Positions 1 through 64,000 of a stretch of DNA of 64,000 bases are shown in pieces (position 1 is the first letter of the stretch; each line of letters starts with the position of its first letter). The notes under the pieces are model-generated. The model saw nothing but the letters and a program-made list of their open reading frames with translations. It did not search any database and was not told where the DNA came from. The position numbers were made by a program, and so were the translations under genes. The stretch is from assembly GCF_918741295.1 (NCBI RefSeq), contig NZ_CAKKNB010000001.1, positions 1,582,806 through 1,646,805 of the forward strand, in the 5' to 3' direction. The DNA comes from Aquabacterium sp. CECT 9606. Lineage in GTDB: Bacteria > Pseudomonadota > Gammaproteobacteria > Burkholderiales > Burkholderiaceae_C.

Positions 1-206
1 GCGCCAATGAGCAAGGCCACTTGTTCACGGGCCAGCTCGACGGCTTCTTCGGCGGCCCAACCGTAGGCGTGGGAGCGGCTGGCCGGGTTGCCAAAACGTT
101 CACACAGGTAGGGGATCATCTTGGCCGCCACCCGCTGGTCCACGGGGGTGGTCGCGGCATAGTCCAGGTACACAGGGCGGTTGGGCGGCACGGTCAACTT
201 GGTCAT
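1..206 (-). CDS. iscS: Cysteine desulfurase IscS, N-terminal part (truncated by window edge)
   Basis: Reverse complement from ATG at 206 reads [69 protein letters not shown], typical IscS N-terminus. Confidence 0.9.
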
Positions 207-459
207 GAAAGGGCTCCTTGGGCTGTGCGTTCAATGCTGGACTCAAGGGTCTCTATGCAACTTGGGTGCCACCTGTTCAGCTTTGATCAAGTTGTTGATT
301 TGTATGAATAAATCGGCTGATGGTGGGCGTGGATGGCCTGAGCGATGCGCGACAAAGCCTTGTGATTTTTGTCGGGTTTGTCGGCCATTTGGCAAGGCAT
401 CGATCTTGCAAACGAGGCTGTCAATCCTTGAACCCTGTCGCTTTGCCGACCAGCCCGCC

Positions 460-699
460 ATGCCGCTCTACGACTACCAATGCCCTGCTTGCGACAAGCG
501 CTTCGAGCTGCTGGTGCGCAGCACAACCATCCCTGCTTGCCCTCAATGTGGTTCCACCGCCGTGGCCAAGTGCGTCAGCGCACCGCAGGCGCCAGGGCGC
601 AGTGCCGCCATCATTCAGAGTGGCCGCCAGCGCGCGGCCGCGGAAGGGCATTTCAGCAACTACAGCCAGGCCGAGCGGTCCAAGCTGTCTCGAAGCTGA
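460..699 (+). CDS. FmdB-family zinc ribbon protein
   Basis: MPLYDYQCPACDKRFELLV...CPQCGS; two CxxC pairs; in frame inside ORF 181..699. Confidence 0.85.
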   Translation: MPLYDYQCPACDKRFELLVRSTTIPACPQCGSTAVAKCVSAPQAPGRSAAIIQSGRQRAAAEGHFSNYSQAERSKLSRS

Positions 700-704
700 C
701 AAAC

Positions 705-1034
705 ATGACCGGCCGACGTCGCTTTCAACGCCTGGCCGCGCCACAAGCCCTGGCTTGGCTGCAGGCGCATCCCCAGGCCCTGGTGCTGGATGCCCGGCAG
801 GCCCACCACCACGCGCAAGGCCGCCTGTTGGGCAGCTTGCGGCTTGACGGCCGCAACCACGAAGGCTTGCTGCTGAGCCAAGCCAAGGACCGCCCGGTCT
901 TCATCCACTGCTACCACGGCCATGCCAGCCAGACCTATGCCGAGATGTTCGCGGACTTTGGCTTTGTGCAGGTCTGCGACCTGATTGGCGACTGGGAAGC
1001 GTGGTGCCAGGCGGGCCACCCCATCCACGTTTGA
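705..1034 (+). CDS. Rhodanese-like sulfurtransferase (GlpE type)
   Basis: MTGRRRFQRLAAPQALAWLQAHPQALVLDARQAHHHAQG...VFIHCYHGHASQTYAEMFADFGF; catalytic Cys loop HCYHGHAS. Confidence 0.85.
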   Translation: MTGRRRFQRLAAPQALAWLQAHPQALVLDARQAHHHAQGRLLGSLRLDGRNHEGLLLSQAKDRPVFIHCYHGHASQTYAEMFADFGFVQVCDLIGDWEAWCQAGHPIHV

Positions 1035-1046
1035 CCGGAGACTTCC

Positions 1047-1484
1047 ATGGACCTTGTCTACAAAGCCCAGATGCTGACCCAAGGCGGTCGCACTGGCACC
1101 ATCCAGAGCGATGATGGCAGCTTCAAGCTCAAGCTGGCCGTGCCCGCAGCCATGGGGGGCAAGGGCGATGGGCCCAACCCGGAGCAACTGTTTGCGGGGG
1201 CGTTTGGCGCTTGCTTTGAACAGTCCGTCAGGCACATCGCCAAGAAGGGCCACCTTCCGCTCAAAGGCTGTTATGTGGAAGCCGCCTTGTCGATGTTCAT
1301 CACGTTTGAAGACGCCTACCGCATGGCCTTGAGCCTGACAGTGCACATGGCCGGGCCACTGGACCAGGCCACGGCCGACAACCTGATCGAGCGCGCCAAG
1401 GGCATCTGCCCTTACGTGGATGCCACGAAGAACAACGTGAGCTTGACGCTCAACGCGGTGCTGGACACGCCGGTGACGGCCTGA
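1047..1484 (+). CDS. ohr: OsmC/Ohr-family organic hydroperoxide resistance protein
   Basis: MDLVYKAQMLTQGGRTGTIQSDDGSFKLKLAVP...GPNPEQLFAGAFGACF; Ohr length and motifs. Confidence 0.85.
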   Translation: MDLVYKAQMLTQGGRTGTIQSDDGSFKLKLAVPAAMGGKGDGPNPEQLFAGAFGACFEQSVRHIAKKGHLPLKGCYVEAALSMFITFEDAYRMALSLTVHMAGPLDQATADNLIERAKGICPYVDATKNNVSLTLNAVLDTPVTA

Positions 1485-1597
1485 GCGCCGTCACTCTGGG
1501 TTGGCGTCTTAGGTGGTCGTCCATTCATTGGTCAGCCGATACCGCCCAAATGTGCAGGTGGGCGGCCAGCAACGAGGGGGCGTCCGGCAGCCTACCC

Positions 1598-3373
1598 TTA
1601 GGGCTTGTGAACCAGCTTGGACAGTTCGACCAGGCCTATTGGCGGGCAGATCAACCAGGGCACCGTGAAGATCCGCTTGGCCAGGCCGGCGGACATGCGC
1701 TCCATCTGCCGGCGCTCACCGGCCAGCCGCGCGGCCAGCAAGGGGTCGTGGGTACCCGCTGCCAGAACGCTCTTGTTGAGCACCCAGGCGTGAGGCTCGA
1801 TGCCGGCGCGGCGCAGATCGTCTTGCAAGGCCGAGGCCTGCGACACGGGGGTGGCTTCGGGCAAGGTCACCAGAATGATCTTGGTGTAGGCCGCATCTTG
1901 CAGCCGCATCAGTGGCGTGATCACATGGCTGGTGCCGCGACCTTCGAACTCCCGCGTCATCTGCCGGTGGTAGGCCCCGGTGGCGTCCATCAGCAGCAGG
2001 GAGTGCCCGGTGGGGGCCGTGTCCAGCACGACGAAGGCACTGCGTGCTTCACTGACGGTGCGTGAGAATGCATGGAAGACGGCGACTTCCTCCGTGCAAG
2101 GGGATTGGAGATCTTCCAGCAACAGGGCCTGTTCCTGCGCATCAAGCTTGGGTGACTTGGCCGCCATGATCCGGTCGATGTAGCGCTGCGTTTCGACCTT
2201 GGGGTCGATCCGGTCCACACGCAAGCCGGCCACCTCGCCTGCGAGGGTGCCCGTCAGGTGGGCCGCAGGATCCGTGGTGCTCAGGTGCACGGACTTGCCG
2301 CGCTGGACCAGACCCAAGGCCAATGCCGCGGCTACCGTGGTTTTGCCGACGCCGCCTTTGCCCATGACCATGATCAGGCCGTGCGGGCTCGCGGCCAGTT
2401 TGTCGGCCAAGGCGTCCAGGCCTTGCAGGGGCTCGGCGGGCTGGGCGGGTTCGGCCACGGCCATGCCCGCGTTGATGATGGCATCTGCTGGCGAGAGCAG
2501 GGCGCGCAAGGCGGGCAGGCCGACGGTGTCGAAGGCCCGCAGGGGTACCTGGTCCTGAGGCAAGGCGCGCAGCGAGGTGGGCATGTCCGCCAGTGCCTGC
2601 TGCTCCAATGCTTCGATGGCGTTGGCCACCAGGTCGGTGTGGTCGCTGGCATGGAACACCCCGTTGATGGCGAGGCGCTGGTTGTTCAGGCCCAGCTCGC
2701 GCAGCTCGTCCGAGGTGCGGGCCGCCTCGGCCATGGCGCCTTTGTCGGCCCGGGTGACAAGGACCACGGTGGTTCTGGCCGGATCGCTCAGGGCCTCCAG
2801 GGCCGCCTTGAAGCGCGCCTCCTGCATCTTCAGGCCCGAATGCGGTCCCAGGCAGGAGGCGCCTCGGTCGTTGCCGCTCAGGAAGCCACTCCAGGCTTTG
2901 GGCAGGCTGAGCAGCCGCAAGGTGTGGCCGGTGGGGGCCGTGTCAAACACGATGTGGTCAAAGTGCTGAGCGCCGTCCGAGAAGAGGGCGGCGAACTCAT
3001 CGAACGAGGCGATCTCGGTGGTGCAGGCCCCGGACAGTTGTTCGCGCACGGTGGCGAGTTCAGCAGGGCTGGCGCCGGCGTCCATTTGAGCGATGACACG
3101 CTGGCGGTAGGCTTGCGCGGCATTGTCGGGGTCAATGTTCAAGACCGACAAACCTGGCGCACCCGGCACGGCGGTGGGGGTGTTGTGCAATTCGATGCCC
3201 AGCATTTCGTCGAGGTTCGACGCGGCGTCGGTGCTAACCAGCAAAACGCGTTGGCCGGAGTCTGCCAGGGCCAGTGCCGTGGCGGTGGCCAGCGACGTTT
3301 TACCGACACCACCCTTGCCGGTGAAGAGCACGTGGCGGGTGGCGTGGTTCAAAAAGCTGGGGGCTTGGTTCAT
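1598..3373 (-). CDS. arsA: ArsA-type double-domain ATPase
   Basis: Two deviant Walker A motifs (GKGGVGKTSLA, GKGGVGKTTVA), two DTAPTGHT/S motifs, and Cys in GACTTEIASFDEFA, GASCLGPHSGL, SPCTEEVAVFHAFS; start at ATG 3373, the rest of the 752-aa ORF is upstream read-through. Confidence 0.9.
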   Translation of the reverse strand: MNQAPSFLNHATRHVLFTGKGGVGKTSLATATALALADSGQRVLLVSTDAASNLDEMLGIELHNTPTAVPGAPGLSVLNIDPDNAAQAYRQRVIAQMDAGASPAELATVREQLSGACTTEIASFDEFAALFSDGAQHFDHIVFDTAPTGHTLRLLSLPKAWSGFLSGNDRGASCLGPHSGLKMQEARFKAALEALSDPARTTVVLVTRADKGAMAEAARTSDELRELGLNNQRLAINGVFHASDHTDLVANAIEALEQQALADMPTSLRALPQDQVPLRAFDTVGLPALRALLSPADAIINAGMAVAEPAQPAEPLQGLDALADKLAASPHGLIMVMGKGGVGKTTVAAALALGLVQRGKSVHLSTTDPAAHLTGTLAGEVAGLRVDRIDPKVETQRYIDRIMAAKSPKLDAQEQALLLEDLQSPCTEEVAVFHAFSRTVSEARSAFVVLDTAPTGHSLLLMDATGAYHRQMTREFEGRGTSHVITPLMRLQDAAYTKIILVTLPEATPVSQASALQDDLRRAGIEPHAWVLNKSVLAAGTHDPLLAARLAGERRQMERMSAGLAKRIFTVPWLICPPIGLVELSKLVHKP

Positions 3374-3468
3374 GCTGCATTTTGATCGAATGGTCTGGCA
3401 TGTGCGCCAGTTCTCCTGCTTCGATTTGCGCTGCATCAAGCGCGTGCAGCGTCTGGGCGTGCCACCCG

Positions 3469-3840
3469 TCACTGACTGGCCATCGCTGGCACCATCCGAA
3501 ACCAACCAGGCTGCTGCTGTTGGTAGACCCTCAGCCACATCAGGGTGGCGGGCACCAGCGAGCGGATGGCGAACATCAAGGCGTCGTCCAGCGCTGGGCC
3601 CGCGCGGCCTGACAGCGCCACGCCTGCGGCCGTCAGTCCGCGCCAGTCGATCTCGGGCATGCCTTGCATCAGTTCCTGGGGAAGGCATTCGGTCGTCTGG
3701 ATCAGCAGGCGCAACTGTCGCGTCACTTCGGCGCGGGTCAGCCGCGAGGCCAACAGCTCGAAATCTTCCAGGCCTTCGGTGAGGATCATCACCGCCAGGC
3801 CAGCGTCGTTGATGGTTTTGAGCAAGGCTGCGCCGTACAT
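3469..3840 (-). CDS. HEPN (HepT/DUF86)-like protein, probably degenerate
   Basis: LIQTTECLPQELMQGMPEIDWRGLTAAG resembles the HepT core; R-x4-6-H motif not seen. Confidence 0.5.
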   Translation of the reverse strand: MYGAALLKTINDAGLAVMILTEGLEDFELLASRLTRAEVTRQLRLLIQTTECLPQELMQGMPEIDWRGLTAAGVALSGRAGPALDDALMFAIRSLVPATLMWLRVYQQQQPGWFRMVPAMASQ

Positions 3841-3852
3841 GGTGGGGCTCCT

Positions 3853-5436
3853 TCATTCAGGGGAAGGCCTGCTGCGCGAGCACAGCAGGTCATTGGTGGC
3901 CCAGGCAAACTCGCGCCAGGCGGCGGCCAGGTCCACCGTGATGGCCTGGAGGTAGTCGGCATCGGGCCGGTGTTCCGTGTCGAAATTCGACAAGGCGCAG
4001 GAGCTGGCATTGAAGGCCAGGGCGTCATTCACCAGGCTCTTGCTGAAACCGCTGAAGGGCGACAGAACTCGCGGTGTCAGCTCGCTGCGGCCCGAGGGGA
4101 CCGCCGCATGGTTCACGCCCCAGCCCACTTCCAAAGCGGCCAGTTGCTCCAAGGCGCGGGTGTAGGTTTGCTCCACCGTGGCCAGCAAGGCGCGTTGAGT
4201 GACGCGGTCGCGGTCCTGGCGGGCCAGCATCTGGTTCAAATGCTGCCGGTAGCGAGGCATGGTTCCCTGGCGCTCTTGCTCAACCCAGGCCTGGAAGCTC
4301 AGCAGGGCGTCGCCTTCAAGGGGCTGGTGGGTGAACGGGTCAGTCTGTCGACGTGGGCGCAGGAAGTCGGCCAGGCGGGCGGCTGATTCGAGGGCGCCTT
4401 CCATGTGGCCGGCCGCGTGACGCGCGGTTTCGGTGCCCCCAAAGAGCAGGCGGCCGGACCAGTGCGGCCGACGCAGCAGCGGGTCGGCCTGCGGGGGCAT
4501 GGGTTCGGCGTCGCTGCGGTCCAGTTCGCTGCAGGTCCAGGTATCCAGGCTCCAGTCCTTCACCAACACCGAGTCGGCATGCGCTTCGGGGCCGAACAAT
4601 TGGGTGAACTGGCTGGAGGTGAGCAAGGGCAGGCTGCGTTCGAAGGGTCGCCGGGTGTCCGGGGCCATGGCGCAAAAGCCGACCAGCGCGGCGCCTTGTT
4701 CGTCGCTGGCATCCCAGACTTCGCGCAGCACGGCTTGAGGATGGCTGACAAAGGCGCTGCCTGATTGTCCTTGCGCATGCCAGAAAGGGCGTTCAAAGCG
4801 GGCCACCGCCTTGGCCTCGCGCGCCATCCAGGTCGGCACGGTGGTCAAGGCCTGGGTTGTGGATGGCGACAGCGCTGGCTGAAAGCGAACCAATTGGGCC
4901 AACAGGCGCGGTGGCAGGGTCAGGACCACGCGACGCGCCGCCACCCGTTCAACGTGCTGGACGCCACTCTCCACGCGGGCAAAGTGCAACTCGACGTGGT
5001 CTTGGGCATCGTGGACCGCCACCAGTCGATGGTCCAGCTTGACGATGCCCTCCAGCAACTGTTCATGCAGTGACTGAGTCAGCTGGCCCATGCCCCCGGA
5101 CAGGCGGCGCGCACCGCCATGGATGCCTTGCACGTCCAGCACGTCGGGTGCGCGGGCAGGGTCGGCCAGCGACAGCACGTGGCCCTGGTCTGGCTGAGCA
5201 AAGGACTTGAGGGCCAGGGACTCGACCAGCGCGGCCATGCGGGGCTCGGTGTCGGGCCAGTACCAGCTGGCACCCAGGTCCACACGGGCACCCGACCCTG
5301 CCGAGGCATCGGTGAGGATGCGCCCGCCCACGCGGTCTCGCGCTTCGAACATCGCCACACGCAGGCCCTGAGCTTGCAACGAGCGCGCCAGGGCCAAACC
5401 CGTGAGGCCCGCGCCGACAATCGCGACGTCGATCAT
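3853..5436 (-). CDS. FAD-dependent amine oxidase family protein
   Basis: MIDVAIVGAGLTGLALARSLQAQGLRVAMFEARDRVGGRI (FAD Rossmann), GRLLFGGTETARHAAGHMEGALESA near the end of the oxidase core. Confidence 0.85.
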   Translation of the reverse strand: MIDVAIVGAGLTGLALARSLQAQGLRVAMFEARDRVGGRILTDASAGSGARVDLGASWYWPDTEPRMAALVESLALKSFAQPDQGHVLSLADPARAPDVLDVQGIHGGARRLSGGMGQLTQSLHEQLLEGIVKLDHRLVAVHDAQDHVELHFARVESGVQHVERVAARRVVLTLPPRLLAQLVRFQPALSPSTTQALTTVPTWMAREAKAVARFERPFWHAQGQSGSAFVSHPQAVLREVWDASDEQGAALVGFCAMAPDTRRPFERSLPLLTSSQFTQLFGPEAHADSVLVKDWSLDTWTCSELDRSDAEPMPPQADPLLRRPHWSGRLLFGGTETARHAAGHMEGALESAARLADFLRPRRQTDPFTHQPLEGDALLSFQAWVEQERQGTMPRYRQHLNQMLARQDRDRVTQRALLATVEQTYTRALEQLAALEVGWGVNHAAVPSGRSELTPRVLSPFSGFSKSLVNDALAFNASSCALSNFDTEHRPDADYLQAITVDLAAAWREFAWATNDLLCSRSRPSPE

Positions 5437-5458
5437 GGCATGGGCCTCCACGCGTCGC

Positions 5459-5755
5459 TCAGACGAAGCTGAGCAGTTCGATGGTCACGGGCTCTTCGCC
5501 AAGCAGGGTCTGGCAGGCCAGCCGCGACTTGGAGCTGACGCCCACGATGGCGTCCAGGGCTTCGTTCTCTTTGCGCTGCACTTTGGACAGGCTCTTGCGG
5601 CCTTCCTGCACATACAGGTGGCAGGCGCCGCATTCGCCCTTGCCACCGCACTTGCTGATGATGGCGGCGCCCGCGTCCTTGATGGCCTGCAGCAGGGTGG
5701 TGCCTGCGGGGGCGTCGAAGGTGATGCCGGCGGGCAGGATGGTCAGCGTGGTCAT
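5459..5755 (-). CDS. 2Fe-2S (plant-type) ferredoxin
   Basis: CGGKGECGACHLYV ... LACQTLL cysteine pattern. Confidence 0.9.
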   Translation of the reverse strand: MTTLTILPAGITFDAPAGTTLLQAIKDAGAAIISKCGGKGECGACHLYVQEGRKSLSKVQRKENEALDAIVGVSSKSRLACQTLLGEEPVTIELLSFV

Positions 5756-5790
5756 GTCGTTCTCCAGTTTGAAAAGGTCAGGGGTGGCCC

Positions 5791-6660
5791 TCAGGCCGCG
5801 GTCAACAACGCCGCCACCTCGGCCAGGGGTTGGGCGATGCGGGTGACGTTGTTTTCTTCCAGGAAGCGCACTTCCATGCGCGTGGGCTCGTCGGGCAGGA
5901 CGGCCCAGTGGCGGTCGCTGGAGCGCTTCATGATCTGGCGGGCAAAGCTGCGCGTGAGCTGGTCATTGAAGCGGCAGCCCAGGAACAGGAAGCCGCGCCC
6001 GGTGCGCAGTTGCTGCACCTCGGCCGGGATGGGCGTCTGGATGTCGATCTCGGTCAGCACTTCCACATAGTCCGAGTCGGACACCAGGTAGTTGCCGGCG
6101 GGCGCGTGGCCGCCGATGGGCCGGTACACGAGCGACTTCCATTCGGGCGGGCAGCTTTCAGCCAGCTGCCCCAGGGCATCGTAGAAAGCTGTCCAGGTGC
6201 CAAAGTGCTCGGACTGCGCCAGGCCTTGCACCTGGCCCCAGTCGGCGGCCGGGTGCGTCTGTGCATAGGCCGTGGTCAGGGTGTCGTCGTACCAGCTTTC
6301 CACCACCAGTGGGGGCGCCACCTTGGCCAGCCACAGGTGAAAGGCGCTGGGGACGGCGGGCTGGGCAAAGGCCTCGTTCATCAGGCTGACCACGCTCTTG
6401 CGGTGCTTGAAGTTCTCGATGAACTGCGCGGCCTGGGTCAGGCGGTTGCGGATCTTGTGGGGCACGGTGGCCTTGGCCACCAGCAGCGCCACCAGGGCCT
6501 CGGGGGTGGCGGGCACCGGGGCATCGGGGATCAGCTCCAGAATGCGCGGGCCCAGGTAGGGCACGATGCGGCCCTTCTTGAGGCCATTGCTCAGCTCGGC
6601 GAGCCAAGGCGGGGCGGTCACCGCCACGGGGGCGTCGGTCATGGTCATGTGCAACTCCAA
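5791..6660 (-). CDS. SIR2-like domain protein, nif-operon associated
   Basis: C-terminal architecture GNYLVSDSDYVEVLTE...LRTGRGFLFLGCRFNDQLTRSFARQI resembles SIR2_2-type proteins. Confidence 0.6.
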   Translation of the reverse strand: MELHMTMTDAPVAVTAPPWLAELSNGLKKGRIVPYLGPRILELIPDAPVPATPEALVALLVAKATVPHKIRNRLTQAAQFIENFKHRKSVVSLMNEAFAQPAVPSAFHLWLAKVAPPLVVESWYDDTLTTAYAQTHPAADWGQVQGLAQSEHFGTWTAFYDALGQLAESCPPEWKSLVYRPIGGHAPAGNYLVSDSDYVEVLTEIDIQTPIPAEVQQLRTGRGFLFLGCRFNDQLTRSFARQIMKRSSDRHWAVLPDEPTRMEVRFLEENNVTRIAQPLAEVAALLTAA

Positions 6661-6665
6661 TGAGC

Positions 6666-7820
6666 TCAGTAGATGGCGGCCCCAGCCCCGACGTTGACCG
6701 AGGCGTCCTTGAGCGTCTTGACGATGTAGCTGACCTCGTCTTCGTCCAGGTGGGTGTGAAAGGGCAGGGTGAGGGATCGGTCACCGATGCGCTCGGTGTT
6801 GGGCAGCAGCCCGCGGTGCCAGCCCAGTTGCTGGTAGTGAAACTGCTGATGCAGCGGCACGCAGTAGATCGCCGACTGGACCGAGTTCGAGTCCATGTCT
6901 TCGATGATCTGGTTGCGCGCGCTGCCGGTGAAGCGCTTGCCCAGGTGGATCTTGTAGAGCATCCAGTGGACCTCGTCGATGTGTTCGGCCAGGTAGGGCG
7001 GCTTGATGCCTTCGAAGCTTTGCATCTGCGTGTGGTACCAGCCTTCGACCTGCTTGCGCTTGAGCAGGATCTCGTCAATGCGCTGCAATTGCGCCAGACC
7101 CAGGGCGGCATCCAGGTCGCTCATGCTGGCTTGCCAAGGCACGCGGCTGCCCACCGACACCGAGTTGCGATCACTCAAGCGGCGTTCTCGTAGGTAGCCC
7201 AGTTCACTGGCCAGGGCGGGGTCGTCGGTCAGCACCATGCCCCCTTGCCCGCAGCACAGGGCCGAGGGCTGCGAGAAGTCGAAGATCGACACATCGCCGA
7301 AGCTGCCCACGCGGCGGCCCTGGTAGCGTGAGCCCACCGCTTCGGTGCTGTCCTCGATCAGCTTGAGGTCGTGCCGGGTGGCCAGTTCGCGCAGGGCTTG
7401 CCAGTCGGCAGGGTGGCCGTTGACGTTGGAGGCCAGGATGGCGCGGGTGCGGGGGCCGACCTTGTCGGCAGCTTTGACCGGGTCGATGCAGCCCGACCAA
7501 TAGTCGATGTCGGCCAGCACGGGCGTGGCGCCCACCAGGGAGATGGCATGGGCGACCTGGTGCCAGGCATAGGCGGCGGTGATGACTTCATCGCCCGGGC
7601 CAATGCCCATGACCTTGAGGGCCAGGCAGGCGCCCAGGGTGCCGCTGCCCACGGCCGCGCCATGCGACCGGCCCACCCATTGCGCAAAGGCACTTTCAAA
7701 CTCGTTGACCGCCGGGCCGGCGGACAGCTGGCCGCTGCGCAGGGCCATGACCACGGCCTCCAGCTCATCGCCGGTGATGTCGGGGTCGGACAGGGCAATC
7801 CAGTCGTCGGGGGCGTCCAT
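6666..7820 (-). CDS. DegT/DnrJ/EryC1/StrS-fold aminotransferase-like protein
   Basis: FESAFAQWVGRSHGAAVGSGTLGACLALKVMGIGPGDEVITAAYAWHQVAHAISLVGATPVLADID; EDSTEAVGSRYQGRRVGSFGDVSIFDFS. Confidence 0.85.
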   Translation of the reverse strand: MDAPDDWIALSDPDITGDELEAVVMALRSGQLSAGPAVNEFESAFAQWVGRSHGAAVGSGTLGACLALKVMGIGPGDEVITAAYAWHQVAHAISLVGATPVLADIDYWSGCIDPVKAADKVGPRTRAILASNVNGHPADWQALRELATRHDLKLIEDSTEAVGSRYQGRRVGSFGDVSIFDFSQPSALCCGQGGMVLTDDPALASELGYLRERRLSDRNSVSVGSRVPWQASMSDLDAALGLAQLQRIDEILLKRKQVEGWYHTQMQSFEGIKPPYLAEHIDEVHWMLYKIHLGKRFTGSARNQIIEDMDSNSVQSAIYCVPLHQQFHYQQLGWHRGLLPNTERIGDRSLTLPFHTHLDEDEVSYIVKTLKDASVNVGAGAAIY

Positions 7821-7837
7821 GGCGTGGGCTCTTTCGT

Positions 7838-8098
7838 TCAGTCTTGCGTGAGCACAAAGGCCGATGCGCGTTCGGGCAGGGCGGTGACCGACCAGCAGTG
7901 ACCATCGGTGGCCATGAGGTAGAGCGCGCGGTTCTGCACTTGCAGCGCGGGCGACTCGCTGCGCATGTCGAAGGCGTCCAGCACCAGGGCGTGCGCGGGC
8001 GCAAAGCGCTCCCGGATGACCGCAGCGGCCGCCCGCACCGTGGTTGCGGAGCCCAGGATCTGCCCGGCCTCCTTGAGTTGATCAGGCGTGATGGCCAT
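7838..8098 (-). CDS. Small nif-associated protein (DUF6129-like)
   Basis: MAITPDQLKEAGQILGSATTVRAAAAVIRERFAPAHALVLDAFDMRSESPALQVQNRALYLMATDGHCWSVTALPERASAFVLTQD; between DegT-like and nifT genes. Confidence 0.6.
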   Translation of the reverse strand: MAITPDQLKEAGQILGSATTVRAAAAVIRERFAPAHALVLDAFDMRSESPALQVQNRALYLMATDGHCWSVTALPERASAFVLTQD

Positions 8099-8108
8099 GG
8101 TGGTGGCC

Positions 8109-8330
8109 TCAGACTTCTTCGCCGGTCGTGGTGCGGCGTGCTTCCACGGTGATCGGCAAGGTGGTGCCCTCGGGCATGTCGGGCAGGGCCAGTTGCCAGC
8201 CATTGGCCAGCGTGACCAAGCCACCCCACATGCCGGGGTGCTCCATCGACACGATGGGTTCCTCCAGGTCTTTCTTGGGCACGTACACCGACGTCACACC
8301 GTTGGGTGCCTTGCGAATCATGATCTTCAT
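8109..8330 (-). CDS. nifT: Nitrogen fixation protein NifT/FixU
   Basis: MKIMIRKAPNGVTSVYVPKKDLEEPIVSMEHPGMWGGLVTLANGWQLALPDMP, characteristic NifT. Confidence 0.92.
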   Translation of the reverse strand: MKIMIRKAPNGVTSVYVPKKDLEEPIVSMEHPGMWGGLVTLANGWQLALPDMPEGTTLPITVEARRTTTGEEV

Positions 8331-9526
8331 GCAAATGCTCCTGAGGGAAATGCGGGGTGGCCTGCGGCGGCGGCCTGCTCGGCCATCAGTGGGGCCAGTT
8401 CGGCGGGCAGGCGGTCAAGCACCATCTGGATCTGCGCCGAGGTGGTTTGTGTCGACAAGGAAAAGCGGATGGCGCACAGGGCCTCTTCTCGGGGGATGCC
8501 CATGGCGCTCAGCACGAACGAGGGTTCGTTGCCACTGGCGGAACAGGCGGCCCCGGACGAGGCCATGATCCCGAGGCGTTCCAGGCGTTGAAGCACCACG
8601 TCGGCGTGCAGGTGGCCAAAGCGCAGGTAGCTGGTGTTGGGCAGGCGGGTGGCCTCGCCACCAAAGACCACGGTGCCGGGCAAGCGGCTGAGGAGCCCCT
8701 GCTCCAGTTGATCCCGCAGGCGCGTTTGCGAGGCCATGTGGTGGAACCAGGCCTGCGGCGCCATGGTCAGTCGTTCGGCGGCGGCGGCCAGGCCCAGGAT
8801 GCCGGGCAGGTTCTCGGTGCCGCCCCGCCTGGCGCGTTCCTGCGAGCCTTGGTACAGGGCCGGCCAGTTCAGGCCTTGACGCACGATCAGGGCGCCGACC
8901 CCCTTGGGGCCGTGGAACTTGTGGGCCGACAAGGAGACCAGGTCGGCCCCGGACTTGTCGAAGTCAAAGGGGAGCTTGCCGATCAATTGGGTGGTATCCA
9001 CGTGCAGCATGGCGCCTTGCGCGTGGGCCAGCCGGGCCATCTCGCCAATCGGCATCAACACGCCGGTTTCATTGTTGGCCGCCATGATGGACACCAGGGC
9101 CACGTGCGGCGTGACCAACTCGCGCGCCTGCGCCATGTCCAGCGTGCCTTGGGGCGTCAGCCCGATCCAGCCCAGATTCACGTGTTGGCGCTGGGCCAGG
9201 TGCCGCGCCAGCTTCTGCACGCCCGCGTGCTCGGCCGCGCTGAGGACCAGGCCCTGTCGGCCATTGAAGCCCACGGCCCCGCGCAAGGCGATGTGGTTGG
9301 ACTCGGTGGCACCGCTGGTGAACACCACTTCAGCCGGTTTGCACCCCAGCATCCGTGCCAGCTGCGTGCGGGCCTGTGTCAAGGCCTGCCGGGCCTCCTG
9401 GCCCATGGCGTGAGTCGATGAGGGGTTGGCCCAATGCCGGACCAGTCCCTGTGCCACTGCGCCCATCACTTCCGCCATTGGCGACGTGGTGGCGTTGTTG
9501 TCCAGGTAGATGTGGTCGGTGTTCAT
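8327..9526 (-). CDS. nifS: Cysteine desulfurase NifS
   Basis: IYLDNNATTSPMAEVM..., PLP Lys in SLSAHKFHGPKG, catalytic Cys in SSGAACSASG; nif context. Confidence 0.9.
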   Translation of the reverse strand: MNTDHIYLDNNATTSPMAEVMGAVAQGLVRHWANPSSTHAMGQEARQALTQARTQLARMLGCKPAEVVFTSGATESNHIALRGAVGFNGRQGLVLSAAEHAGVQKLARHLAQRQHVNLGWIGLTPQGTLDMAQARELVTPHVALVSIMAANNETGVLMPIGEMARLAHAQGAMLHVDTTQLIGKLPFDFDKSGADLVSLSAHKFHGPKGVGALIVRQGLNWPALYQGSQERARRGGTENLPGILGLAAAAERLTMAPQAWFHHMASQTRLRDQLEQGLLSRLPGTVVFGGEATRLPNTSYLRFGHLHADVVLQRLERLGIMASSGAACSASGNEPSFVLSAMGIPREEALCAIRFSLSTQTTSAQIQMVLDRLPAELAPLMAEQAAAAGHPAFPSGAFA

Positions 9527-9876
9527 GGCCAAAATACCCGGGTGGGGTCCAGGCAGACCTCGTCCAGCAGCGGCTGGAGGTGGTGGCACTCGTCATGCAG
9601 AACCCAACGGTCATGCACGTGGTCGCGAAAGTAAAGCGACCACATGCCTTCCGCCGGTTCGAGCCAGGCGATCGAGATCACACCACCAGAGGGGTCGATG
9701 TTGCGCGAGCAGCAGGGGCTGCTGACGACCCAGCCCGGCGCGCTGGGCGCCCGTTCCACCTGGGGCTGCACATAGCGGTAGCGCACCCGCTGCCGCAAGG
9801 CACGCTCGATGCGCACGCGGTCCATGTCGTGGACGACGGCCTGCATGGCGGGCATGGGGGCGGCCAGGGTGTTCAT
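9523..9876 (-). CDS. nif-associated hypothetical protein (DUF3024-like)
   Basis: C-terminus VLHDECHHLQPLLDEVCLDPTRVFWP resembles DUF3024; 4-nt overlap with nifS start. Confidence 0.6.
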   Translation of the reverse strand: MNTLAAPMPAMQAVVHDMDRVRIERALRQRVRYRYVQPQVERAPSAPGWVVSSPCCSRNIDPSGGVISIAWLEPAEGMWSLYFRDHVHDRWVLHDECHHLQPLLDEVCLDPTRVFWP

Positions 9877-9891
9877 GGAGGCACTCGCTCG

Positions 9892-10188
9892 TCAACCGTG
9901 CAACAGGCGCAACTGGCCCCGCGATTCCGCCAGCATCTGGTCCAGCTCCTGGCACAGCAGGATCTCTTCTTCCAGGCAACCGACGACCAGGCCGTCGAAC
10001 TCGACCATGTAGACCGGCTGGTTGGCCTCGACGTGTCGGCCCACCTGAACGATCTCGCCTTCGCTGCCCATGCTGGCCAGGACCGCGTCTGGCGCATGGT
10101 CGGGGTGGGTGCCATCGTTGACCAGGTCGACCAGCGCGACCACTTGCTGTCCCCATTGGTATTGGGGCTCACGGGGTTCGATCATCAT
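9892..10188 (-). CDS. nifZ: NifZ-family protein (second copy)
   Basis: MIEPREPQYQWGQQVVALVDLVNDGTHP...GEIVQVGRHVEANQPVYMVEFDGLVVGCLEEEI. Confidence 0.8.
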   Translation of the reverse strand: MMIEPREPQYQWGQQVVALVDLVNDGTHPDHAPDAVLASMGSEGEIVQVGRHVEANQPVYMVEFDGLVVGCLEEEILLCQELDQMLAESRGQLRLLHG

Positions 10189-10196
10189 GGGGGACC

Positions 10197-10532
10197 TCAT
10201 CGCAGTTGTTTGAGTTCATCGGCACGTTCGCCCAGCTGGGCCAGGATCTCGTCGGGCAGCTTGTCCAGCGTCATCAGTTCCTTGGCGCGCATGCCGACGC
10301 GGTAGCCGTGGTCGGTGAACTCCACGGCGTAGATGTAGAACTGCTGCAGGAAGGTGCCGATGGAGCACACGTAGCCCACATCGCCTTTGCGCACCAGCAC
10401 CTCGCCAATGTCCTTGCCATTGAAGGTGCCGTCGTTGCGGATGATGGTGCGGCTGACCACGCGCTCGCCAAAGCCAAAGCGCGGCGGATCGGCCACTTCA
10501 ATCAGGTTGTCGTCGCGGTTGATGTCACCCAT
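10197..10532 (-). CDS. nifZ: NifZ family protein
   Basis: PPRFGFGERVVSRTIIRNDGTFNGKDIGEVLVRKGDVGYVCSIGTFLQQFYIYAVEF. Confidence 0.92.
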   Translation of the reverse strand: MGDINRDDNLIEVADPPRFGFGERVVSRTIIRNDGTFNGKDIGEVLVRKGDVGYVCSIGTFLQQFYIYAVEFTDHGYRVGMRAKELMTLDKLPDEILAQLGERADELKQLR

Positions 10533-11313
10533 GCTGCGCTCCCAGTGAGGTGGCCGTGCGGTCAGGCATCAGGCGCTGACGCGCCACGGCGCGGATGTCG
10601 TCGTCGGGGTCCTTGATCATCATGATGAGCAGGTGCCGGTCTGCCCGTTGCGCGACTTCCCAACGAACCATCAGGTCGGTGTCATGTGCCAGGCGGCTCA
10701 GCAAGGGCACGGGCAGACGCCGGGCCACGATGCGGCGCACTTCGCTGGCCCGGTCGTCGGCCATGCGCAGCAGGGCGGGCATCTCCAGGCGCTGCGCCAC
10801 CTCCTGGCGCACATCGCTTTGCGGGTCGCTCATCATTGAAGGCAGCAGTGCCTGGGGCAAACGCCGCGCCACCAGCTGCCGAACGTAGTAGTCCGGGTCT
10901 TGCCGCATGGAGGGCAGGGCGCTCATGTCCAGGCGATGAGCCACGCGGATGCGCACTTCGCGGTGCGGGTCGTCGCGCAGATTCATCAAGGCGCGTTGCG
11001 GCAGGCGCAAGGCCAGTTGCAGGCGCACCGTTTCGTCCGGGTCGTGGATCAGGTCGGTCAGGCGAAACACATCGGCGTAGCGAACGGCGATGGCGCGCAC
11101 CTCGAAGTAGGGGTGGGTCAGCAACTCGTTGGCCAGCTGCGGGTTCCAGTTGAAGAAGCGGTCGATGCGGCGGGCGTAGCGGTCTTGAACGCAGGCGCGG
11201 CCAGGCTCGCACCGAGCCTCAGCCAGTAGGCTCTGGTAGTGGCAAGCCTGGCAGGCGACGGGCATGCCCTGCCAGTCCACCGATTCGATGTCATTGGAGA
11301 CCAGGTCCATCAT
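10525..11313 (-). CDS. Leucine-rich-repeat-variant (LRV) protein with N-terminal Fe-S cysteine motif
   Basis: CQACHYQSLLAEARCEPGRACV followed by tandem repeats of the type D-P-x-x-x-VR-x-x-VA-x-RL. Confidence 0.85.
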   Translation of the reverse strand: MMDLVSNDIESVDWQGMPVACQACHYQSLLAEARCEPGRACVQDRYARRIDRFFNWNPQLANELLTHPYFEVRAIAVRYADVFRLTDLIHDPDETVRLQLALRLPQRALMNLRDDPHREVRIRVAHRLDMSALPSMRQDPDYYVRQLVARRLPQALLPSMMSDPQSDVRQEVAQRLEMPALLRMADDRASEVRRIVARRLPVPLLSRLAHDTDLMVRWEVAQRADRHLLIMMIKDPDDDIRAVARQRLMPDRTATSLGAQHG

Positions 11314-11858
11314 GGCGTGCTCCAGCCCCGGTGCGCAATGGGGGCGCTGAAGTCGTCGTCGCTCAAGTCAAGGGCTTCGGCTCGGGCCAGCACGTGGGTC
11401 AGCACGCCGCCGCCCACCCGATCCTGAGGATCAAGTTGGCGCAGTTCCGCCAAGGTGTTGCGCGCGGTGTCGGTGTCGCCCAGGCGCAAGCTCAGGTAGG
11501 CATAGGCCTTCAGGGCGAACAGGTAAAAGCGGGTGGCCGCGTCGAAACGGGCTTGCTCGTCAGTGACGTTGACATCCTGGCCCAGGGCGGACCGCGCGAT
11601 GCTCAGTGATTCCTGCGCGACTGAGCGGGCCTCCTTCAGGCGGTGCCCGTAGAAGTGAAAGCGGTACATCGCGATCAGCGTGGCCGGGTGCGATGGTGCC
11701 AGTTCCCGCGCCTTTTGCAGCAAAGGCTCGGCCTGGGCGCGGTCACTGCGGACCAGTCCGGCTTGCGTGATCAGGCCTTCCACTTCGGCGGGCAAGCCAC
11801 CCCCCAGCACGGCGCTGTCGAAGCCGGCGTCGTGCGGGGATGAGGGGTGGTGGTGCAT
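11310..11858 (-). CDS. Tetratricopeptide-like protein
   Basis: AEPLLQKARELAPSHPATLIAMYRFHFYGHRLKEARSVAQESL...AYLSLRLGDTDTARNTLAELRQLDPQD. Confidence 0.75.
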   Translation of the reverse strand: MHHHPSSPHDAGFDSAVLGGGLPAEVEGLITQAGLVRSDRAQAEPLLQKARELAPSHPATLIAMYRFHFYGHRLKEARSVAQESLSIARSALGQDVNVTDEQARFDAATRFYLFALKAYAYLSLRLGDTDTARNTLAELRQLDPQDRVGGGVLTHVLARAEALDLSDDDFSAPIAHRGWSTP

Positions 11859-11876
11859 GGCGTGTTCCCCAAGGCT

Positions 11877-12293
11877 TCAGTTCACGGGACGAGGCATGGA
11901 CGAGCGGATCGAGCTGATCTCGATCTTGGACACCGAAGGTGGCGTGGCCGCGCTGCTGGCGGTGCTGCTGTCACTGCTGCTGCAGCCACAGGCTCCGGCG
12001 TTGGGGTTGAAGAAGGTCAGGCCCGATTGCGTAGGGGTGTCGGCGAAGTCCACGGTCACGCCGTCCAGCATCAGGCGGCTTTGCGCGGGCAGGAACACCG
12101 TTACGCCGTTGATGTCAAAGGCCTTGTCGCCGTCGAGCGGTGTTGCTTCCACGGTGAACTCGCTGCTGTAGCCCGAGCAGCCGCCAGGGCTCACCGTGAG
12201 GCGAAATCCAGCGGTGGCGGGCAGGCCCGAGAACTTCACCATGCGCTTGATGAAGCGTTCGGCGGCCTGGGTCACGGTCATGTTGATGGTCAT
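11877..12293 (-). CDS. IscA/HesB-family Fe-S assembly protein (nif-type)
   Basis: GFRLTVSPGGCSGYSSEF ... GACGCSSS: A-type carrier cysteines. Confidence 0.9.
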   Translation of the reverse strand: MTINMTVTQAAERFIKRMVKFSGLPATAGFRLTVSPGGCSGYSSEFTVEATPLDGDKAFDINGVTVFLPAQSRLMLDGVTVDFADTPTQSGLTFFNPNAGACGCSSSDSSTASSAATPPSVSKIEISSIRSSMPRPVN

Positions 12294-12304
12294 GTCTGTC
12301 CTTT

Positions 12305-12499
12305 TCAAGCGTTGACGATGCAGCCATCCACCGGGCACACGGCCAGGCATTGGGGCGCATCAAACTGACCTTCGCATTCCGTGCACTTGGCCGGATCGAT
12401 GATGAAGGTCCCGCCCTTTTCGCGGATGGCGACGTTGGGGCATTCGGGTTCGCAGGCGGAGCAGCCTGTGCAGGTGGAGGCGATGATCTTCAAGGCCAT
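12305..12499 (-). CDS. 2[4Fe-4S] ferredoxin
   Basis: [64 protein letters not shown]. Confidence 0.92.
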
Positions 12500-12542
12500 G
12501 GTGGTTCTCCTTCGTTCAACAGGTTGGTGCAGGACGGGGCGG

Positions 12543-14123
12543 TCAGGCCGCTGCTTCAGAGGTGTAGGCCCCCTGGCGGATGGAGGCATCGCCCCGTGGC
12601 TGGTGGGTGATGTCGCCTCGTGCCAGCCGGTCGGCGTAGTCGGCAAACCAGCTCAGGGCGGCTTTTTCGATGAACTCGTGGGCATAGGCATCCACAGGCT
12701 CGATGCCCGCAGCCTTGAGCTCGTCACGCGGGCAGGCGCCGATCTTGGCCACCAGCACGGCGTGGCAGTCATTGATGGCCTTGACGATGGAGGGCAACTG
12801 CTCGTCTTCACCAAAGCCACCCTGACAGTACAGGTCCACCCGGCGATGCCCCACGAACAGGGCCTCGGCGGCCGACACCTCGAAGATCTGGAACTCGGTG
12901 GCATGGCCAAAGTGCAGGTTCACGCGGCCGTGCCCCTCGGTGGCCACGGCCACCAGCACCTTCATGTCGGGATCGACACCGGCGCGTTCCACCTGGGCGC
13001 TCAGGGCCTCTTGCTTGGCAGCGTGCTGGGCTTGGCGTTCGGTTTCCACCTTGTCCTGGTAGTCGCGCCGCTTGTCCAGGTCGTACACGATCTCCATCTC
13101 TTCGATCTTGTCGAGCGTGAACTCTTCACTGCGGTCTTCGCCCAGCAAACCGACCGCATCAGCGCGGCATTGCCTGCAATGGCGCATCAGGTTCGCGCCG
13201 CCCATGCAGGCGTCTTGCACGGCCTTGAGTTCTTGCGCGGTCGGCCCGCGTTGGCCGGTCAGGCCGAACACCGTGCCGTGCTCGGCTTCCGAGATCAGCG
13301 GCATGATGTTGTGCAGGAAGGCGCCGCGCTTCTTGACTTCGCGGTTCACCTCGATCAGGTGCTCGTCGTTGATGCCGGGGATCAGCACCGAGTTGATCTT
13401 GGTGAGCACGCCGCGCGCGGTCAGCATCTCCAGGCCCAGCATCTGGCGCTCGTGCAGGATCTTGGCGGCCTCGTAGCCGGTGACGCGCTTGTGCTGCCAG
13501 AAAATCCAGGGGTAGATCTTCTCGCCCACGGCCGGGTCCACCATGTTGATGGTGATGGTGACGTGGTCGATGTTGTATTGGCAGATTTCATCCACCAGGT
13601 CGGGCAGGGCCAGGCCATTGGTCGAGATGCACAGCTTGATGTCCGGCGCCGTTTCCTGCAGCATGCGGAAGGTGTCGAAGGTCTTCTTGGGGTTGGCCAA
13701 TGAATCGCCGGGGCCCGCCACGCCCAGCACCGTCATCTGCGGGATCTCACTGGCCACGGCCAGCACCTTCTTGACCGCCTGCTCAGGCGTGAGCTTTTGC
13801 GAGACGACGCCGGGGCGGGACTCGTTGCTGCAATCATATTTGCGATTGCAGTAGTTGCATTGGATGTTGCACGCTGGCGCCACGGCCACGTGCATGCGGG
13901 CATAGTGGTGGTGGGCTTCTTCCGAGTAGCAGGGGTGGTTCTTGACCTTGTCCCAGATTTCCTGCGGCATGTCATCGGGGCCGCCAGATGATCCGCAACT
14001 GGCCTTGCCTTCACCGCCGGTGGTGCCACAGCCGCCCGAAGGTTCAGGCGTGATGGCGGCGCCCAAGGGCCGGATTTGACCGATGCCGATGAAGGCTTTC
14101 GTCGCGAGTTGCGGTGCGTCCAT
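12543..14123 (-). CDS. nifB: Nitrogenase cofactor biosynthesis protein NifB (radical SAM with C-terminal NifX-like domain)
   Basis: [22 protein letters not shown] radical SAM/NifB signature; C-terminal [26 protein letters not shown] domain. Confidence 0.97.
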
Positions 14124-14169
14124 GTGGTGTTCCCCGTCCAAGAGTTGAGGCTCGTTGCCAAGCCAGCAT

Positions 14170-14185
14170 TGCCAGTTCCGTGCCA
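14170..14185 (-). promoter_or_regulatory. Putative sigma54 -24/-12 promoter of nifB
   Basis: Minus strand TGGCACG-GAAC-TGGCA vs consensus TGGCACG-N4-TTGCW (one mismatch), 47 bp upstream of the nifB ATG. Confidence 0.75.
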
Positions 14186-14280
14186 CTTTGAAAGCAATTG
14201 AAAATCAATGACTTAGCCCATGTGCCCAGGTTTGCAAGGCATGGCTTGAAGGCTTTGAAACATGCCTTGTCGCAAGACCC

Positions 14281-14296
14281 TGTCAGATCTCTGACA
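14281..14296. promoter_or_regulatory. NifA upstream activator sequence
   Basis: TGTCAGATCTCTGACA = TGT-N10-ACA, in the divergent nifB/nifQ intergenic region. Confidence 0.85.
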
Positions 14297-14335
14297 AAGC
14301 CGACAGGAGGGCGTGTGCTGGAGGGCGCATGTGCG

Positions 14336-14350
14336 TGGCACAGCTCTTGC
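14336..14350 (+). promoter_or_regulatory. Putative sigma54 -24/-12 promoter of the NifQ-like gene
   Basis: TGGCACAGCTCTTGC: GG and GC in sigma54 spacing, 49 bp upstream of ATG 14400. Confidence 0.8.
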
Positions 14351-14399
14351 GCCGCACCTGGCATGTCAGTGCACGCCAGAGACGCAAGAGGACGCCACC

Positions 14400-14750
14400 A
14401 TGAACGACATGCTGATCCCCAAGCTCGCAGTTCACGACGAGGTTGCTGACCTGGTCGTGCTGCTCACGGAGCACGCGACTCACCCGGGGGTACTGGCCCG
14501 GCACCTGGCCCAGGCGGTGGCCGAAGCCTGCATGGGCCCCAACCACCTGTGGGAAGACCTGGGGCTGGGCAACCGCGCGCAACTGGGCGCCCTGATGCAG
14601 GAGCACTTCACGTCCTTGAAGGCCCTCAACCACAAGGACATGCGGTGGAAGAAGTTCCTTTACCGCATGCTGTGCGAGCGCGCCGATGTGCTCATCTGCA
14701 AGTCACCGCATTGCGAACAATGCGAAGACCAGCCCCTGTGCTTTGCCTAG
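14400..14750 (+). CDS. nifQ: Short NifQ-like protein
   Basis: RWKKFLYRMLCERADVLICKSPHCEQCEDQPLCFA contains C-x4-C-x2-C-x5-C; 116 aa. Confidence 0.8.
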   Translation: MNDMLIPKLAVHDEVADLVVLLTEHATHPGVLARHLAQAVAEACMGPNHLWEDLGLGNRAQLGALMQEHFTSLKALNHKDMRWKKFLYRMLCERADVLICKSPHCEQCEDQPLCFA

Positions 14751-14759
14751 CAGCAGGCG

Positions 14760-16427
14760 CTAGAACTTACGCACTTCGATGTCGTGCTTTTGCAGCGCGT
14801 AGCCCATCTGGCGTGGCGTGATGTTGAGCAGGCGTGCCGCCTTGGCCTGCACCCATCCACACTTTTCCATGGCCCAGATCAGGCGTTCACGCTCGCCATC
14901 GGGCTTGTCGTCAGACGAGGACGAGGTGGCCGCAAGGCTGTGATCGTCATCCCCCTCATGGTGGTCCGCAGGTTTGGCGGGCATGGCAGGACGCAGCGGC
15001 ACTTCGGTGATGGGGATGCCGATGGGGCGACCGGGTTTGACGGCGTCCTCGCGATCCACGTGGTGCAGCACCTGCGTCAGGCAGCGGTTGTCATGGCAGG
15101 GAAAGCTCAGGTCGGTCAGGTCTTCATTCTGGGCCATGGTGGCCGTGCGCTCAACACAGTTCTCCAGCTCGCGGACATTGCCTGGCCAGTAGCAACTGCT
15201 CAGCACCTTCATGGCGCGTGGGGTCACTTTGACCTTGCGGTTGTTCTCGCGGTTGAATCGCGCCAGGAAGTGTTCCACCATCAAGGGGATGTCTTCACGG
15301 CGCTCGCGCAGAGGGGGCAGGAAGATGCTGACCACGTTGATCCGGTAATACAAGTCGGCCCGGAACTCGCCTGCGGCCACCATTTTTTCAAGGTTGCGGT
15401 TGGTGGCCAGCACCATGCGCACGTCCACGCGGATGGAGGTGGTGCCGCCCACCCGCTCGAACTCACGCTCTTGCAGCACTCGCAGCAGCTTGGCCTGGAA
15501 CCCGGCGGAGATGTCGCCGATCTCATCCAGGAACAGGGTGCCGCCGTGGGCCATCTCGAAGCGCCCCTTGCGCGTGTTCATGGCACCGGTGAAGGCGCCT
15601 TTCTCGTGGCCGAACAGCTCCGACTCCAGCAGCGATTCAGTCAGCGCAGCGCAGTTGACCCGCACAAAGGGCTCGTCCTTGCGGGGTGACAGGTTGTGCA
15701 CGGCGCGGGCCACCACCTCTTTGCCGGTGCCGCTTTCTCCGCGCAGCAAAACGGTGGTCTTGGTGGGTGCCGCCTGGTGCACCTCGGCGAAGACCTCCTG
15801 CATTCGGGGTGATCCACCAATGGCCGTCTCCAGTTTGTAAACCGGCTTGATGGCTTTTGACAGCCGCCGGCTTTCCTCGTACAGGCGCCCCTGCTCTGCG
15901 CTGACACTGCGGTGCAGCAACAAGTTCTGGCCCATCAGCGTGGCGACCATCGACAACAGCCGCAAGTCTTCGTCAAAGACCCCGGAGCGGTCGGTGACCA
16001 GCCTGTCCATGGTCAACACGCCCAAAGTGCGGCGGTCTGCCTTGATGGGCGTGGCGATGTAGGCTATCGGGTCATTGGGCGATTGATCGGCGGCACCGCT
16101 TCGGTTCAGGAAAAGTGGTTCGGCCTGGATGTCGGGCACGACCATGGGCAAGCCGCTGGCGAAAACCCGCCCCACGATGCCTTCTCCCACGGCAAAGACC
16201 AGCTTGGCGGATTCCTCCCGGGAGAGCCCCACGGCGCACATGCCCTGCAGGGAGCCGTCCTCGGTTTGCAGGTTCACGATCGCCCGTCGCCACCCCATCA
16301 TGGAGACCATGACGTTGAGGGCTTCTCGGAAGGTCTTGAAAATGTCGAGCGAAGACCCCAGGATCTTGCTGACCTGATAGACCGTCAAAAGCTCGATGCT
16401 GGCCCGTTCGTGGTGCGTGGTTACCAT
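14760..16427 (-). CDS. nifA: Nif-specific sigma54-dependent activator NifA (GAF-AAA+-HTH)
   Basis: [52 protein letters not shown]-terminus; FIS-like [31 protein letters not shown]. Confidence 0.96.
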
Positions 16428-16470
16428 GGCGCTGCCTTTCCCGGTCTGAAATCTGACGACCGAAATTACT

Positions 16471-16486
16471 TGCAAGTAGCGCGCCA
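16471..16486 (-). promoter_or_regulatory. Putative sigma54 promoter of nifA
   Basis: Minus strand TGGCGCG-CTAC-TTGCA (one mismatch to consensus), 43 bp upstream of ATG 16427. Confidence 0.7.
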
Positions 16487-16499
16487 AAAATGGATGCGC

Positions 16500-17933
16500 T
16501 CAAGCCGTGGCCGCGAACAAACCACCCAGCTCGCTTGCGCCGAAGCGTTTGTAGCGCGGGGCCACCAGTTCAAGGTTGCTGGATGAGACGCCCATCCACC
16601 GGCCGAGTTCTGCGGCCAGTTGATCCACGGACAGCGAAGGCAGCAACCTGCCTTGTCCGACTTGATCGTTCCCACCCAGGCCAGGCTCAGGCAAGGTGCC
16701 ATACAGGCGCCCGCCTGCCACCGCGCCACCCATCACCAGGTGGTGCCCGCCCCAACCGTGGTCAGAGCCATCGCCATTGCTGGTCAGGGTGCGTCCAAAA
16801 TCGCTGGCCGTGAAGGTGGTCACCTGGCGGTCCACGCCCAATGAGCGCATCGCCTCGTCGAACGAGGCCAGCGCCTGCGCCACCTGTTCCATCAGCCTGG
16901 GATGATCCAACATCAGGCGATCGTGCAAATCAAAGCCGCCCAGGGACACGAAAAACACCTGGCGCTTGAGGCCCAGAGCCTGGCGCGCCGCGATGGTGCG
17001 CGCCACCATCAACAACTGCTGGGCCAGGCGGCGGGGTTTGCCATCCACCGAGGTGGTGAACATCGAGGGCAGGTTGCCAGGGGCCGTGAGCAAAGCCTCG
17101 CTCAAGGTGTGCTGGCCGGCCACGGCGCGTTTCATGATGGCCGCGTGCGTGCGGGCCAGCAGCACGGGGTGGTCTTGCCGGGTGACCAAAGACTGGAATA
17201 CTTCAGACGCGCGGCTGGAGCCAAACAGGCCCGACGATCGGCTGGCCAACAAGGGGGCCGGGCCATCGGGCGCCACCGCATAAGGCACCACGGTATCGCC
17301 CGCCAGGTACACGGCATTGCCGGCCACGTTCACGCAGGTGAAAGCGGCTTTGCCCGTGTTGTTGGACGACAGCATCAGGTCGCCCACGCGGCCGCCCCAA
17401 CCCACAGTGCCGCCTTCGGGCTGGTAGGACTGCCACACGGCCTGCTGGTCGTTGTGCGAGAACAGCTGCGGTGGCAGTTGAACGTTCTTGCGGAAATCAT
17501 CCAGGGTGGTGGGTTGCAGCAAGGGCCCGATGTTGAGCAGCATGCCCAGCCGCTGCTGCTCAAACAACCGCTTCAAGGGCGCCCACTCGGGCGGGAACGC
17601 CACCTCGCGGCCCGAGGGCAGGCCGCTGCTTGGGTTCAGCTTGGTGTTCACCAGCTCGGCCTCTGTGCGCGCCAGGTTCTGGCGGGCGTTGGCGTAGGCC
17701 AGGTAGCTGCTGGCATCGCAAGGGATCACGGTGTTGCCGTGGTCATTGCCGCCATTCAGGAAAACGCAGACCAGGGCCTTGTAGTCGTCATTGCCCGAAG
17801 TGGCCGCGGCGGCTTCGGCCATGGTGGCCAGGCTGGCGGCCCAAGGTGCGGCGGCGCCCATCATGGACAGGGCGCCTGTGCGGCGCAGGAAAGCCCGGCG
17901 GCTTGAATCGTGGCGTGACATGGTGGTGCTCAA
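16500..17933 (-). CDS. DUF1501 family protein with Tat signal
   Basis: SSRRAFLRRTGALSMMGAAAPWAASLA; ALVCVFLNGGNDHGNTVIPCD; GWGGHHLVMGGAVAGGRLYG. Confidence 0.9.
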   Translation of the reverse strand: MSTTMSRHDSSRRAFLRRTGALSMMGAAAPWAASLATMAEAAAATSGNDDYKALVCVFLNGGNDHGNTVIPCDASSYLAYANARQNLARTEAELVNTKLNPSSGLPSGREVAFPPEWAPLKRLFEQQRLGMLLNIGPLLQPTTLDDFRKNVQLPPQLFSHNDQQAVWQSYQPEGGTVGWGGRVGDLMLSSNNTGKAAFTCVNVAGNAVYLAGDTVVPYAVAPDGPAPLLASRSSGLFGSSRASEVFQSLVTRQDHPVLLARTHAAIMKRAVAGQHTLSEALLTAPGNLPSMFTTSVDGKPRRLAQQLLMVARTIAARQALGLKRQVFFVSLGGFDLHDRLMLDHPRLMEQVAQALASFDEAMRSLGVDRQVTTFTASDFGRTLTSNGDGSDHGWGGHHLVMGGAVAGGRLYGTLPEPGLGGNDQVGQGRLLPSLSVDQLAAELGRWMGVSSSNLELVAPRYKRFGASELGGLFAATA

Positions 17934-17936
17934 TCC

Positions 17937-19739
17937 TCAGCGCTGAACCAGGAAATCCGGGCTGCACAAGATCAGGTAGACGGCGATCAGAACGCGTGCG
18001 CGGCGGCCCGTGACAAAGTGCGAGCCGGTCGGTGTGTCCACGGGGTGGATGGCCGCGTCCAACTGGGTGATCGACTCGACGGCGCTGAGGATCATGGTGA
18101 TGTTCTCGGGCAAGAGGGCACCACCGGTCAAGGCGGTGTTGAGCCAGGCCACGAGTTCCACGGGCGTCGCGGCCAGGTCATCCCAGTTCATGAGCGACCT
18201 AGGCAGCCTGATGCGATCGTAGTTGGGCTCGACCTGGTCGGCGCCAAACCCGATCACCGTTTGCATGAAATTGGCGTAGGCGATCACCGTGGCATCGTCG
18301 GTGATCTGGAACTCGGGGGCGACCATGCCCTGGCATGTCAACTCGCTGTTGGGCGGCACGTAGCCAGGCCGGTAGAAGTTGAAGACCGAAGGCGCGCGCA
18401 AGGGGCTTTGGCCCAGGGCGGTCGTGGTGGCCAGGTTGGGCACCAACCATTTGCCATCGGTGGATTGCACATCGAACAACCTGGCCCAATGAACCAGGCG
18501 CAAAACCGGTTCGCGCAGCTTGCCGTGGTAGACGAGGCCGGCAGTGCTGGTCAGCGGCGGCCGCGCCTCCGGGTCCAGAACGATGGCCCGGATCACGGCC
18601 TTGATGTCACCGCGCACACCCAGGCCGTTGTTGGCAAAAATGCCGGAGACCCGCGCGATGTACGCCGGGCTGGGGTTGCTGGTCACCAGTTGCTGGATCA
18701 GGCGCCGGCTGATGAAGGGCGGCACATTGGGGTGCTGAAAGATGACATCCAGCGCCGCGTCCAGCGCTTGCTCACCATTCTTGTCGGCACCAATCGTGGC
18801 ACCCAGGAAAGATTTGCTGCCTTCTGAAAAATCGGCTGAGTTGTGAATCATGGGGCGGGCCAGGTGGTCTGGCACCGCTTCGCTGAAGCGGTCGAAATCC
18901 CACCCGGTGAACACCGAGGCGAGGCCGCTGATGTCCTCGTTGCTGTAGTTGGGAACGGGCTTGCCCGAGCTGTTCAGCACCTCGCTGCCATCGGGGCGCA
19001 ACTGGTTGAGCCCGATGGTGAACAGCTGCAGGATTTCACGCGCGTAGTTTTCGTCGGGTTGGCGCTGGGTGACTGCGTCGGCCTTGCGGCTGCCACGCAT
19101 GTTCAGGTACACACCCATGGCGGTCGACAGCGTGATGGCTTTGAGCAGGGTTCTGAAATTGCCCAGGCCCTGGGCTTCAAGGATGTCCCAATAGGCCATG
19201 GCGGCGAACTGGCCCCAAGGCGTGGCCATGTTGCTGGACGACACCACGAAGATCTGTGACCAGGCCAATGCCATGCGCTGGCGCACCACATCGGGCCGCC
19301 CCAACAGGCGCGACCACAAGGCGTTGTCGACGCCACGGTCGGTGCCAAAGTTGCCTTCGCCAGCGAAGCCCTTCTCCTTGGCCCAATCAAAAACCGTGGG
19401 GCCCGGCAACGGGTCGTTCAATCGCGCGTTCAGCCAGATGGTGTAGTTGCGATCGGTTTCGACAATTTGCTTGACGTCAGGGATGGTGGCGCCGAGGCCG
19501 ATTTGCGCCAGGAAGCGCGAAGCCATCTCATAAGTGGGAGCGGGCAACGGGCCCGCGGGGTTGACCGGTGTGGCTGCTGCCTGCGCCGGCTGGGCCGCGC
19601 ACTGGGGTGTCAGCCCCTGCGCATTGTTCTTCGGATCGTTGGGTTTTTTGCCGCCACCGCCACAGGCGGTGGTCAGGGCGGCCACGCCGACTGCCGACAC
19701 CCACGCGGCGCCCTTGTTGCTTGTCTCTTCCCTGCTCAT
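17937..19739 (-). CDS. DUF1800 family protein
   Basis: RFLAQIGLGATIPDV..., QPDENYAREILQLFTIGLNQL, SVFNFYRPGYVPPNSEL. Confidence 0.9.
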   Translation of the reverse strand: MSREETSNKGAAWVSAVGVAALTTACGGGGKKPNDPKNNAQGLTPQCAAQPAQAAATPVNPAGPLPAPTYEMASRFLAQIGLGATIPDVKQIVETDRNYTIWLNARLNDPLPGPTVFDWAKEKGFAGEGNFGTDRGVDNALWSRLLGRPDVVRQRMALAWSQIFVVSSSNMATPWGQFAAMAYWDILEAQGLGNFRTLLKAITLSTAMGVYLNMRGSRKADAVTQRQPDENYAREILQLFTIGLNQLRPDGSEVLNSSGKPVPNYSNEDISGLASVFTGWDFDRFSEAVPDHLARPMIHNSADFSEGSKSFLGATIGADKNGEQALDAALDVIFQHPNVPPFISRRLIQQLVTSNPSPAYIARVSGIFANNGLGVRGDIKAVIRAIVLDPEARPPLTSTAGLVYHGKLREPVLRLVHWARLFDVQSTDGKWLVPNLATTTALGQSPLRAPSVFNFYRPGYVPPNSELTCQGMVAPEFQITDDATVIAYANFMQTVIGFGADQVEPNYDRIRLPRSLMNWDDLAATPVELVAWLNTALTGGALLPENITMILSAVESITQLDAAIHPVDTPTGSHFVTGRRARVLIAVYLILCSPDFLVQR

Positions 19740-19819
19740 TGATTCGCTCACCTTGCGCCAGAACAACGGCGCGGTTGGCGCGACTTTAGCGGGGATGTTT
19801 CAGCGCCTCAAGAACCTAT

Positions 19820-20890
19820 TCAGGGGGTTTCCCGCACAGCACCAGGCTCGGTGGTCGTCCATTCATTGGCCAGCCGATAGCCCACGGCCAAAAAGGTTGG
19901 GCCCAGGAAGGCGCCAATCACCCCAAAGGCCAGCACCCCGCCCAGCACGCCGAGGAACACGATGGCGAAGGGCAGGCGAGAGCCTCGGCTGATGATCAGC
20001 GGTTTGATGACGTTGTCCACGGCGCTGACCAGGAAGAAGCCCCAAGCGGCCACGAAGGCCGCCCAACCAGGTTCACCTTGCTGGAAAAGCCAGATGGCCG
20101 CCCCGCCCCACACCAAGGGCGGCCCGACGGGGATCACCGACAAGAAGAAGGTGGCCCCGCCCAGCAGCACGGCACCCGGCACGCCCGCGATGGCAAAGCC
20201 GATGGCGGCGAGGACACCCTGCGCCAGCGCCGTGCCCAACACGCCATAGATCACGCCAGTGACCGTGCCACGGGCGATGCCCAGCAAGTAGGTGGCGCGC
20301 TCGCCGGCCAGGTGCGCCAAGGCGATGTGCAGGCGGGCAGCCAGTAGCTCGCCATGCAGGAAAAAGAAAAAGGCCAGGAACACCGACAGCGCGATGTCCA
20401 ACACCCCTTTGCCCACCACGCGCCCGGCCGTCAAGGCCATGGTCTGGGCGGGCTGGGCCAGCTTGCCAAGCTCTTCCATCAGACGCTGCCCGTCGTGCGC
20501 GAACTGCTGCCAGTAGGCTTCCAGGGAATGGCCGACCAAAGGCAGGTTGGCCAGCCAGGAGGGCGCATCGGGCAGGCCATTCTTGAGCAGCGATGTGGCC
20601 GCGACGCCCAGCTCGGCCACGTTGTCGGCCATGGCCAGTGCCACGGCAACGACGGGCACCAACAGGACCACGGTCACCAAAAGGGTCATCAAGCTGGCGG
20701 CCAAGGTGCGCCGCTGCCCGACCAGGCGATCCAGACGAAGGAACACGGTCCAGCTGGTGGACGCCAGGATCGCGGCCCAGACCAGCGAGGTCAGGAAGGG
20801 CCACAACACCAACAGGCACCCACTGCCGAGCAGCGTCAACGCCAGGGTGGCGAGGACTCGGTCTGAACGGGGGCTTTGCATGGCGGGCAC
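19820..20890 (-). CDS. AI-2E family transporter
   Basis: Polytopic protein; VSAVDNVIKPLIISRGSRLPFAIVFLGVLGGVLAFGVIGAFLGPTFLAVGYRL. Confidence 0.9.
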   Translation of the reverse strand: MPAMQSPRSDRVLATLALTLLGSGCLLVLWPFLTSLVWAAILASTSWTVFLRLDRLVGQRRTLAASLMTLLVTVVLLVPVVAVALAMADNVAELGVAATSLLKNGLPDAPSWLANLPLVGHSLEAYWQQFAHDGQRLMEELGKLAQPAQTMALTAGRVVGKGVLDIALSVFLAFFFFLHGELLAARLHIALAHLAGERATYLLGIARGTVTGVIYGVLGTALAQGVLAAIGFAIAGVPGAVLLGGATFFLSVIPVGPPLVWGGAAIWLFQQGEPGWAAFVAAWGFFLVSAVDNVIKPLIISRGSRLPFAIVFLGVLGGVLAFGVIGAFLGPTFLAVGYRLANEWTTTEPGAVRETP

Positions 20891-20941
20891 AAGGTGGTGA
20901 ACAAGGCCCCGAGCTTACTTGACCCCTGCCGGAAGAGCGGG

Positions 20942-21370
20942 CTAGAACGTCACTTTCACCGATGGCGCGCTGCGGTTCGCCTTGCCATGAAAAACCGCCT
21001 CGATGTTGTTGCCGTCCGGGTCCAGCACAAATGCCGCGTAGTAGCCTGGGTGGTAAGGGCGTTCACCGGGGGCGCCGTTGTCCTGGCCGCCGTTCGCCAG
21101 CGCTGCCTGGTAAAACGCCTTGACCATGGCTTCGTCCTGCGCTTGAAACGCCAGGTGGTGGCGCCCGGTCAAGTGCCCCTGAGCGGCGGGGTTGTCGGCG
21201 GTGGACACGAACAACTCGTCCGCCCAGAAGAAGCCTTCGCCAGTGCCGCCCATCGGGATCTTCAGGACCTTGAACACCGCCGTGTAAAACGACTGGCTGG
21301 CCGCCAGGTCGCGCACAACCAATTGGATGTGGTCAATCAAGCGGCCACGGTGAAGTTCTTGGGTTTCCAT
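20942..21370 (-). CDS. VOC (glyoxalase/bleomycin resistance) family protein
   Basis: IDHIQLVVRDLAASQSFYTAVFKVL ... YYAAFVLDPDGNNIEAVFHG. Confidence 0.88.
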   Translation of the reverse strand: METQELHRGRLIDHIQLVVRDLAASQSFYTAVFKVLKIPMGGTGEGFFWADELFVSTADNPAAQGHLTGRHHLAFQAQDEAMVKAFYQAALANGGQDNGAPGERPYHPGYYAAFVLDPDGNNIEAVFHGKANRSAPSVKVTF

Positions 21371-21400
21371 GGTGCCCTCCTGTCAAGGAATGTGGGGGGG

Positions 21401-21773
21401 TCATTTTCTACCTTCAATCTCGGCCCGCAAGCGCTCTTCCTGGGCCTGCAATTCAGGTGTGAACTCAGCACCGAAATCGGCCGCCTCGAACAGTGGCCGA
21501 ATCTCGATCTCGGAATCGCCGTCCATCGGGTTGGGGCACCGCTTGACCCAGCTCTTTCGTCTCGGCGAAAGGCCCGTCCGTCACGCTTCGCTGGCTGCCG
21601 GAAAACTGCACCCGCTTGCCCCGGGCACTCGGGTGCAGCCCTTCGCCCGCCAGCAGCAAGCCGGCCTTGACGAGCTCTTCATTGAAGTTGCCCATGGCCG
21701 CCATCAACTCCGTGCGGGGCATTTCACCTGCCTCTGATTGGCTTGTCGCCTTCACCATCACCATGACACGCAT
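21401..21773 (-). pseudogene. YciI-family protein, internal out-of-frame deletion
   Basis: Frame 1 MRVMVMVKATSQSEAGEMPRTELMAAMGNFNEELVKAGLLLAGEGLHPSARGKRVQFSGSQRSVTDGPFAETKEL; frame 2 continues VKRCPNPMDGDSEIEIRPLFEAADFGAEFTPELQAQEERLRAEIEGRK*; intervening segment missing. Confidence 0.8.
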
Positions 21774-21839
21774 CGCTGTTCTCCTTGGGTGGGATTGGAG
21801 GGCCGCAATCGACAGGGCGTGACAGATTGTGCGCATCCG

Positions 21840-22841
21840 TCACCGGCCCTGTTTGCCCCGATGGGCCCTGAAGGCCCTTGGCGTCAGCCCGGTCCAGCGC
21901 TTGAAAGACCGGGTGAAAGCGCTTTGTTCGCTGTAGCCCAACAGCAAGGCGATCTCTGCCAGCGACAAGCCGTGGTCCTGAAGGTAGCCGCACGCCAGTT
22001 GCTCGCGTGTGCGGTCCAGCATTTGTTGCCACGAGAGCCCGCTGGCGGCCAGGCGCCTTTGCAAGGTGCGCGTGGATTGATGCAGGCTGGCCGCTACCTT
22101 GTCCACCGAGATCTGGCCCTCAGGCAGCAGGCGTGCGAGCAGTTGTTGCACGGATTGGTCGAACGCGTTGGGCTCGGGCAGCGCGTCCATCAGGGCTTGG
22201 GCTTGCAGCTCCAGCAAATCCTTGAGCATCGGGTCTCGCTTGCTCAGCGGCAGGCCGAGCAAAGGCAGAGGGATGCTGACCAGCGTGCGCGGCTGATCGA
22301 AGCGCACGGGGCAGCGAAAGAACTGCTCGCAAGCCGCCTGCCGATCAAAGCTGGCCGTGTGCATGAAGTGCACCTGGGTGGGCGAGACCTGCTCGTCGAC
22401 CTGTTGCCGCATGAACGAGACAAGCGCGGCAATGGCCACCTCATCGGCCAGGGCACCCCCGCCCCCTGGCGGCCAGCTCAAACTCACGTCCATGCCGGTG
22501 GGGTGCACTTGGGCAATGCCTGCGCCATAAAACAGGCGCTCGTAGCGTTGGTAGGCCGCCATGGCATCGCCCAAGGTGTCACAGGCCATGACCAGGTAGC
22601 CCAGGGCGCCCACGTGCCGGGCGGCCACGCCTGCGCCAATGTCCAGGCCCAACGCAGGGCGCTCAGGGCGCAGTGCGGTCGCTTCATCCAGCATGCCGGC
22701 CCACGCCACCATGGGCACGGCGTCGTTCACCGCGTGGGCGTTCACGGCGGCGCGCAGGCGGCGGGCGTCAAGCGACTCGCGGTCCAGCCAGTCGGTGAGC
22801 AGGCGTGTCCAGGCGCCGGTGACGCGGATCAGGAAAGACAT
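21840..22841 (-). CDS. AraC-family transcriptional regulator
   Basis: C-terminal ...LACGYLQDHGLSLAEIALLLGYSEQSAFTRSFKRWTGLTPRAFRAHR. Confidence 0.9.
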   Translation of the reverse strand: MSFLIRVTGAWTRLLTDWLDRESLDARRLRAAVNAHAVNDAVPMVAWAGMLDEATALRPERPALGLDIGAGVAARHVGALGYLVMACDTLGDAMAAYQRYERLFYGAGIAQVHPTGMDVSLSWPPGGGGALADEVAIAALVSFMRQQVDEQVSPTQVHFMHTASFDRQAACEQFFRCPVRFDQPRTLVSIPLPLLGLPLSKRDPMLKDLLELQAQALMDALPEPNAFDQSVQQLLARLLPEGQISVDKVAASLHQSTRTLQRRLAASGLSWQQMLDRTREQLACGYLQDHGLSLAEIALLLGYSEQSAFTRSFKRWTGLTPRAFRAHRGKQGR

Positions 22842-22925
22842 TGACTTGGCATGGATGGTTAAAACATTGGCATGCATTGTCGATGCATTGCAGGGCGGCG
22901 TCTCTAAATTCCAGCCATTGACGAC

Positions 22926-23804
22926 ATGATTTGGAGATGGCTGGTGACCGACTTTTTGCACGCCTTGTATTTCATCCTGATCGCCGGCTCGGTGTTCATT
23001 GGACTGGTGCTGCTGGAGCGGCGCCATCTCGTCCATCAGCAAAAGCCAGATGCCTACAACACGCAAGAAACGCTGGCGAATTTCTCGACCGGTGTTTTGT
23101 ACAAGGTGACGGACGGCGTCTTCATCGCGCTGGTGGTGACCGTGTTCTACGACTGGGTGCGGCAGTGGGGCCTGAATTGGCGCTCATCTTCGGTGGCGCT
23201 GGATTTCGCGCTGCTGTTCGTGCTGACGGATTTGGTCTTTTACTGGGCTCACCGTTTCATGCACCGGGTGCGCTATGGCTGGGCGGCGCATTCGGTGCAC
23301 CACAGCTCCGAGCGCTACAACTTGTCGACGGCCTTGCGGCAAACGCCCATGTTCGACCTGTCGGGGGTGGTGTTGCTCAGCACCATCCCGCAGGCACTGA
23401 TTGGCTTTGACAAGAATCTGGCTGTGCTGGCCTTGGAGGTGAACCTGTTCTACCAATTCTTCATCCACACCGAGGTGGTTCGCCGCTTGCCCGCCTGGTT
23501 TGAATACGTGTTCAACACGCCATCGCACCACCGCGTTCACCATGGCCGCAACCCGCGCCAGATCGACACCAATTTCGGCGGCACGCTCATCATCTGGGAT
23601 CGGCTGTTCGGCACCTTCGTGGACGAGCGGGAGGCGGGCGAGATCCGCTATGGCGTGAGTGCCCGGGCACCGCGTTCGCTCAACCCGCTGCGCCTGGTGT
23701 TTGGCGAGTTCGTGTCGATGTGGGTTGATGTGTGGCGGCACAAGGATCTGCGCATTGTGTGGAAGCATCCCGATTGGGTGAACGAGCGCTACCCCCAGGC
23801 CTGA
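22926..23804 (+). CDS. Sterol desaturase / fatty acid hydroxylase family protein
   Basis: HRFMHRVRYGWAAHSVHHSSERYN ... HHRVHHGRNPRQIDTNFGG histidine motifs. Confidence 0.92.
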   Translation: MIWRWLVTDFLHALYFILIAGSVFIGLVLLERRHLVHQQKPDAYNTQETLANFSTGVLYKVTDGVFIALVVTVFYDWVRQWGLNWRSSSVALDFALLFVLTDLVFYWAHRFMHRVRYGWAAHSVHHSSERYNLSTALRQTPMFDLSGVVLLSTIPQALIGFDKNLAVLALEVNLFYQFFIHTEVVRRLPAWFEYVFNTPSHHRVHHGRNPRQIDTNFGGTLIIWDRLFGTFVDEREAGEIRYGVSARAPRSLNPLRLVFGEFVSMWVDVWRHKDLRIVWKHPDWVNERYPQA

Positions 23805-23828
23805 ACACCCTGCCATATACTGGCCGTC

Positions 23829-24197
23829 ATGCGCCGATGGATCGCCATTTTCCTGCTGGTATTGCTGCCGCTCCAGGCCGTCTGGGCGGTCATGGAGCCG
23901 TATTGCCTGCACGAAAGCAGCCAAGGCCACACCCACCACGTGGGTCATCACGAGCACCAGCACCATGCTGATGCAAGCATTGATCACCCAGACGACGGCG
24001 GGCAAGCAGACAGCCCGGCGTCGGCCATGGCCGACCACGATCACCATTGCTGTTCGGCCTTGTCTTTGCTGACCACCGCTGCGCAGCAGTTGCCTGGGCC
24101 CATGCCCCGGGCTGAACTGGTGGCCTCGCCCTTGGCGGGCTATGCTTCCTTCGATGCCACGCGCATCGAGCGCCCCAACTGGACCACCTCGCCCTGA
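23829..24197 (+). CDS. czcI: CzcI-like His-rich periplasmic protein
   Basis: Signal peptide plus HTHHVGHHEHQHHADASIDH; immediately upstream of czcCBA. Confidence 0.65.
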   Translation: MRRWIAIFLLVLLPLQAVWAVMEPYCLHESSQGHTHHVGHHEHQHHADASIDHPDDGGQADSPASAMADHDHHCCSALSLLTTAAQQLPGPMPRAELVASPLAGYASFDATRIERPNWTTSP

Positions 24198-24311
24198 GTC
24201 GGCGAGACAGGTTCCTTGGATCAACGCACCCTGATGTGATCCTGGCCATGTGAGGCCGGGTGCCATCCACCTGTTCGCCGAATGTCCCCTGCTTGATGTG
24301 CGGAGAATTCG

Positions 24312-25544
24312 ATGCGACGGTTTCATCTTTGCTGGGCGGCCCGCATGGCCCTGCTCAGTCCTTTCTTGTGCCAAATGGCCTGGGCCCAAAGCCTGAGCCT
24401 GGACACCGCCTTGGCCACGGCGCTGGCACAGCACCCCGATTTGCGCGCCACGGTGCTGGAGCGCGAGGCCGCCCAAGGTGCCACGCAGCAAGCCGGTGCC
24501 TGGCTGAACCCCGAGCTGTCCACGTTGGTGGAAGACAACCAGCGGGCCACGCGCACCACCACCATTCAACTGAACCAGCCCATCGAGCTGGGTGGCAAGC
24601 GGTCGGCCCGCATCAGCGCGGCGCAGGCGGTGCAAGGCCAGGCGGACCTGGATGTGGTTTCGCGGCGAGCCCAGATCAGGTCGCAAGTGATGGCGGCGTT
24701 TCATGCCGCCGCCGTGGCGCAAGAGCGCGTGCGGCTGTCCGATGAATTGGGGCGCTTGTCCACCCAGGCACGCGAGGCGGCTTCCAAGCGGGTGATGGCG
24801 GGCAAGGTGTCGCCGGTCGAAGAGCTGAAGGCGCAAGTGGCCGAAGCCCAGGCGCTGTCGGCATCCACCGTGGCTCTAAACGATTGGCAGGGGGCCGTGG
24901 CTCAGCTGCGCCTGGCCCTGGGCGATCCAAGTGCCAGGTTTGACCGGGTGGAGACCGACCTTCAACGCTTGCCGGCTTTGGGTCACTGGGCGCCCTTGGC
25001 GCAACGGCTGGAAGCCTCGCCAACCATCGCGCGGGCGCAGCAGGAGATCGCGCGTCGGCAAGCCCTGAGCGACCTGGAGCGGGCGCGCCGTGTGCCAGAC
25101 CTGACCGTGTCGCTCGGTGCCAAGCGCGATGCGCAATTGGGCCGCGATCAGCCCATCGTGGGCCTGAGCCTGGTGCTGCCGCTGTTCGACCGCAACCAGG
25201 GCGCCATCCTGGAAGCCAGCCGCCGCGAAGACAAGGCCAGGGCCGAACTCGAGTCCGTGCGCGCCAGCGTTGAAGCGCAGGCCAACCAGGCCTGGTCGCA
25301 ATTGACCTCGGCCCTGGCGCAGGCCCACGCACTGCGCGACAAGGTGCTGCCGGCCGCAAGGCAGGCCTTTGCCTCCAGCACCAAAGGGTACGAGCTGGGC
25401 AAGTTCGGTTTCCTGGATGTGCTCGATGCCCAGCGCACCCTTTTTGAGGCGGAGGCCCTGGCGCTGAACGCCGCCGCTCAGGCTTACCAGGCCGACGCCC
25501 GCTTGCTTGAGCTGCTGGGTGAGCCCAACCCGATGAAGGACTGA
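24312..25544 (+). CDS. czcC: Heavy-metal efflux outer membrane protein (CzcC/TolC family)
   Basis: TTIQLNQPIELGGKRSARI; GYELGKFGFLDVLDAQRTLFEAE. Confidence 0.88.
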   Translation: MRRFHLCWAARMALLSPFLCQMAWAQSLSLDTALATALAQHPDLRATVLEREAAQGATQQAGAWLNPELSTLVEDNQRATRTTTIQLNQPIELGGKRSARISAAQAVQGQADLDVVSRRAQIRSQVMAAFHAAAVAQERVRLSDELGRLSTQAREAASKRVMAGKVSPVEELKAQVAEAQALSASTVALNDWQGAVAQLRLALGDPSARFDRVETDLQRLPALGHWAPLAQRLEASPTIARAQQEIARRQALSDLERARRVPDLTVSLGAKRDAQLGRDQPIVGLSLVLPLFDRNQGAILEASRREDKARAELESVRASVEAQANQAWSQLTSALAQAHALRDKVLPAARQAFASSTKGYELGKFGFLDVLDAQRTLFEAEALALNAAAQAYQADARLLELLGEPNPMKD

Positions 25545-25547
25545 TCC

Positions 25548-30183
<4,636 letters not shown>

Positions 30184-30389
30184 AGATGGAACATATGGTA
30201 TAAATCTGCCTGCGCCGTTGTGGCAACGCCTTTTCAGAGGCGGTACCCCTGCCCAGCTGGCCGCGTTTTGCGACCTTCGTCGCCCTTTTGGTCTGCCGAG
30301 CTGCAGCCAACCGAGCCACTCGATGCTCACGCAGGTTTATTCAGGCCTGCGCTTCCTGATTGATCAAGATTTCAAACATCGCCATTTCC

Positions 30390-30608
30390 ATGGGCAAGTA
30401 CGTCGTTTCGCCCGCGACACACCAGACCGATTGTGGCCGCTTCCGCGCCTCCTTCTCGGTCCATCGTTCACAGGGCAACGGCAGCTACTCCCGTGTGTTC
30501 CGTTTTGACAAAACCTTTGCCTCGCGCGAAGCTGCCCGGCTCTTTGCAGTCACCCAGGGCTGGCTGGAAACGTGCCTGCCGCACCACTCTTCCCAGCCCA
30601 GCAGCTGA
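30390..30608 (+). CDS. Small hypothetical protein
   Basis: MGKYVVSPATHQTDCGRFRASFSVHRSQGNGSYSRVFRFDKTFASREAARLFAVTQGWLETCLPHH. Confidence 0.55.
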   Translation: MGKYVVSPATHQTDCGRFRASFSVHRSQGNGSYSRVFRFDKTFASREAARLFAVTQGWLETCLPHHSSQPSS

Positions 30609-30670
30609 GAACTCCCGATTCGCACACCCGCATCCTGACGATGCGCATGATTCAGAAAGGCTCTTCTTCC

Positions 30671-31021
30671 ATGAGCAGCAAAATTTACGTGGGCAACTTG
30701 CCCTACTCCGTGACCGATTCCAGCCTGAAAGACAACTTCGCAGCGTTTGGCAGCGTTTCCTCCGCCAAGGTCATGATGGACCGGGAAACCGGCAACTCCA
30801 AGGGCTTCGGGTTTGTGGAGATGGCTTCTGCCGAAGTTGCCCAAGCCGCGATCACCGCTCTGCATGGCATGACCGTTGACGGACGCTCGATTGTCGTGAG
30901 CTTGGCTCGTCCCCGCGAAGAAGGTGGCGGCTCGGGCGGCTACAGCGCCGTTGGTTACAGCGTGTCGAAACGTTCGGACGTTGGTTATGGCACGGGTGGC
31001 CACGGCGGCGGTCGCTACTGA
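30671..31021 (+). CDS. RNA-binding protein (single RRM with Gly-rich tail)
   Basis: [26 protein letters not shown]... [13 protein letters not shown]1/RNP2 motifs. Confidence 0.93.
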
Positions 31022-31043
31022 TCCCAGTTGCTTCCAGCAAAAG

Positions 31044-31069
31044 ACCGGCTTTCAGAGCCGGTTTTTTTT
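31044..31069 (+). terminator. Rho-independent terminator of the RRM gene
   Basis: ACCGGCT-ttca-AGCCGGT-TTTTTTTT. Confidence 0.9.
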
Positions 31070-31176
31070 CGTCTCGACCAGGAGCGGGCGGGCATTGGCT
31101 CACTTCGGTGCACACCGAAGCAAAGAGCGGCGAAGGCATCAGACAGTCACGGTGTTCTTGCACTCTCATTGCCCCC

Positions 31177-31515
31177 ATGACCATCACCTGTTTCATCCGA
31201 TATCAAATCGATCCCTTCCAGAAGGCGGCCTTCCGCCAATATGCCGATGCGTGGGGCCGAATCATTCCGCGCTGCGGAGGCGAGCTGATCGGTTACTTCC
31301 TGCCCCATGAGGGCACCAATGACGTGGCTTGGGGTTTGATCAGTTTTGACAACATGGCGGCCTATGAGCGCTACCGTTCAGTCCTCAAGGAGGACGAAGA
31401 GGGGCGGGCCAACTTCGAGATGGCGCACGCCATGCGGTTCATCCTTCGGGAGGAGCGAACCTGGCTGGAAGGTATTTCATCGACACTTGATCGGCCCCGC
31501 GAGGTGGCACCATGA
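31177..31515 (+). CDS. NIPSNAP family protein
   Basis: [67 protein letters not shown]. Confidence 0.85.
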
Positions 31516-31856
31516 TCGCCATCATCTTCGAGCTTGAGCCGCGTGCAGAGTTGGCTCCGCGGTATTTTCAATTGGCCGATGAGCTCAAGACATCACTCAT
31601 GAGCATTGAAGGATTCATTTCCATCGAACGTTTCGAAAGCGTCAATCAGCCCGGGCGCTACCTATCCTTGAGTTTTTGGCAGGACGAGCAATCAGTGCAG
31701 AACTGGCGCAATCTGGACGCGCATCGGGCCGCCCAACTCGAGGGGCGATCCCAGATATTTGCTGATTACCGGTTGCGCGTTGCCAATGTGATTAGGGACT
31801 ATGGCTTGTCAAGCCGCGATCAAGCGCCCCTTGATTCGTTGGTTGCATTACGCTGA
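31512..31856 (+). CDS. Antibiotic biosynthesis monooxygenase-like (ABM) protein
   Basis: [59 protein letters not shown]. Confidence 0.85.
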
Positions 31857-31860
31857 CCGC

Positions 31861-32565
31861 ATGACGCGAACTGCTGCACATGAACCTCGCATCGCCCGGG
31901 TCGCCGCGATGATGGCGGACCCGGCTCGCTCGTTGATGCTGGCCTATTTGCTCTCAGGGGAATTGGCCAGCGCAGGCGAGCTTGCATCGGCGGCCTCAGT
32001 CACCCCCGCAACCGCGAGTGGGCATCTTTCCAAACTGTTGGATGTCGGCTTGCTCATTTGCGAAGTCAGGGGCCGGCATCGCTACTACAAGCTGGCAAAT
32101 GCCGATGTGGCACATGCGCTGGAGGCGCTTGCAGTCGTTGCAGAGCGCTCAACCCACGATCATTTGTGGGAACACCCAGCCCGCAAGCGCTTGAGGTTTG
32201 CCCGCTGTTGCTATGGTCATCTGGCAGGCGAGCTGGGTGTCAAATTACTGACCACATTGCAGGCAAGAGACGGCCTGAAGATCACCTCGCAAGGCTATGA
32301 GCTGACCCTCCAAGGTGCTGCATGGATGGCAAGCCTGGGGCTGCAACCGAAGCAGCCCATGTCCGGGCGGCGCTACGCCTATCCATGCCTTGACTGGTCG
32401 GAGAGGCGCGATCACCTGGCTGGCCAGCTTGCGAATGAATTGCTAGAGCATTTCATCCAACAGGCCTGGATACGACGGGCTGATGGGCGCGCACTCGAGT
32501 TGACGCCGATTGGCGTCCAAGCGCTGCTACCCATGCTGAACGCGCATGCCGCCCAAATGGGCTGA
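31861..32565 (+). CDS. ArsR-family transcriptional regulator
   Basis: RIARVAAMMADPARSLMLAYLLSGE...ASAASVTPATASGHLSKLLDVGLLICEVRGRHRYYKLA. Confidence 0.9.
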   Translation: MTRTAAHEPRIARVAAMMADPARSLMLAYLLSGELASAGELASAASVTPATASGHLSKLLDVGLLICEVRGRHRYYKLANADVAHALEALAVVAERSTHDHLWEHPARKRLRFARCCYGHLAGELGVKLLTTLQARDGLKITSQGYELTLQGAAWMASLGLQPKQPMSGRRYAYPCLDWSERRDHLAGQLANELLEHFIQQAWIRRADGRALELTPIGVQALLPMLNAHAAQMG

Positions 32566-32584
32566 ACATGCGCACTGCATCCGC

Positions 32585-32740
32585 TCAACCCATCCGCAGC
32601 CCGCCCGCCCCCAGCAGTCCAATCAGCCCGATCGCGATCAGATAAAACGCAACGATGTAGTTGAGCAAGCGCGGCATCACCAGGATGAGGATGCCGGCCA
32701 GCAGCGAAATCAAGGGCGTCAGGCCAATATGCAGATTCAT
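32585..32740 (-). CDS. DUF3096-type small membrane protein
   Basis: MNLHIGLTPLISLLAGILILVMPRLLNYIVAFYLIAIGLIGLLGAGGLRMG* (51 aa, below ORF-track cutoff). Confidence 0.75.
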   Translation of the reverse strand: MNLHIGLTPLISLLAGILILVMPRLLNYIVAFYLIAIGLIGLLGAGGLRMG

Positions 32741-33837
32741 TGATAGTCACCTGTGGTTGAGCGGCGCACGATGGCACCATTCACGATCTTCACGCGCGCA
32801 CCGACTGGCAGAGCGGGGTCCACCGCGTGGTCAAAGGTCTTGGTGCTGCCGTCTTCCAGCTGAACCGTCACGCGGTAGACCGTGGTCTTTTCCCTGGCGT
32901 TCTGGATGCGGTTGCCAGCGTAGGCGCCACCGAGGGCTCCGACGATGCGGGCGATGTCCTTGCCCGAACCGCCGCCCACCTGGTTGCCGATCACGGCGCC
33001 GATCACACCGCCAGCCACGGTGCCCAGCACATTGTGCGAGTCCGCGTCGTCGATCTCGGCCTTGCCGGCGGCCGTCACGACGCCACAAGTGGCATGGGTG
33101 GCCAGGTCGTCGCGGCGGGCATCGCGGCTTTCGCGGCGGTCGCAACCCTGGTCGTTCGTGCTGGCCACTTGGTCACGCACGAAGCGCTGGCTGGTCTCTT
33201 TCTGCCCGACCTTCAAGAAACCGGTGGCGACCAGGTTGCCACGCAGGCGGTCCCTGCGCGACACGGTGTAGCTGCCTTCGTACAGGCCACGGCTGACTTC
33301 GGTCAGGGACAGGGCATTGTTGATCCCCTCAACGGTCACGCGCGCCGTGCCGCCGGGCACGCCTGAGAGGGAGAACTTCAGTTCGTCGCCAGCGCGGATG
33401 CGATCCGGCGCATTGACCGTGAACGCCCCGATGCGCGCTGCCTGCACGGGGCTTGGCGCGCCGCGCACCAATGATTGGTCCAGCGTGGCATTCATCTCAC
33501 GGCCATCGCGCACGATGCGCGCCGTCACCAGGCTGGTGGGCGTGAGCCGGTCGCGCGAGCGCACGGTGTAGTCGCCTTCGTAAACGCCGGGCCTGACCTC
33601 TTGCATCCGAACGCCGGCAGTGGCGCCGCCAATCTGCAGCGTCACGTCTGACCCTGGCGTGGCCGTGAGCCTGAAGGCAAGCTCGGTGCCCGGTGTCAGG
33701 GCGCGCACAGGTTCAACGCTGAAGCTGTCGGCAGTGACGGTCGTGGCCGTCTGTGCATAGGCAGATGTGCCGATGGTCAGCGGCAAGGCTGCCGCCAGCG
33801 CGAGGATGAGCACGGACAGTCGTGAGGGCAATTTCAT
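32737..33837 (-). CDS. Secreted glycine-zipper (SlyB-like) protein with N-terminal repeat domains
   Basis: Signal MKLPSRLSVLILALAAALPLTIGTSAYA; VLGTVAGGVIGAVIGNQVGGGSGKDIARIVGALGGAYAGN. Confidence 0.75.
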   Translation of the reverse strand: MKLPSRLSVLILALAAALPLTIGTSAYAQTATTVTADSFSVEPVRALTPGTELAFRLTATPGSDVTLQIGGATAGVRMQEVRPGVYEGDYTVRSRDRLTPTSLVTARIVRDGREMNATLDQSLVRGAPSPVQAARIGAFTVNAPDRIRAGDELKFSLSGVPGGTARVTVEGINNALSLTEVSRGLYEGSYTVSRRDRLRGNLVATGFLKVGQKETSQRFVRDQVASTNDQGCDRRESRDARRDDLATHATCGVVTAAGKAEIDDADSHNVLGTVAGGVIGAVIGNQVGGGSGKDIARIVGALGGAYAGNRIQNAREKTTVYRVTVQLEDGSTKTFDHAVDPALPVGARVKIVNGAIVRRSTTGDYQ

Positions 33838-33953
33838 CAGAGTGGCTTTCAGCATGCCACGAAACGGGCACGCACCTTGATTTAACGCGCCATGCGCCAT
33901 CGCGGCCGACACAGCACGAAAAGAATCGCCGGCGTGGGCTAACCTACGGCCCC

Positions 33954-35270
33954 ATGAAGCCTCGCCGCCCCGCAACAATCACTCGCCGCGCCACCCTGCG
34001 CCGGCTTGTTGCCAGCTGGCTCAGCGCTGGCCCCTTGGCCGCCCTGGCCGCCGCCCGCCGCAGCAAGCCTTCGACCAAAGGCGATCCGGCCCCGATCTGG
34101 CACCCTGACCACACCGTCATCGTCATCCTTGAAAACCTCTCGGCCTTTGAAGCCACAGAGGCGCAACTGAAGAGAGGCGACGCCCCCGTCTTTGGCAACA
34201 GCTCCAACTGGCGCTACCTGAATGAGCTGGCCAGCCAGGGTGCGCGCTTCACCAACTCGCACTTCACCCGCACGCCCTATGGCTCGGACCTGCCCACACG
34301 GCCCAGCCAACCCAATTACCTTTACCTGTTTTCAGGGCATCACCAGGGTGTGCTGCCAGCCTGGTTTGAAGATACCCGCTCGCCTTACTTGGGCGAGGCC
34401 TTGTATGACTGGCAGGGGCAGTTGTTGGCTTCTGCTCGGCAAACCAACATCGGCGTGGGCAACAACAACCTGCCTGATGCCTGGTTGCCCTTGACTTCTC
34501 CGAACTTGGGGGCAGCGCTGATGCAATCGGGCCGCAGTTTCGCCAGCTTCAGCGAATCGCTGCCATATCCCAGCTGGAATTGCGCCACTGACGATGCCCT
34601 GGCGGCTTGCTCGGGCGCCCAGGCCCAGACCGATTTTTACCGCCGCAAACACAACGCCGCCATCAACTGGACGGATCAAATCGCACCCACCAGCCGCCGT
34701 GGTCTGAAGGGTGATCTGGCGCACCACGTGCTGCCGGTTCATGCCAACCTGGGTTTCGCACCCACAAACGACCCGGTGCTGAAAAAGGCTTTCCGCGGCT
34801 TTGACAAGGATGCCCAAGGCCGTCCGTTGCCATTTTCAAAGCTGCCCAATGTGTCGATCGTGGTGCCCAATGAGCAGCACGACGCGCACAGCAACAGCGC
34901 CCAGGTGGCCGACGATTGGCTGCGCCAGAACATCGGCGCCTATGCCGCTTGGGCCAAGGCCAACAACAGCCTGCTCATCGTCACTTTTGACGAAGATGGC
35001 ATCACCGACACCAGCCGGGGCAACGGCTACATCACCGGCGTGGGCCGCATTCCAACCCTGTTTTTCGGTGCAGGTGTCAGGCAGGGTAAATTTGCCGGAA
35101 GGGTGGACCACCTCAACATCCTGGCCACGGTGCTGTGGCTGAACGGCGCTTTGGCGCGTTTCAAGGCCGATTTCCGGCAATTTCACCTGGTTGTGGACGG
35201 TTCTGGCTCGGAGGCCGAAAAAGAGTGGCTCAATTTGCGGCCGGTCACCGAAGTCTTCCGTGCCCGTTAA
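33954..35270 (+). CDS. Phosphoesterase family protein (acid phosphatase / phospholipase C-like)
   Basis: HTVIVILENLSAF...; NVSIVVPNEQHDAHSNSAQVADDWLRQNIGAYAAWAKANNSLLIVTFDEDG. Confidence 0.85.
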   Translation: MKPRRPATITRRATLRRLVASWLSAGPLAALAAARRSKPSTKGDPAPIWHPDHTVIVILENLSAFEATEAQLKRGDAPVFGNSSNWRYLNELASQGARFTNSHFTRTPYGSDLPTRPSQPNYLYLFSGHHQGVLPAWFEDTRSPYLGEALYDWQGQLLASARQTNIGVGNNNLPDAWLPLTSPNLGAALMQSGRSFASFSESLPYPSWNCATDDALAACSGAQAQTDFYRRKHNAAINWTDQIAPTSRRGLKGDLAHHVLPVHANLGFAPTNDPVLKKAFRGFDKDAQGRPLPFSKLPNVSIVVPNEQHDAHSNSAQVADDWLRQNIGAYAAWAKANNSLLIVTFDEDGITDTSRGNGYITGVGRIPTLFFGAGVRQGKFAGRVDHLNILATVLWLNGALARFKADFRQFHLVVDGSGSEAEKEWLNLRPVTEVFRAR

Positions 35271-35288
35271 GTTCGTAGAATCGCGCCC

Positions 35289-37295
35289 ATGTCATCGAAA
35301 CCCAATCCTGTCCCCGCGTCCTCATCCACCAAACCCAGCACCAGCTACGGCGAATCGTCGATCCGCGTGCTCAAGGGCCTGGAGCCGGTCAAGCAGCGGC
35401 CGGGCATGTACACCCGCACCGACAACCCCCTGCACATCATCCAGGAGGTGATTGACAACGCGGCCGACGAAGCCTTGGCCGGTTTTGGCAAGCGCATCGC
35501 CGTTACCTTGCACACGGATGGCTCCATCAGCGTGGAAGACGATGGCCGCGGCATTCCCTTTGGTCTGCACCCTGAAGAGCAGGTACCCGTGGTTGAGATC
35601 GTGTTCACGCGCTTGCACGCTGGTGGCAAGTTCGACAAGGGTTCGGGCGGCGCCTACAGCTTCTCGGGCGGTTTGCATGGCGTGGGCGTGAGCGTGACCA
35701 ATGCGCTGTCCACGCGCTTGCAGGTTACCGTGTACCGCGAAAAGCAGGTGGCTCAACTGGCCTTCAGTGGCGGTGATGTGATCGAGCCGCTGACCGTGCG
35801 CCCGCTGGCCTCCGGCGAGCGCAAGAATGGCACCACCGCACGCGCCTGGCCTGACCCCAAATACTTTGAAAGCGCCGAGCTGCCCCGCACTGAGCTGATG
35901 CACACGCTGCGCAGCAAGGCCGTGTTGATGCCTGGCGTGACCATGACGCTGACCACCGAAAAAACCGGTGAGACGCTGACCTGGCTCTACAAGGGCGGCC
36001 TGCGCGATTACCTGACGCAAGCGCTGCACACCGACCCGATCATCCCGCTGTTCGAAGGCGAGCAGTTCGCCACCGGTGGCGAGACCGAGAACTTCGCCGA
36101 AGGCGAGGGCGCCGCCTGGTGCGTGGCCTTCACCGAAGAAGGCGCGTCCATGCGCGAAAGCTACGTCAACCTGATCCCCACGGTGGCCGGCGGCACGCAC
36201 GAGGCGGGCCTGAAGGATGGCCTGTTCAACGCCATCAAGGGCTTCATTGAGATGCATTCGTTGATGCCCAAGGGTGTCAAGCTCATGCCCGATGACGTGT
36301 TCTCGCGCGCCAGCTTTGTGCTCAGTGCCAAGGTGCTTGACCCGCAGTTCCAGGGCCAGACCAAGGAGCGCCTGAACAGCCGTGACGCGCTGCGCCTGGT
36401 CACCACCTACGTCAAGCCGTCGATGGAGTTGTGGCTGAACCAGCACGTGGACTATGGCAAGAAGCTGGCCGAGCTGGTCATCAAGCAAGCCCAGGCGCGT
36501 CAAAAAGCCGGGCAAAAAGTCGAGAAGAAAAAAGGCTCGGGCGTGGCAGTGCTGCCCGGCAAACTCACCGATTGCGAGAGTCGCGACATCAGCCTGAACG
36601 AAGTGTTTTTGGTGGAAGGTGATTCGGCGGGCGGCAGCGCCAAGATGGGCCGCAACAAAGAGACCCAGGCCATCCTGCCCTTGCGCGGCAAGGTGCTCAA
36701 CGCCTGGGAGGTTGAGCGTGACCGCCTGTTCGCCAACAATGAAATCCACGACATCTCGGTGGCCATTGGCGTGGACCCTCACGGGCCCAACGATTCGCCT
36801 GATCTGTCGGGCCTGCGCTATGGCAAGGTCTGCATCCTGTCAGACGCGGATGTGGACGGTTCGCACATCCAGGTGTTGTTGTTGACGCTGTTCTTCAGGC
36901 ACTTCCCCAAACTGATCGAGACCGGCCACATCTACGTGGCGCGCCCGCCTTTGTTCCGGGTGGATGCGCCGGCGCGTGGCAAGAAACCCGCCGCCAAGCT
37001 GTATGCCCTGGACGAGGGTGAATTGACCGCCACCCTGGACAAGCTGCGCAAGGAAGGGTGCCGTGAAGGCGCCTGGTCCATCAGCCGCTTCAAGGGCCTG
37101 GGTGAGATGAACGCCGAGCAGTTGTGGGATACCACCTTGAACCCCGACACCCGCCGCCTGTTGCCAGTGGCTTATGGCGAGCCTGGTTTTGGCTCCACCG
37201 AGGTGTCATTCAACAAGCTGATGGGCAAGGGCGAAGCCGCCTCGCGCCGCGAACTCATGGAGCTGCATGGCGATGAGGTGGAGATCGACATCTGA
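35289..37295 (+). CDS. parE: DNA topoisomerase IV subunit B
   Basis: SSIRVLKGLEPVKQRPGMYTRTDNPLHIIQEVIDNAADEALAGFGKRI; EGDSAGGSAKMGRNKETQAILPLRGKVLN. Confidence 0.97.
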   Translation: MSSKPNPVPASSSTKPSTSYGESSIRVLKGLEPVKQRPGMYTRTDNPLHIIQEVIDNAADEALAGFGKRIAVTLHTDGSISVEDDGRGIPFGLHPEEQVPVVEIVFTRLHAGGKFDKGSGGAYSFSGGLHGVGVSVTNALSTRLQVTVYREKQVAQLAFSGGDVIEPLTVRPLASGERKNGTTARAWPDPKYFESAELPRTELMHTLRSKAVLMPGVTMTLTTEKTGETLTWLYKGGLRDYLTQALHTDPIIPLFEGEQFATGGETENFAEGEGAAWCVAFTEEGASMRESYVNLIPTVAGGTHEAGLKDGLFNAIKGFIEMHSLMPKGVKLMPDDVFSRASFVLSAKVLDPQFQGQTKERLNSRDALRLVTTYVKPSMELWLNQHVDYGKKLAELVIKQAQARQKAGQKVEKKKGSGVAVLPGKLTDCESRDISLNEVFLVEGDSAGGSAKMGRNKETQAILPLRGKVLNAWEVERDRLFANNEIHDISVAIGVDPHGPNDSPDLSGLRYGKVCILSDADVDGSHIQVLLLTLFFRHFPKLIETGHIYVARPPLFRVDAPARGKKPAAKLYALDEGELTATLDKLRKEGCREGAWSISRFKGLGEMNAEQLWDTTLNPDTRRLLPVAYGEPGFGSTEVSFNKLMGKGEAASRRELMELHGDEVEIDI

Positions 37296-37301
37296 GATCA
37301 A

Positions 37302-37523
37302 TCAGGCCTTGCGGCCGCCGCCAACCAGCAGCAGACCACCCACCACAATGGCGCCCACACCAGCCCACAGAGGAATGTTGACGGTTTCTTTTTCCTTGAC
37401 GTTCAACTCCAGCGGACCGAGCTTCACCGCCGACGTGTTCTTGGTGTAGCTGAAGCCGCCATAGGTGAGCCCCAGGATGCCTGCAACGATGATGGCAATG
37501 GCCACGATTTTGATGCTGTTCAT
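37302..37523 (-). CDS. Small two-TM membrane protein (DUF3185-like)
   Basis: MNSIKIVAIAIIVAGILGLTYGGFSYTKNTSAVKLGPLELNVKEKETVNIPLWAGVGAIVVGGLLLVGGGRKA. Confidence 0.75.
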   Translation of the reverse strand: MNSIKIVAIAIIVAGILGLTYGGFSYTKNTSAVKLGPLELNVKEKETVNIPLWAGVGAIVVGGLLLVGGGRKA

Positions 37524-37655
37524 GTCAGTACTGCCAAATAGGTTGTGATGTGTTCACTGTGACCTCAAACCCGATGACAAGCCATCGGCCGTGTCTGCTT
37601 TGCCTGTCAGCGTTGTCCGACACAAAAAATACCGATCGGTTTAGACCACACCAAG

Positions 37656-39983
<2,328 letters not shown>

Positions 39984-39991
39984 CCGGAAGG

Positions 39992-41413
39992 TTAAAAAGG
40001 CAGGACCCGCACCACGGTGACCGAGCATTCCGCCTCGGCCACCACCTGGGCAGACACACTGCCCAGGTAGCGCCTCAATGTCGAGTTGCCGCGCGCACCC
40101 ATCACGATGTGGTCGACCTGGTTGCGCGTGGCGAACTCGACGATGGCCGTGGCGGTGTCGGGTGCCTCCAGCACATGGAAGGTCAGGCGCTGGTCTTCCA
40201 TCTTCAATGATTGCTGCAAAGGCCGCGCCCAGTGCTTGATGGCCACCAACTGCTGCACATGCAGGCTGTTGCCCACATCGTCGGTCAGCTTGTCCATCCC
40301 CACGCGGTTGGTCTTCATGACGCTGACACACGCCAGCCGCGCCTTGGGTTCTATCTGCAGGATGCGGCCGACGGTGGTCAGCAGCTTTTGTTGCAGCTCC
40401 AGCGGGCTGGATTTTAAGCCGATGGCCACCATGATGATGGGGCTGCGCTCCACCTGCGAGGTGGCAGTGATATCGCCTTTGGGCTCGGCACCCATGGCCT
40501 TGAACCAGCGTCCAAAAGTGGTGATGGGCCCGGCCTTGATCAGCTTGGTGGCGCGGCCTGTCAAGGCCACCTGGCCGGGGTTCTGCAAATCGAAGGCCAG
40601 TTGCGCGGCGGTCTGGTAGCGGCTGTCGGGGTCGACCTCGAGGCAACGCAGCACGATCTCCTGGAACCACGCAGGCAGGTCCGGGCGCAAGGCCCGCGGC
40701 GGCATGGGTTCGGTGTACAGGCGCTTGCGCAGGCCGACCACGGTGGTGGGTTGGCCAAAGGGCCGCTCGCCTGTGGCCAGGTGGTACATCATCACGCCCA
40801 GCGCGAACAGGTCGCTGCGCGGGTCAGTGCGCACGAACTGCACCTGCTCGGGCGACATGTAGGGCGCGGTGCCCATCGGCAAGGTGAACTCCTCTTCCAG
40901 CAAGTCGGGCAACTGGTCGTGGCGTGACAGGCCGAAGTCCACCAACATCGCCTCGCCCGATTCGCGGAACATGATGTTGCTGGGCTTGATGTCCAGGTGC
41001 ACCACGTGCTGCGAGTGCAGGGCGTGCAAGGCCTGAGCCACGCTGGCCCCAAGGCGGGCGATTTCGTCCGCTGGCAAGGGCGCTTGCAGCAAGCGTGGCC
41101 GCAAAGTCTCTCCGCCAATGCGCTCCATCACGATGTAGGGCTGGCGGGTGAAATCGCCCCGCGCCACGAAGCGAGGCACATGCGGCCCGCTCAGGCGCGG
41201 CATGATCATCCGTTCGACCTCGAAGCCCACAATGCTGGCCGGATCCTCGCCACCTTTGATGCGCGGCACTTTCATGATCAAGGGGATGTCGGTGGGGACA
41301 TCGAGCGCTGTCACCGACCACAAATGCGCCATGCCGCCTTGGTGCAGGCGCTCATCCAGGCGGAAGCCATCGACGACCTGGCCGGCTTCAAGCCGGGTCG
41401 GCTCAGTGGCCAT
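39992..41413 (-). CDS. Ser/Thr protein kinase fused to a universal stress protein domain
   Basis: VVHLDIKPSNIMF, VDFGLS, APYMSPEQ; C-terminal NQVDHIVMGARGNSTLRRYLGSVSAQVVAEAECSVTVVRV (UspA). Confidence 0.92.
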   Translation of the reverse strand: MATEPTRLEAGQVVDGFRLDERLHQGGMAHLWSVTALDVPTDIPLIMKVPRIKGGEDPASIVGFEVERMIMPRLSGPHVPRFVARGDFTRQPYIVMERIGGETLRPRLLQAPLPADEIARLGASVAQALHALHSQHVVHLDIKPSNIMFRESGEAMLVDFGLSRHDQLPDLLEEEFTLPMGTAPYMSPEQVQFVRTDPRSDLFALGVMMYHLATGERPFGQPTTVVGLRKRLYTEPMPPRALRPDLPAWFQEIVLRCLEVDPDSRYQTAAQLAFDLQNPGQVALTGRATKLIKAGPITTFGRWFKAMGAEPKGDITATSQVERSPIIMVAIGLKSSPLELQQKLLTTVGRILQIEPKARLACVSVMKTNRVGMDKLTDDVGNSLHVQQLVAIKHWARPLQQSLKMEDQRLTFHVLEAPDTATAIVEFATRNQVDHIVMGARGNSTLRRYLGSVSAQVVAEAECSVTVVRVLPF

Positions 41414-42146
41414 GTTTCAACCTCTCGGCATGGTGGCTGGGCAGCCCAGCCGCGATGATGCGCCTGGCCGCTTCTTCGTGGTCATAAGGCACGCGGTGAA
41501 AGGTCAGGGTCTCGCTGGTGGTGTCGAACAAGGCGTAGCAGGCGGCGGGGTTGCCATCGCGCGGTTGGCCCACCGAGCCGGGAATGGCCAGCCAGCGCCG
41601 TGCAGGCGACAACTCGATGGGCACCCCCGCCACGGGGCTGAACTCGCCCGACTTGCCCGTGCCGCTCAGGTGGTACAGGCAGGGCTGGTGCATGTGGCCA
41701 CAAAAGACGAAACGTTGGTCGGTCGAGAGCAGGCTGCGCGTGGCCTCCACCCGGCTGTGGATGTAGCCCCAGTTGACGGGATCATGAGCGTTGGCGTGGG
41801 TCATCAGGCAGGGGCCCACCGTGGCGGTCAGGGGCAGGCACGTCAGAAAGACATGCTGCTCCTGAGTGAGTTGTTGGCGCGTCCATTCCAGCGAGGGCAC
41901 GACATGGCCCGCGAGGTCGGCACTGCCATGGCCATCGATGGCATCGTCGTGGTTGCCGCGCACGGCAATTGCCCCATGCCGCAGTTGATCGCGCACGAAG
42001 TCCACGGTCCAGGCCGGGTCCGCGCCGTAATCCACGTAGTCGCCCAGCAACACCAACTGGTCAAACCCCTGCTCCTGGGCGTGGGCCCACACCGCCTCGG
42101 TGGCCTGGCGATTGGCGTGCAGGTCGGACAACAGCGCGAGCTTCAT
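41403..42146 (-). CDS. Metallophosphoesterase
   Basis: LLSDLHANRQA, LGDYVDYGADP, VRGNHDDA, FCGHMHQP. Confidence 0.9.
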   Translation of the reverse strand: MKLALLSDLHANRQATEAVWAHAQEQGFDQLVLLGDYVDYGADPAWTVDFVRDQLRHGAIAVRGNHDDAIDGHGSADLAGHVVPSLEWTRQQLTQEQHVFLTCLPLTATVGPCLMTHANAHDPVNWGYIHSRVEATRSLLSTDQRFVFCGHMHQPCLYHLSGTGKSGEFSPVAGVPIELSPARRWLAIPGSVGQPRDGNPAACYALFDTTSETLTFHRVPYDHEEAARRIIAAGLPSHHAERLKHGH

Positions 42147-42235
42147 GGCTAAGAGAGGGCGTCCATTGAACGAGTCTAGACTGGATCAGTCTTAAGGGTC
42201 TTCCCCACCCACATTTTCGGCCTTCAAAGGGCGTC

Positions 42236-45190
42236 ATGCACCAGAATGACATGTGGGGTGGCGTTCAGGCGGAGAGCCAAATCAAGATGAGTTTGAGCCT
42301 TTCAAGTCGGGTGTTGCTGCAGGTGGGGCTGCTGATGGCGGCCGCAACGGGCTTGACGACGGCCCTCATCTACCGCGATACCTTGCAAGACGTTCGGGCC
42401 TTGACCGCCCAGAACCTCCAGGAGGTTTTAGCGGCACGCCATGAGCTTGACGCGCAGCCTTTCCAGTTTGCCCAAGACAACACACTGCGCTTGCGCAACG
42501 CCTGGCTGGAGCGCTTGCAGGCCAAGGACGACCTTGATCCGCGAGCCGAGTTCAACGCCTGGTTTGTGCGTGACAGCGATGGCGTGACGCGCGTGCGTCC
42601 AGAGCGCGATGACCACCTCCGCCTGCCCAGTGTGGGCCTGTTGCCCGGCGCCAAGCACGATGCCTTGCTGCGCCGCCAGGTGATGACGGCGTTTGAACTG
42701 CTGCGCGAGTGGGGTCCGCTGATGACCGAGCGCTACTACTCGGCCTACATCGCATTGCAAGGCAAGGGCATCATCATGTATTCGCCCAGCGTGAATTGGG
42801 GCCGGCTGTTGGACAAGGACACCAACGAGTTCGACCATGCCCCTCTGCGTGACGCGTCGCCCAGTCGCAATCCAAAACGATCCAGCACCTGGACCGACCT
42901 GTACTTCGACGACAAGGCCCGCACCTGGATGGTCTCTGCCGTGGTGCCGATCGATGTGGATGGCGAATGGGTTGGCCTGGCAAGCCAGGACGTCTCCATC
43001 GACGCTTTGATCACCCGCACCATCCAGCAGACCACCCAGGGTGTCTACAGCCTGATATTCAATGACAAGGGCGAGCTGATCGCGCATCCCCGCTTGATGG
43101 ACAAGATCAAGTCAGCGAAGGGCGAACTCAAGCTCGATGCCTTGCAAGACCCGGTGCTGACCGAGATCTACCGGCAGGTGAAGCAGGCTGGCCAGGCCCC
43201 TGTGGTGAGGGACACCAGCGACCACACGTTGGTGCTGGGCATTGCCCACATCGCGGGGCCCAATTGGTACACGGTGACCGTTTACCCGCGCGGCGTGGTG
43301 GACCAACTGGCCATGAACGCAGCGCGCAACGTGGTCATGCTGGGTGCCTTGGCGCTGTTGGCCGAGCTGCTGCTGTTGGCGTGGATCGTGCGGCGCCAGA
43401 TCAGCCGGCCTTTGCGCCATCTGCAAATGGCCGCCGTTGCCATCGAGGCGGGGGAGCCCCCTCGCGTGCTGCCCAAACGGCGGGATGATGAGCTGGGCCA
43501 CTTGTCGGAAAGTTTCAACCGCATGGCACTGGCGGTGCGTTCGCAGGTCAAGTCGCTGAAAGAGAAAGAGTCCTACCTGCGCTTGCTGATCGATACCTTG
43601 GCCGAAGGCATGGTGGTGCGTGAGCGCAGTCTCAAATTGCTGGACTTCAATGATTCAGCGCTGGCCTTGTATGGGGTGACCCGAGAGCAGGCCACGGCGG
43701 TGACGGCCTCGGGCGACCCTGTCCGCTATGGCATCAGGCAGTTTCGGCCGGATGGCAGCGAGTACGCCCCCAACGAGTTGCCCTTCCAACGCATGATGGA
43801 ATCCCGCCAGCCGGTGCGTGGCGAGTTGATCAGAATCCAGCGCAGCGATGGCACCAGCATCTGGGGTTCAGTGAACGTGTCGCCCCTGTACCGCGAGGGC
43901 GAAGACGCGCCCTATGCGGGCATGACCGTCATCAACGATGTCACGCGCTACATCAAGGCCGAGCAGGAGCTCCGTGCCGCCAACGAAGAGCTGGAGCGGC
44001 GTGTGCAGTCGCGCACCACCGAGCTGCAGCAGGCCAAAGAAGAGGCCGAGCACGCCAGCCGCGCCAAGACCGAGTTCCTCTCTGGCATGAGCCACGAGTT
44101 GCGCACGCCCCTGAACGCCATCCTGGGTTTCGCCCAATTGCTGGCCTTGGCCAGGCCGCCGCTCAGCGAGGCTGACCTGCACAAGGTGCGCCAGATCGAG
44201 GCGGCCGGCTGGCACCTGCTCGAGTTGATCAACGAAGTGCTCGACCTGGCCAGCATCGAGGCCGGCGCCGTGGGCACCTCCATGGAGCCCCTGGACCTGG
44301 GCTTGGTCATTGAGGAAACCCTGGAGATGGTGGCGCCGGTGGCCGAGGAGCGCAACGTGGTGCTGCTCAACCGCGGCAATCCAGGCGAGGTAACCTGGGT
44401 GGTGGCCGACCGCAAGCGGCTTAAACAAGTGCTGAGCAACCTGCTGTCCAACGGCGTCAAGTACAACCGTGATCAGGGCACAGTGACGGTGACCGTGGAG
44501 CCAGGCAATCCGGGGCAGGTGGTGCTGGTGGTGAGCGACACAGGGCGTGGTTTGACCCCGCAGCAGCTCGATCGCCTGTTCCAGCCATTCACGCGGTTCG
44601 AGACCGAAGGCGAGGTGATCCAGGGCACGGGCATTGGCCTGGTGATCACGCGCCGGCTGGTCGAGCTGATGGGTGGGCAATTGACCGTGGAATCATCACT
44701 CGGCCAAGGGTCGACGTTCCGGGTTCACCTGAAAGCGGCCGCGCCACCGGCCGGCGTGGCCGAGAAACTGGCGCAGGCCGAGGGCAATTCCCTTGCATTG
44801 CCAGGGGTGATGGCCGAAAGCCGATTGCTCTATGTCGAGGATAATCCGTCGAATGTTGAGTTGTTCACTGGCGTGATGGCCCTGCAAACGGGCTACCGGG
44901 TCGAGGTGGCCACCGATGGGTTGCAAGGTTTGGCGATGGCCCGGGCCAATCCCCCCGACCTGGCGGTGATCGACATCAATTTGCCGGGCATTGATGGCAT
45001 TGAGCTGTGCCGCCGTTTGAAGGGTGATCCCGCCACGCGCCACATCCCTTTGATTGCGCTGAGTGCCAATGCCATGCCCAGCGATGTGGCCAAAGCCCAA
45101 CGTGCGGGGTTTGATGTTTACCTCACCAAACCTTTGAATGTCGTCCAGCTTTTTTCTGAAATTGACCGCATGTTGAACCTGCGTGAATAA
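42236..45190 (+). CDS. Hybrid sensor histidine kinase (sensory N-term, HAMP, PAS, HisKA, HATPase, REC)
   Basis: SGMSHELRTPLNAILGFAQLL; GTGIGLVITRRLVELMGGQL; LLYVEDNPSNVELF receiver. Confidence 0.92.
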   Translation: MHQNDMWGGVQAESQIKMSLSLSSRVLLQVGLLMAAATGLTTALIYRDTLQDVRALTAQNLQEVLAARHELDAQPFQFAQDNTLRLRNAWLERLQAKDDLDPRAEFNAWFVRDSDGVTRVRPERDDHLRLPSVGLLPGAKHDALLRRQVMTAFELLREWGPLMTERYYSAYIALQGKGIIMYSPSVNWGRLLDKDTNEFDHAPLRDASPSRNPKRSSTWTDLYFDDKARTWMVSAVVPIDVDGEWVGLASQDVSIDALITRTIQQTTQGVYSLIFNDKGELIAHPRLMDKIKSAKGELKLDALQDPVLTEIYRQVKQAGQAPVVRDTSDHTLVLGIAHIAGPNWYTVTVYPRGVVDQLAMNAARNVVMLGALALLAELLLLAWIVRRQISRPLRHLQMAAVAIEAGEPPRVLPKRRDDELGHLSESFNRMALAVRSQVKSLKEKESYLRLLIDTLAEGMVVRERSLKLLDFNDSALALYGVTREQATAVTASGDPVRYGIRQFRPDGSEYAPNELPFQRMMESRQPVRGELIRIQRSDGTSIWGSVNVSPLYREGEDAPYAGMTVINDVTRYIKAEQELRAANEELERRVQSRTTELQQAKEEAEHASRAKTEFLSGMSHELRTPLNAILGFAQLLALARPPLSEADLHKVRQIEAAGWHLLELINEVLDLASIEAGAVGTSMEPLDLGLVIEETLEMVAPVAEERNVVLLNRGNPGEVTWVVADRKRLKQVLSNLLSNGVKYNRDQGTVTVTVEPGNPGQVVLVVSDTGRGLTPQQLDRLFQPFTRFETEGEVIQGTGIGLVITRRLVELMGGQLTVESSLGQGSTFRVHLKAAAPPAGVAEKLAQAEGNSLALPGVMAESRLLYVEDNPSNVELFTGVMALQTGYRVEVATDGLQGLAMARANPPDLAVIDINLPGIDGIELCRRLKGDPATRHIPLIALSANAMPSDVAKAQRAGFDVYLTKPLNVVQLFSEIDRMLNLRE

Positions 45191-45267
45191 TTACCCCGAT
45201 TGATATTCCATTCAATGTTTGAATACCAAGAGAACACCCTCAGACGTGATTCCATCTTGAAAAAACC

Positions 45268-45552
45268 ATGTTGACCGCAGAACAAGAAGCAGTACTGCGT
45301 TCGATCAGGAAACTCCTCGATTTCTGGCAAATATCGCCCGATGAATTGGGCATCGAGGAGTCGGAGATGATCGTGCGCAAACCCGAGCCATTGCCCGTGC
45401 CCGCAGGCCCCAAATACAAGCATCCCCACACGGGTGAAACCTGGAATGGAGAAGGTTCGCAACCCTCGTGGATACGCGAAGCCTTGACCAAGGAAGGCTT
45501 CACCGTCGAGGAATTGCGACTGGCCACGCCTTCACCTGAGCAGGTTTCCTGA
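45268..45552 (+). CDS. H-NS family nucleoid-associated protein
   Basis: KYKHPHTGETWNGEGSQPSWIREALTKEGF matches H-NS C-terminal DNA-binding motif. Confidence 0.85.
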   Translation: MLTAEQEAVLRSIRKLLDFWQISPDELGIEESEMIVRKPEPLPVPAGPKYKHPHTGETWNGEGSQPSWIREALTKEGFTVEELRLATPSPEQVS

Positions 45553-45612
45553 TCGCAGGAACATGCCTTGCTGGGTTAAACCCACCAACCGCATGTTTCC
45601 AAGGACGCGATC

Positions 45613-45834
45613 ATGACTAATTCTGCTTCCGTGAGTGTGGGCCATGGCCCCGGCACCCCTCGCAATGAAGGCACGGCCAAGGACAGGGGCACCCCTGTGC
45701 CCGATTCCAACCTCACCGAGATCGAACCTACCCAGGAGCTGGATCGCCAATCTGGCCCCGTAAAGACTGCCTCTGGCCAAGGCGCAGACCAGTTGCTGCC
45801 GGGCACCAAGCGAGGACCGGCGCAGCCCCGTTGA
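45613..45834 (+). CDS. Hypothetical protein
   Basis: 73-aa hydrophilic ORF, no shadowing gene. Confidence 0.5.
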   Translation: MTNSASVSVGHGPGTPRNEGTAKDRGTPVPDSNLTEIEPTQELDRQSGPVKTASGQGADQLLPGTKRGPAQPR

Positions 45835-45938
45835 CGCCATTCGCAGGAATGGAGATTGCCCCTTTTCCAGCGAACCGTGCCTGTCAAAAGCAAGCGTCGG
45901 TTTGTTTGAACTCCACGAGGAAATGAAAGGGCAAGATC

Positions 45939-46673
45939 ATGACTCAACGACGTAACAACGACGAAGGTTTTCGCAATCAGCAACCAGGCGGCCAGTCCAG
46001 CTGGGGTGACCAGCCAGGCAGCAGGCAACAAGGTGGCCAGCAGGGCGGCCAATTTGGCGGCCGGCAAGACCAACACAGCCAGTTCAGTGGTTCGAGCGGG
46101 TCGTCGCAATACGGCGGCACCCCCTTTGGCGGACAGCCATCGGGCAACCGTTACGGCAATCCCTACTCACCGTCTTATGGTGAAGACCAACAGGACGACC
46201 ACAACGAACGGCAATTCCGGGACCACTATGGCGCATCGGGGGAGGGCTGGAACCCGTCGGAGCATCAACAACGCTCCTACTACGGCAGCCGCGGTTTTGG
46301 GGCAACCGGACATGGGGGGCTGGGCTATTCAGGCTTGGGCGCCTTCGACGCCGGGTTCCGGGCCGACAACAGCAATTTCAGCCAGCAGCAGTTTGACCAG
46401 TTTGGCCGCGAGCATTTTGGCCAGCGGGCTGGCTCGCCGTCTTCCCGCCAACAGCAACGCCACGAGGATCCTCACTACCAACAATGGCGTGAAGAGCAGA
46501 TGCGCCGCTTTGACGAGGATTACCGCCAATGGCATCAAGAACGCTATCAGAACTTTTCAAACGACTTCAATGAATGGCGTGCACGGCGGCAGCAGGGCTC
46601 GTCATCGGCTGGCAGCGAGGGCGCTGGCCTGAGCGGTCAGGAAGACAAGGGCAACAAGGCTGGCAACAAATAG
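45939..46673 (+). CDS. Low-complexity Q/G/S/R-rich protein
   Basis: MTQRRNNDEGFRNQQPGGQSSWGDQPGSRQQGGQQGGQFGGRQDQHSQFSGSS... Confidence 0.75.
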   Translation: MTQRRNNDEGFRNQQPGGQSSWGDQPGSRQQGGQQGGQFGGRQDQHSQFSGSSGSSQYGGTPFGGQPSGNRYGNPYSPSYGEDQQDDHNERQFRDHYGASGEGWNPSEHQQRSYYGSRGFGATGHGGLGYSGLGAFDAGFRADNSNFSQQQFDQFGREHFGQRAGSPSSRQQQRHEDPHYQQWREEQMRRFDEDYRQWHQERYQNFSNDFNEWRARRQQGSSSAGSEGAGLSGQEDKGNKAGNK

Positions 46674-46719
46674 GCGGTTGCCCTTTACTGCTTGCCCTCT
46701 TACCCATGGCGGCGGCACT

Positions 46720-47088
46720 TCAGCCGCCTGCCTTGTCCAGGCGCTTGTGCGCCCACTCGTTGCCCACCTCATGGCGGATGGCCGAAACCACTTCACCCAG
46801 CACCTCCTTTGGCACGACCGAACCGAAACGCTCGTTCAAGGCCCGGTCGGCCAGCACGGGCTCGCCGTCGCCCCACAGGTAGTCATCACCTTGTTCGCTG
46901 TGTGGCACGGCATCTCGCGGATCTTCCAGGTGGGTCGCGAACCAACGCCACAGTGCAGCCTTCTGGAACTCGGCATTGGCTTGCTTGAGCCACTGTTCAT
47001 CGGGTTCATAGCGTGATGCGGTGAGGTTGCCGGCTTCGGGTGGCAGGTCCACGGGGCCATTGGGCCAAAGGCGGTCGGTGACACTCAT
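46720..47088 (-). CDS. Hypothetical protein
   Basis: MSVTDRLWPNGPVDLPPEAGNLTASRYEPDEQWLKQANAEFQKAALWRWFATHLEDPRDAVPH. Confidence 0.6.
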   Translation of the reverse strand: MSVTDRLWPNGPVDLPPEAGNLTASRYEPDEQWLKQANAEFQKAALWRWFATHLEDPRDAVPHSEQGDDYLWGDGEPVLADRALNERFGSVVPKEVLGEVVSAIRHEVGNEWAHKRLDKAGG

Positions 47089-47211
47089 GGCGGTCTCCGG
47101 TAGAAGGAATGCCTTCTTCCAGCAATCGGGATACCGCCCTCGCGGCGGCACGCAGATTGCCATGTGGTGGTGCATTTTCATCTCACCAGTCACCCATTGA
47201 AAGGAGCACCC

Positions 47212-47901
47212 ATGCAACCAACGCTTGGTCGTCAATTCAAAACCGGCCTCACGGCCGCATCGGCTGCGGCCTTGCTCTCCATGGCCATGGCAGGGCCGGC
47301 CATGGCGCAAAGCCAGGGTGGCGCGCAGCCTGCCTTGCCTGAAGATCCACCCGCTGCAGGTTACGGTGGCCAAGGCCCATCCGCCAGTGATCTGCGCTAC
47401 TCATGGTTGCCTTACACCACCTCTGGCTACGTGGGCATCAGCGTCGGCAAGGGCGAGCTGCACACCACCTGTGTGGCGGGCTTGAGCTGCGAAGATCCGG
47501 ACACTTCCGGCAAGATTTACACCGGCGGCATGTTCAACCCCTACCTGGGCATTGAGCTGGGCTACATCCAATGGGGTGATGCCGATCACAACGGTGGCAC
47601 GCAAAAGGCCCGGGGCGTCAACGCCATGCTGACCGGCTTCGTGCCCTTGGGCCCCAGGTTCACGCTGGTCGGCAAGGTGGGCACCACCTATGGCTGGACC
47701 AAGAGCGCGCCTGCGGCCGGTGTGGTGGCGCCCGCCGGCTCAGCAGATGCCTTTGCCCTGGCCTATGGCGCGGGCGTGAGCTTTGACTTCACGCGCAACT
47801 GGAGCGTCACGCTGGACTGGGAACGCCACAAGCTGAAGTTCCAGAACGAAGGCCGCCAGGATGTGGATCTGGCCACCTTGGGCGTGAAATACCGCTTCTG
47901 A
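47212..47901 (+). CDS. Outer-membrane beta-barrel protein (OmpA-like N-terminal barrel)
   Basis: Signal peptide; GYVGISVGKGEL...PYLGIELGYIQWG...VSFDFTRNWSVTLDWERHKLKFQ...LATLGVKYRF. Confidence 0.85.
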   Translation: MQPTLGRQFKTGLTAASAAALLSMAMAGPAMAQSQGGAQPALPEDPPAAGYGGQGPSASDLRYSWLPYTTSGYVGISVGKGELHTTCVAGLSCEDPDTSGKIYTGGMFNPYLGIELGYIQWGDADHNGGTQKARGVNAMLTGFVPLGPRFTLVGKVGTTYGWTKSAPAAGVVAPAGSADAFALAYGAGVSFDFTRNWSVTLDWERHKLKFQNEGRQDVDLATLGVKYRF

Positions 47902-47908
47902 TGAAGTG

Positions 47909-49024
47909 TCAGGACCGGTCCATGGCCCAGTCGCCCTCGGGCGCCAAGCTCTTGGGCCGGCTGGGCAAGGCGTGACGCAGGATGCGCCAGATGACCTGAC
48001 CGAATTGGCGGGCGAATGAGCCGGTGTTGTAGTGCTGGCCGTAGCGTGCGCAGATGGCTTGAACCTGGGGCGCCATCTCGACATAGCGGTTGGCTGGAAG
48101 GTCAGGGAAGAGGTGGTGCTCGATCTGAAAGCTCAGGTTGCCCGACATCAGGTTCAGCAGGCGTCCTCCCTTGAGGTTGGATGAGCCCTTGATCTGGCGT
48201 GCGTACCAGTGGCCGCGTGTTTCGTTCTTCACGATGCTGCGCGGGAAGGTTTCCACATCGGTGGTGAAGTGGCCGCAGAAGATGATGCTGTAGGTCCACA
48301 CATTGCGCATGCCATTGGCGATCAGGTTGCCCAACAGCACCGGCAGAAAGAACGGGCCCGCCAGCAGCGGAAAGATCACGAAATCCTTGAGCAATTGGTA
48401 GCGCATCTTCTTGCCCACTGGCTTGAATTGCTCGCCCAACTGCTTGCCGGTAATCCTGCCTTTGAAATATCGGCCGAGGCGCAGGTCCTGGATGGCCACG
48501 CCCCACTGGAACAACAGCGCGAAGATGACCGCGATCAGGGGCTGGAAGAGGAAGAACGGGCTCCACTTCTGTTCGGGGAACAGGCGCAGCAAGCCGTAGC
48601 CAATGTCGTCGTCCATGCCGTGCACATTGGTGTAGGTGTGGTGGCGGAAGTTGTGGGTCTTGCGCCAGCTGTCGGCCGTGCCGACGATGTCCCACTCGTA
48701 GGTCTTTCCGTTCAGCGATGGGTCGCCCATCCAGTCGTACTGGCCGTGAATGACGTTGTGGCCCACCTCCATGTTCTCGATGATCTTGGACACGCCCAAC
48801 ATCAAGGTGCCCAGCACGAATGCGGGCGGGAACAGGCCGGCCATGAGGATGACGCGGCCGCCCGCTTCCAGGTAGTTGACGGCCTTGACGACGCGGCGGA
48901 TGTAGCGCGCATCGCGCTCGCCCAAGTCGGCCACGGTGCGTGCGCGCAGGGCATCGATCTCCGCGCCAAACTGCGCCAGTTCTTCGTCGTTCAGGGGGCG
49001 GCTGAGGGATTTGGATGAAGTCAT
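47909..49024 (-). CDS. Membrane fatty acid desaturase (DesB-like)
   Basis: EVGHNVIHGQYDWM, HNFRHHTYTNVHG, FQIEHHLFPDLPANRY histidine boxes. Confidence 0.92.
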   Translation of the reverse strand: MTSSKSLSRPLNDEELAQFGAEIDALRARTVADLGERDARYIRRVVKAVNYLEAGGRVILMAGLFPPAFVLGTLMLGVSKIIENMEVGHNVIHGQYDWMGDPSLNGKTYEWDIVGTADSWRKTHNFRHHTYTNVHGMDDDIGYGLLRLFPEQKWSPFFLFQPLIAVIFALLFQWGVAIQDLRLGRYFKGRITGKQLGEQFKPVGKKMRYQLLKDFVIFPLLAGPFFLPVLLGNLIANGMRNVWTYSIIFCGHFTTDVETFPRSIVKNETRGHWYARQIKGSSNLKGGRLLNLMSGNLSFQIEHHLFPDLPANRYVEMAPQVQAICARYGQHYNTGSFARQFGQVIWRILRHALPSRPKSLAPEGDWAMDRS

Positions 49025-49040
49025 GCTGGATCAGCTTTCG

Positions 49041-50180
49041 TCAAAGGTCGAGCGTGAGGTCGGTGCAGGCGCGGCTGACGCACAAGCGCAAGGCCGAGGT
49101 CGGGATGTCTTCCTTGTCGCCGGTGTGCAGGTTCTGTGTGATGCCGCTTTGCTTGCCGCAAGCGCAGGTGTTGCAAATGCCCATGCGGCACCCCGAAGGC
49201 AGGCTCAGGCCCTGGGCTTCCAGGGCAGGCAGCAAGGCTTCGCCGGTGGGCACTTCCAGGGTGCGGCCGCTCAGGGCCAGGTTGATGCGCACGGTGCCCA
49301 CGGCATCCGTGGTGGCCAAGGGCCGCGGCGTGAACGCTTCACCCACGAACGACAAGGCATGGCCCACGCTGAGGGCGCGTGCGGTGTCAACAAAGCCTGC
49401 CGGCCCGCAGGCGTAAACGCGGCGTTGCGCCAGATCGGGCACCAGGGTGGCCAACAACTGGGCATTCAGGCGTTCGGCGTGTTCACCGTTCAAACGTTGG
49501 GCTTCCTGGGTCAGCACGAAGTGAACCTGGAAGCGCGGCTGGCGGGCGGCCAATGCGCGCGACTCGGCCATGAAGCACAGTTCGGCGCGCGTGCGTGCCC
49601 AGTAGATCAAGGTCAGGTCGTGCGTCAGGCCTGCGGCGTCAAGGGCTCGGGTCAGGCTCATCAAGGGCGTGATGCCGCTGCCGGCGGCCAGGAGCAGGAT
49701 TGATCCGGGGGTTTGTGCGCCGCCTGAGGACACCTGTGACAGTGACATGTCGCCAAACGCCAGGCCAATTTCAAGGGCATCGCCCACTTTGGCTTGCCGG
49801 CACAGGTGTTGGCTGAGCTTGCCGCAATCGACTTGTTTGACAGTGATCGACAAGCGTTTGCCCGAGCGGGAGATGCGCGTGGGACTGTAGCTGCGCGTCA
49901 CGCGTCGGCCATTGACTTCGGCGCTGACGTTGACGTGCTGCCCGGGCTGGATGGCGCCGCAATGGCGGTTGGCCTTCAGGTCCAGGGTGACGGTGCCCTG
50001 GGCTTCAATGCGGCGGGCCACCACGCGTGCCAAGGGGCGCTCCCATGACCAGGCAGGATTGAGGTGTCCGGCCCAGAAATCAAACACGGATGGTTTGATC
50101 AAAGGGGCGATCAGGCGGCTCAGCGATCTCTGGGTGGAACGGGCGGTCACAGGGTCTCCGAAAGCAGACGTTGACCGCAT
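49041..50180 (-). CDS. Ferredoxin reductase with C-terminal 2Fe-2S domain (DesC-like)
   Basis: VTRSYSPTR, AAGSGITPLMSL, YACGPAGFVDTARAL, CRMGICNTCACGKQSG; start codon uncertain. Confidence 0.88.
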   Translation of the reverse strand: MRSTSAFGDPVTARSTQRSLSRLIAPLIKPSVFDFWAGHLNPAWSWERPLARVVARRIEAQGTVTLDLKANRHCGAIQPGQHVNVSAEVNGRRVTRSYSPTRISRSGKRLSITVKQVDCGKLSQHLCRQAKVGDALEIGLAFGDMSLSQVSSGGAQTPGSILLLAAGSGITPLMSLTRALDAAGLTHDLTLIYWARTRAELCFMAESRALAARQPRFQVHFVLTQEAQRLNGEHAERLNAQLLATLVPDLAQRRVYACGPAGFVDTARALSVGHALSFVGEAFTPRPLATTDAVGTVRINLALSGRTLEVPTGEALLPALEAQGLSLPSGCRMGICNTCACGKQSGITQNLHTGDKEDIPTSALRLCVSRACTDLTLDL

Positions 50181-50194
50181 TGTAGGTAATTTAG

Positions 50195-50226
50195 AACATT
50201 TGTCTATACGGTTGTATATTAATGTT
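50195..50226. promoter_or_regulatory. Nested inverted repeats, candidate TetR-family (DesT/FabR-like) operator
   Basis: AACATT...AATGTT flanking TATAC-GGTT-GTATA between divergent genes. Confidence 0.55.
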
Positions 50227-50271
50227 TGACGGTACAATCCCTCGGTCTCTTTTCACAAAGCGCGCCGGCCC

Positions 50272-50952
50272 TTGGACACGTCCCTAGACCTTCCTTCCAC
50301 CATGCCCGGTGCGGCGCCTTCCAGCCACGCCGTGGGCCGCAAAGCCGTGATCTCCCGAGAGGACATCATCGCGGCGGCCCTCAAGCTGGTGGGGCCTCAC
50401 CGCAGCGTGTCGTCACTCAGCCTGCGTGAGGTGGCCCGAGAGGCCGGCATTGCCCCCAACAGCTTTTACCGCCAGTTTCGTGACATGGACGAGCTGGCCG
50501 TGGCCTTGATCGACCGGGCAGGGCGCTCTTTGCGGCAAATCATCGGTGAGGCGCGGCACCGGGCCACGGCCGAGCAAAGCGTGGTGGCCGGCTCCATCCA
50601 TGCTTTCATGGAGCAGCTTCGCTCCGACGACAAGCTGCTGCACATCCTGCTGTGCGAGGGCACGGTGGGCTCTGATGCCTACAAACAGGCGGTCGAGCGC
50701 GAGTTGCGTTTTTTTGAAGACGAACTGCGGCTGGACCTGATCCGACTGGCCGCCGCCAATCAAACCGGCTTGTTCGAGCCGGCGCTGACCGCCAAGGCCA
50801 TCACGCGCTTGGTGTTCACCATGGGTGCGTCCGCCATGGACATGCCCCCTGATAAACAGGACGAGCTGACCGCCCAGCTCGTGACGATGGTGCGGATGAT
50901 CATCGTGGGCACGCAGTCCCTGGCGGCCATGCAAGCCAAGCCGGCCGCCTGA
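50272..50952 (+). CDS. TetR-family regulator, FabR/DesT-like
   Basis: ISREDIIAAALKLVGPHRSVSSLSLREVAREAGIAPNSFYRQFRDMDELAVALIDRAGRSLRQI. Confidence 0.88.
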   Translation: MDTSLDLPSTMPGAAPSSHAVGRKAVISREDIIAAALKLVGPHRSVSSLSLREVAREAGIAPNSFYRQFRDMDELAVALIDRAGRSLRQIIGEARHRATAEQSVVAGSIHAFMEQLRSDDKLLHILLCEGTVGSDAYKQAVERELRFFEDELRLDLIRLAAANQTGLFEPALTAKAITRLVFTMGASAMDMPPDKQDELTAQLVTMVRMIIVGTQSLAAMQAKPAA

Positions 50953-50965
50953 GTTTCACGCCTCT

Positions 50966-51661
50966 TCAGGCGTCGGCCTTGGCCAGCTCGCCATAGGCGT
51001 GTTGTAGCCAGGTCTTCAGTCGTTGGCGTTCCATCAAACCCAGGCCGCTGCCATCGCCCCCATTCTTGGCTGCCCAGAAGCTCACGTTGTTGGCGTCGAT
51101 TTTCTGCACCACGTTGTCGTGCAGGTGCTTGATGGCGATCACCTTGGCGCCCAGGCCCAAGGCGCGTTCAAGCTGGCCTGATTTCTCAAGCTGGCTGAAA
51201 TCATCTCCGCGCAGCTGGTTTTGCACCAACACGTAGTTCAGGCGCGGGCCGAAGCGGTCCAGCAGGCGCGTCAGCAGGTTGACCGAATCGCGGCCCGAAT
51301 CCATCACGTGCCAATAGGTGAGCTTGAAGCCGGCTTCGCCGGCCATGTCCAGCACGCCTGATTCCTCCATCCATTTGACCAAAGGCTCGTGCGTTTGCGC
51401 GGCCAGGTCCACCAGCACGCGTTGCCCGGGCTTCTCGATCGCGGTCTCAACGATGTGGTCAAGCGCTTCGTAACGGTCGATCAGCACCGGCGAGGCAAAG
51501 CCGGCATAAAAGCGCAGCAGGGCGCCGTGAGACCGGTCGGTGTCAAACCCCACAAAGGGCAGTTGCTGGTCGATGAAGTACTGGGCCAGCAGGCGCGAGA
51601 CCATCGATTTGCCGACCCCGCCTTTTTCACCGCCGATCAGGTGGATTCGTGTGTCTTGCAT
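50966..51661 (-). CDS. ParA/CobQ-type nucleotide-binding protein
   Basis: MQDTRIHLIGGEKGGVGKSMVSRLLAQYFIDQQLPFVGFDTDRSHGALLRFY. Confidence 0.8.
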   Translation of the reverse strand: MQDTRIHLIGGEKGGVGKSMVSRLLAQYFIDQQLPFVGFDTDRSHGALLRFYAGFASPVLIDRYEALDHIVETAIEKPGQRVLVDLAAQTHEPLVKWMEESGVLDMAGEAGFKLTYWHVMDSGRDSVNLLTRLLDRFGPRLNYVLVQNQLRGDDFSQLEKSGQLERALGLGAKVIAIKHLHDNVVQKIDANNVSFWAAKNGGDGSGLGLMERQRLKTWLQHAYGELAKADA

Positions 51662-51775
51662 GAGGTGTGCCAAAGGTTGTAAACCTGAACTTGCAGCAAG
51701 CTTTGCGCCAAGCTGCGAAGCGGCACCCCGATTGCTGCTGGGTCTCTTGTATCGCCACCACATTGAAAGAGACCC

Positions 51776-54196
51776 ATGGCAACGCGAAAGAGCACACCTT
51801 CCAAAACCGAATTGAATCTTGGCTCCACCCTGGCCACCGTGTCCGGCCCTTCGACCACACCGCCCCCCAAGGCCTCCAAGGCCACCGACCCAGTGTTGCC
51901 AGACCTGGTCAACAAAGTCAGCGCGTCCGCCGATCTGGCCGCGGCCATGGTGTGGAACCAGAACAAGCCCGCCGAGCACGGTGAGGCCGCCTACAAGCCT
52001 CCGCAAGGCCAATCGGCGACGCCAAGCACACCACTGGCCACGGCCAGCACCGTGAGCGAGAAGGCGGTGTCTGAGAAGGTTGGCGCGGGCCTGCCACCCG
52101 AGGGGCACAACCCCACGGTGGGGTCGCTCGACCGCGTGCGCGTGGATTCGGGCGGCCAGGTGCTGACCACCAACCAGGGCGTGGCCATTGCCGACAACCA
52201 GAACTCGCTCAAGGTCGGCCTGCGCGGGCCCACCGCGATGGAAGACTTCATCCTGCGCGAGAAGCTCACCCACTTTGACCACGAGCGCATCCCAGAGCGC
52301 GTGGTGCATGCGCGCGGATCGGCCGCCCACGGTTACTTCGAGTGCTACAAGCCCCTCACTGGCTTCACCAAAGCGGCGCCCTTCAAAGAGGCGGGCAAGC
52401 GCACTCCGGTGTTCGTGCGCTTCTCGACCGTGGCGGGCGAGCGTGGCTCGGCCGATACCGTGCGCGATGTGCGCGGATTTGCCGTCAAGTTTTACACCGA
52501 CGAAGGCAATTGGGACCTGGTCGGCAACAACATCCCCGTCTTCTTCATCCAGGACGCGATGAAGTTCCCTGACCTGGTCCATGCCGTCAAGCCCGAGCCG
52601 CACCATGCCATGCCGCAAGCCTCATCGGCGCACGACACCTTCTGGGATTTCGTGTCGCTGATGCCCGAGTCCACCCACATGCTGATGTGGCAGATGTCCG
52701 ACCGGGCCATTCCACGCAGTTACCGCACCATGCAAGGCTTTGGCGTGCACACCTTCCGGCTGGTCAACGAGGCTGGCGAGTCGGTGTTCTGCAAATTCCA
52801 CTGGAACCCCGTGGCCGGCACCCATTCGCTGGACTGGGACGAGGCCGTCAAGATTGCCGGGGCCGACGCTGATTTCCACCGCCGCGACCTGTGGGAGGCC
52901 ATCGAGGCGGGCGCCTTCCCTGAGTGGGAGCTGGGCCTGCAGATCTTCACCGAGGACCAGGCCGACAACTTTGATTTCGATGTGCTGGACCCCACCAAGA
53001 TCATCCCGGAAGAGCTTGTGCCCCTGACGATCGTGGGCAAGATGGTGCTCAACCGGAACCCCGACAACTTCTTCGCGGAAACCGAGCAGGTGGCCTTTTG
53101 CACGGCCCACATCGTGCCCGGCATCGACTTCAGCAACGACCCCTTGCTGCAAGGCCGCATCCATTCTTACCTGGACACCCAGATCTCGCGCCTGGGCGGG
53201 CCCAACTTCCACGAGATCCCCATCAATGCGCCGGTCAACCAAGTGCACAACAACCAGCGCGACGGCATGCACCGCCAGGCCGTGCACCGTGGCCGTGTGT
53301 CTTACGAGCCTAATTCGCTGGGCGGTGGCTGCCCCTTCCAGGCTGGGCGCATGACCGGTTTCACCTCCTTCCCCCAGCCGGTGGCTGAGGACAAGGTTCG
53401 CGGCAAGCCCGAGAAGTTTGCCGAGCACTACGCACAGGCCACCTTGTTCTGGCAAAGCCAGACACCCATTGAGCAAGAACACATCATCAAGGCCTACCGC
53501 TTCGAGTTGAGCCGCGTGCAGATCCAGGCCATCCGCGAGCGCGTGGTGTCGATGCTGGCCAACGTTGATGCCGATCTGGCCTTGGGCGTGGCCACTGGAC
53601 TGGGCATCCTTGTGCCATCCCCCATGCCCTTGGCCACCGACCAGCCTGCGCCCGTGTACGAGCCGTCTCCCGCGCTGTCACTGCTGGCCCGGCCGGGCGA
53701 TGGCTCGATCAAGGCGCGCCGCGTGGCGCTGTTGGTGGCCGATGGCGTTGAGCCCGAATCCCTCAAAGCCATCTACACGTCCTTGATCCAGGAAGGGGCC
53801 GTGCCGCGTTTCGTCGGTGTGCAATTGGGCGCGGTCGAAGCCTTGGCCGACACGCCCATCCACGTCGACATCACGCTGGAAGCGTCACCGTCAGTGCTGT
53901 ACGACGCCTTGGTGATCCCAGACGGCGAGGCTGGCATTGCCTCGCTGGTCGGGGTGGGGCCAGCCCTGGAATTCGTGCGGGACCAGTACCGTCACTGCAA
54001 GCCGATCCTGGTGCTGGGCGCAGGCGCCACCTTGCTGGAAGCGGCCGGGGCCTCGCCCGATCTGCCTTGGGGCGAGCCTGATCCAGGCATCATCGTGGGC
54101 ACCGCGGCGGACGCGGTCACCACGGCCGCCATGTTCAAGGCTGCGATCGCCAAGCACCGGCACTTCCAGCGCTTCATGGATCCACCCGAAGTCTGA
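51776..54196 (+). CDS. katE: Large-subunit catalase HPII (C-terminal DJ-1/PfpI-like domain)
   Basis: [74 protein letters not shown]; 806 aa. Confidence 0.95.
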
Positions 54197-54233
54197 GCCT
54201 TAAAATCCGCCCCTTTGGCCCGGGGCGGACACG

Positions 54234-55370
54234 ATGCGGCGGTTTGGCGGACTGGAGGGACTCAGGGCCTGGTTGGCATGGACGGTGGTGTTCGGCCACA
54301 TCCTGTCATACACCGGCCTTGGTCAACTGCTGCCATGGCTGGCCAAGCCCATGGGCCAGTTGGCCGATGGTGCGGTCATGGTGTTCACCATCCTCAGCGG
54401 CTTTGTTGTCACGCATTTGCTGCTGGAGCGCCGCGAACCTTACCGCCGCTACATCACGCGCCGGTTCTTGCGCATCTACCCGGTGTACGCCGTTGCGTTG
54501 CTGGCCGGTATTGGCGGCACCTACCTGGCCTTTGACACCTTCCTGTCTCACCCCTGGGGTGAGCTGACGCCAGCCACGCATCGCTTGCTCATGCAATCCG
54601 ACAGTCTGGCCAGTGGTGATTGGCCTTGGCACTTGGCGGCACACCTGTCCATGTTGCACGGGGCCGTTTCAAGCCAGGTGCTGTACGAGTCGCAGTACAT
54701 GTTTCTGGGGCCGGCCTGGAGCCTGTCGCTGGAGTGGCAGTTTTACCTGGTGGCACCTTTGGCGGTCGCTCTGGCCACCCACCGCGTGGGGCAGGTGGCG
54801 CTGGCCGCTTTGGCCATCTGGGGCTACAGGCTGTACACCAAAGGGGTGTTTGGTGAGTTCATGCTGCCCAGCGTGCTGCCAGGGGCGGCGCTTTACTTTG
54901 GCGTGGGCATGAGCACGCGTTTTTGGCTCAGGGCAGATGCAGGTCTCTCGGCGTTTCCGCTGGCCTGGCTGGTGTTGGCCTCGGGCCTGCTGATGAGCGC
55001 CGCGGGCACCAACCCGATCCTGGCGTGGGCGGCATTTGTCTGCATGATGCTGCTGAACAAGTCGGCCTCTGACCATGTCAGCCAAGGCGCGCGGTGGGCC
55101 TTCGCCAAAGCGTTCAACTCAACCATTGCGCATTGGCTGGGTGAGCGGTCATATGCCACCTATTTGATCCACATGCCCATCTTGCAATTGGTGACCTGGG
55201 TTTGCGTGACGCAATTCGGCATGGGCCTGGTACCGACCGCTTGGGCGGCGGTGCTGGTGGCCGTGCCAGCGACGTTGGTGGCCTCTGCACTGCTGCACAC
55301 GCACGTGGAGTTGCCTGCGATTGCTAGGGGCCGGCGCACCAGCCCGCCGGCAACTGCGGCCACCTGTTAG
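54234..55370 (+). CDS. Acyltransferase family 3 membrane protein
   Basis: GLEGLRAWLAWTVVFGHILSYTG; RRYITRRFLRIYPVYAVALL; polytopic. Confidence 0.88.
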   Translation: MRRFGGLEGLRAWLAWTVVFGHILSYTGLGQLLPWLAKPMGQLADGAVMVFTILSGFVVTHLLLERREPYRRYITRRFLRIYPVYAVALLAGIGGTYLAFDTFLSHPWGELTPATHRLLMQSDSLASGDWPWHLAAHLSMLHGAVSSQVLYESQYMFLGPAWSLSLEWQFYLVAPLAVALATHRVGQVALAALAIWGYRLYTKGVFGEFMLPSVLPGAALYFGVGMSTRFWLRADAGLSAFPLAWLVLASGLLMSAAGTNPILAWAAFVCMMLLNKSASDHVSQGARWAFAKAFNSTIAHWLGERSYATYLIHMPILQLVTWVCVTQFGMGLVPTAWAAVLVAVPATLVASALLHTHVELPAIARGRRTSPPATAATC

Positions 55371-55567
55371 ATCTTTTTCGATTCCTGCAGGAGTTCTTCG
55401 GCCAAAGCCTGGCATTGCTTGGCACTCAGCGTGACCCATGCGCCCGACTCAAGTTGCCCCGGGTTTTTCCCCTGGCTGAGAAAGCGCAACCTGACGCCTT
55501 TGCCGGCCACGGTGGTGGAGTCCCATCCGGCAATCGTTTCGGACGAAGGGCTTTTCTCTTGAGTCAT
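55367..55567 (-). CDS. Hypothetical protein
   Basis: MTQEKSPSSETIAGWDSTTVAGKGVRLRFLSQGKNPGQLESGAWVTLSAKQCQALAEELLQESKKI. Confidence 0.55.
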   Translation of the reverse strand: MTQEKSPSSETIAGWDSTTVAGKGVRLRFLSQGKNPGQLESGAWVTLSAKQCQALAEELLQESKKI

Positions 55568-55772
55568 GGGGCTTCCATCGGGTGGATGGCTCTTTGTTGC
55601 GGGACGTGTATTGTCGTATCGGATGAGCCGGATTTTTGGCGCGCGTGGGCCGCGCAATCATGTGCTTACATCTTTGGCGCCAGCAGTCAAACCCGTGGCG
55701 GCCAAAGGCGAGCCAGGCCGGCGCCTGAGGCCTAGATTCCAGGGTCTTTCAACCTTGAACCGGACCGCACCC

Positions 55773-55976
55773 ATGGCCACCCGTCAACGCAGTTTGTTGC
55801 AACTGAGCTTCGTCATCCATGCCGTGGTTTACGTCATCGTGGTGGCGGGCCTGTGGCGCATCAACCAGACCACTTCCGCCGAGCACGATTGGGCCAGCAT
55901 CGTGGCCTGGGGCTGGGGCATCGGCCTGGCCGCGCATGGCACGGTCTGGCTCATGCTCAGTCGAAAATCTCGCTGA
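55773..55976 (+). CDS. 2TM-domain small membrane protein
   Basis: MATRQRSLLQLSFVIHAVVYVIVVAGLWRINQTTSAEHDWASIVAWGWGIGLAAHGTVWLMLSRKSR. Confidence 0.7.
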   Translation: MATRQRSLLQLSFVIHAVVYVIVVAGLWRINQTTSAEHDWASIVAWGWGIGLAAHGTVWLMLSRKSR

Positions 55977-56133
55977 GCCTGCATTTTCAGTAAGGCGCGC
56001 TCAGCGCGTTTGCACCGCCCGCATCAACATGGCGCGGCAGGTTTTCCGGTCGGGGCGCATGTGGCTGTTGACCACTTGGCCGTGCAGGATGCCGTATGGG
56101 TTCTCGGCGGGGGGCCGTCGGGGACTGGATGGG

Positions 56134-57243
56134 TCATCCCTTACCCCTGAGAAGTCGGCCAGGGGCGGTGCTCACCCACCAGCGGTCGAAAGCGAACAGG
56201 TACTTCTTCTGGTTCAGTGCACGTTTTTCAAACACGTGCCAGGACATGACGGCGAAGGCCAAGGCGATGGGCAGGCTCAACACCAGATTGCCGTACCAAG
56301 TGCGGCCAAAATGGGTGGTGGCCACGATCAGTTGCTGGATGGGAAAGCCATATAAGAACAGCCCGTAAGAGTAATCACCACTTTCAAGGAACTTGCTCTT
56401 TCGCGGGTTCAGGTACCCCAGGCAGACCATCATGTAGGCGGCCGGAAACGGCGTCACGTAGATCAGTGCTGGCGTGCGCAGGCAGATGGCGGTCAGTGCG
56501 GTGGCAGCGATGAACGCCACGCCGTTGAGCCTGATTCGATCACGGTAGGCGTTGACCAAGACGCCGGCAATGAAGCAAAGCACGATCATTCGGCCAACCC
56601 AGCCGGGCACGCCTTGCACGGCAGTGCGGTATTCCAATGCCGCGGTCGCCGCCATGACCACGCCCAGCAGCAAGGATCGGCGCTTGTGCAGGCCGACCGC
56701 CGCCAATGCGGCCAGCAGGATGTAGCACTCAAGTTCCGACGGGATGGTCCACAGCTGGCCATTCACCTCGCTCATCGGGTTGCTTTCGAACACCCCGGGC
56801 AGGTGATAGTGAATGATCCCCAGGATGTTCTGGAAGTACTGGATGAATTGAGGGTGCTGAAAATAGTCGTTGAGCGGCAGTGTGGTGACCAGTGGCCCCA
56901 GCACCAGCGCGCACAAGAGGGTGTCAATGGCCAGCGCCGGGAAGATGCGCAGCCCCCGAAGGCCCAGGAAAACGCCCAGGCTTTTGGAGCGCTCCAGGCT
57001 GCCTGAGACAAGGTAGCCGCTCAAAGCGAAGAACAGCGGCAGCAGCATGCCGATGAGCAGCCCGGCAGGTGACGAATTGATCGCTTGTTGCGTGACCATG
57101 CCACCGGTGGTCACCGCCGTGTGAAAGCACAGGATGATCAACGCCAGCGTGATTCGCATGTAATCGAAGCCGCTGGGCCGGCCGCCCGTGGCGGTGATGC
57201 GTTCACTGATGAGTGGCGCAGAAAATAAAAATGATTTGAGCAA
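56134..57243 (-). CDS. Acyltransferase family 3 membrane protein (start uncertain)
   Basis: GGRPSGFDYMRITLALIILCFHTAVTTGG; polytopic; LWTIPSELECYILLAALAAVG. Confidence 0.85.
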   Translation of the reverse strand: MLKSFLFSAPLISERITATGGRPSGFDYMRITLALIILCFHTAVTTGGMVTQQAINSSPAGLLIGMLLPLFFALSGYLVSGSLERSKSLGVFLGLRGLRIFPALAIDTLLCALVLGPLVTTLPLNDYFQHPQFIQYFQNILGIIHYHLPGVFESNPMSEVNGQLWTIPSELECYILLAALAAVGLHKRRSLLLGVVMAATAALEYRTAVQGVPGWVGRMIVLCFIAGVLVNAYRDRIRLNGVAFIAATALTAICLRTPALIYVTPFPAAYMMVCLGYLNPRKSKFLESGDYSYGLFLYGFPIQQLIVATTHFGRTWYGNLVLSLPIALAFAVMSWHVFEKRALNQKKYLFAFDRWWVSTAPGRLLRGKG

Positions 57244-57404
57244 AGTCCACCTCAATGGTTGGTGTGAACGACAAGTTGCCGCCCGCTGACGAGCCAAGGG
57301 CGACAAAGCCAAGCCAAGATTGCCGGTGAAGAAGTGTAAAGGGGCACTTAAGCCTGTGCACCACTTATGCGGGGGACTTGCCCCCTCATTTGGGGCGATA
57401 TCAG

Positions 57405-58610
57405 TCACCTGGGTTGGGCTGCTTCGGCGTCCACCGCCTTTTGCACGGCCTTGAAGAAGGCCTCGCGGGCCGCCGCGGCCACTGCGTCGCGTGCGCCGCC
57501 TGCCCAGTTGGCGTTGGTGACGATCACGAGCTTGCGCTTGGGATCAATGAAGATGCCCTGGCCAAAAATGCCGCGTGCCATGAAGCTGCCGTCGGCAAAT
57601 GTCCACCATTGGTAGCCATAGCCGCGGCCTGGCTGGCCGATGTCCACACGCGTGCTGGTGGCCTCGGCCAGCCAACCCTCAGGCACGATGCTTTGCCCAT
57701 TGACGCGGGCGCCGTCGGCGATGAACAGCCCGAATCGAGCGTAGTCTCGCGCGGCGGCCTGGATGCAACAGCCGCTGATCTCCTGCCCCGTCTTGCTCAA
57801 AATCCAGGTGGCTTGCTGTTCCATGCCGGCTGGCACCCAGATCTTCTCTGACAGGTAGGTGGCCAGTGGTTTTTTAACTGCCTGGCCCAGCAGGATGCCG
57901 ATCAGGTTGGTCTCGCCGGTGCTGTAGTGCCAACGCGTGCCTGCGGGCACATCACGGGGCAGGCGGCGCATGTAGCTCACCAGCGCATTGACGCCTTCTT
58001 CCGGCTTGTGGTTGTTGAAGCGCGCCACATCGGAGTTTGGATCGGCATAGTCTTCGTTCCAGCGCACGCCTGAGGTCATTGTCAGCAACTGCCGCACGTT
58101 GACATCGTCATACGCCGAACCCTTCATCTCCGGGATGTAGTCGGTGATCTTGTCATCCATGCTTTTGATGAAGCCGTCGCGGATGGCGGCACCCACCAGG
58201 GTGGAGGTGACCGACTTGGCGACCGAGAAGCTTGTCCAGCGCCCGTTGCCATCGAAGCCCAGGCCATAGCGCTCAAGGCGCACCTTCCCGTCGTGCAGCA
58301 CGATGAGCGCTGCACTGCGCTGGCCGGCCATGAAGGCGTCGACATCCAAGGGCAAGCGCAGTGGCGGGCCTGGCGGCAAGGCCAAGGGATTGGTGCCGGT
58401 GGGTATGGCGCGTGATTTGGCGAGGATGGGCAATCGGTCTAGGGCGCGGAAGCCTGCGTCGCGCTGGGCTTGGGTCCAGAAGAGGACGTTCGCGTTGGTG
58501 GGGTGCGTGGCCAGCAGGGCGCGGGTCTCTTTGTCGAGCGAAAACCAGCCAGCGGTGGCGGTGATGGCAAGGGCGGCCAGGGAAGTGAAGGCGAATTTTT
58601 TGAGGTTCAT
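57405..58610 (-). CDS. Beta-lactamase-family serine hydrolase
   Basis: SFSVAKSVTSTLVGAAI (SxxK), YSTGETNLIG; signal MNLKKFAFTSLAALAITATAGW. Confidence 0.9.
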   Translation of the reverse strand: MNLKKFAFTSLAALAITATAGWFSLDKETRALLATHPTNANVLFWTQAQRDAGFRALDRLPILAKSRAIPTGTNPLALPPGPPLRLPLDVDAFMAGQRSAALIVLHDGKVRLERYGLGFDGNGRWTSFSVAKSVTSTLVGAAIRDGFIKSMDDKITDYIPEMKGSAYDDVNVRQLLTMTSGVRWNEDYADPNSDVARFNNHKPEEGVNALVSYMRRLPRDVPAGTRWHYSTGETNLIGILLGQAVKKPLATYLSEKIWVPAGMEQQATWILSKTGQEISGCCIQAAARDYARFGLFIADGARVNGQSIVPEGWLAEATSTRVDIGQPGRGYGYQWWTFADGSFMARGIFGQGIFIDPKRKLVIVTNANWAGGARDAVAAAAREAFFKAVQKAVDAEAAQPR

Positions 58611-58699
58611 AGGCGGTGGGCCAATTCTGAGATATCGATGAGGTTGAGATCGGGGTCTCGCACGTAGACCGATCGAGCCCAGTTCGCGGACGCGTTGAT
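58607..58699 (-). pseudogene. C-terminal remnant of a VOC-family gene
   Basis: INASANWARSVYVRDPDLNLIDISELAHRL*; in-frame stop just upstream; TGA overlaps ATG of the serine hydrolase. Confidence 0.65.
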
Positions 58700-58739
58700 A
58701 CATCAACACCCGTAGGTCGTCCCCAGACACAGGGCCGCT

Positions 58740-59072
58740 CTACTTAGCACTGAGGTTGAGCGCAATTACGCCAACCACGATGCAACCGAGTCCCGCTAAG
58801 CGCAAAACAGAGGTGGCCTCCTGATACCACATGATGCCCAGCAACGCGGTGAGAGCTGTTCCGGTGCCAGCCCACACAACGTAGGTCAAGCCCATTTCGA
58901 TGTGTTTGAGTGCGACTGACATCAGCCAAATAGCGCATGAGTAACAAGCCACCACGGCGACCGATGGCCAAACTCTGGTAAAGCCCTCGGTGTACCGCAG
59001 CGCAAGGGTGCCCAGCACCTCAGCGAGAACGCTGGCTGCAAGGACAAGCCAGGCGAATGTTTGGGGATTCAT
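58740..59072 (-). CDS. SMR family multidrug efflux protein
   Basis: WLVLAASVLAEVLGTLALRYTEGFTRVWPSVAVVACYSCAIWLMSVALKHIEMGLTYVVWAGTGTALTALLGIMWYQE. Confidence 0.92.
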   Translation of the reverse strand: MNPQTFAWLVLAASVLAEVLGTLALRYTEGFTRVWPSVAVVACYSCAIWLMSVALKHIEMGLTYVVWAGTGTALTALLGIMWYQEATSVLRLAGLGCIVVGVIALNLSAK

Positions 59073-59075
59073 GAT

Positions 59076-59143
59076 GAGGTACCTCTCCCGAACCTGCGCC
59101 TGTACCGGGCGCGGCCGTGAGGCGGCGAAGGGAGCGGTACCTC
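59076..59143. promoter_or_regulatory. Imperfect long inverted repeat in the SMR leader
   Basis: Arms GAGGTACCTCTCCC (59076-59089) and GGGAGCGGTACCTC (59130-59143), 13/14 complementary. Confidence 0.6.
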
Positions 59144-59316
59144 GAACCATTCAAATTTTATCGAGCTTTCAGCATATTGGGCCATTGCATGGTTCCGCCC
59201 GTGATGCTCTGGACATCACGCCCTCTGCGGCAAAGGGCTCATTTCAAACTTCAGATTAGGGGGGGTAATCTGATGTACCGCATGCGACACTCAGCGACAG
59301 AACCAGTGGAGGATTC

Positions 59317-61407
59317 ATGGGAGAACTTCTCTCTTTGCTGCCCAGGGTGCCATCCGAATATGCACTTCCGGCATTCTGCATCTCGCTTCTGACGATTGCT
59401 GCCTACCGCACGATGACCAACAAGCGTGTACTTGCCCTCATGGATCGAAGTTTGAATACGCGCTTGAAGGAACACAATCTTTATAAATTCATCCGTTTAT
59501 TCATCATCCTCATTTTTGTCTTTTGCTTTGCGACCATGATAATGGCCTTCGCGAGCCCCTTGCTCGGAAAATTTGCGCAGAACAAAGGCTTAGCGTTATT
59601 CATACAGGCCACGTCTGAATTCAAAAACAAAAACTACACCGAGGCCCGGATTGGTTTCTCGAAATCTTTGGAGCTTGACCCAGATCAACCCAACGCGGAC
59701 CAAATTCGAGGCTTGATCACAGCGACCTACTATGTTGAAAATCTGCACGAGGAAGGGCTGCTGTTCATCTGCGACGCGTACAAACACAAACTCCGCACCG
59801 ATCGAACATTTTTATTTTCAGTCCATGCCCATCTGCGTGCCATCAGTCTTCAAAAAGGTGCCGCTTATGCTGAAGCCCTGGCGGCAAAATTTCGAAAAAT
59901 TTGCCAACGCGATGATTTCTCGGAGTTTTGGGCGCACATTCCCTTCGGGATGATGGAAAGCCTTCGCACGGCCAGGCTGCGCACTGAGCATGGCTGGGAG
60001 CTTCTTCCCCAGGCAAAAAAGCGTATCCTCGAATTGCTTGGAATAAAACGTCGTGAAGCATTGTCGAAAAGAGTGGCGAATGAAGACTTCGCGCTTTATT
60101 TCACGGATCAATTCGACGAACTGATCACCGAGGTTCGAAATTCATCTTTCCGTGATCTTGCGTTGTTTGACGCCGCAAAATTCACCAAGGGAGAACAACG
60201 GGCGCGGTATTTGAAGATGTTCGCGTCCGAGCATGCCAATTCTGCAAGGTATGAGGACGGGCTCATGCTTCTCATCTCCACCCTGGCGGAACTGGGGCGC
60301 CGTGACGAAGCGCTCGGTTATGTGGCAAAGATTCAAGAGACGATGGTGGAAAGCGCTGCGGAAATGGCGCTTGCGCCCACATACGTAGCGCTTTCGAAGT
60401 TGATTTCAAATGGGGATTTCAACGGGGCGTATCAACTGACCGACAACGTTTGCAAGAAACAGCAATCGCTGGCGCTCAAGTGCAGCGCCGGCATTGTTTT
60501 CGAACAAGAAAAACTCTTGGATGCATTGAAGATCTTATCGAAAGAAAATTCTGGGAAAAATTGTTTTCCCGGCAACTATCTGGAGATGCAGCCGCTGATC
60601 AAGGAACATGACAAAAAATCACTTAGCCCCCATTGGGTCAAAGGGGTTCGTTCACAGCTTGTCATTTGTTTGGATGTTTTGAAGCAGGCGCAGCCGGAGG
60701 ATTACCCTAGGGCTTTGTACATTGTTTCATCTCTTTCCCGGCGCGTTAACGATTACAAGACATCCATTGTCTATCTGAATCGTTTTGATCGAGAAATAGA
60801 AAACCATGCATTGAAAGATGATGTGCTGACAGAGATCGGGTACCACAAATTAATCGTAGAGAACGATGTTCCGGCGGCGCTTGACATCTTCAACCAGGTC
60901 ATTGAGAAATATCCAGACAGAAATTCTTACGACAACGCATTGTGGTGGCGAGCCAAGGCGATGAAGGATTCAGGTCATTATGGAAGCGCCATTGAGGATT
61001 ATGGCCAGATTGCGACCTCCGTGGCCAACAGCCGTTTCAGGGATTGGAGCGTTGAAAAGGCAAACCAGTTGATTTCACTGTCAAGCCTTCCTCCCTTCAA
61101 TGGCGTGGCATTTCAGAAGCAACATGAGGCCAATGGACTGGTGGTCGTCCAGGTGGCAGACACATCTCCCATGGCAAAAGCGCTCCGCCCCGGCGACCGA
61201 CTCGTCAAGATCTGCGACGAACATGTTTATGCGATCAACGAGGTCCTGAAGGTGACGCGAAAAATTGTCGATGGAGATTCATGCTCCGTGTTTTATCTGA
61301 GAAAGGAAACGGCCATCATGGTGACCGGCAGCCAAAGTGGGGGGTGGAAGCTGAGCCGAGCCACGCTGACTGAAGCGCAAATGCAGCAACTGGCTTTCGG
61401 CTATTGA
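59317..61407 (+). CDS. Membrane-anchored TPR-rich protein with C-terminal PDZ-like domain
   Basis: Hydrophobic segments ALPAFCISLLTIAAY and FIRLFIILIFVFCFATMIMAF; TPR-like repeats; VVVQVADTSPMAKALRPGDRLVKICDEHVYAINEVLKVTRKI. Confidence 0.7.
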   Translation: MGELLSLLPRVPSEYALPAFCISLLTIAAYRTMTNKRVLALMDRSLNTRLKEHNLYKFIRLFIILIFVFCFATMIMAFASPLLGKFAQNKGLALFIQATSEFKNKNYTEARIGFSKSLELDPDQPNADQIRGLITATYYVENLHEEGLLFICDAYKHKLRTDRTFLFSVHAHLRAISLQKGAAYAEALAAKFRKICQRDDFSEFWAHIPFGMMESLRTARLRTEHGWELLPQAKKRILELLGIKRREALSKRVANEDFALYFTDQFDELITEVRNSSFRDLALFDAAKFTKGEQRARYLKMFASEHANSARYEDGLMLLISTLAELGRRDEALGYVAKIQETMVESAAEMALAPTYVALSKLISNGDFNGAYQLTDNVCKKQQSLALKCSAGIVFEQEKLLDALKILSKENSGKNCFPGNYLEMQPLIKEHDKKSLSPHWVKGVRSQLVICLDVLKQAQPEDYPRALYIVSSLSRRVNDYKTSIVYLNRFDREIENHALKDDVLTEIGYHKLIVENDVPAALDIFNQVIEKYPDRNSYDNALWWRAKAMKDSGHYGSAIEDYGQIATSVANSRFRDWSVEKANQLISLSSLPPFNGVAFQKQHEANGLVVVQVADTSPMAKALRPGDRLVKICDEHVYAINEVLKVTRKIVDGDSCSVFYLRKETAIMVTGSQSGGWKLSRATLTEAQMQQLAFGY

Positions 61408-61456
61408 TCCAGATGAGCTTACCGACAGACGTCAACTGAGCCGTTAGAGCCCCATC

Positions 61457-61741
61457 TCACGAATGCGTCAGAGGCGCGTCCACTTCTTTCTCGACGCTGT
61501 TGTCAGAAGTCTCTTCAGGCGGCTCAATCTTGCGCAGCCATGACTGAGCACAGTCCACCGTCGTGCCCACAGCGCCATATTCACTGATCAAGCCTTGGCC
61601 CTCAACCTTCCAGATGCGGCCGTGCTCACTGTGTTCCCCACGCAGGCACACAACGCGGACTTTCTTGCCCACATTGGGCCCCTTGGTGCCCAGGGCGCCT
61701 TCGATGATTTCGGCGTGGTCGCCAGCTTGGATTGGTTTCAT
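61457..61741 (-). CDS. Hypothetical protein
   Basis: [94 protein letters not shown]; second diverged copy at 63375-63571. Confidence 0.7.
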
Positions 61742-62085
61742 GTGAGCTTCCTGACAAATTCTGATTTCAGCCCCATTGAGCCTATCCCGTCGATTTTGCA
61801 ATCGATGTCGTGATCGCCGTCGGCCAGGCGGATGTTCTTGACCTTGGTGCCAACCTTGACCACGAGCGAAGATCCCTTGACCTTCAAGTCCTTGATCACC
61901 GTGACGGTGTCGCCGTCCTTGAGTTCATTGCCGTTGGCATCGCGCACCACGCGGATGTCATCGGGGGCCGACGATGCGGTGGACGCCGCTGACCATTCGT
62001 GGCCGCATTCAGGGCAAATGAACTGAGTGCCATCTTCGTAGGTGAAGGCGGACTGGCAATGGGGGCAGGCGGGTAAGGTGCTCAT
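61738..62085 (-). CDS. yjdM: Zinc-ribbon protein YjdM (PhnA family)
   Basis: [31 protein letters not shown]...[39 protein letters not shown]. Confidence 0.92.
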
Positions 62086-62114
62086 TGGCGAAGTCGCATC
62101 AAGAGGGATAAAGA

Positions 62115-62148
62115 AAAACGCCCCAAGCACTGCTGCTTGAGGCGTTTT
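62115..62148. terminator. Long symmetric hairpin, terminator-like in both directions
   Basis: AAAACGCCCCAAGCA-ctgc-TGCTTGAGGCGTTTT, 15-bp arms with one mismatch. Confidence 0.6.
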
Positions 62149-62449
62149 GGATTCTAGCTTGACGACGTGCTTCCTATGCCCGATCAGAGGGCTTGGTTGT
62201 CAGCCGAACCAAGGTGGCCGTGCCGCTGGCGTCCCGCAGCGAAGCCAGGGTGCAGCCCGGGGCGTTGATTTGCCATGGATCCGAGATCCTTGACCCCTGC
62301 CGAACCTCAGCTTATGCTGCGCCAAATTTGATTGAATGCCTCGCACTTCATGATTGCGCGCATGGCATTCGTTCTGCGGCGGCATCCAGCACTTTGTATA
62401 TCGTTCGTGGTAGTACCAGTACCTTTCTTTCTTTTGCAAAAGGAGAAGT

Positions 62450-63253
62450 GTGATGGAAGCTAATCGAATTTTTCGGAAATATCTTTTCGCAATAACAGTG
62501 CTTGTGAGCTTGGGCGCGATGCCGACTCGTGCCAATGCATTTGCATCTGTTTTTGGTGCGCCATCCGCCGCGGCTTCACTTGCCACGCTTGCTGGAACCG
62601 GTGCGGGGGCCGTAGGTGCTGCTGTTGTAGCGGAAGCCGCGGCAGACGGAGCGGGTAAATACGTGGTCGCTGGTGCGATAGTTTTGTTGGTGGTGGATCC
62701 GGTGGATGCAACGTATTACAACGGTGCATTCTCCATCAATTTTGCGCCAGATATGCTGAGTCCGATCTACTCGGGCTGGCTTGGAAGTTGGGGAGACACT
62801 TCTGCCGACCCCGCACCGCCAGTCAACCCTTCTGGCACTTTTCCTGTTGGAACAACGTTCAATATTCATGCCCCCAATCCAGCCCTGACGGCGTCTGTCG
62901 TCAATGACGTCGTCACCGGTATACAAACCGTGACGTTTGACTGGGGACCCTCAGGGCACGCCCAGAGTGATGCCGGGCATTTCAATTTCTACGCTACAGC
63001 CTTTCAGGCCAAGCAAGATTTGATCATCAGAAATTTAGGGGCGGGCGCTGCGCCTCTGGCTGGTGCAAATCTATATACCAGCAATCTTGGTGTTTCGTGC
63101 TCCGCTGCGGGTAGCAGTGTCCTGTCCCAATGTGGGTCCGAGACAAGTAACTCTTTCACCACCACGGCTGTACCTGAAGTCGAAACTTGGCAGCTGGCTT
63201 TGTTTGGTATTGGCATGCTTGGCGGGGTGATGCGTCGGCGGCGCATTCCTTGA
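62450..63253 (+). CDS. PEP-CTERM sorting-domain protein
   Basis: Signal peptide YLFAITVLVSLGAMPTRANAF; C-terminus VPEVETWQLALFGIGMLGGVMRRRRIP. Confidence 0.75.
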   Translation: MMEANRIFRKYLFAITVLVSLGAMPTRANAFASVFGAPSAAASLATLAGTGAGAVGAAVVAEAAADGAGKYVVAGAIVLLVVDPVDATYYNGAFSINFAPDMLSPIYSGWLGSWGDTSADPAPPVNPSGTFPVGTTFNIHAPNPALTASVVNDVVTGIQTVTFDWGPSGHAQSDAGHFNFYATAFQAKQDLIIRNLGAGAAPLAGANLYTSNLGVSCSAAGSSVLSQCGSETSNSFTTTAVPEVETWQLALFGIGMLGGVMRRRRIP

Positions 63254-63374
63254 GTGCGCTTTGTTGACACCCAGGCGGCGTTCTTCCGCTCGAAGGGCGC
63301 TGCCTAAGGTTCGGTTTCCGAACCCACCAAGCTTTGGTCGGTGGCACGGTCGGTGTCAGAGCCGATGTTGCTGA

Positions 63375-63571
63375 CAATCAAGGTGTGTCAAAGGCGCATC
63401 AACCTCTTTTTCGATGCTCTTGCCAGAAGTCTCTTTAGGCGGCTCGATTTTGCGAAGCCATGACTGCGCGCAGTCCACAGTCGTGCCCACAGCGCCGTAT
63501 TCACTGATCAAGCCATCTCCCTCGACCTTCCAGATGTGGCAGTGCTCACTGTGTTCCCTGAGGACCTTGAG
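63375..63571 (-). pseudogene. Truncated duplicate of the 61457-61741 gene
   Basis: [60 protein letters not shown]-terminal part replaced by unrelated sequence. Confidence 0.8.
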
Positions 63572-63873
63572 CGGGTGGTGCGGTGAATCGGTGTCGGCCT
63601 TGATGTAGTCGGCAGTTCCTGCCTCGTACGAAAAGCGTTGGTTGGGGGTTGAAGGCGCGTCCGGGAGTGGTCCCTTCGGCGGCGGTGGTTGGGCCTTTCT
63701 TTGGTTGGTTTAACTGCCGTATATATGCAGCAATGAGGGCGGTCCAAAGCGTGGCCCTTGCTCAATTTATTGGGCAAGCACTTGGAACCGGACGAAGCAT
63801 TTGGGCAGGCACTTCGAAGCCTGCGGACAAAACGAAAGTGGAGTCAGACCGACTTGGCCTTGCGGGCTGAGGT

Positions 63874-64000
63874 TGAACCGCCCCGGGTTTTGAGGAGGCT
63901 CTAACTCTTGAGAAGATAGAGCCATGAGCAAGTCGAACAAGTTTTCCCCCGAGGTACGCGAACGCGCCGTTCGTCTGGTGCAGGAGCATCGAGGCGAATA
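63874..64000 (+). mobile_element. Left end of an IS3-family insertion sequence (continues past window)
   Basis: TGAACCGCCCCGGGTTTTGAGGAGGCTC terminus followed by transposase OrfA start MSKSNKFSPEVRERAVRLVQEHRGE at 63924. Confidence 0.8.

Follow-up and report, generated by a model that had tools for sequence, protein, structure and literature searches.

What does a protein with the fold of a sugar aminotransferase do in a nitrogen fixation (nif) operon when the lysine that should hold its cofactor is gone? The question is raised by one gene (6666–7820, minus strand) in a 64,000-nucleotide stretch of Aquabacterium sp. CECT 9606 (contig NZ_CAKKNB010000001.1, positions 1,582,806 to 1,646,805), the whole of which is called the window here. 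The original prediction had noted that the Schiff-base Lys of DegT/DnrJ/EryC1/StrS aminotransferases is replaced by Ser in the encoded protein and that two adjacent Cys are present, and it had offered three options: a ColD-like PLP enzyme, a pseudoenzyme scaffold, or a Cys-based Fe-S, metal, or persulfide function. We favor, at a probability of roughly 55%, a PLP-free and nif-specific pseudo-aminotransferase that would act as a binding or scaffold protein with an accessory part in the maturation or protection of nitrogenase. The literature searched, which leaves out most subscription papers, contained no description of a DegT protein tied to nif or of the missing Lys. Annotated plasmid records call these genes DegT/DnrJ/EryC1/StrS aminotransferases, a label that points readers to sugar biosynthesis.

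The nif DegT protein and its fold

The reading frame is unbroken from ATG to stop and encodes 384 amino acids. The product matched the Pfam HMM PF01041 with 310 bits (cut-off 19.8) across positions 2–359 of the 360 in the profile, and with the cut-off exceeded over the full model it is a member of the DegT/DnrJ/EryC1/StrS family by homology. The AF2 model (pLDDT 78.5, pTM 0.82) shows a predicted fold-type I aminotransferase fold, and the nearest fold returned by Foldseek was that of GDP-perosamine synthase (3dr7/3bn1; TM 0.86–0.90). The DegT sugar aminotransferases, among them GDP-perosamine synthase (3dr4/3bn1) and ArnB (1mdo), have the same fold and length at ~29–34% identity in structural alignment and TM 0.86–0.90, and share with the nif DegT protein the Asp that faces the pyridine N1 and the glycine scaffold. 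Unlike them, the nif DegT protein has no Schiff-base Lys, carries Asp in place of the phosphate-binding Ser and Pro in place of Gly at position 228, and has both an extra conserved C-terminal tail and a nif-operon context. The earlier statement that the rest of the fold looks intact thus stands for the scaffold, on the AF2 and Foldseek results, and fails for the cofactor pocket, where the residues that would hold PLP are changed.

Residues at the lysine site and in the PLP pocket

Residues were counted in an alignment of 37 members of the nif DegT family with 42 canonical DegT proteins, the latter picked mainly by PF01041 score and therefore a yardstick and no full count; ColD and other known exceptions without the Lys lie outside this canonical set. 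The motif stretch FDFSQPSALCCGQGG covers residues 180–194 (bases 7283–7239), and the Schiff-base position falls on Ser186, encoded by TCG (7263–7265, minus strand), as the original prediction had it in both residue and coordinates. In this column Lys is found in 42/42 canonical proteins, and the family has Ser (28), Gly (4), Leu (2), Ala (2), or Gln (1), with neither Lys nor His in any of the 37 sequences; the nif-linked homologues, in which a retained Lys would have spoken against the prediction, thus leave it standing. As the loss recurs in independent isolate genomes as well as in metagenome bins, it is neither a sequencing error nor a one-off. Conservation above 80% in the family is reached by only two lysines, K273 (which is invariant) and K371, neither of which aligns to any PLP contact listed for Spr1654. 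It was by this alignment that the other refuting condition of the original prediction, a Lys conserved at another place in the active site, was assessed.

The contacts of PLP in Spr1654 are the Schiff-base Lys199, Ser194 at the phosphate, Asp170 at N1, His173 at O3', and Tyr84 (PMC5936713). The phosphate-binding Ser, five residues ahead of the Lys, is not present in the family: it is Ser in 42/42 canonical proteins versus Asp181 in 37/37 family members (codon at 7278–7280, minus strand). The Asp to N1 is retained as Asp157 (42/42 and 37/37), and position 160, which in most canonical proteins is the Gln or His that meets O3', is Glu in 37/37 (Asp157 to Glu160, 7341–7352, minus strand). A fully conserved Gly (42/42) is Pro228 in 35/37 family members (7137–7139, minus strand). 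The ring-stacking position is still aromatic (W86, or Phe), and position 61 is Thr in 32/38 rows of the alignment. When the columns at least 98% conserved among canonical members were compared, most scaffold positions (E42, G135, D157, F182, G193, Y262, and P353) were found to be kept. As the Spr1654 equivalents of the changed positions contact PLP, the residues lost are those that hold it, and the alignment shows a loss of the predicted PLP-binding set: the Lys, the phosphate Ser (to Asp), and the O3' ligand (to Glu). Loss of the Lys alone is no proof against PLP binding, as solved Lys-to-Ala mutants of the DegT fold include PLP complexes (4oca, 3nys). The loss is specific to the nif DegT protein, since the Lys (K204) and Cys (C329) of the neighboring NifS-like protein are retained.

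The nif DegT family and its own conserved residues

Relatives were drawn from named genomes, from class, phylum, and family genome samples, and from plasmids. Their identity goes down to 49%, with a wide score gap between the family and the next DegT proteins (384 vs 183 bits). After four diagnostic columns had been removed, tree building placed the 37 sequences together on one side of a branch (SH-aLRT 100), and this clade spans beta-, gamma-, and alphaproteobacteria. The dN/dS values against close relatives (0.05–0.34) indicate that the gene is no pseudogene and show a signature of purifying selection across the compared sequences. In a separate observation, the copy from an Aquabacterium metagenome (L025, 3565–4558) is split into two frames just past the motif, either through an assembly error or as a broken gene.

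Residues invariant in this family only include Y107, W108, N132, W140, E160, S164, F174, D181, P185, F269-E270-G271, K273, H292-L293-G294, R296-F297, and H355, and SFEGIK and HLGxRF are family-only motifs; H136 is 97% conserved and N132 is found in 37/37. A conserved C-terminal tail (residues 371–384, KDASVNVGAGAAIY; 6669–6710, minus strand), missing in canonical proteins, follows a long C-terminal helix and has the pattern KDxxxNxGAGAAIY, with K371, D372, N376, G378, A379, G380, A382, I383, and Y384 invariant. In the AF2 model pLDDT is low at 378–384, which would fit a segment that becomes ordered on binding a partner, although a low score by itself does not establish it.

Genomic context and co-occurrence with nifD

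The gene sits in a nifB-fdxN-nifZ operon, and the order nifB-fdxN-hesB-TPR-LRV-nifZ-nifZ-DUF3024-nifS-like-nifT-DUF6129-like-DegT-SIR2/Fdx recurs, with gains and losses, in beta-, gamma-, and alphaproteobacteria. All window features given in this section are on the minus strand. The operon begins with nifB (12543–14126; Radical SAM and Nitro_FeMo-Co domains) and includes a 4Fe-4S leucine-rich-repeat-variant (LRV) gene (10525–11313; PF05484 and PF01816), two nifZ genes (9892–10532; PF04319), a gene for a NifS-like cysteine desulfurase with both Lys and Cys in place (8327–9529), and nifT (8109–8330; PF06988, 103.9 bits). A small gene (7838–8098) had zero matches in a Pfam search and was assigned by synteny, its counterparts in other clusters being annotated or scored as DUF6129. 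The NifS-like protein scores 372 bits against TIGR03402, under the NifS equivalog cut-off of 530.75, and represents a second, NifS-like desulfurase; its K204 and C329 are at least 95% conserved (n = 33 sequences), and the Lys-retaining gene is within 7 kb of the DegT gene in 29/36 loci. Directly downstream of the DegT gene lies a SIR2-like gene (5791–6648; PF13289), within 7 kb in 36/36 loci, followed by a 2Fe-2S ferredoxin gene (5459–5755; PF00111) that is nearby in 28/36. SIR2-like nif proteins are mentioned in the literature found and not studied there; in a Rhodobacter capsulatus nifA double mutant the protein was undetected, and hence it is NifA-dependent in that organism (PMC6925177). 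In the SIR2-like protein of the window, a PYLGP motif is conserved and the stretch EVLTEIDIQTPIP is highly conserved. In P. sprentiae (L067, 11099–13444), both the NifS-like and the SIR2-like genes are truncated and the DegT gene is intact.

The nif link that had been proposed is borne out by this location and by the distribution of the gene. In the family sample the DegT gene was present in 7/7 genomes with nifD versus 1/144 without, the sole nifD-negative carrier being a bin that is 65% complete (hand-calculated Fisher test, ~3e-11, with no correction for kinship). In the phylum sample, nifD and LRV accompany the gene in 6/6 carriers, as does a strong SIR2-like match, and 35 other nifD-positive genomes are without the DegT gene, which makes it nif-specific but not universal. 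Operon location and co-occurrence together point to a nif-dedicated protein.

The gene has also been lost or broken in nature. In the Mimosa symbionts P. phymatum and Cupriavidus taiwanensis, nifB, fdxN, nifZ, nifT, and the DUF6129-like gene are kept, and in the stretches read neither an intact DegT gene nor the TPR, LRV, DUF3024, NifS-like, and SIR2-like genes were found. P. phymatum retains a 40-residue DegT remnant, and the copy in Bradyrhizobium BWA-3-5 is frameshifted. In nodules, NifA controls the nif genes of P. phymatum, and a nifA mutant of this strain is Fix- (PMC8305402); nitrogen fixation in this strain therefore proceeds with no intact DegT protein. Loss or breakage in some nodule symbionts makes the protein accessory, and its dispensability there counts against regarding its role as settled.

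Proposed role and alternative explanations

Of the three options originally offered, the pseudoenzyme scaffold is the best supported, with the Lys and phosphate Ser gone and both fold and selection kept. The nif DegT protein shares its ancestry with the DegT-fold sugar aminotransferases. Their fold is kept in it and the PLP-binding residues are gone, so that it is almost certainly no aminotransferase and would probably work by binding. The former cofactor pocket, which by homology would be lined by Asp157, Glu160, and Asp181, with Asn132 and His136 also fixed, may hold a new ligand or may stay closed. The GAGAAIY end of the tail and the SFEGIK and HLGxRF motifs could dock a partner encoded alongside in the nif module, for which the SIR2-like protein is the most plausible candidate, and the DegT protein would thereby aid NifB/FeMo-co or nitrogenase maturation or protection with no essential catalytic step. 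We infer the oligomeric state, the binding or scaffold action, the partner, and the step that is helped. A more specific version, in which a sugar-aminotransferase fold became a nitrogenase-assembly factor with the SIR2-like protein as partner, docking through the tail, and a novel ligand in the acidic pocket, such as a small molecule linked to a nucleotide or bound to a metal, is tentative; if true, the aminotransferase label has hidden a functionally new class of Nif protein.

The conserved polar residues of the pocket could equally mean new catalysis, which is the main rival to the scaffold. A cofactor-independent or metal-dependent enzyme, using the acidic pocket (D157, E160, D181, N132, H136) for PLP-free catalysis or to bind a metal, would explain why that pocket is invariant without drift (D157, E160, D181, and N132 in 37/37; H136 in 97%). 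We nonetheless regard it as unlikely, for a precedent was not found and position 186 drifts among Ser, Gly, Leu, Ala, and Gln, so residue 186 is not catalytic; that the substrate of such an enzyme would be a small molecule linked to cofactor assembly is likewise a doubtful supposition. ColD (GDP-4-keto-6-deoxymannose-3-dehydratase) also has a DegT fold without the Lys, and it has His188 at that site and still uses PMP. An enzyme of this kind, with non-covalent PMP driving a dehydration, would fit the retained Asp157 and ring-stacking aromatic (W86, or Phe) and the Thr at position 61 in 32/38 rows. Such PLP chemistry, one of the options first offered, is disfavored and improbable, because the Lys site of the family drifts and is never His (Ser, Gly, Leu, Ala, or Gln only) and because the phosphate cup is altered, with Asp for Ser in 37/37 and Pro for Gly228 in 35/37.

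In serine palmitoyltransferase, LCB1/SPTLC1, of the fold-type I PLP proteins, has lost its Lys and persists as a non-catalytic subunit beside LCB2; it sets a precedent for the nif DegT protein, although it belongs to a different family and is eukaryotic, and unlike it the nif DegT protein has no obligate active partner identified. The corresponding idea, an inactive subunit of an active PLP protein of the operon, would draw on the Lys-retaining NifS-like gene within 7 kb in 29/36 loci. We consider it quite improbable: the NifS-like gene was not detected at its usual place beside the DegT gene in four loci (L050, L052, L055, and L056), it is truncated in P. sprentiae with the DegT gene intact, and the two proteins belong to different fold-type I families. 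The clusters without it weaken the case for the NifS-like neighbor as an obligate partner. A canonical DegT protein as obligate heterodimer partner was also considered and rejected; four carrier genomes (G013, G169, G262, and G479) gave no further DegT match at E < 1e-30, which is evidence against it.

That Cys189-Cys190 (7251–7256, minus strand) forms an Fe-S, metal, or persulfide center is very improbable. C189 is Cys in ~78% of the family and Fe-S genes surround the DegT gene, but C190 is absent in several lineages, both Cys are missing in at least three (TT, TA, and TM) that hold the same operon place, and no Cys is invariant in the alignment of 37; a Cys at the second position is also found in 11/42 canonical enzymes, ArnB included. 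The pair as a functional center, as suggested at the outset, is thus unsupported and, not being conserved, rejected. The chance that the gene is a decaying sugar-aminotransferase relic carried in the operon, as the frameshifted copy in BWA-3-5 and the remnant in P. phymatum might suggest, is slighter still to our minds; for the family as a whole this is already contradicted by the dN/dS of 0.05–0.34 and by dozens of invariant residues, some of them new to the family.

The sequence evidence points to a nif-only protein that probably lacks a working PLP site. Together with NifZ, NifT, LRV, SIR2-like, and DUF6129 proteins, it belongs to an operon and module of nif accessory genes, and unlike the others it carries an aminotransferase annotation. 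It would offer a case, from bacteria, in which a fold-type I PLP enzyme has become a conserved protein that no longer uses PLP; it would also be a candidate unrecognized part for proteobacterial nitrogenase assembly, relevant to the transfer of nif clusters between hosts.

Candidate regulatory sites and flanking genes

Upstream of nifB lie a candidate sigma-54 promoter for the operon (TGGCAC-N5-TGGC with one mismatch; 14171–14185, minus strand) and a candidate NifA upstream activator site (TGT-N10-ACA; 14281–14296). The argument for both is their position, and TGT-N10-ACA matches are no commoner in the window than expected by chance. On the far side of the ferredoxin gene, and on the same strand, are genes for an ArsA-type ATPase and an FAD amine-oxidase-like protein (1598–5451, minus strand); near the DegT gene, the FAD gene is found in 12/36 loci and the ArsA gene in 1/36, and both therefore fall outside the conserved module. 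A short gene divergent from nifB and upstream of it (14412–14750, plus strand) encodes a protein with a Cys-rich end reminiscent of NifQ, and an exact sigma-54-like site (14336–14350) accompanies this gene.
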